This document shows, one piece after another, positions 1-32,056 of a stretch of 32,056 nt of DNA (the stretch's first letter is position 1; each line of letters starts with the position of its first letter). The stretch is from NCBI GenBank assembly GCA_021734745.1, contig JAIPIK010000012.1, positions 1-32,056 on the forward strand, given 5' to 3'. Source of the stretch: Candidatus Altimarinota bacterium. GTDB lineage: Bacteria; Patescibacteriota; Minisyncoccia; Phycocordibacterales; UBA5272. Made by a program: the position numbers and the translations under genes. The notes under the pieces are model-generated. The model was not told where the DNA came from and made no database searches. It worked only from the letters and a program-made list of their open reading frames with translations.

Positions 1-1184
1 CTGCTCAAATACTGACTCTGAGAGCTATCGAACATGAGGGAGTTCGTAAGACCCTCAGTGGTGAATGTACTGTCTTCTGAGTATGCAGTACCGTATGAGT
101 TAGTTGCATAACCTCTGAAGTAGTATGTAGTAGAAGTAGCTAGCCCTGTTATAGATTGAGTGTATGTTCCTGTGGCTGTACCACCTTCTGCTGTACAGTT
201 AGTAGTAGGAGATGGGGATATTCCGTAGCAGATACCACGGGCAGTTACGGATGAACTACCTATTGATTCTAGTGTGGCACCAAGAGTTGCCCCGGTACTC
301 GCAATGGAGACCACTGTTGATGTTGAAACAATTGGATATGGATTGACGTAAGAGATAACTACATGACCTCGATAGCCAGAGGCGTTAACTCCACCACCAT
401 AAGCAACACTACTTCCTGGATAATCCGAATCTCCAGTGTTCGGTGGTGTCTGACCTGAGGCTTGAGTATTGGTTATATTTGTCGAACCAGAAATAATATA
501 ACTTGAGCCTCCACCTCCTCCTTGGTAAAAGCTTCCACCGTTAACAGTTCCTCCTCCACCTCCACCGTAATATCCAGCACCACCATAACCACCTCCTTGA
601 GAGTAACTACCTCCTGGAGCTCCACCGGTCAAAGCACTTCCAGCTGCGCCGCCATATACTCCACCTGCTCCACCCGCAACCTGTGTTCCACCACCACCTC
701 CACTTGTAGCGGCGGCACCAGTTGAACCTCCTCCTGCACCACCATTACCATTATTCCATGTCCCACCTGAACCCCCTGAACCAACGACGACCAGAGAGTT
801 GCCGTGTGTAACTGAACCCAAAAATATTCCCGTTAAACCACCTGAAGTGGCTGGTGTTCCAGCTGCTCCACCTGTACCAACTTTAATTTGTAAAGTATTA
901 CCAGCAGTTACAGAAACATCTGCTTTAACATAACCGCCGCCGCCGGCTGCAGTTCCTCCAAATGGAGTGTAGGTGTTACTACCTCCACCCGCTCCCCAAG
1001 CTTTAACTGTAATACTAGTAACACCACTAGGTACAACGAAGGAAGAATCTGAAGTATATGTGAGAGTTGTGGTCGCCGAAACAAATGCAAAATTTAACAA
1101 AAAATACAAAAAAATAAAATGTAGACACACAACCCTTCTCATTAATTTACTCAAAAGAGTTTTCCCTGATACAGCCGTATTCAT
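1..1184 (-). CDS. Glycine-rich secreted protein, 3' end beyond window
   Basis: I read an open minus-strand frame from the ATG at 1184-1182 to the window edge (at least 394 codons) with no stop. Residues about 16-37 form a signal peptide (RR, then a hydrophobic run ending FVSA). A motif ITVKAWGAGGG then opens a glycine-rich domain (about residues 60-250), dense in GG, GGG and YGG. From about 275 comes an Fn3-like domain (GLATSTTYYFRGYATNSYG). The visible end, NSLMFDSSQSQYLS, resembles the start of a concanavalin A/laminin G-like lectin domain. Likely role: secreted or surface-attached adhesin-like protein (inference). An alternative start is Met15 at 1142. No Shine-Dalgarno is visible; a TATAAT lies 7 nt upstream of the first ATG. 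It is divergent from the ABC-F gene. Confidence 0.85.
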   Translation of the reverse strand, partial: MNTAVSGKTLLSKLMRRVVCLHFIFLYFLLNFAFVSATTTLTYTSDSSFVVPSGVTSITVKAWGAGGGSNTYTPFGGTAAGGGGYVKADVSVTAGNTLQIKVGTGGAAGTPATSGGLTGIFLGSVTHGNSLVVVGSGGSGGTWNNGNGGAGGGSTGAAATSGGGGGTQVAGGAGGVYGGAAGSALTGGAPGGSYSQGGGYGGAGYYGGGGGGTVNGGSFYQGGGGGSSYIISGSTNITNTQASGQTPPNTGDSDYPGSSVAYGGGVNASGYRGHVVISYVNPYPIVSTSTVVSIASTGATLGATLESIGSSSVTARGICYGISPSPTTNCTAEGGTATGTYTQSITGLATSTTYYFRGYATNSYGTAYSEDSTFTTEGLTNSLMFDSSQSQYLS

Positions 1185-1554
1185 ACTAGTAATTATACTA
1201 GTATATATACATATGGAAGTGTGGATAACCTTTATTTTACAATGGTTATCTAACTTACTATGAGTTATAACTGCACATATATTAAACTATCTGTATTGGG
1301 AAATACTTTGAATGCGTTTAAATTTAAAGGTAGTCCAAAACTGATAACAGAAGCCTTCTGGTGAAGTTTTTCCGCACTTGAGTAATTGAAAAATATAATA
1401 ATGTATATGATTCTCTAGTAACATTCAAAACAAAACATAAAATATGACAAAGTTCGATTTATATGTTATTCTGTAAACATCTGGCCGTAGGGCCATTTAT
1501 TATTGGATAGCAAACTTAATCAATAATGATGTCCTACCCTGACGAATATAATAT
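1185..1554. other. Divergent intergenic region, about 370 bp
   Basis: This AT-rich spacer separates the glycine-rich protein gene (minus) from the ABC-F gene (plus). I see no gene or tRNA in it. It holds the -10 box at 1192-1197, an inverted repeat GATAACC/GGTTATC (1224-1230 and 1244-1250), a single DnaA-box-like 9-mer (1220-1228, minus), a short hairpin TGGCC-GTAG-GGCCA (1482-1495), and a TATAAT at 1547-1552 only 2 nt before the ABC-F ATG, which is too close to be a normal -10 for that start. Confidence 0.6.
1192..1197 (-). promoter_or_regulatory. Candidate -10 box of the glycine-rich protein gene
   Basis: A perfect TATAAT reads on the minus strand and ends 7 nt before the ATG at 1184, so transcription would begin at or next to the start codon. 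No good -35 is seen. A direct repeat ATACTAGTA (minus-strand copies around 1183-1204) overlaps this box. Confidence 0.4.
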
Positions 1555-3030
1555 ATGGCAGTAGAAAAACAAATCCCAGCTGGAGGTGAAGTCGTTCTTC
1601 GTTTTGAAGATGTTACCTTCAATTATAGTGAAAATAAACCGATACTCTTCGAGACTAATTTTGTCGTACGTAAAGGAATAAAATTAACTTTGATGGGTCC
1701 AAACGGTGCTGGTAAGTCTACACTCTTTTCATTAATCATGGGTGAGCGTCATACTGAAGAAGGTAGAGTGATTGTGGGTCAAGGTCTTCGTATCGCTCTT
1801 GCGAAGCAATTTATTTCTCATACACAATGGAGTCTTACTGTTCGAGAATTTTTGGAATTGGCTTTTGATGAAAAAATTTATGATATAGATAAAAGAGCAC
1901 AAAACGTTTTTAAGACAGTTGAATTAAATGTTCCTCTTGATAAAGTTATTAAGGACTTATCAGGTGGTCAAAAAGGTAGACTACTCATTGCTCAAGCACT
2001 CATCCAAGAACCAGATATACTTTTACTTGATGAGCCAACTAACAATTTAGATAAAGCAGGTATACAACTTCTCACTGACTTCATGAAGTCATATGACAAA
2101 ACTGTAATTGTTATTTCCCATGATGCAAATTTCCTGAACGCATTCACGCATGGTGTTGTATATATTAATACTCAGACATATCAACTTGAACAGTATGTTG
2201 GTAACTATTTTAAAGTAGTAGAAGATATAAAAAGACAAGTTGAAAGAGCGGAAAGAGCAAATGCACAACTTGAAAAAGAAATACAAAGTAACAAAGATAA
2301 AGTAAACTTCTTCGCACTTAAAGGAGGTAAGATGCGTAAGCTTGCTTCGAAGTTACGTGATGAAGTTGAGGAGCTAGAAGATAGTAAAGTAGATGTAAGA
2401 AAAGAAGACAGGACAATTAAACCATTTGATATTAAGTGTCAGGAGGATATTGGTAGTGTTATTGTTACTTTCAACTCTGTTGAAGTTCTACATGACGGAA
2501 AACCTGTAAAAAGAAAAGTTAACATAGAGCTTCGTAAAGGAGATAAGCTACATATAACTGGACCAAATGGAATTGGTAAGACTACCCTATTGGAAAAGAT
2601 GGCAAAGCGAGCTGAGAAAGGTGTAGAAATACAAGATGGAATTATTGTTGGATACTATCGTCAAGATTTTTCAACATTAGATTTCGAAAAGTCGTCTTAT
2701 CAAGAACTGGCAAAAGTATTAAAAAGATTGGATGACCAACTTTTAAGAAGAGTAGCTGCGAGTATGTTACTTGGCGCTGAACAGTTAGCTACAAAAATTG
2801 GACTACTCTCGGAAGGTCAAAAAGGATTGCTCATGTTCGCATATTTACGTCTATTACAACCAGGACTACTTATACTTGATGAACCAACTAACCATATCAA
2901 CTTTAGACATATTCCTGTTATTGCTGAAGCTTTAAAAAAATATGAAGGTCCTATGATTATAGTTTCTCACGTTCATGAATTTGTTAAAGATATAGGAGTA
3001 ACTCAAACTCTTGATTTAGGAAAACTGTAG
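1555..3030 (+). CDS. ABC-F family ATPase (ribosome-associated)
   Basis: Two ABC ATPase domains lie in one chain with no membrane segments, as in ABC-F translation factors that act at the ribosomal E site. Domain 1 has Walker A GPNGAGKST (48-56), signature LSGGQ (135-139), Walker B ILLLDE (155-160) and switch His189. A charged helical linker (about 221-290) corresponds to the P-site tRNA-interacting motif. Domain 2 has Walker A GPNGIGKTT (336-344), a variant signature LSEGQK (418-423) and LILDEPTNHIN (439-449), where the usual D-loop Leu-Asp is Ile-Asn. At 491 residues it is short for the family. Which subfamily (EttA-, Uup- or YheS-like) cannot be decided here. The stop is TAG; an inverted-repeat element begins within 10 nt. 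Confidence 0.93.
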   Translation: MAVEKQIPAGGEVVLRFEDVTFNYSENKPILFETNFVVRKGIKLTLMGPNGAGKSTLFSLIMGERHTEEGRVIVGQGLRIALAKQFISHTQWSLTVREFLELAFDEKIYDIDKRAQNVFKTVELNVPLDKVIKDLSGGQKGRLLIAQALIQEPDILLLDEPTNNLDKAGIQLLTDFMKSYDKTVIVISHDANFLNAFTHGVVYINTQTYQLEQYVGNYFKVVEDIKRQVERAERANAQLEKEIQSNKDKVNFFALKGGKMRKLASKLRDEVEELEDSKVDVRKEDRTIKPFDIKCQEDIGSVIVTFNSVEVLHDGKPVKRKVNIELRKGDKLHITGPNGIGKTTLLEKMAKRAEKGVEIQDGIIVGYYRQDFSTLDFEKSSYQELAKVLKRLDDQLLRRVAASMLLGAEQLATKIGLLSEGQKGLLMFAYLRLLQPGLLILDEPTNHINFRHIPVIAEALKKYEGPMIIVSHVHEFVKDIGVTQTLDLGKL

Positions 3031-3036
3031 ATTAAA

Positions 3037-3123
3037 AAGGTCTAATTAACCTAATTTCTAAGGTCTAACTGAAGATAGTGCTCAATTTCATTAGGTTAAT
3101 TAGAAATTAGGCCTTAGGAATTA
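3037..3123. repeat. MITE-like inverted-repeat element
   Basis: The left arm is 3037-3068 and the right arm runs from 3090 to about 3123. TCTAATTAACCTAAT (3041-3055) is the exact reverse complement of 3090-3104, giving a 15-bp hairpin with a 34-nt loop. The left arm matches the left arm of the four-helix-bundle cassette (17108-17077, minus) at 31 of 32 positions. The 19 bases at 3091-3109 match its right arm (16654-16636, minus) exactly. Only about 20 bp separate the arms here, so it looks like the cassette without its gene. It may also act as a 3' stem-loop for the ABC-F mRNA. Confidence 0.75.
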
Positions 3124-3133
3124 CCTTTTGCTA

Positions 3134-3163
3134 TTGACTTTTACGTACTAAATATGGTAGTAT
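3134..3163 (+). promoter_or_regulatory. Promoter of the RRM protein gene
   Basis: A -35 TTGACT (3134-3139) is followed after 18 bp by TAGTAT (3158-3163), overlapping TATAAA. The start would fall near 3170, leaving an unusually long leader of about 75 nt for this window. The leader contains a small stem GCTA/TAGC (3207-3219). Confidence 0.55.
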
Positions 3164-3243
3164 AAAGAGATAAGCAACTCCACGTTTTACACTTGTGTTA
3201 ATGTGCGCTAGGGCTTAGCTTAACAATTAGTTTCTAAACATAA

Positions 3244-3525
3244 ATGAATTCAAAACTTTACATAGGTGGTATACCTTACACTTCTACTAACGATGATCTA
3301 AAAGAACACTTCGGCGCAGCCGGAACTGTTGTTTCAGCTCAAATCATAATCGACAAGATGACAAATCGTTCAAAGGGCTTCGGCTTCGTTGAAATGTCAT
3401 CTGACGAAGAAGCAGAAAAAGCTATCGCCATGTTCCACGATCAGGAATTCCAAGGACGTCGTCTTACAGTAAATGTAGCTCGTCCACTCGCACCTCGCGA
3501 GGATCGTCCACGTCGTACTTTCTAA
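3244..3525 (+). CDS. Single-RRM RNA-binding protein
   Basis: A 93-residue protein made almost entirely of one RNA recognition motif. RNP2 is LYIGGI (residues 5-10) and RNP1 is KGFGFVEM (about 44-51); a short basic tail (RPLAPREDRPRRTF) follows. Bacterial proteins of this type bind RNA and are often cold-induced in cyanobacteria; that role here is inference. The gene has its own promoter, a long leader and a strong terminator, so it is a monocistronic unit. It looks slightly GC-richer than its surroundings, which would suit high expression. The stop codon TAA lies inside a hairpin (3517-3540). Confidence 0.93.
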   Translation: MNSKLYIGGIPYTSTNDDLKEHFGAAGTVVSAQIIIDKMTNRSKGFGFVEMSSDEEAEKAIAMFHDQEFQGRRLTVNVARPLAPREDRPRRTF

Positions 3526-3540
3526 TTTCGATTAGAAAGT
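3517..3540 (+). other. Hairpin overlapping the RRM gene stop codon
   Basis: ACTTTCTAAT (3517-3526) and ATTAGAAAGT (3531-3540) form a perfect 10-bp stem with loop TTCG. The stem contains the last codons and the TAA stop of the RRM gene. It has no U tract of its own and may protect the 3' end or slow termination. Confidence 0.6.
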
Positions 3541-3543
3541 CAC

Positions 3544-3581
3544 AAAAGAAAAAACACTTCGCAAGAAGTGTTTTTTCTTTT
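3544..3581 (+). terminator. Rho-independent terminator of the RRM gene
   Basis: A perfect 17-bp stem pairs 3544-3560 with 3565-3581 around a GCAA tetraloop. The 3' arm is T-rich (TGTTTTTTCTTTT), so the structure works as an intrinsic terminator and could function on both strands. Confidence 0.85.
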
Positions 3582-3607
3582 ATCTATACCTCAACTACTA
3601 ATTCCTA

Positions 3608-3635
3608 TAAAAATATCTAGGCCTTGCCTAGATAT
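3608..3635 (-). terminator. Rho-independent terminator of rpoD
   Basis: ATATCTAGGC (3613-3622) and GCCTAGATAT (3626-3635) form a perfect 10-bp stem with a 3-nt loop. On the minus strand the stem is followed by TTTTTATA. It lies about 35 nt after the rpoD stop codon. Confidence 0.7.
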
Positions 3636-3668
3636 CTTTAGCATTACGTTGATATTATTTATATGTAA

Positions 3669-5168
3669 CTAATAATTTCTAAGTCTTTCACTCTTATCAT
3701 GAGAGCGAATCTTCTCATGAACCTTTGCTTCAATCTGACGAATACGTTCACGAGTAACACCGAACTCTGCTCCTACTTCTTCAAGTGTATGCATGACACC
3801 GTCGAATTCCCCTAGTCCATTTCTCATTTCGACAATTTTTCTTTCTTTTGGAGAAAGGTCATCTAATATCTCATTAATCTGATCAGCAAGAATTCTATGT
3901 GAAGCCTCTTGATCAGGAGAAAGAATTTTATCATCTGCGATAAACTCACCAAGTGTAGATTTATCATCATCATCTCCGATAGGCTTCTCTAGAGAAACAG
4001 TATCTTGATTAATGTTTTCAATGACATGAATTTTTTCTACATCAACATTCATCTCAACTGCAATTTCTTCTGCAAGTGGGTCACGGCCAAGGTCTTGTGA
4101 TAGACGTCTAACGACTTGTTTATACTTAGCAATTGTTTCAACCATGTGAACTGGAATACGAATAGTCCTAGATTGATCAGCTAACGCACGTGTAATTGCT
4201 TGTCTAATCCACCATGTAGCATATGTAGAAAACTTAAAACCTTTATTCCAATCAAACTTCTCAACTGCTTTGAAAAGGCCGAGATTCCCCTCTTGAATAA
4301 GGTCAAGGAGTGTGAGGTCAGACGAGCGACCTACATATTTCTTAGCGATAGATACAACAAGACGAAGGTTAGCTTTTGCAAGCAAGGCTCCAGCTTCCAT
4401 ATCACCCTTCTCTATTCTAATAGCAAGCTCACGCTCATTATCACCAGAAATAAGTGGATACTGGCCAATCTCACGTAAATACATCTGTATACTGTCATGA
4501 GTACTATCACGACCCTCTAACTTCAGTAGATCGTCATCCATATCGAGAAGATTTCCACCTTCAAGAATATCGATACCTGCCGCACTTATTTTTTCATACA
4601 AATCTTCTAGATAAAGAATATCTGTCTCTATAGTTGGGAAATAACGAATAATCTCATCATATGTGATGAAACCTCGCTCCTTACCTTTCTTTAGAAGCTC
4701 TTCTTCATTTTGATCACGAGTCGTAACCTTCTTAGGTTTCTCAACAATTTTTGGTTTTGATGGACCTGTTTTTATTGTGAATGCCTTTGGTTTGTACTTT
4801 GGCTTCACGTCAACAGTACTTACCTGTGAAGGTTTTGACACCTTCTTTTTTGGTACACTTTTATCTACTACTTTTTTTGAAGTAGGTTTCTTTGAAACTT
4901 TCAAAGTTGAAAGCTTTTTATTTTTACTAGTTACTAATTTCTTAACTACTTTTTTTGAAGGTATGACTTTCTTCGTTGTCTTCTTGGGTGATTTTTTTGT
5001 CTTTATTATAGACTTTTTAACTGTAGGAGTTTTCTTTGTGCCAGCAGATTCACGTACTTTACGTGAACTGGTTTTAACTACCTTACTCGTATTTGATTTT
5101 TTAACTACAGGTTTAGATGTAGTTTTTTTCTGTACACTCTTTTTTTGTGAAGATACTTTTTTCGCCAT
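3669..5168 (-). CDS. rpoD: Primary sigma factor RpoD with lysine-rich N-terminal extension
   Basis: Sigma-70 that directs RNA polymerase to promoters. Residues 1-150 are low-complexity Lys/Ser/Thr/Val/Pro, with 50 lysines by my count, and resemble a histone H1 tail. Region 1.1-like sequence follows (about 155-205), then 1.2 ([16 protein letters not shown], 225-240), region 2 ([53 protein letters not shown] split over 267-328), region 3, and region 4.2 with the [23 protein letters not shown] (461-480). There is no large non-conserved insert. It lies 80 bp after dnaG, as in the classic macromolecular synthesis operon, but also has its own promoter. Start and length are supported by the -10 just upstream. 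The stop is TAG. Confidence 0.97.
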
Positions 5169-5184
5169 ATGACGTGTAACGTGG

Positions 5185-5213
5185 ATTATACTACATAATG
5201 ACTAAAAAGTCTA
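5185..5213 (-). promoter_or_regulatory. rpoD promoter
   Basis: Minus-strand TAGACT (5213-5208), a 17-bp spacer and a perfect TATAAT (5190-5185). Transcription would start near 5178, leaving a leader of about 10 nt without a Shine-Dalgarno. Confidence 0.65.
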
Positions 5214-5248
5214 GATAAGTTATCCACTAATCAATTAGAAAGTTCATA

Positions 5249-6907
5249 CTATAGGCCGTATATTTCCCCAGGTCCTTTTTTTACATGATCATAAATCTCT
5301 TTAAGAATAGCCTCTTTATCGGCCCCGTCTATTCGCATTTTTTGTTGAAGTATTATTAACTGATCTTTGTGTTGTTCTTTTTTGAAACTTTTTACTAAGT
5401 CATTAAAATATTTATCCTTATCCCCTATTATTCTTTCTTCTAATTTAAACATTTCTTCTTCTATAATTGTCTCAGGAAATTGCTGAAAATCAATCGATAG
5501 AGAAGTCACTCTTTCATCCTTATGTATTCCGGTTAGGGTTGAAAAAGCAATTATCTCGCGAAGCAATCTTTCCTTGCTAGGCATGGTAGCAATCTCTTCT
5601 TTAATAATTTCAGGTTGTGAAATAGCCCCACGACTAAGTTCTTCAACTAATGTTGCTTCTGGTATGTGAGACTTTTGTGACACCACACGTACGAAGTGCG
5701 CTCTATCTATTGGTGATTGTATCGCTCGTATAAATGGTAAAACTTCTGTAACAATCCTTTGACCCATAATACGTTCATCCTCTCCACTCGAAATTATATG
5801 TGCCAGCATTACTTCTACCACATGACGTTTCTTTTCTACTGCTTTAATCCAAAGTGCTGGGTTTTCTTTAATTAAATCTGCTGGATCTTTTTTACCAATG
5901 TCATCAACTACATAAACATCTAAACCTCCTAAGAGGCATAACAATGCGGTCTTTTTTAAGGCATTCTGCCCTGCACTGTCCATATCAAATGAAAGAATAA
6001 CAGTGTCACAAAATCGTTTTATAATATGAATATGCTCATCTGTAAACGCAGTCCCAGATACAGCTACAGTATTATGAATACCAGCTTGATAACTCATACA
6101 TAAATCCATCTGACCTTCTACCACAACCGCAGATTTTAGTTCTGACATTTTTTTCTTTGCTGTGTCGTATCCAAATAAAATTTTTGACTTGTGATATAGA
6201 GATGTCTCTGGAGTGTTCACATACTTACCTTGTGCCACGGTTGGATCAACAAGAGACGGTAGTATTCGTCCAGAATACCCCACTGTTGCACCAGATACAT
6301 TTCGTATAGGAAACATGATACGTCCACGGAATCTGTCATACCAACCTTTTGTATTACCAAAATCATCCTGTGCCTTTATTGATAATCCTGCCTGCTCCAC
6401 TTCCTCTGGACTATAACCTTTCGACACCAAAAAAATAAACAAATCCCTCCACTCATTCTTCGCATATCCCACATGAAATGTTTTTATTGTCTCCTCAGTA
6501 AAACCACGCTCCAATAAATATTGCATTCCTTCTGGACTATTCTTCAAGTTTTTTTCAAAATGTTCTGTAGCATCTTTTAGTAATGTAATTAGCCTAGTAT
6601 CTTCTTTGTTTTTTTGTGAGTCCAATAATTGTACTCCAGCTCTATCAGCCAAAATTTTAAGTGACTCAAAAAAAGGAATGTTCTCAATTTTTTCAACAAA
6701 TGAAAAAATATCACCATGAGCCTGACATCCGAAGCAGTGAAATGATTTTCGTTCAGGTGAAACATAAAATGACGGTGTTTTTTCATTATGAAATGGGCAG
6801 CGTGCTCGAAACTGACTACCAGATTTTTCTAGTCTAATATATGTAGAAACAACATCTGTAATTGATAGATTTTCTTTAATCTGGTCCTTCGGGTTCATTA
6901 TATACAT
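5249..6907 (-). CDS. dnaG: DNA primase DnaG
   Basis: Synthesises RNA primers for replication. The CHC2 zinc finger uses Cys37, His40, Cys58 and Cys61. The primase core motif RFRGRIMFPI lies at 192-201. The TOPRIM fold shows VVVEGQMD (catalytic Glu264) and the acidic pair in SFDMDSAG (Asp308, Asp310). The C-terminal part (about 370-552) is helical and charged, in the position of the helicase-interaction domain, but is not clearly recognisable by eye. At 552 residues it is slightly short. Two in-frame starts exist, Met1 (6907) and Met4 (6898); a TATAAT-like string overlaps both, so the true start is uncertain. No rpsU precedes it, unlike the rpsU-dnaG-rpoD operon. The stop is TAG. Confidence 0.97.
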   Translation of the reverse strand: MYIMNPKDQIKENLSITDVVSTYIRLEKSGSQFRARCPFHNEKTPSFYVSPERKSFHCFGCQAHGDIFSFVEKIENIPFFESLKILADRAGVQLLDSQKNKEDTRLITLLKDATEHFEKNLKNSPEGMQYLLERGFTEETIKTFHVGYAKNEWRDLFIFLVSKGYSPEEVEQAGLSIKAQDDFGNTKGWYDRFRGRIMFPIRNVSGATVGYSGRILPSLVDPTVAQGKYVNTPETSLYHKSKILFGYDTAKKKMSELKSAVVVEGQMDLCMSYQAGIHNTVAVSGTAFTDEHIHIIKRFCDTVILSFDMDSAGQNALKKTALLCLLGGLDVYVVDDIGKKDPADLIKENPALWIKAVEKKRHVVEVMLAHIISSGEDERIMGQRIVTEVLPFIRAIQSPIDRAHFVRVVSQKSHIPEATLVEELSRGAISQPEIIKEEIATMPSKERLLREIIAFSTLTGIHKDERVTSLSIDFQQFPETIIEEEMFKLEERIIGDKDKYFNDLVKSFKKEQHKDQLIILQQKMRIDGADKEAILKEIYDHVKKGPGEIYGL

Positions 6908-6922
6908 TTTAACATGTAAAAG

Positions 6923-6947
6923 AAAAACCCGCTCACTGCGGGTTTTT
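6923..6947 (-). terminator. Rho-independent terminator of the CAP-protein gene
   Basis: AAAAACCCGC (6923-6932) and GCGGGTTTTT (6938-6947) form a perfect 10-bp stem with a 5-nt loop, flanked by A and T runs. It lies 9 nt after the stop of the CAP gene and just ahead of dnaG, so dnaG needs its own promoter or read-through. Confidence 0.85.
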
Positions 6948-6956
6948 AGTTTTAAT

Positions 6957-7994
6957 CTAAAAGAAACTCTGATTAATATAGATAAATATCGTCAGTAGTA
7001 ACAATAGCGATACTCCATACAGTATGTGTATATAGTGTTGTTTTCTAATCTCAACAAGTACCATAGTAACAAGAGCAAATGCAATAATAATTAATAACGC
7101 TTTATAAATATAATCTAAATAATATGAAAACTTGAAAAGGATTTTCTCGTACCAAGTTGAATATACTGGAATACTCTCGACTGTAACCCTTGGTTCTTCT
7201 ATTGCATCATTATTTTTTACAATAATTAGAGATCCTGAAGAAACAATTTCTTCTAGGTTAGAAACAACGGAGCTAGTAGCCTCAACCGACTCACCTTTAA
7301 CATCTCCAACTAACGATGTTGTAGCTCCAACTATAGGTAACTCACTATTATCTACAGATGTATTTTTTGCATCTGTTGCAGTTTTGACATCTTGAAGTTT
7401 TTCCAATTCTATTGATTTACTTTTAGCACTAGCTGGTGTGCCAAACATCTGAACAATATATATTGTAGGATAACTATTATAAAAACCCTGAACGGTGGCA
7501 ATACCTATTTCATGAAATTGAGCGTTCATAATATTTGCCCTATGTGTAGGAGACCCTAGCCAGGCTTCTTCTACTTCAGTTGCGTCAGTAAAATTTATCG
7601 CTAGATTTTCACCCGCATAAAGAAAATTATAACCAACTTGTCTTAACCAATACCATGGAGTAACTCCATCTGGGCTATTATGAGAAAAGTACTGTTTACT
7701 TGCCATATCTTTTCCTTTTAATTCAGCTGCTTGGTCAAGAACTGTGTTTCTAACTAGTGGCTTATAATTATATGCTAACCTACTCTCATTTGTAAGATCA
7801 ATAAGAACATCTGTTGCGATTTCTGCTCCTAGTACAGTTTTATGTATCAAGAAGGAGCTACCGAATGAAGACCCCAACAAAAACACACTAGTAAATAGAA
7901 CTACAGATACCCCAAGCTCTCGAAAAAAATGTGGTTTAAAATCATTCTCACTATGAGGAATGAATATGTGCTTAAGAACCACTAGTATTTTCAT
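6957..7994 (-). CDS. CAP/SCP-domain membrane protein
   Basis: Counting from the ATG at 7994 (345 aa), an N-terminal hydrophobic segment (GVSVVLFTSVFLLGSSFG, about 29-46) precedes a CAP domain (about 65-190). Domain motifs are YFSHNSPDG, AGENLA and WLGSPTHRANIMN, followed by GIATV. A Ser/Thr/Val-rich stretch (about 190-275) leads to two C-terminal membrane segments (ALLIIIAFALVTMVLVE and ILYGVSLLLLLTIFIYI). The CAP domain should therefore sit outside the membrane, tethered at both ends. CAP proteins have varied, often unknown functions; none can be assigned here. The frame is open to 8039, but I prefer 7994 because a TATACT box lies 8 nt upstream and the extra 15 residues are weak. The stop is TAG. 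Confidence 0.88.
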   Translation of the reverse strand: MKILVVLKHIFIPHSENDFKPHFFRELGVSVVLFTSVFLLGSSFGSSFLIHKTVLGAEIATDVLIDLTNESRLAYNYKPLVRNTVLDQAAELKGKDMASKQYFSHNSPDGVTPWYWLRQVGYNFLYAGENLAINFTDATEVEEAWLGSPTHRANIMNAQFHEIGIATVQGFYNSYPTIYIVQMFGTPASAKSKSIELEKLQDVKTATDAKNTSVDNSELPIVGATTSLVGDVKGESVEATSSVVSNLEEIVSSGSLIIVKNNDAIEEPRVTVESIPVYSTWYEKILFKFSYYLDYIYKALLIIIAFALVTMVLVEIRKQHYIHILYGVSLLLLLTIFIYINQSFF

Positions 7995-8002
7995 ATTACT
8001 AT

Positions 8003-8008
8003 AGTATA
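8003..8008 (-). promoter_or_regulatory. Candidate -10 box of the CAP gene
   Basis: Minus-strand TATACT ends 8 nt before the ATG at 7994. No convincing -35 is seen. If used, it gives a leaderless mRNA and excludes the longer start at 8039. Confidence 0.4.
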
Positions 8009-8037
8009 TAACAGAATATAGCAAAATACACCTTAAC

Positions 8038-8075
8038 AAAAAAACATCTAAACTTTACAATTTAGATGTTTTTTT
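8038..8075 (-). terminator. Rho-independent terminator of rpoBC
   Basis: A perfect 15-bp stem pairs 8038-8052 with 8061-8075 around an 8-nt loop, 22 nt after the rpoC stop. Runs of seven A and seven T sit at the base, so it is symmetrical and could work in either direction. Confidence 0.85.
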
Positions 8076-8097
8076 ATTTTATAATTAGTATCTAAGA

Positions 8098-11000
8098 CTA
8101 GTTGATACCGCTTTTTTCTCGAAGACCTGTTCCAGCTGGAATCAAACGTCCGATAATTACGTTTTCCTTAAGACCTCTTAATTCATCCATCTGACCACGA
8201 GTTGATGCTGTAATAAGCACACGAGTAGTATTCTGGAATGATGCACTTGATAGCCATGAATCAGTAGAGAGGGCAACATCAGTAATACCTAGTACTAGAT
8301 AACGTCCCTTTGCTTCAACTCCACCACGAGCCTTTGTACGCATATTTTCTGAACGGAAATTTGAAACCTCAACAACATCACTTTGTGTAAAGCGAGTGTC
8401 ACCTGGGCTCACAATCTTCACACGTCCAAGCATTTGCTTAATGATAACTTCAACGTGCTTACGTGAAATAGCTGCACCTTGTAGTTCATAAACTTTGTTG
8501 ATTTCATTTACAATATATTCTTCAGTTACTTCCTTACCAGCTTGTGTGAATAGCTCATCAATATCACATGAACCATCAGTTATCATTTGACCTTGTTTTA
8601 CACTATCTCCAACTTTTACAATTGGTTGACGGCGATATGGTACTGTATATTCAATTTGCTTTCCACTCTTATTACCCTTTGCTCCATCATCATCTGCAAG
8701 AAGAACAATAATCTTTTCTTTTCCTTCATCACGCATACCAACAATAGAACCAGATTCATGAGCAATAATTGCAGGATTCTTAGGCATACGACGTTCGAAG
8801 ATTTCTTCGACACGAGGTAGACCTTGTGTAATGTCGACACCTGACACACCTCCAGCATGGAATGTACGCATAGTAAGCTGTGTTCCTGGCTCACCAATAG
8901 CTTGAGCAGCCACAATACCAACAGCTTCACCTAAGTCTACTTTCTTATTACGTCCCATATCTAGTCCATAACATTTCTGACAAATACCATGAAGCGACTG
9001 ACACATAAGTGGTGAAAATACACGAGCTTCTGTCACACCAGCATTTTCAATTACAATTGCATCGTCCTTTGATATAAGATGATTTTTCTTAAATAGAGTA
9101 TTACCATCTACAACAATATCTTCTGCAATAATACGTCCACGAATATTCTTAGAAATTGGAACTTCTATTCCTAAAGCATTTTCTTTTCTAACGATTTTAC
9201 TTTCTTTTGTTCCACAGTCGATTTCGGTGATAATAGCATCTTGTGCAACGTCCACTAGACGACGTGTAAGATATCCCGCTTGAGCTGTCTTAAGAGCGGT
9301 GTCGGAGTTACCTTTACGTGCACCATATGTAGTAATGAAGTATTCAAGAGGTGTTAGACCTTCTTTATATGATGAAATAACTGGGAAGTCCAAGTTACGT
9401 CCTGAGTTGTTAACAATAATACCCTTCATACCTGACATCTGAATAATCTGAGCAACAGAACCTCTGGCACCTGAATTAATCAAGTCATACACTGAACCAT
9501 GCTTTTCGAATGAATCAGGAATAAGCTTTTCAATCTTTGAACGAACACCTTGCCACACATCAATAGTACGCTCATAACGTTCTTCAGCAGAAAGAAGACC
9601 TTCTTCATAATCTGCCTCTACACGTCCTGCTTGTGACCAACCATCTTGTACAAGACCATCTTTTTCTTTTGGTACAGTAACTGCATCAATACTCCAAGTT
9701 GTACCTGAAACAGTTGCATACTTGTATCCGAAAGTTTTAATTTTATCAATAATACCAGGAGCAAGATCTAGCCCGTAGGTAAGAATAACACTATCAACAA
9801 TTGAGTTCATTTTCTTTATACCAACTTCATCATTCATGTATGGGAAGTCACTTGGGAACACTGAGTTAAAGAGAAGGCGTCCAATTGTTGTTTCAAATGG
9901 CTTACCTTCGAATTGTGCATACTTTTCTTTATCAGATGGCATAATAATAACCTTTGCACGGAATGATACGATATCGAAGTCATATGCAGTGATAGCTTCG
10001 TTCGGTGATGGGAAATATTTTCCTTCACCTTTTTCACCTTCAATCATTTTAGTCATCCAATATACACCGAGTACCATGTCCATTCTAGGGTTAACAATTG
10101 AATCTCCAGAACCAGGACGAAGTAGGTTACGATTCGCAGCCATAAGTGTGCGAGCCTCTTCCTGTGCCGCTACTGAAAGTGGTAAGTGAACAGCCATTTG
10201 GTCACCATCGAAGTCAGCGTTGAAAGCCTGACATACTAGCGGGTGAAGCTGAATAGCATTACCTTCAATAAGACGAGGGTTGAACGCCTGAATACCTAGT
10301 CTATGAAGTGTTGGTGCGCGGTTTAGAAGAACATATTTTCCTTCAATACACTCTTCAAGGATTGCCCACACTTCTGGAATTGCATCTTCAATTAATTTAT
10401 TAGCTCCACGAATGTTGAATGCTAATTCGCGTTCAAGAATTTTAGAAATAATAAATGGCTTAAATAATTCAAGAGCCATATGCTTTGGAAGACCACACTC
10501 ATTAAGTGCGAGTGAAGGACCAACCACAATAACTGAACGAGCTGAGTAGTCAACACGCTTTCCTAGAAGGTTTCCACGTAGAAGACCTTGCTTTCCTTTA
10601 AGATTGTCTGAAAGTGATTTAAGCTGACGCTTCTGTGACTGACTCATTACAGCATCTTGTCCATGACGAGCAGAGTTATCTATAAGAGCATCAACGGCTT
10701 CTTGTAGAATACGCTTTTCGTTACGCAAAATAACATCTGGTGCACCAATCTCCATCAACTTCTTTAGACGATTGTTACGATTAATTACACGACGATAAAG
10801 ATCGTTAACATCTGACGCAGCATAACGTCCTCCTTCAAGTGCCACCATAGGACGAATTCCTGGAGGTATAACTGGAATAGTTGTTAGGAACATCCATTCT
10901 GGACGAATACCAGCAATTTGGAATGCACGAATAAGAGAAAGTCTCTTCTCTGCTTTTTCACGCTCAAGCGCTCCACACTTTACAAGCTGTTGAACGATTT

Positions 11001-11697
11001 GTCCTTCAATTTCCTTAAGATCCATCTTTTTGAAGATTTCATAAAGTGCATCTGCTCCAATACCAGCCTCAAAACAAGTTCCATACTTCATTGAGTAACG
11101 ATGATATGTTAACTCATCAAATATTTTATTTGGTTTGATTTCTTCAATTTCTTTCTTTGTTGCAGATAATAAATCACGAAGTTTGTCTTGTGTCTTCTCA
11201 TCATTTGCTGACTTTACTTTTGCTTTGAATTCACTATCTAGGTTAGCAAGAATTTCTTCTTTAGCAGCCTGATTAACTGACTTCACAACATATCCTGCAA
11301 AGTATACAACTTTTTCTACATCCCCTACTGGCTGAGCAAGAATAAGGGCGATACGAGATGGAACTGTTCTTAGGAACCAAATATGAGCCACTGGTGAAGC
11401 AAGTTCAATATGTCCCATTCGTTCACGACGAACAATAGACTTTGTTACTTCAACTCCACACTTCTCACAGATAATATCCTTAAAACGAATACGGCGATAC
11501 TTTCCACAATAACATTCATAGTCCTTTTCTGGACCAAAAATACGCTCATCGAAGAGTCCGTAACGTTCACTGCGTCCTGTACGATAGTTAATCGTCTCTG
11601 GTTTTGTAACTTCACCAAATGACCAAGCACGAATCGCTTCTGGGGAAGCAATCTTGATTGACAAACCGTCAAAATTATTTGTGTCGATTGTTTTCAT
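8098..11697 (-). CDS. rpoC: RNA polymerase beta' subunit
   Basis: Largest catalytic subunit of RNA polymerase. An N-terminal zinc-binding motif uses Cys62, Cys64, Cys77 and Cys80. The Mg-binding active-site loop NADFDGDQ lies at 493-500 with Asp495, Asp497 and Asp499. The bridge-helix/trigger-loop region shows [18 protein letters not shown] and [21 protein letters not shown] second zinc cluster includes [11 protein letters not shown]. At 1199 residues it is close to compact beta' forms and lacks the large lineage-specific inserts of the E. coli protein. It starts 20 bp after rpoB and ends ahead of a strong terminator. No Shine-Dalgarno is visible before the ATG. The stop is TAG. Confidence 0.98.
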
Positions 11698-11717
11698 AGT
11701 AGTTGATTTGTTTATTT

Positions 11718-14700
11718 CTAATTCAGAGATGATTCACCTAGTACTGGTGCTTCATTGCTAATAATTTTTCTTGGCTCAACATCAAGCGATAATCCTCTTA
11801 ATGTATTTAACATAACTGTAAATGATGCTGGTGTATTAGGTTCCTTAACATCTTCACCTTTAATAATACTGTCGAATGCTTGTGAGCGTCCTACTATATC
11901 ATCTGACTTAACTGTTAACATTTCACGTAAAATATGTGACGCTCCATAACCTTCGAGTGCCCATACTTCCATTTCCCCGAATCTCTGACCTCCTCCTTGT
12001 GCCTTTCCACCAAGTGGTTGCTGAGTGATAAGAGAGTAAGGACCGATTGAACGCATGTGTATCTTATCTTCAACCATGTGATGAAGTTTCATAATATACA
12101 TAACACCAACAGCAGTTTTCTGATTGAATGCCTCACCTGTACGACCATCATATAGCTGTATAGTTCCATCTTCTCTAAATCCTGCCTTCACCAATTCCTC
12201 CTTGATTTCCTTATCAGAAGCACCTTGGAATGAAGGAACAATTGCTTGATAGCCAAGAGTTTCAGCTGCAAGTCCAAGATGCATTTCAAGAATCTGTCCT
12301 AGGTTCATACGTGATGGCACACCAAGTGGTGTAAGAATAATATCAATTGGAGTTCCGTCTGCAGCGAATGGCATTTCTTCTACTGGAAGAATAGTTGAAA
12401 TAACTCCTTTGTTACCGTGACGACCAGCTAGCTTATCTCCAACAGAAATATTACGAACTTGTGCTACTTCTATATGAACACGCTTGATAATTCCACTTTC
12501 AAGATTATCACCTCTTTCACGTGAGAATACTTTTACTCCAATAATACGTCCACGCTTTCCATGATCAAGACGAAGTGATGAATCTTTTACATCACGAACC
12601 TTTTCACCGAAAATAGAACGTAGTAGTCTTTCTTCTGGTGTAAGTTCAGTCTCACCTTTTGGAGTAATCTTTCCAACCATGATATCTCCTGGACGAATCT
12701 CAGCTCCGATACGGATAATACCGTCTTCATCCAAATTCTTAAGTTTGTTCTCACCAACATTTGGAATGTCATGAGTTGTAACTTCTGCTCCTAATTTTGT
12801 ATCACGTACATTACATACGAACTCTTCAATGTGAATTGAAGAAAATTTACTTTCTTTAACAAGACGCTCTGACAAAATAATCGCATCTTCATAGTTCGCA
12901 CCGTTCCAAGCCATGAATGCAACACGAATATTGTGACCGAGTGCAATCTGACCATTATCTGAAGTTGCTGCATCTGCAAGCACTTGGCCTTTCTTTACTT
13001 TCTCACCAAGAGAAACAACTGGTCTCTGATGGAAAAGGTTGAATGCGTTTGTACGTGCAAAATTAATAAGATTGTATTCAAACTCCTTCTTATCTCCCTT
13101 AATAATAACTTTCTTTGCATCTACATATTTAACCTCACCTGCCTCTTCTGCAAGAATCAAACGTCCAATATGCTTTGCCGCCTCACCTTCCATACCTGTT
13201 GCAACTAGCGGTGCTTCTGGACACATAAGTGGCACAGCTTGTTTCTGCATATTACTTCCCATGAGTGCTCTAGTTGCCTCATCATGCTCTAGAAAAGGAA
13301 TCATTGAAGTTGCCACTGAGAATGCCTGGTTAGTTGCTACATCAATAAACTCTACATCATCCTTTGGTGCAAGGCCTGGTTGACCAGCACGACGAACTTC
13401 AATTTCTGATTTTACGAATGTATTATCATCTCCATATTCATTTCCAGCATGAGCGATAACATAGCGTTCTTCTTCAAGAGCGTTCATATACACCACTTCC
13501 TTAGTAATTTTTCCTTTTACTACTTTTACATAGGGAGTTTCTATAATACCGAAATCATTTATTCTAGCGTAGTTTGAAAGACGAAGAATAAGACCAATGT
13601 TCGGACCTTCTGGAGTATGGATTGGACATACACGACCGTAGTGTGATGTGTGCACGTCACGAACTTCAAAACCAGCACGTTCACGAGTAAGACCGCCGGG
13701 ACCAAGAGCAGAAAGAGTACGCAAATGCTCTACTTCTGATAGTAGGTTCTCTTGGTTCATAAACTGTGAGAGTTGGTTTGTCGTAAAGAACTCTTTAATA
13801 CGAGCCTGAAGCGGTCTTTGGTTAATGATTGATATTGGAAGAGTTGTATCTGTATCAATAACAGACATCTTATCTTGAATGTTACGCTTCATTTGCATCA
13901 TACCAGTACGAATTTTCTGTGCCATCATTTCACCCACATAACGTACACGACGTGAACCTAAGTGGTCGATATCATCCTCCTGTGCATTCGGATTATTATT
14001 CAACTCAACCATGTGGTTGATAATATCCACCATATCTTCTTTTGAAAGTGTTCTCACTTGAGCCTCTTTATCTTTCTGATCAGTTGAATGACCAAAACGC
14101 TTGTTGAAACGAAAACGTCCAACAGGAGAAAGATCATAACGCTCTGGAGAAATAATTGAATCAATATGCTCCTTAGCATTTTCTGGTGTAGCCAAATCGC
14201 CATCACGAAGACGCTTGTATATTTCTATATAAGCATCATGCAATGTCTTTATTTCGTCACGCTCAACAAGTGTTGCTAATAATGGGCCAGATAACTCATG
14301 ACCAGCAAAAGCACTCTTGATTTGTTCGTCAGTAGTAAGACCAAGAACACGCAATAGTGCAATAGCTGAAAACTTACGCTTCTTATCTATACGGACATAT
14401 ATACCTCCATCCGCTTCTGTGCCTAGTTCAATCCAAACACCACGAGCAGGAATAATTTTTGCACCAAAATATTTCTTTCCTTTTGATTCTTCTGAATCAA
14501 AGAATACACCGAATGAACGAGCTAGCTGTGGAACAACTACACGTTCTACGCCGTTTATAATAAATGTTCCGTGAACTGTCATCAAAGGAAAATCTGCCAT
14601 GAAGATTTCTTGCTCCTTAACAGTATTAAGAATCTTATTTGTTAGCTTTACACGAGCGCGTAGCGGAGCATCATATGTAAGCTTGTTTTCTTTTGCATAA

Positions 14701-14933
14701 ACTTCATCAACTTTTGGAGCTGAGAGTTCGAATGAGATGAATTCAAGGTCAAACTTCTTTTCAGAGTAATCACGAAGTGGTGAGAACTCACGAAAAATAT
14801 CAACAATACCTTTTTCGGTAAGGTCCTTGTATGAAATTATTTGATTTTCTACGAGATTAGGAAGCTTAGTAAGTGGTTCACGATATTTTGCAAACGTTTT
14901 TTGTGGACGAACGGTTTGATGTGTTTTTGGCAT
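11718..14933 (-). CDS. rpoB: RNA polymerase beta subunit
   Basis: Second catalytic subunit of RNA polymerase. The fork/rifampicin region contains QLSQFMNQENLL and SALGPGGLTRERAGFEVRDV, followed by HYGRVCPIHTPEGPNIGL. Further conserved stretches are GDKLAGRHGNKGVIS and DGTPIDIILTPLGVPSRMN, and the C-terminal KAQGGGQRFGEMEVWALE. At 1071 residues it is shorter than the E. coli subunit (1342), in keeping with loss of lineage-specific inserts. At positions equivalent to E. coli D516 and R529 it has Asn393 and Thr406, while the H526 and S531 equivalents are kept. rplJ and rplL do not precede it; instead it has its own promoter and a leader of about 135 nt with a hairpin near the start codon. The stop is TAG. 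Confidence 0.98.
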   Translation of the reverse strand: MPKTHQTVRPQKTFAKYREPLTKLPNLVENQIISYKDLTEKGIVDIFREFSPLRDYSEKKFDLEFISFELSAPKVDEVYAKENKLTYDAPLRARVKLTNKILNTVKEQEIFMADFPLMTVHGTFIINGVERVVVPQLARSFGVFFDSEESKGKKYFGAKIIPARGVWIELGTEADGGIYVRIDKKRKFSAIALLRVLGLTTDEQIKSAFAGHELSGPLLATLVERDEIKTLHDAYIEIYKRLRDGDLATPENAKEHIDSIISPERYDLSPVGRFRFNKRFGHSTDQKDKEAQVRTLSKEDMVDIINHMVELNNNPNAQEDDIDHLGSRRVRYVGEMMAQKIRTGMMQMKRNIQDKMSVIDTDTTLPISIINQRPLQARIKEFFTTNQLSQFMNQENLLSEVEHLRTLSALGPGGLTRERAGFEVRDVHTSHYGRVCPIHTPEGPNIGLILRLSNYARINDFGIIETPYVKVVKGKITKEVVYMNALEEERYVIAHAGNEYGDDNTFVKSEIEVRRAGQPGLAPKDDVEFIDVATNQAFSVATSMIPFLEHDEATRALMGSNMQKQAVPLMCPEAPLVATGMEGEAAKHIGRLILAEEAGEVKYVDAKKVIIKGDKKEFEYNLINFARTNAFNLFHQRPVVSLGEKVKKGQVLADAATSDNGQIALGHNIRVAFMAWNGANYEDAIILSERLVKESKFSSIHIEEFVCNVRDTKLGAEVTTHDIPNVGENKLKNLDEDGIIRIGAEIRPGDIMVGKITPKGETELTPEERLLRSIFGEKVRDVKDSSLRLDHGKRGRIIGVKVFSRERGDNLESGIIKRVHIEVAQVRNISVGDKLAGRHGNKGVISTILPVEEMPFAADGTPIDIILTPLGVPSRMNLGQILEMHLGLAAETLGYQAIVPSFQGASDKEIKEELVKAGFREDGTIQLYDGRTGEAFNQKTAVGVMYIMKLHHMVEDKIHMRSIGPYSLITQQPLGGKAQGGGQRFGEMEVWALEGYGASHILREMLTVKSDDIVGRSQAFDSIIKGEDVKEPNTPASFTVMLNTLRGLSLDVEPRKIISNEAPVLGESSLN

Positions 14934-14945
14934 AACGACAATGTG

Positions 14946-14970
14946 GCCATAACATGCTTTCTGTTATGGC
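14946..14970 (-). promoter_or_regulatory. Hairpin in the rpoB leader
   Basis: GCCATAACA (14946-14954) and TGTTATGGC (14962-14970) form a perfect 9-bp stem with a 7-nt loop. It ends 12 nt before the rpoB ATG and could affect ribosome access or mRNA stability. There is no U tract, so it is not a simple attenuator. Confidence 0.55.
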
Positions 14971-15075
14971 TTACTTTATAAAAATTAAACTTTTCCCCAA
15001 GAAAACCCTAATAAACGTAACTTATTTCGAACTTTTATTGCCTTCGTTACTCAATCAGTGGTCAATAGTTTGTGC

Positions 15076-15104
15076 ATTATAACAGATATTAATATATTAC
15101 ACAA
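15076..15104 (-). promoter_or_regulatory. rpoBC promoter with extended -10
   Basis: Minus-strand TTGTGT (15104-15099), a 17-bp spacer and TATAAT (15081-15076) preceded by TGT, giving an extended -10. Transcription would start near 15069, leaving a leader of about 135 nt. Confidence 0.75.
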
Positions 15105-15111
15105 GATATAA

Positions 15112-15130
15112 TACAAGGTGCGACCTTGTA
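15112..15130 (-). terminator. Hairpin after tlyA, possible weak terminator
   Basis: TACAAGGT (15112-15119) and ACCTTGTA (15123-15130) form a perfect 8-bp stem with loop GCG, directly against the tlyA stop codon. The minus-strand sequence after it is TTATATC rather than a U run, so termination may be weak and read-through into rpoBC is possible. Confidence 0.45.
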
Positions 15131-15886
15131 CTATCGAGTCAAAATACCGTAAAGGAAATACTCTTGGTTTCCTTCACCTCCTTGTATATGACATGGGTAT
15201 ACTTTTATTGATTTTAGCCCCTTTTCATTGGCAATTTTTGTATAGAAATTCAAGACCTCTTTGACTATTGATTCATCTTTTACTATTCCTTTCTTTGTAT
15301 TTCCTTTTCCTACTTCAAATTGTGGTTTGATAAGTAAAAAACACTGAGCGCCTTCACTGCTTAATCTAACAATGTCATCTATAACATTTGAAAGTTTTAT
15401 AAATGATAAGTCAGCAACAATAATGTCATATTTCGTTTGAGTGTGTAGGTCTTGCCTTGGCTGTTGAAAATTTCTAATGTCTGTGTTTTCATATAAAGTG
15501 ACTCTACTGTCATTTCGTAATTTTTCATGAAGTTGTAATGTTCCTACATCAACTGCATCCACACTATTAATTCCATACGACAAAAGACAGTCGGTGAATC
15601 CTCCAGTTGAGGAGCCAACGTCTAATGCATCTTTACCCAATAAATTTACTTTTATTATGTGATCCTCTCTATAAACATCTCTTAGGACGCCTTGTAATTT
15701 ATCACCACCACGAGATACGAATTGTCTGCGAGAGGTTACCATGATATCGTCAGTATCATTCACTTGTCTGGTTTGTTTTGTACAAACAATACTATTAACA
15801 AAAACAACACCTGAGGAAATTAATTCCTGTGCTTCAGTTCTACTTTCGCATAATTTACGAACGACTAATTCTTGATCTAGTCTCAT
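15131..15886 (-). CDS. tlyA: TlyA-type rRNA 2'-O-methyltransferase
   Basis: An N-terminal S4 RNA-binding domain (about 1-60: MRLDQELVVRKL, SRTEAQELISSGVVFVN) is followed by an FtsJ-like SAM methyltransferase. The SAM motif is ALDVGSSTGGFTDCLL (87-102). Residues in SRGGDKL (Lys63), VADLSF and LLIKPQFE match the Lys-Asp-Lys part of the FtsJ tetrad. Family members such as mycobacterial TlyA methylate riboses of 16S and 23S rRNA; some relatives were annotated as haemolysins. Its place after rnc and in the rpmF/nusB cluster fits rRNA modification. It begins 38 bp after the rnc stop without a visible promoter, so it is probably co-transcribed. The exact rRNA target cannot be told. The stop is TAG. 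Confidence 0.9.
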   Translation of the reverse strand: MRLDQELVVRKLCESRTEAQELISSGVVFVNSIVCTKQTRQVNDTDDIMVTSRRQFVSRGGDKLQGVLRDVYREDHIIKVNLLGKDALDVGSSTGGFTDCLLSYGINSVDAVDVGTLQLHEKLRNDSRVTLYENTDIRNFQQPRQDLHTQTKYDIIVADLSFIKLSNVIDDIVRLSSEGAQCFLLIKPQFEVGKGNTKKGIVKDESIVKEVLNFYTKIANEKGLKSIKVYPCHIQGGEGNQEYFLYGILTR

Positions 15887-15924
15887 ATACCGAAATAAAT
15901 ATAGGTAAATCCAGTAATTCTAGA

Positions 15925-16620
15925 CTATTTACTAACCCAACCCTTTTTCTCCAATGCGTTTCTTGCTGCAGATGTTTCAGCCTCCTGTTTACTCTTCCCC
16001 TCACCTTCTGCAATTAAATCTTCGCCAAAATATATACCCACGCGGAATATTTTATCATGGTCAGGCCCCTCTTCACTCAAGACACTGTATGACGGCGTAA
16101 CACCAAATATTTCCTGAGATTTTTCTTGAGTAAAGCTTTTGGCATCCTTATAAAGACCTCTTTTTATAATATCTTCTGTTTTAACTAATAAGGTTTTAGT
16201 GATGAATTCCTCCACACTTTTGTATCCCTGATCAAGATAATATGCTCCTACGAACGCTTCATACGCATCAGCTAATATAGACGACCTTGCACGAGAGACG
16301 TCCTTTGCTTCACCTTTTGAAAGCTTCAACATATCATTAAATGAAAGTGAGTCCGCAAGCTCTCCTAATGTAACAGCATTAACAAGTGCTGAGCGATATG
16401 CTGTTAAATCACCCTCATTGTGATTTGGATATTTTTTATATAAATATTCTGTAACAATAAGTTCTAATACGGCATCCCCCAAAAACTCTAGTCTTTCATT
16501 ATGCTCTAGTCCACTTCTAGGGTTTTCATTTATAAAACTACGATGAATAAAAGCCTGTTCTAAAAGAGATTTATTCTTAAATTCAAGATTATTATGTTTT
16601 TTGAATTCTTCTAAGGTCAT
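15925..16620 (-). CDS. rnc: Ribonuclease III
   Basis: Cuts double-stranded RNA, including rRNA precursors. The catalytic signature NERLEFLGDAVLE lies at 41-53 (Glu42, Glu45, Asp49). Glu69, and Asp118 and Glu121 in ADAYEAFVGA, complete the metal site. A C-terminal double-stranded RNA-binding domain (about 155-228) ends with GKSKQEAETSAARNALEKKG. At 231 residues it has normal length and looks fully active. It lies directly downstream of the inverted-repeat arm of the four-helix-bundle cassette; the arm ends about 20 nt before the ATG, and a minus-strand TATAAT (16673-16668) in the cassette end could drive it. No Shine-Dalgarno is seen. The stop is TAG. Confidence 0.96.
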   Translation of the reverse strand: MTLEEFKKHNNLEFKNKSLLEQAFIHRSFINENPRSGLEHNERLEFLGDAVLELIVTEYLYKKYPNHNEGDLTAYRSALVNAVTLGELADSLSFNDMLKLSKGEAKDVSRARSSILADAYEAFVGAYYLDQGYKSVEEFITKTLLVKTEDIIKRGLYKDAKSFTQEKSQEIFGVTPSYSVLSEEGPDHDKIFRVGIYFGEDLIAEGEGKSKQEAETSAARNALEKKGWVSK

Positions 16621-16699
16621 ATATGATGATTACATTAATTTCTAATTAACCTAAGGTCTAATTTCTAATTATAACTATACTAAAAAACAGACCTCGAGC

Positions 16700-16711
16700 A
16701 ATGTGCACATT
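16700..16711. repeat. 12-bp perfect palindrome at the end of the four-helix-bundle gene
   Basis: AATGTGCACATT is its own reverse complement and overlaps the TAA stop codon (16710-16712). It could be a protein-binding site or a small hairpin; neither is proven. Confidence 0.5.
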
Positions 16712-17072
16712 ATAACTTTTCTTTTGATTTTTTAATAATTGTTGTAAAAATAAGGTTTAATTCATTAGCTTCTTTCCATAATATTCTGGCATCTTTTATG
16801 TATTCGTCACATGCAGTTGATACCATACGAAGATAATGTTTACTTTCTTTTGCTTCTTTGTTAGCAATAGACATTTTATGAATAAAATCCTTATTACTTT
16901 CAGAACAATCAGCTTCACAGTAATTTGCACCAACACTTGTTGCAGCAACCACTAGTTGAGGAATAATACGTTTAGTAATATCATTACTAGGAAGTTTTTT
17001 TACAAAAGATATAACATTTTCACCGTACTTTGCAGTTCTTTCTTCTAAATCATATTTTTTATCTGTGTGCAT
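16710..17072 (-). CDS. Four-helix-bundle protein (23S rRNA IVS / S23 type)
   Basis: The 120-residue protein has the hallmarks of the four-helix-bundle family first found inside 23S rRNA intervening sequences (S23/IVP). Motifs are YDLEERTAKYGENVISFVKK near the N terminus, QLVVAATSVGANYCEA (39-54), and DFIHKMSIANKEAKESKHYL (62-81). The biochemical function of the family is unknown; relatives include the accessory protein Avd of diversity-generating retroelements. No rRNA, reverse transcriptase or variable repeat is seen here. The gene is the only cargo of a unit bounded by inverted repeats and interrupts a cluster of RNA-maturation genes between the nusB fusion and rnc. Its ATG is 3 nt from the repeat, so no normal leader exists. 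The stop is TAA. Confidence 0.9.
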   Translation of the reverse strand: MHTDKKYDLEERTAKYGENVISFVKKLPSNDITKRIIPQLVVAATSVGANYCEADCSESNKDFIHKMSIANKEAKESKHYLRMVSTACDEYIKDARILWKEANELNLIFTTIIKKSKEKL

Positions 17073-17099
17073 TTTATTAGACCTTAGGAATTAGGTTAA

Positions 17100-18017
17100 T
17101 TAGACCTTTGTATTCTTGGCTTTTGCTATCTCAATTGCCTTGTTGATTAAAGGTTTGATATCATCATACATGCGTAGTCCTGGTACATCTTTTGCATCGA
17201 ACCACTCTGCATTATCTAGCCCACCTTTATTCTCCTTGTGCTCAAGCGTAAGTGGTGAATAATCTGCATATGCTAAAAAATAGCTAACATGCTTCACAAC
17301 TTTACCTTTCTCTGGCTTGTTAGCTATGTATTCATTTTCACCTAACTTTTCTTTTATTGTAATCTGTATTCCTATTTCTTCTTTTATTTCGCGTTCTGCT
17401 CCCTGCTGTTCATTTTCACCTTCTTCTATCTTTCCTTTTGGTAGAGTCCAATAACCGAACACATCATGAACAAGGCCAACAAATAATTTATTCTCGTGAT
17501 GACTACACACAACAGCCCCTGCAAGTAATTCTTTTTTAGCAGAATCAAAGTGTTCTTTCTTACTCTTAGTAATCTGAGCTTTTTCTGGCTCACCCATTTC
17601 TTTGTATATAGCACCTAACACTCCGTTAACGAAACGACCAGATGTCTCTCCTCCAAAAGATTTTGCTAATTCAATAGCTTCATCAATTGCAACTTTTGGT
17701 GGAACTTGTGCTCGATCACCAAACAAAAGCTCAGATAAACCAATACGAAGAATATTTCTATCAACCATACCAATCTTATCAAGTGGCCAATCAGGTGCAG
17801 CGCGAGTAATGATATCATCAAGAGTAATACGTCTTGATAAAACATTAGAAAGAATGGACTTTGTAAAAGTCATATCTTTAACACCCTCTCCATATTCATC
17901 ACGATTACGAATAGTTATTATATCTATCTCTTCTTGAGTCGCACTTAATTCACCCTTCATATCCAATTCAAAGAGTGTTTGCAATGCGAGTGTTCGTGCT
18001 ATGTGACGGGTACTCAT
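17100..18017 (-). CDS. nusB: NusB antitermination factor fused to a Nudix hydrolase
   Basis: Residues 1-142 are NusB, the RNA-binding factor of rRNA antitermination (STRHIARTLALQTLFELD near the start; VPPKVAIDEAIELAKSFGGE and RFVNGVLGAIYKEMG near the domain end). After a short charged linker (about 143-162) comes a full Nudix domain (163-305) with an intact Nudix box from Gly195 to Ile217, including Glu201, Arg209, Glu210, Glu213, Glu214 and Gly216. The stretch YWTLPKGKIEEGE resembles Ap4A/MutT-type hydrolases, but the substrate cannot be told. There is no stop between the domains; Met141 could allow internal initiation. It lies 39 bp after rpmF. Its final codons, GTC TAA, lie in the repeat arm of the four-helix-bundle cassette, so the native C terminus may have been changed by insertion. 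Confidence 0.93.
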   Translation of the reverse strand: MSTRHIARTLALQTLFELDMKGELSATQEEIDIITIRNRDEYGEGVKDMTFTKSILSNVLSRRITLDDIITRAAPDWPLDKIGMVDRNILRIGLSELLFGDRAQVPPKVAIDEAIELAKSFGGETSGRFVNGVLGAIYKEMGEPEKAQITKSKKEHFDSAKKELLAGAVVCSHHENKLFVGLVHDVFGYWTLPKGKIEEGENEQQGAEREIKEEIGIQITIKEKLGENEYIANKPEKGKVVKHVSYFLAYADYSPLTLEHKENKGGLDNAEWFDAKDVPGLRMYDDIKPLINKAIEIAKAKNTKV

Positions 18018-18056
18018 ACGATTTTAAAAGAGCAATTTAGTTAGGTTAGTTGTTAT

Positions 18057-18254
18057 TTAAGCTTTGGTGTCGGCCTTTTTTACTTTGACTTGTAATACTT
18101 TTTTACCACGATAGAAACCACAGGCATCACACACTTGATGAGGCATTTTCATTGCTTGGCAGTTTTTACATGCAACAATATTAGCGGCTTTTAAAGCGTG
18201 GTGACTACGGCGGTTAGCTGTATGTGCACGTGTATGTCTCATTCGTATTACCAT
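18057..18254 (-). CDS. rpmF: Large ribosomal subunit protein bL32
   Basis: A 65-residue basic protein with the bL32 pattern: N-terminal basic stretch (RHTRAHTANRRSHHALKA) and a zinc-binding arrangement CKNC (29-32) and CDAC (42-45), followed by GFYRGKKVL. bL32 sits near the peptide exit region of the 50S subunit. The Cys4 form suggests zinc is kept. The first ATG (18254) lies 9 nt after a -10 box; Met5 is an alternative start. It is the first gene of a likely operon with nusB-Nudix, the four-helix-bundle gene, rnc and tlyA. The stop is TAA. Confidence 0.95.
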   Translation of the reverse strand: MVIRMRHTRAHTANRRSHHALKAANIVACKNCQAMKMPHQVCDACGFYRGKKVLQVKVKKADTKA

Positions 18255-18263
18255 AATCGTTAT

Positions 18264-18292
18264 ATTATATACTATTTATATATTTTTTGCAA
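18264..18292 (-). promoter_or_regulatory. Promoter of the rpmF operon
   Basis: Minus-strand TTGCAA (18292-18287), a 17-bp spacer and a perfect TATAAT (18269-18264). The -10 ends 9 nt before the rpmF ATG, so the mRNA has almost no leader. Confidence 0.75.
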
Positions 18293-18336
18293 TCCACAGT
18301 TCTAATCAAAGTAACATTCCAACTTAAGTAAAATTA

Positions 18337-21300
18337 CTACTCTTCTATATTTGTATTACAAGTATTCTCATTTAGTTTATCTCTAGTAATTTTACCAGCA
18401 ATACCTGTCACAATAAGATTGTGGTCTCTTTGAAAATTCTTTAACGCAATATCTGTAATTTCCCCAAAATAACCAGTTTCTTTTGTATTAAAATAACCAA
18501 GCTGTTTAAGATAATACTGAAGTAGTGACACTTCTCCATTGGTTACAGCATCAGTTCTACCAACATACATTCTATTTCTGAAGTTAACACAAACTCTTTC
18601 TGTTGATACTCCTAACACCATCCCCTGCAAACCATTAAACGGTGAATTTGAATATGCAAAAATGTTACTAGTACCAAAATAACCCAAATCTCCACCGCCG
18701 TCACCTCCTTGTGATGGTGTTGTCGTAGATTGTGGCGCGTCTGGTGTAGTAGTAGCCTCTGTTGTGCTTGCGGACCCACCACCTTCACCACCTCCAGTCT
18801 GTGTAGTTGTGGCTTCTGCAGAATTTGCTTCAATTGTTATAAGGAAACCTGCACCACCACCTCCAGCCTGTGGCCTAAATTGAGCTTTTTTAGAAATAAT
18901 ACTTGGTGTCTGTAAATATGTGAATGAAGATGCATTACCAGAATCAGTCACCCTGAAACAATATGGAACACCAACTACCATTGCAGAAGTTGATCTAATT
19001 ATATACTCGACTTCAGTATACTCACTTGTCCCAACTTGAATAGCTTGTGTAATATTACCAAAAGTTTGAAGATAACCCGCAACAAAACTTTTACCTGAAG
19101 GAATAGAGACCCCACTTGAGTGTGTTGTTATTGTACTGTCATACACATAATACGAAGTACTTGTTCTAACTGGATCAGAAGCAATCGCATCACTTACTTT
19201 TGGAACAGCTACCCATGTAGTACAAGTTGACGACGAATATTCTAATTTATAACTGATATTCGTAATACTCCCACCTTGATTTGAAACAACAAACCTTATT
19301 CTTGCACTATCACCAATGAAGAAACCTCCCGTAAGTTCAGTATTTTCTGGCATGTAATATGTAGCAGACACTTCATTACCATCGTCTTTTCTAATGCGAT
19401 ATGAATCAACTCGTGAGGCAGAAGCAGAAACAGATGGTGTAACTGGGGAACCACCAGGAACCTGCCCAGTTGAATAGTTACCGTATAAATCTTTTGCAAA
19501 TACTTTAAAGTGATACGGTGTATCATTTGTAAGACCTGTAGCAAAACACAAATCTGATGCAGATGGTGTTACCGTTGTATCAACACAAGCAACAGTAGCT
19601 CCACCAATTGTATTACCAACTGTATAAGTTGAACCTTCAGCTGGCACGTTGGTTACTGCGGAAGTTGAACGTAAAACAACAATACTATGTAAATCTGAAT
19701 TACTTGGATTAGTATAACCAATTGTTACTTGGGCATTTCCTGCAGATCCGGTTGATGTTGAAGTATTAGATGGTGACTCATTATCAATTGTTATTGTTGA
19801 AGATAAAGAATCAGTTCCAACTTTTGTACCAGTACTTATTGTTATGTCAGAAATTACAGATGTAACTAAATATGCAACACCTGTTGATGGTCCTGGTAAG
19901 TTTGCCTGTGATTTTGGTGTAATACGAATCCTATAATTTGTAAGAGTTGTATTAGCAGTAATATTTGTAGAAAGTGAAATAGATGTTGTTGCACCTGTTG
20001 GGTTAGTTGTAGAACCATAAACTACACTGCCTGCATCATTAATAATTTCTATAAGACTAGTTGATGAGGCGTAATCTGTTGCAACAACTACAGATGAAAT
20101 GCTACTCGTACTGTAGTCTGTTTTTATTGTAAAAACATCTATATTAACAGCTGATGAACCTGGAGCAATTGTTGAGTTTCCTGCTTCTGTGCCATCATCA
20201 AGAGTAACAGTTATAACTCCTGGTATAGGTGTTACTGGTGAACCAGTTGGTTCAGTTCCTGTTGAATAATTACCATAATTATCTTTTGCAAATAACATTA
20301 GGTAATAAGGTACGCCATTTGTAAGTCCAGTTGCTGCACATGAGTCAGCAGTTGAAACAACTACTACATCATCTACACAAGCCACAGTTGCAGAACCAAT
20401 TGTTTCTCCGCCTGTATATGTTACCCCTTCTACTGGCACATCGGTCACAGCTGAACTAGATCTAAGAACTACCATACTATTTAAATCAGAATCTTCTGGG
20501 GTTGTATAACTTATTGTAATTTGAGTGTTACCTGCAGTTGCTGAAGGAGAGGAAGATGTTGCATGTGCTGCTGGTGATAAATTATCTATTGTTATGGTAG
20601 CAGATGCCGCATCAGTTCCTAATGGAGTAGCTGTTGTTGTGTAACTACTAACGGTTGCAGTAACTGCATATAGCACTCCTGATGTTGGACCAGGTAATTC
20701 TGATTGAGATTTTGGTAATATTTGTATTTTATATTGAGTAGGAGTTGTTGTGGTCACAATCGGAGTTGTAAGAGTAATAACCACAGATGCCCCTGTTGGG
20801 TAAGTGCTAGAACCATAAATCACAGAACCAGCATCATCAGTAATTTGTATTTTCTTTGTTGAAGATGCATTCGCTAAACTAACTGTAACATCAGTAACCG
20901 TCGGATTACCAGTATTGGTAGATAAGACAAAAGCGTCAACTGTTGTTGTTGCTCCCCCTGGAGCAACAGTAGAGTTACTAGGATTGGTACCGTCAGCTAA
21001 AGTAACAGATGGCGTTGATGGTGATGGTGTTGCGGGTGAACCATCAGGTGATATACCTGAAGAATAATTACCGTAGTTATCTCTAGCAAATATTTTAAAA
21101 TAATATGGTGTTCCATTAGTTAATCCAGTTGTTACACATGAATCTGCCGTAGAAGTAGAGACGGTAGTATCAACACAAGCAACTGTAGATGAACCTATAG
21201 TATTTCCTAAAGTATACGTTGTTCCTTCTACTGGAACATCTGTTATGGTAGATGTTGAAGTTAAAATAATAACACTGTGCAAATCAGAATCACCGGGAGT

Positions 21301-24300
21301 TGTATATGTTGTTGTAGCCTGTGTATCCCCTGCTACGACTGTTACAGATGATGAAGTAGAAACCATTCCTCTATTACTTGAACCTGAATTTGAAACGGAA
21401 GCAAACATTCCATCACCGTAAGCAACTGAGTTCCATAGATTATCAGCTGCACTAGTTTTCAAACTCCACACATATCCATCAGGAGAAGTCATAACATGTT
21501 GACTTCCACCATCTGATGCAACTGCAACATAAAGCCCATTGCCGTATGCGACACTTGTCCAAGTATAATCAGCAGCACTTGTGCGAATCGTCCAGTTGAT
21601 TCCATCCGGCGATGTCATAACTCTATTATTTGCTCCGTCTTGTGATACTGCAACGAATTGGTTATCTCCGAAAGTCACTGAATACCATTGATTAGCATTA
21701 GGTGTATTACGAGCAGTCCATGTTAAACCATTAATAGATGTCATTAATTGATTACTACCACTATCTGCAAGTGCTACAAATATTCCATTACCATAAGCAA
21801 CAGTTTTCCAATTACTATCTACTGCACTTGAACTTGTTGCCCATGTTATACCATCAGGCGAAGTCATAACTCTATCCCCTGTACCAGAATCAGACACTGC
21901 GACAAAAAGTCCATTTCCATAAGTAACTGATTTCCAATTATTATCTACTGGGGTGGTACTTGTAGACCAAGCACTACCAGTCGGAGAAGTCATGACACGA
22001 TTATCTGTACCAGTGTAAGAAACAGCAACGAATTTTTCATTACCATATACAACAGATGACCAACTATTATCTGCTGAGCTTGTTCGACTAGTCCATGTAG
22101 TTCCATCAGTAGAAGTCATAACACGATCATTTGTACCTGATTGTGCTACTGCAACAAAGACACCGTTACCGTAAGCAACTGACTGCCAGCTATTATCAAC
22201 AGCACTTGTACTTGTTGACCAGGTAAAGCCACTATTACCAGATGTTGCTGGTGGTTCATTATCTATTGTCAAAGTCGAAGAAGAAACATCGCTACCTAAT
22301 TTATTAACATTAGTACCGGTCCAACTAATTACATTTGTTTTAACGGTATATGTCATACCGAGTGATGCACGAGGTAAATTAGTCTGGGTTTTTGGAGTAA
22401 TCCTTACTCTGTATTCGGTTGGAGTAGTACTTGCGGTGATACTTACTGCAAGTGGTATAGCTACACTAGTACCTGTTGGGTTGGTTGTTGACCCGTAAAC
22501 AACGGTCCCCACATCATTAGTAATTTCAATAAGAGACGTAGAGGAAGCGTTAGAAATATTTAAAGTTATATTTGTAATAACATCTGTACTAGTAGATGTC
22601 TGAAATGTAAATGAGTTTGTAGAAGTTGCAGATGCCCCCGGTGCAACTGTTACACTTGCTGGGTCTGTACCGTTTGCGAGTGTTGTTGTTGTGGCATTAT
22701 CAGAAGGAGTAATTGGTGACCCTACTGGAACGAGTCCAGTAGAGTAGTTACCGTAATTATCTTTTGCAAAGACTTTAAAATGATACGGCACTCCGTTTGT
22801 TAGTCCAGTTGATACACAAGAATCTAATGTAGAAGTTGATACTGTAGTATCAACACAAGCTACTGTTGCAGAACCAATTGTTTCTCCACCTGTATATGTA
22901 GTACCTTCAACTGGTACATCTGTTACAGCTGATGAGGAACGTAATACTACTATACTATTTAAATCTGAGTCTCCTGGTGTTGTGTAACTGAGAGTAATTT
23001 GAGTATTTCCTATCGAAGCTGTTGGAAGAGTTGAAGTTGAGAACATGACCCGATTATCTGTACCGTCTGTAGAAATTGCAACAAATAAACCATTACCGTA
23101 GGTAACTGACTGCCAACTATTATCAACAGCGCTTGTTCTACTTGTCCAAGTGATACCATCTGTTGAAGTCATAACACGATTACCACTACCCGATTCCGCA
23201 ACAGCAACAAAAAGACCATTTCCGTAAGTAACTGACGTCCACAAATTAGCTACAGCAGCAGTACGACTTGTCCAATTTATTCCATCTGGAGATGACATTA
23301 CCCTAGTACTTGTACTACCACTACTTGCAACAGCAACAAAAAGACTGTTACCGTAGGCTACAGAATACCAGGCATTATTTGCTGCACTTGTTCTAGAGGT
23401 CCATGTTATACCATCAGGTGAGGTCATAACACTACCACTTAATGATACCGCAACAAATATACTATTACCGTAAACTACGGAGTACCAAGCCTGGTCCACA
23501 GCACTTGTTCTAGAGGTCCATGTAATACCATCAGGTGATGTCATAACACGATCACCGGTACCAGATTCTGCAACTGCGACAAATAAACCATTACCATATG
23601 TAACTGATCTCCATTGATTATCTGTTGCGCTTGTTCTAGAGGTCCATGTAATACCATCAGGTGATGTCATAACACGATCACCGGTACCAGACCATGCAAC
23701 TGCAACAAAGAGCCCGTTACCGTAAGTAACTCCCCGCCAAACATTATCTGCTGCACTTGTTCTTGTTGACCATGTTATACCATCTGGGGAAGTCATAACA
23801 CGATTATTACTACCGGGACCACTAGAAATTGCTACAAATAGCCCGTTGCCGTAGGCAACAGAAAACCAATAATTATTAGCTGCGCTCGTACTCGTCGCCC
23901 AGACTATCCCCGCATCCCCTGTGGTCGAAGGCATGTCGTTATCAATAGTAACTATCGACGATGAAGCGTCCATACCTAACATTGGGTTGGTCCCTGCCCA
24001 AGTAGACACTATTGCAGTAATTGGATATAACATTCCAATTGATGGTGAAGGTAAATTAGCTTGTGACTTTGGAGTAATGCGAACTTTATACTGAGTGAGT
24101 GATGTATTAGCTGTAAGAGTATTTTGATTTAGTGTAATTATAGTAGTAGTTCCTGTTGGATTAGTAGTAGAACCATAGACAGTTGAACCTGCATCATTTG
24201 TAATTTCAATTAGAGATGTAGAGGAAGCGTTGGAAATATTTAAAGTTATGTTTGTAATAACATCTGTACTAGAGGATGTTTGAAGAGTGAAGGAGTTAAC

Positions 24301-27300
24301 TTCTGTGGCTGAGTCACCTGGGGCGATAGTGATACTTGACGGGTTAGTACCATTTGCAAGAGTGGTAGTTATCGGTATGGTCACAGGTGAACCTGTAGGA
24401 ATAAGACCAGTAGAATAGTTGCCATAATTATCTTTTGCAAATACTTTAAAATGATAAGCAGTTCCTGCGACTATTCCAGTAGCCACACACGAATCTGCTG
24501 TAGAAGTAGCGATGGTGGTATCCACACAAGCAACAGTTGCAGAACCAATAGTTTCTCCTCCTGTATATGTTGTACCTTCTACTGGCACATCTGTTACTGC
24601 TGATATTGAACGAAGAACGAGGACAGTATTAATATCACTAGTCGGTGGTGTGGTGTATGAGAGAGTGACTTGACCTCCTCCTGCGGTGGAGGTGAGGGTG
24701 CTTGAGCTGTTATTGATGAAGACGGAGACGGAGTTTGAGTTATAGTTCGTCACCGCGAGGTCAACATACCCGTCGTTATTGAGGTCGGCGGAGGTGACGG
24801 AGATTGGGAATGAACCCGTCGTGTAGTCTACCTTCGCAGCGTAGGTGCCATTGCCGTTGTTGATGAAGACGGAGACGGAGTTTGGTACAGTGTTCGCCAC
24901 AGCGAGGTCAACGTACCCGTCGTTATTGAGGTCGGCGGAGGTGACTGAAAATGGATTTGTACCCGTCGTGTAGTCTACCTTCGCAGCGTAGGTGCCATTG
25001 CCGTTGTTGATGAAGACGGAGACAGAATTTGAGAGCTCGTTCGCCACAGCGAGGTCAACATATCCGTCGTTATTGAGGTCGTCGGAGGTGACGGAGCGTG
25101 GGTATGTACCGGTCGTATAATCTACCTTCGCAGCGTAGGTACCATTGCCGTTGTTGATGAAGACGGAGACGGAAGCTGAGTTATAGTTCGCCACAGCGAG
25201 GTCAACGTACCCGTCGTTATTGAGGTCGGCGGAGGTGACGGACCATGGATTTGTACCCGTCGTGTAGTCTACCTTCGTCGCATACGTGCCGTTACCGTTG
25301 TTGATGAAGACGGAGACGGAAGCTGAGTTATAGTTCGCCACAGCGAGGTCAACGTACCCGTCGTTATTGAGGTCTGCTGCGGAGATAGAGTCTGGGTCTG
25401 AACCCGTCGTGTAGTCTACCTTGGCGGCGTAGGTACCATCGCTGTTGTTGATGAAGACGGAGACGGAGTTTGAGTTCCCATTCGCCACAGCGAGGTCAAC
25501 GTACCCGTCGTTATTTAGGTCGGCGGAGGTGACAGAGTATGGATTTGTACCCGTCGTGTAGTCTACCTTGGCAGCGTAGGTACCATTGCCGTTGTTGATG
25601 AAGACGGAGACGGAATTTGAGTTAAGATTTACCACCGCGAGGTCAACATATCCGTCGTTGTTGAGGTCGGCGGCAGTGACGGAGTGTGGGGTTGTACCAG
25701 TCATGTAATCTGCCTTGGTGGCGTAGGAAATATTTGAATTTTTAAAAGAAGGGAGTGCTTGATTATCAATAGTGATAGTGGTGGTAGAAATATCGGTACC
25801 AACTTGAGCATTAGTACCCGTCCACGATGCAATTGATGCACGTATAGGATAGAGGCGACCGAGTGTACCTGAAGGAAGGTCTGCTTGTGACTTTGGAGTA
25901 ATGCGTATTTTATACGTAGAAATAGTAGATGTTGCCATTAGAGTATTTTGGCTGAGTGTTATCAGTGTAGTAGTCCCGGTTGGATTAGTGGTTGAACCAT
26001 ATACTGTAGTGCCTGCTGAGTTTGTTACTTCAACGAGAGATGTTGATGACGCGTTGGAAATATTTAATGTTATATCGGTAATAGTGTCTCCACTATTAGA
26101 TGTTTGAAGTGTGAAGGAATCTACAAAAGTTGCGGACGAGCCCGGTGCTATTGTTGTGTCTCCTGGGTTAGTTGTGTTTGCGAGAGTTGTGGTACCTGGA
26201 GTTAGAGTTGGTGTCACTGGTGAACCCGTAGGAACAAGACCTGTAGAATAGTTACCATAGTTATCCTTTGCAAATACTTTAAAGTGATATGATACCCCAT
26301 TAGTTAATCCCGTTGACACACATGAGTCCGCAGTAGAAGGAGATACTGTAGTATCTACACAAGCAACAGTTGTTACACCAATACTTTCTCCACCTGTGTA
26401 AGTTGTCCCTTCTGCTAGTACATTTGTTATCGCTGATGTAGAACGAAGTATTACTATACTATTTAAATCTGCATCTCCTGGAGTTGTATAAGTTGTTGTA
26501 GCTGATCCATCTCCTGCAGTTACAGTGCTGGATGTAACATTAGCCGTCGAAAGGTTATCTATTGTAACAGTAGCAGAAGTTGCATCAGCCCCTGCTTTAG
26601 AATTCGTTCCAGTCCACGTAGATACAGTTGACGTAACTGCATATGATGAACCTATAGGTACTGGTAGGTTAGCTTGTGATTTTGGGGTAATACGAACTTT
26701 ATATGTTGTGGCAGCGACAGTTGCAGTAAGTGTGTTTTGACTAAGTGTTATAACTGTAGTTGCTCCTGTTGGATTAGCATTAGAGCCATAAACTATAGTG
26801 CCTGCTGAGTTTGTTATTTCTATTAATGATGTTGAAGAAGCATTAGAGATGTTTAGTGTGATTGCTGTAATAACATCAGTACTAGAAGATGTTTGAAGAG
26901 TGAATGAATTAACTTCAGTTGCTGTACCTCCTGGAGCTATGGTCACACTTGAAGGATTTGTACCATCTGCAAGAGTAGTGACATTTGGTATGGTTACTGG
27001 TGATCCAGTAGGAACAAGTCCTGTGGAGTAGTTACCATTATTATCTTTTGCAAAGACTTTAAAATGATATGTCACTCCATTAGTTAGTCCTGTTGTTAAA
27101 CATGAATCTGAAGCAGAAGGAGTTACTACAGTGTCTACACAAGCAACGGTTGCAGAACCAATAGTATTACCAACTGTATAAGTTGTACCTTCTACTGGTA
27201 TATCTGTTACAGCTGACGAGGAACGTAGAATTACTACACTGTTTAAATCTGAATCTGCTGGATTAGTGTAAGTTGTGGTTGCTTGTCCTATTCCTGCGGT

Positions 27301-27903
27301 TGCAGTACTAGAAGTAACATTTGCAGTTGAAAGATTGTCAATTGTAATAGTTGCAGAACTAGTATCAGTTCCAGTATTACCATAAGTTCCAGTTGTTCCT
27401 GTAACTGTTGCAGTCACTGCATATGATGACCCTACCGGTGCTGGCAGGTTGGCTTGTGATTTTGGTGTAATTCTAATTCTATACTCAGTAAGAGTTGTAC
27501 TAACTGATATTGAAGTTCCTAAAGTAACAACAACTGAAGTCCCTGTAGGATTAGCGGTTGACCCATAAACAGTTGCACCAGTAGTATCAGTTATTTCTAG
27601 CAGGCTTGTAGACGAAGCGTTGGCAATAGACACCGTAACCGCTGTAACTGTATCCGTAGGCCCACCACCAGAGCCAACAACTTGCAAAGAAAATCCATCA
27701 ACATTAGTTGCAGAACTACCTGGTGCAACAGTGGAATTACTTGGGTTAGTTCCATCACCAATATCTACCGTTCTAGCAGCATAGGCAGTTGATGACGAAT
27801 TAAAACTTAAAAGTATAATAAAAACAAAAAATACTCTAAAGTAAGTGCGGAAAGACATTTTATTATGAAAACGTTTTTCAAGAGAATCGAGAATTAAATT
27901 CAT
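18337..27903 (-). CDS. Giant modular surface protein with three predicted beta-propellers and a peptidoglycan-binding domain
   Basis: A 3188-residue secreted protein. A signal peptide (hydrophobic 22-34, probable cleavage after TAYA, residue 42) precedes seven copies of a unit of about 262 residues. Each unit has domain A (starting near LADGTNPS, including ISNASSTSLIEI and RITPKSQANLP, ending TIDN) and domain F, Fn3-like (ATTTYTTPGDSDLNSIV to KDNYGNYSTG) with a conserved Cys pair. Units begin near residues 46, 309, 571, 1178, 1738, 2300 and 2563. In units 3, 4 and 5 a sevenfold repeat sits between A and F: FG-GAP type (about 726-1066), then two Asp-box types (about 1335-1624 and 1895-2186). 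After about 2830 come a unique domain, a Gly-rich linker and a peptidoglycan-binding domain (about 3122-3180, SLLQYYLKQLGYF, GEITDIALKNFQRDH). Likely role: wall-anchored adhesin or host-contact protein (inference). Met16 is an alternative start. The stop is TAG. Confidence 0.93.
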   Translation of the reverse strand: MNLILDSLEKRFHNKMSFRTYFRVFFVFIILLSFNSSSTAYAARTVDIGDGTNPSNSTVAPGSSATNVDGFSLQVVGSGGGPTDTVTAVTVSIANASSTSLLEITDTTGATVYGSTANPTGTSVVVTLGTSISVSTTLTEYRIRITPKSQANLPAPVGSSYAVTATVTGTTGTYGNTGTDTSSATITIDNLSTANVTSSTATAGIGQATTTYTNPADSDLNSVVILRSSSAVTDIPVEGTTYTVGNTIGSATVACVDTVVTPSASDSCLTTGLTNGVTYHFKVFAKDNNGNYSTGLVPTGSPVTIPNVTTLADGTNPSSVTIAPGGTATEVNSFTLQTSSSTDVITAITLNISNASSTSLIEITNSAGTIVYGSNANPTGATTVITLSQNTLTATVAATTYKVRITPKSQANLPVPIGSSYAVTSTVSTWTGTNSKAGADATSATVTIDNLSTANVTSSTVTAGDGSATTTYTTPGDADLNSIVILRSTSAITNVLAEGTTYTGGESIGVTTVACVDTTVSPSTADSCVSTGLTNGVSYHFKVFAKDNYGNYSTGLVPTGSPVTPTLTPGTTTLANTTNPGDTTIAPGSSATFVDSFTLQTSNSGDTITDITLNISNASSTSLVEVTNSAGTTVYGSTTNPTGTTTLITLSQNTLMATSTISTYKIRITPKSQADLPSGTLGRLYPIRASIASWTGTNAQVGTDISTTTITIDNQALPSFKNSNISYATKADYMTGTTPHSVTAADLNNDGYVDLAVVNLNSNSVSVFINNGNGTYAAKVDYTTGTNPYSVTSADLNNDGYVDLAVANGNSNSVSVFINNSDGTYAAKVDYTTGSDPDSISAADLNNDGYVDLAVANYNSASVSVFINNGNGTYATKVDYTTGTNPWSVTSADLNNDGYVDLAVANYNSASVSVFINNGNGTYAAKVDYTTGTYPRSVTSDDLNNDGYVDLAVANELSNSVSVFINNGNGTYAAKVDYTTGTNPFSVTSADLNNDGYVDLAVANTVPNSVSVFINNGNGTYAAKVDYTTGSFPISVTSADLNNDGYVDLAVTNYNSNSVSVFINNSSSTLTSTAGGGQVTLSYTTPPTSDINTVLVLRSISAVTDVPVEGTTYTGGETIGSATVACVDTTIATSTADSCVATGIVAGTAYHFKVFAKDNYGNYSTGLIPTGSPVTIPITTTLANGTNPSSITIAPGDSATEVNSFTLQTSSSTDVITNITLNISNASSTSLIEITNDAGSTVYGSTTNPTGTTTIITLNQNTLTANTSLTQYKVRITPKSQANLPSPSIGMLYPITAIVSTWAGTNPMLGMDASSSIVTIDNDMPSTTGDAGIVWATSTSAANNYWFSVAYGNGLFVAISSGPGSNNRVMTSPDGITWSTRTSAADNVWRGVTYGNGLFVAVAWSGTGDRVMTSPDGITWTSRTSATDNQWRSVTYGNGLFVAVAESGTGDRVMTSPDGITWTSRTSAVDQAWYSVVYGNSIFVAVSLSGSVMTSPDGITWTSRTSAANNAWYSVAYGNSLFVAVASSGSTSTRVMSSPDGINWTSRTAAVANLWTSVTYGNGLFVAVAESGSGNRVMTSTDGITWTSRTSAVDNSWQSVTYGNGLFVAISTDGTDNRVMFSTSTLPTASIGNTQITLSYTTPGDSDLNSIVVLRSSSAVTDVPVEGTTYTGGETIGSATVACVDTTVSTSTLDSCVSTGLTNGVPYHFKVFAKDNYGNYSTGLVPVGSPITPSDNATTTTLANGTDPASVTVAPGASATSTNSFTFQTSTSTDVITNITLNISNASSTSLIEITNDVGTVVYGSTTNPTGTSVAIPLAVSITASTTPTEYRVRITPKTQTNLPRASLGMTYTVKTNVISWTGTNVNKLGSDVSSSTLTIDNEPPATSGNSGFTWSTSTSAVDNSWQSVAYGNGVFVAVAQSGTNDRVMTSTDGTTWTSRTSSADNSWSSVVYGNEKFVAVSYTGTDNRVMTSPTGSAWSTSTTPVDNNWKSVTYGNGLFVAVSDSGTGDRVMTSPDGITWATSSSAVDSNWKTVAYGNGIFVALADSGSNQLMTSINGLTWTARNTPNANQWYSVTFGDNQFVAVSQDGANNRVMTSPDGINWTIRTSAADYTWTSVAYGNGLYVAVASDGGSQHVMTSPDGYVWSLKTSAADNLWNSVAYGDGMFASVSNSGSSNRGMVSTSSSVTVVAGDTQATTTYTTPGDSDLHSVIILTSTSTITDVPVEGTTYTLGNTIGSSTVACVDTTVSTSTADSCVTTGLTNGTPYYFKIFARDNYGNYSSGISPDGSPATPSPSTPSVTLADGTNPSNSTVAPGGATTTVDAFVLSTNTGNPTVTDVTVSLANASSTKKIQITDDAGSVIYGSSTYPTGASVVITLTTPIVTTTTPTQYKIQILPKSQSELPGPTSGVLYAVTATVSSYTTTATPLGTDAASATITIDNLSPAAHATSSSPSATAGNTQITISYTTPEDSDLNSMVVLRSSSAVTDVPVEGVTYTGGETIGSATVACVDDVVVVSTADSCAATGLTNGVPYYLMLFAKDNYGNYSTGTEPTGSPVTPIPGVITVTLDDGTEAGNSTIAPGSSAVNIDVFTIKTDYSTSSISSVVVATDYASSTSLIEIINDAGSVVYGSTTNPTGATTSISLSTNITANTTLTNYRIRITPKSQANLPGPSTGVAYLVTSVISDITISTGTKVGTDSLSSTITIDNESPSNTSTSTGSAGNAQVTIGYTNPSNSDLHSIVVLRSTSAVTNVPAEGSTYTVGNTIGGATVACVDTTVTPSASDLCFATGLTNDTPYHFKVFAKDLYGNYSTGQVPGGSPVTPSVSASASRVDSYRIRKDDGNEVSATYYMPENTELTGGFFIGDSARIRFVVSNQGGSITNISYKLEYSSSTCTTWVAVPKVSDAIASDPVRTSTSYYVYDSTITTHSSGVSIPSGKSFVAGYLQTFGNITQAIQVGTSEYTEVEYIIRSTSAMVVGVPYCFRVTDSGNASSFTYLQTPSIISKKAQFRPQAGGGGAGFLITIEANSAEATTTQTGGGEGGGSASTTEATTTPDAPQSTTTPSQGGDGGGDLGYFGTSNIFAYSNSPFNGLQGMVLGVSTERVCVNFRNRMYVGRTDAVTNGEVSLLQYYLKQLGYFNTKETGYFGEITDIALKNFQRDHNLIVTGIAGKITRDKLNENTCNTNIEE
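21348..22221 (-). repeat. Seven Asp-box repeats, predicted propeller 3 (unit 5)
   Basis: Seven repeats of about 41 residues, each with W-x-S-V-x-Y-G-N, then FVAV, then an Asp-box-like MTSPDGITW. The W-x-S/T-V positions read SWQSV, SWSSV, NWKSV, NWKTV, QWYSV, TWTSV and LWNSV. Copies have diverged more than in the unit-4 block. Seven repeats suit one closed seven-bladed propeller (inference). Confidence 0.75.
23034..23901 (-). repeat. Seven Asp-box repeats, predicted propeller 2 (unit 4)
   Basis: Seven repeats of about 41 residues with the same pattern (YGNGLFVAVAESGTGDRV, then MTSPDGITWTSRTSA). The W positions read YWFSV, VWRGV, QWRSV, AWYSV, AWYSV, LWTSV and SWQSV. Two neighbouring blades share a 62-bp perfect DNA repeat. 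Predicted to fold as a seven-bladed propeller. Confidence 0.75.
23504..23691 (-). repeat. 62-bp perfect direct repeat in propeller 2
   Basis: Bases 23504-23565 are identical to 23630-23691. The offset of 126 bp is exactly one blade (42 codons), showing a recent duplication or gene conversion between adjacent blades. Confidence 0.85.
24706..25728 (-). repeat. Seven FG-GAP/VCBS repeats, predicted propeller 1 (unit 3), GC-rich
   Basis: Seven near-identical repeats of about 48-49 residues, each with a calcium-loop motif DLNNDGYVDLAV (Asp-x-Asn-x-Asp-Gly) followed by SVSVFINN. The count suits one integrin-alpha-like seven-bladed propeller. By eye this stretch is much richer in G and C than the DNA on either side, and the copies are nearly identical at DNA level, which points to recent expansion or acquisition. 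Confidence 0.85.
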
Positions 27904-28195
27904 ATGAATACTTACACTATAGTATAATTTATATAGTATAAATTATTAGGCAATATCATAAATATCTTGTGTATAACTTTTCTAATAATAGCTTGATAAT
28001 TAACGACTTATTGCACAGTTAGTCAGTTTTAAACTTATGACAAATTGTGTAGATTTTAGATATGTTTATATATAATTATAGTAACTTTCTGTATTATCAA
28101 ACTATTTAAGCTCTATATATTATAAAGAATTTGGAGTAGACAATTTTAATATAAGGCTTTTAACTAAAAATAAAAAGTAGTGTATTTATGACAAA
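27904..28195. other. AT-rich intergenic region, about 290 bp
   Basis: This lies between the fibre-like gene and the giant gene, both on the minus strand. I find no gene. Minus-strand TATACT (27926-27921) or TATAGT (27921-27916) could be the -10 of the giant gene, leaving a leader of 5-10 nt; no convincing -35 is visible. TTATACACA (27976-27968, minus) resembles a single DnaA box. No clear terminator for the fibre gene is seen. Confidence 0.5.
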
Positions 28196-31100
28196 TTATG
28201 GAAGAACTTCTGTAACATTTACGGTACGTGATATTGTTGTTTGATTCCCTGCCTCATCAGTTACCGAATAATTGATACTATATGATCCAGCTGTATTTGT
28301 GTCAACTATACCGGTTTGAACAATTAAACTAGTTATGTCACCGTCTACATCATCTGTTGCAGTTGCCCCATCTTCGGTATATTGTCCCCCTACTGTTATC
28401 GAGACTGTTTGACTACCATTAAGAGTAATTACTGGTGGGACAGAATCTACTGGTGGAATTGGGTCAACTACTTCAACAATACGTGTTACTGTAGTTTCGT
28501 TACCTGCTGCATCAGTTACTGTATAATTAACATTATATGAGCCAGCTGTTCCGATATTTACTGTACTCACTGTGACAATAGAGGCTGTTAAGTCTCCATC
28601 TACATCATCTGTTGCGGTTGCACCCTCATCACTATATGAAGTCCCCACATTTATACTAATAGATGTATTACCTATAATTGAAATTACGGGTGCTATAGTG
28701 TCGCTACTTGTAGGTATTTCTGGTGTTGTAGTAGATGTTGTTGTTGAGGTTGAGGTTGTAGAAGTAGAAGTTGTTGATGTTGATGTTGATGTTGAAACTG
28801 TAGTTGTTGAAACTCCTAACACTGCTGGTTGATTAGAATAATTAAGCATATTAGTAAGGGTAGTTTTATCAATACATACATCCTCTAGACAGATAACTTT
28901 ACCAACTATACGTCCGTTTTCATCAATTGACCAAGTACCGTTTGCTGATGCAAGAGATTTGATATTTGTAATCGCAACACCATTTGCATTTAAATCAACA
29001 TTTCCAACTGTTAGCATTCCTGTTGTTGTTCCGTTTCGACCAGCTAAATCAAGCTTCTGATTACCATTCTCTACAAACATGAGCACCTTATCACGACCTG
29101 TCTCATAATCAGATAGTGCGCGTCCAATTGAACGACCTTCCCCTATTAACTTCATAGCATATCCAGGCATTGTCTTTGAAACTGTTAGATAGTCACCTTG
29201 TTTGATTTCACCATTTTCTGTTGTAACTTTCACTGGAACGCGTCCTGAGAATGCAACTGGTACACCGTTAGTTACTTTTCCACCAAGAACAATTCCTGAA
29301 TTAGTTGATACTACTCCTACTGCTTCATACCCTGATAGTGCTTTACGTACTGTACTCATATTGTATGTATTTTCTGTTGTTGTACTACCGTGTGTATTCC
29401 ATGCGATTGTACTTGTACTAAATGCAATTACTGTCCCTGCGTCAACTGCTTCAGATGCTGGGAAATTCTCAGCTAAATCAGCTGCTGAATCTACATCAAA
29501 TCCTGTAGCACGAATTCTTCCAGAAACACGCAATAGCTCACCGTCAATTGCAATTGCATTGTTTCCAATTCCTACTACTCCAGTTCCAGTATTAACAAAG
29601 AATGTTGATACTGATCCAGTTGCTACATTGAAATTACCCCATACATCTGCTCTGGCAATTGGAGAAGATGTACCGAATCCTACAAAACCATTAGAAGTTA
29701 CAGTGAATAGCTTACTATTATTAAACGATGTAATTTCAAATGGATTAATAGTATTATTCTGAGATTTTATTGAAAGAGTTGCTTCTGTTGAAGTTGAACC
29801 AATTGCCACGCTTCCATTTGAAAGTACAGATAATATTGCAGCACCAGTTGAAGATGCAACTATAAATGGATTAATGTTTGATTTTGCTTGAACAAATAAT
29901 GTTGCATTTCCTGTTGTTGTTCCAATATTGATACGACTGTTAATAGTGTCTGCGAGCAATAGTTCATCTGATGTTGTTCCTACTGTGAAGTTTCCAGAAA
30001 CAATTGAGTCACCATTTGATTGGAAGCCTTCTGTACTAAAGGTTGCCTTTCCTTCTACTGACAGATTGCCGTGTGCTAGTATTTCATTTGCTGACTCTAT
30101 ACTTCCCACATTAAGACCATTATTAATAACTGCATTTCCAAGTGCATCAAATGACATCATTTCTGTTGTACTGGTTGCAATAAGTCCATCACCAGAAGCT
30201 GGAATCATAGACTGAATAACGAATCTTTCTCCTGAAGCTAGTTCAACATTTAAATCATTTCCTGTTGATGTTGTTAATTTATTGGTTGAAATTTCACCAG
30301 TTACAATTTTCGGTGTTATAACTTCAAGAGCAGCAGATAATCTATCTGTAATTATTTCTGAAATAGATGAAAGTGAAGATAGGAAACTTACTTGATCTAA
30401 GAATCTCATAAGTACATTCTTTGCAAGAGGTAATGTAGTTGATGCTGTTGTTGTTGCGTTAACATCATTTGCCATATAATCTTCAGCATTAGTACCGTTG
30501 TAATGGCTATTTTTTATGAAGACTAAAACTTGTCCTGTACTTGTACCATTAAATGGTGACATTGCTTGACCAATAACTTGCCCTGCTTTTGTTGCGCGCA
30601 TTGCAACTCCAGGAATTGAAGATGACGTTAGGAGGTCACCTACTACAATTGGTCCATTTTCATTACTTACATTTACAGGTACACGTCCAGTAAGGGCAAT
30701 CAATACTGGCACTGAATCAGGAGAACTGTCTGATCCATCTCCAAGTATTATACCTGGCTTTGTAGTGACAATACCTATAGCGTTCTTATCATATGCCTTT
30801 GTTGATTTTTGTACTCCAGCTTCTATTGAACCATCCAAACTTACAACATCCCCAGACAAAAGTGATGGGTCGAGTGTGTAATACATTTCAGCCAAGTCGA
30901 CACCACCAACTCTTTGAGCATTAACCACACTTCCTTGGAAAATAGTAACTGGGTTTACACTAGATGCACGCTGAGCCCAACGAAGTTGAACTGTACCTGC
31001 TGAAGTTGTTGTAATTCTTCCTTGTACAATAATTCTTCCAGGGTTTCCACCGTCAGCTGCTGGTTGAATATCTATTGCTGTTGGGGCATTATCACAATCA

Positions 31101-32056
31101 CTACCAACATTTGCTAAGTTGGTGGATGGCATTAATAATGCATAAGAACATGTCCATCCTGAATTACCAAGTATATCCATTAAGAAATCAGGAGTGTTGT
31201 TACCATTATTTCTGTAAATAAGTTCAAACTTAAACACCCAAGTTTGATTTGCTCCTACTGAGAAGAAGAGTTCGTCATCATTTTGAAGTACAGTTGATGA
31301 TGTAACTAATTCGTCCACAGTTTTAATAGTAATTTGCTCATCTGAACCGTAATTACATTCCCATTTACTGGTTGAAGTTGCCCACCTAAGTACTTGTCCA
31401 TTAGAACAACCACGGAGTAGTGAGAGAGAACCGTCTGAGAAAACCTGGAGACCTGAAGCAGATGAGGTACTTGTTGTAGCGTTCGCTGTTGAAGCAAGAG
31501 CAACAGAAGAAAGTGGTGCGATTAGAGTTCCAGTAAAGTAAGTAGATGTAGCCCCTCCAATAATTGTTGCATTATCAGAATACACATAAAGTTCAAGATA
31601 ATCAGATGAACCATTCATTTCAATAAGAGTAGAAACTGTTGAACGTGCACCTGATGCTGTCCCTCCTACTTGGTTACCATATGCATAAGGAGTGCCATTC
31701 TTATAAATTCCAACACGACAATTTGTCGCTGCTGTAGAACAACCAACGGAACCATCAATCATATATTTACCTGTAACTGTAGGAGTAAACCTATCAGATG
31801 CAAAATTATTATATGTATCAAATGCTTCAGTACTCCATGTTAATTTAACATCTGTTGAAATTGAAACTGTTTGGTTTGTTCCATTTTTGTTTACTGAAAA
31901 TGCTGGTCCAGAAATTATTTGAGAAACTGAATTCCATACACCACTTGAATTTCTAAATTCCATCATTCCAGCATTATCACGGAAACCGTAACCATTTGAA
32001 CTTGTTGCAGTACCGAAGTTTAGATAACGACTAGAACCTTCCAATATCATGTCTCC
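28196..32056 (-). CDS. Fibre-like surface protein with C1q-like and Ig-like domains, 5' end beyond window
   Basis: The frame is open to the right edge (1286 codons). The ATG at 32050 is probably internal, since the reading frame continues past it. In protein order: a C1q-like jelly-roll domain (about 31930-31500: VSISTDVKLTWSTEAFDTY, FTPTVTGKYMIDGSV); a first copy of a DLAE...GRVPV domain (about 30905-30500); a tail-fibre-like region with INIGTTTGNATLFV, SNGSVAIGS and SNGFVGFGTSSP motifs (about 30000-29550); a second DLAE...GRVPV copy (about 29480-29060); a Ser/Thr linker (28810-28725); and two bacterial Ig-like DUF5011-type domains (28700-28465 and 28450-28199, each with GATATDDVDGD). Predicted extracellular fibre or adhesin; the anchoring mode is not visible. 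The stop is TAA. Confidence 0.9.
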   Translation of the reverse strand, partial: GDMILEGSSRYLNFGTATSSNGYGFRDNAGMMEFRNSSGVWNSVSQIISGPAFSVNKNGTNQTVSISTDVKLTWSTEAFDTYNNFASDRFTPTVTGKYMIDGSVGCSTAATNCRVGIYKNGTPYAYGNQVGGTASGARSTVSTLIEMNGSSDYLELYVYSDNATIIGGATSTYFTGTLIAPLSSVALASTANATTSTSSASGLQVFSDGSLSLLRGCSNGQVLRWATSTSKWECNYGSDEQITIKTVDELVTSSTVLQNDDELFFSVGANQTWVFKFELIYRNNGNNTPDFLMDILGNSGWTCSYALLMPSTNLANVGSDCDNAPTAIDIQPAADGGNPGRIIVQGRITTTSAGTVQLRWAQRASSVNPVTIFQGSVVNAQRVGGVDLAEMYYTLDPSLLSGDVVSLDGSIEAGVQKSTKAYDKNAIGIVTTKPGIILGDGSDSSPDSVPVLIALTGRVPVNVSNENGPIVVGDLLTSSSIPGVAMRATKAGQVIGQAMSPFNGTSTGQVLVFIKNSHYNGTNAEDYMANDVNATTTASTTLPLAKNVLMRFLDQVSFLSSLSSISEIITDRLSAALEVITPKIVTGEISTNKLTTSTGNDLNVELASGERFVIQSMIPASGDGLIATSTTEMMSFDALGNAVINNGLNVGSIESANEILAHGNLSVEGKATFSTEGFQSNGDSIVSGNFTVGTTSDELLLADTINSRINIGTTTGNATLFVQAKSNINPFIVASSTGAAILSVLSNGSVAIGSTSTEATLSIKSQNNTINPFEITSFNNSKLFTVTSNGFVGFGTSSPIARADVWGNFNVATGSVSTFFVNTGTGVVGIGNNAIAIDGELLRVSGRIRATGFDVDSAADLAENFPASEAVDAGTVIAFSTSTIAWNTHGSTTTENTYNMSTVRKALSGYEAVGVVSTNSGIVLGGKVTNGVPVAFSGRVPVKVTTENGEIKQGDYLTVSKTMPGYAMKLIGEGRSIGRALSDYETGRDKVLMFVENGNQKLDLAGRNGTTTGMLTVGNVDLNANGVAITNIKSLASANGTWSIDENGRIVGKVICLEDVCIDKTTLTNMLNYSNQPAVLGVSTTTVSTSTSTSTTSTSTTSTSTTTSTTTPEIPTSSDTIAPVISIIGNTSISINVGTSYSDEGATATDDVDGDLTASIVTVSTVNIGTAGSYNVNYTVTDAAGNETTVTRIVEVVDPIPPVDSVPPVITLNGSQTVSITVGGQYTEDGATATDDVDGDITSLIVQTGIVDTNTAGSYSINYSVTDEAGNQTTISRTVNVTEVLP
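28725..28810 (-). repeat. Ser/Thr linker encoded by a short tandem repeat
   Basis: Tandem short units, such as repeated GTTGAT on the plus strand, encode a run of alternating Ser and Thr between the fibre region and the Ig-like domains. Length change by slippage would alter the linker in steps of two residues without a frameshift. Confidence 0.6.

Follow-up and report, generated by a model that had tools for sequence, protein, structure and literature searches.

The window, by which we mean the whole stretch of 32,056 nucleotides of Candidatus Altimarinota DNA that was analysed (genome G000 of our set), carries related pairs of inverted arms at two places: once without a gene, downstream of an ABC-F gene, and once around a gene of the 23S_rRNA_IVP family (IVP), in what we call the parent cassette. 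The features are as follows.

1555–3030, plus strand: ABC-F ATPase gene immediately before the gene-less copy (flanking host gene; domain match)
3037–3068, plus strand: left arm of the gene-less (MITE-like) copy (31/32 identity with the left arm of the cassette)
3069–3090, plus strand: interior of the gene-less copy, 22 bp, no gene (read from the sequence)
3091–3118, plus strand: right arm of the same copy, in the opposite orientation to its left arm (19/19 match of 3091–3109 to 16636–16654)
3244–3525, plus strand: gene of an RRM RNA-binding protein that follows the gene-less copy (flanking host gene; domain match)
15925–16620, minus strand: rnc (RNase III), host gene downstream of the cassette (domain match)
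16636–16671, minus strand: right arm of the parent cassette (arm matches)
16710–17072, minus strand: IVP gene, encoding a four-helix-bundle protein of 120 aa (23S_rRNA_IVP, PF05635; TIGR02436; Pfam and NCBIfam matches)
17077–17108, minus strand: left arm of the parent cassette, which provides the stop codon of the NusB-NUDIX gene (arm matches)
17100–18017, minus strand: NusB-NUDIX fusion gene, host gene upstream of the cassette (domain match)

Some other features of the window may be recorded here. The NusB and NUDIX domains lie within one open reading frame (17100–18017), and a minus-strand frame of 3188 aa at 18337–27903, with internal repeats of 126–147 bp and 780–1830 bp, probably encodes a surface protein. 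The leader before the RRM gene (3130–3243) is conserved in the genus (AAGCAACTCCACGTTT...GTGCGCTAGGGCTTA) and has no Rfam match; it is possibly a regulatory 5' UTR.

The likeness of the arms that an earlier note on this DNA had reported was reproduced in full: 31 of 32 bases of 3037–3068 are identical to the reverse complement of 17077–17108, the 19-mer at 3091–3109 agrees with 16636–16654 at every base in the same relative inversion, this being its single further exact occurrence in the window and on the opposite strand, and the spacer, given there as about 20 bp, measures 22 bp. The right arm of the gene-less copy has in addition a 22-nt complementary match (95%) to 16650–16671 and reaches to about 3118, the exact ends of the copy (3037–3118) being uncertain by a few bases. 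Its left arm reads GGTCTAA-TTAACCTAA-TTTCTAA-GGTCTAA, and because the words GGTCTAA, TTTCTAA and TTAACCTAA are permuted in this copy and the right arm extends to about 3118, the structure is not a simple perfect palindrome. The RNA fold of the gene-less element nevertheless beats 198 of 200 shuffles on the plus strand and all 200 on the minus strand; the Rfam covariance-model search of the window gave no match at the gathering score.

In the 960-kb genome to which the window belongs, the arm pair is present at only these two places. The exact core CTAATTAACCTAA is confined to the four arm positions of the gene-less copy and the cassette, and whole-genome BLAST with the arms of the gene-less copy gave E-values of 5.5e-10 and 5e-4. 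The earlier note had named a single further occurrence as grounds for giving up its reading, and formally this is what the 19-mer and the arm yield in their own genome, but the relatives of the same genus overturn that verdict. The genome G008 has arms at about 18 places, namely the gene-bearing cassette and about 17 gene-less places with short interiors, the arm sequence being common to unrelated places. Arms also occur at several places in G005 and G002 and, in diverged form, in other families of the order.

Both window sites are filled in some relatives and empty in others. The cassette between rnc and nusB is present in G000, G002 and G008 and absent in eight relatives (G001, G006, G007, G009, G010, G012, G013 and G015), the gap between the two genes being 8–55 nt without the cassette versus about 440–550 nt with it. 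The site between the ABC-F and RRM genes is filled in G000 and, by a version of its own, in G008; it is empty in G001, G006, G009, G013 and G015, and no element follows the ABC-F gene in G002 or G005. Such a pattern is expected of a mobile element and answers the objection, raised beforehand, that the arms might be a conserved 3' structure of ABC-F genes. Since G008 bears its own version there, the spot downstream of ABC-F may be favoured. The relation of a MITE to its parent, as proposed earlier, is thus supported: the window copy lacks a gene, has its inverted ends in common with a gene-bearing element, and belongs to a family with dispersed gene-less copies in G008 and an empty ABC-F site in relatives. 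The target duplications of these gene-less copies of CPR bacteria could not be defined, because the flanks in the relatives are too diverged. At the same spot in G010 (L323) the gap between the ABC-F and RRM genes holds an unrelated inverted pair of 8-mers (CAGTANNN words), and the stretch after ABC-F may be an insertion hotspot.

The parent element, about 0.45 kb long, is built from a single IVP gene and, on either side of it, an array of 7-bp words, the two arrays being inverted relative to each other; the gene product matches Pfam PF05635 (E 1.3e-11) and NCBIfam TIGR02436 (E 6.7e-18). The earlier description of an element without transposase holds in so far as no known transposase lies in it, but the parent carries the IVP gene, which is the likely mobiliser. 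An S23/IVP reading frame with complementary termini is what characterises the intervening sequences (IVS) of 23S rRNA; the window cassette has both and sits between rnc and nusB-nudix, not in an rRNA gene.

The architecture appears to be general and occurs in many bacterial phyla. In the genus, inverted arms exceed every shuffle at 22 of 30 IVP loci, a set that includes two halves of one broken gene and one Avd-like gene. Arrays of heptamers (sometimes octamers) flank every one of the 13 IVP genes on plasmids of Cyanobacteria, Bacteroidota, Azospirillum and Gemmatirosa, and in 12 cases they form inverted pairs; at the Pseudanabaena locus L125 heptamers stand on both flanks but in direct orientation. 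The same arrangement was found at 80 further loci from many phyla, which were not chosen for their arms because they were collected with a single protein query, the solved IVP XCC0516. A tandem period of 7, 8, 9 or 14 with a score of at least 10 is present in 119 of 183 IVP flanks versus 14 of 352 control windows (periods 7, 14, 8 and 9 in 69, 31, 15 and 4 flanks, respectively), and in the comparison with nearby windows a tandem-period score of at least 10 was reached by 122 of 183 flanks versus 24 of 352. Inverted arms scoring at least 13 mark 47 of 92 IVP loci versus none of 352 controls. Arms are not detectable at every locus, the period signal being absent in 15 of 93. At L157, L194, L196, L207 and L215 the words of the arms measure 8 or 9 bp rather than 7. 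In the Azospirillum lipoferum plasmid, an IVP gene with heptamer arms (L133) lies within an apparent 23S rRNA gene, which ties the rRNA IVS to the same heptamer-arm architecture.

The relation between the IVP gene and the words dispersed over a genome was followed in Xanthomonas and its relatives, where the prediction that the IVP gene would carry GGGAATC heptamers was set down before the sequence was fetched. The prediction held: the gene lies between the stop codon of accB and the start codon of accC within inverted arms of the GGGAATC type. Its Luteimonas relative likewise has GGGAATC-type arms, and the Dokdonella relative has GGGATTC arms. Doublets of GGGAATC number 188 in X. arboricola, 86 in X. 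dyei, 140 in Luteimonas and 19 in Dokdonella, those of GGGATTC 15, 9, 0 and 170, respectively, and the reversed-pattern control gave none in these genomes. The word on the arms of an IVP gene, as judged from these sequences, is the word of the dispersed arrays in its genome. Many of the sites are inverted pairs 40–200 bp apart, with inner bases resembling those of the gene-bearing element. Each of the four genomes has one or two IVP genes, versus about 90–190 array sites with the same word, which lends indirect support to the proposed recognition of the arms in trans. At one locus compared across 28 Xanthomonas genomes, the words of the two arms covary in 27, a count without phylogenetic correction. 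The search with the Luteimonas locus L266 led to the orthologous locus in Xanthomonas genomes. One gene-less Xanthomonas locus has kept its element throughout almost all of the genus, so that transposition may be slow, and its arm word departs from the main word of the genome in some species. IVP elements probably explain bacterial heptamer repeats of formerly unknown origin.

Junctions can be read most directly on cyanobacterial plasmids. Those of Trichormus and Scytonema have the arrangement AAAAAGTAAT, arm, IVP gene, arm, GTAATTAAC, and those of Nostoc linckia and Tolypothrix have the empty site AAAAAGTAATTAAC; the insert comprises arm, gene and arm only, with a target duplication of 5 bp. 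This gene-bearing plasmid element is the only filled/empty pair with an unambiguous target duplication. A second pair (L136/L352) shows a duplication of 3 bp (4 of 5 with one mismatch allowed), and the remaining cyanobacterial pairs are not clean, owing to ambiguity or small deletions. At the TraM site of three Nostoc plasmids one has a gene-bearing element, one a gene-less element and one none, and IVP genes between cas genes look inserted, with an empty counterpart in Picosynechococcus 7002. The clean pair shows the arm-gene-arm unit inserted, as a whole, into an empty site.

Five polar residues of the IVP (window numbering), Q39, S46, N50 and E53 in helix 2 and E76 in helix 3, are invariant in 117 of 117 IVPs, and Avd-like relatives have lost most of them, as far as the alignment reaches these positions. 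The contrast points to a specific, perhaps catalytic, function of arm-flanked IVPs. The AlphaFold model of the window IVP (pLDDT 95.7) has its best solved matches in 2rld and 2gsc and matches Avd (4dwl) more weakly, with a TM of 0.70. Three weak PF05635 relatives of the Avd type adjoin reverse transcriptases in the analysed genomes (L007 at about 49949–51101 of contig C21 in G000, L110 on C17 and L111 on C22 in G005) and are likely the Avd proteins of diversity-generating retroelements. The solved relatives of IVP/S23 are pentamers, and we know of no enzymatic activity in the family.

Taken together, these data make it fairly likely that the feature downstream of the ABC-F gene derives, in the manner of a MITE, from an "IVP element", is non-autonomous and is moved by means of IVP and the heptamer arms. 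Such elements make up a minimal class of mobile element that has apparently gone unrecognised. The sequence comparisons above show the mobility, the architecture and the matching of words; that IVP is the catalyst and acts in trans is what we infer in addition. The IVP would recognise its word in folded or cruciform arms and, through the Q-S-N-E...E residues, would perform or direct both the cutting and the insertion, whether in cis or in trans. Insertions would be tolerated for the most part between genes, often those of one operon, and the intervening sequences long known from 23S rRNA would be copies that landed in rRNA. The boldest form of this proposal, to which we give even chances, makes IVP a transposase of a new kind. 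This small four-helix bundle, its active site formed by Q-S-N-E...E, would recognise inverted arrays of short heptamer words and mobilise both the 0.45-kb element that encodes it and numerous gene-less copies; the 23S rRNA intervening sequences, the bacterial heptamer repeats and the "cas-associated" IVP genes would then all go back to it.

It is also conceivable, though unlikely, that an unrelated transposase, for example of the Y1/RAYT or DDE type, moves the arms and that IVP is a passenger or a regulator. REP/RAYT palindromes without a gene are moved in trans, and no catalytic activity of IVP is known, but no gene other than IVP was seen inside the arm pairs of the loci sampled, its arm word tracks the genome-wide word, and its polar residues are strictly invariant. 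Mobility at the level of RNA, in which an arm-closed transcript would be excised (e.g., by RNase III) and turned back into DNA by a reverse transcriptase of the cell, which IVP would assist in the manner of Avd, seems to us decidedly improbable. The fold that IVP has in common with Avd, the partner of the reverse transcriptase of diversity-generating retroelements, the long RNA hairpin closed by the arms, and the excision of classical IVS RNA by RNase III (PMC4990558) would suit it. The cellular route is disfavoured, however, because the RVT_1 search found no such gene in the arm-rich genomes of G008, X. arboricola (188 sites) and Dokdonella (170 sites), and the Avd relatives associated with reverse transcriptases have lost most of the residues invariant in arm-flanked IVPs. 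The reverse transcriptase search of G008 and G002 likewise found none, and the only one found in G000 lies on contig C21, away from the cassette on C7, so that the adjacency typical of Avd is lacking. That the arms are immobile, being slippage-born heptamer microsatellites or conserved regulatory or terminator hairpins, is hardly credible, since, for all that heptamer number differs among Coxiella strains (PMC4990558) and the arms are intergenic, beside stop and start codons, they are inverted pairs around one gene family, the dispersed G008 copies share arm sequence at unrelated places, and the empty sites and target duplication contradict it unless the empty sites are precise deletions. A reading of the arms as integron attC sites was dropped, the attC core consensus not being fitted (by eye) and no tie to an integrase being seen.

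If movement by IVP is correct, it would give one answer to three puzzles: the function of S23/IVP, the origin of intergenic heptamer repeats such as those of Xanthomonas, and the presence of IVP genes inside cas and other operons. To our knowledge, no known transposase family has the four-helix-bundle fold of IVP, so the mobiliser would be a new type of enzyme, and the IVP element would rank among the smallest self-contained elements known.

Parts of this picture are present in the literature, although our search of open-access papers found no report that connects IVP genes to gene-less copies or, beyond rRNA, to arrays of heptamers. IVS elements with an S23 reading frame and complementary ends have long been suspected to be mobile in Coxiella and Leptospira, the Coxiella IVS having two or three GACAGAT heptamers ahead of the reading frame (PMC4990558), and rRNA insertions with 23S_rRNA_IVP have been described in CPR bacteria (PMC11270868). 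The protein family and the complementary termini are alike in the IVS of Coxiella and Leptospira and in IVP elements, whereas the window elements and most loci considered here lie outside rRNA genes, and dispersed gene-less copies, a target duplication and apparently general heptamer arms go beyond the 23S rRNA IVS. Neither for the heptameric repeats of Xanthomonas and Nostoc (PMC4692102) nor for the TAACTGA repeats of Beggiatoaceae, Cyanobacteria and Bacteroidetes (PMC4679880) was a link to a gene or mobile element reported; PMC4692102 states that its repeats are as a rule not associated with IS or other transposable elements and describes the GGGAATC repeat of Xanthomonas without explanation. 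Like IVP arms, both are intergenic tandem words of 7 bp, in Xanthomonas often in inverted pairs; the difference is that one of these words, GGGAATC, is here linked to the IVP gene, both through where it lies and through the agreement of words. PF05635 has been interpreted as Avd-like (PMC10053308); Avd (PDB 4dwl, 8ube) has the fold of IVP but, unlike IVP, stands next to a reverse transcriptase and is missing most of the residues that never vary in IVP. IVP genes within cas loci, with the motif GxxRxxxSxxxNxxE, were taken to have a possible CRISPR-associated function (PMC3936711); they belong to the same family as the genes of the IVP elements and appear here as insertions between cas genes. 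With REP/RAYT systems and MITEs, finally, IVP elements have in common one gene copy and many gene-less palindromic copies, but the gene between the window arms belongs to PF05635 and encodes a four-helix bundle instead of a Y1 (IS200/IS605-like) or DDE transposase, and the ends are arrays of heptamers.
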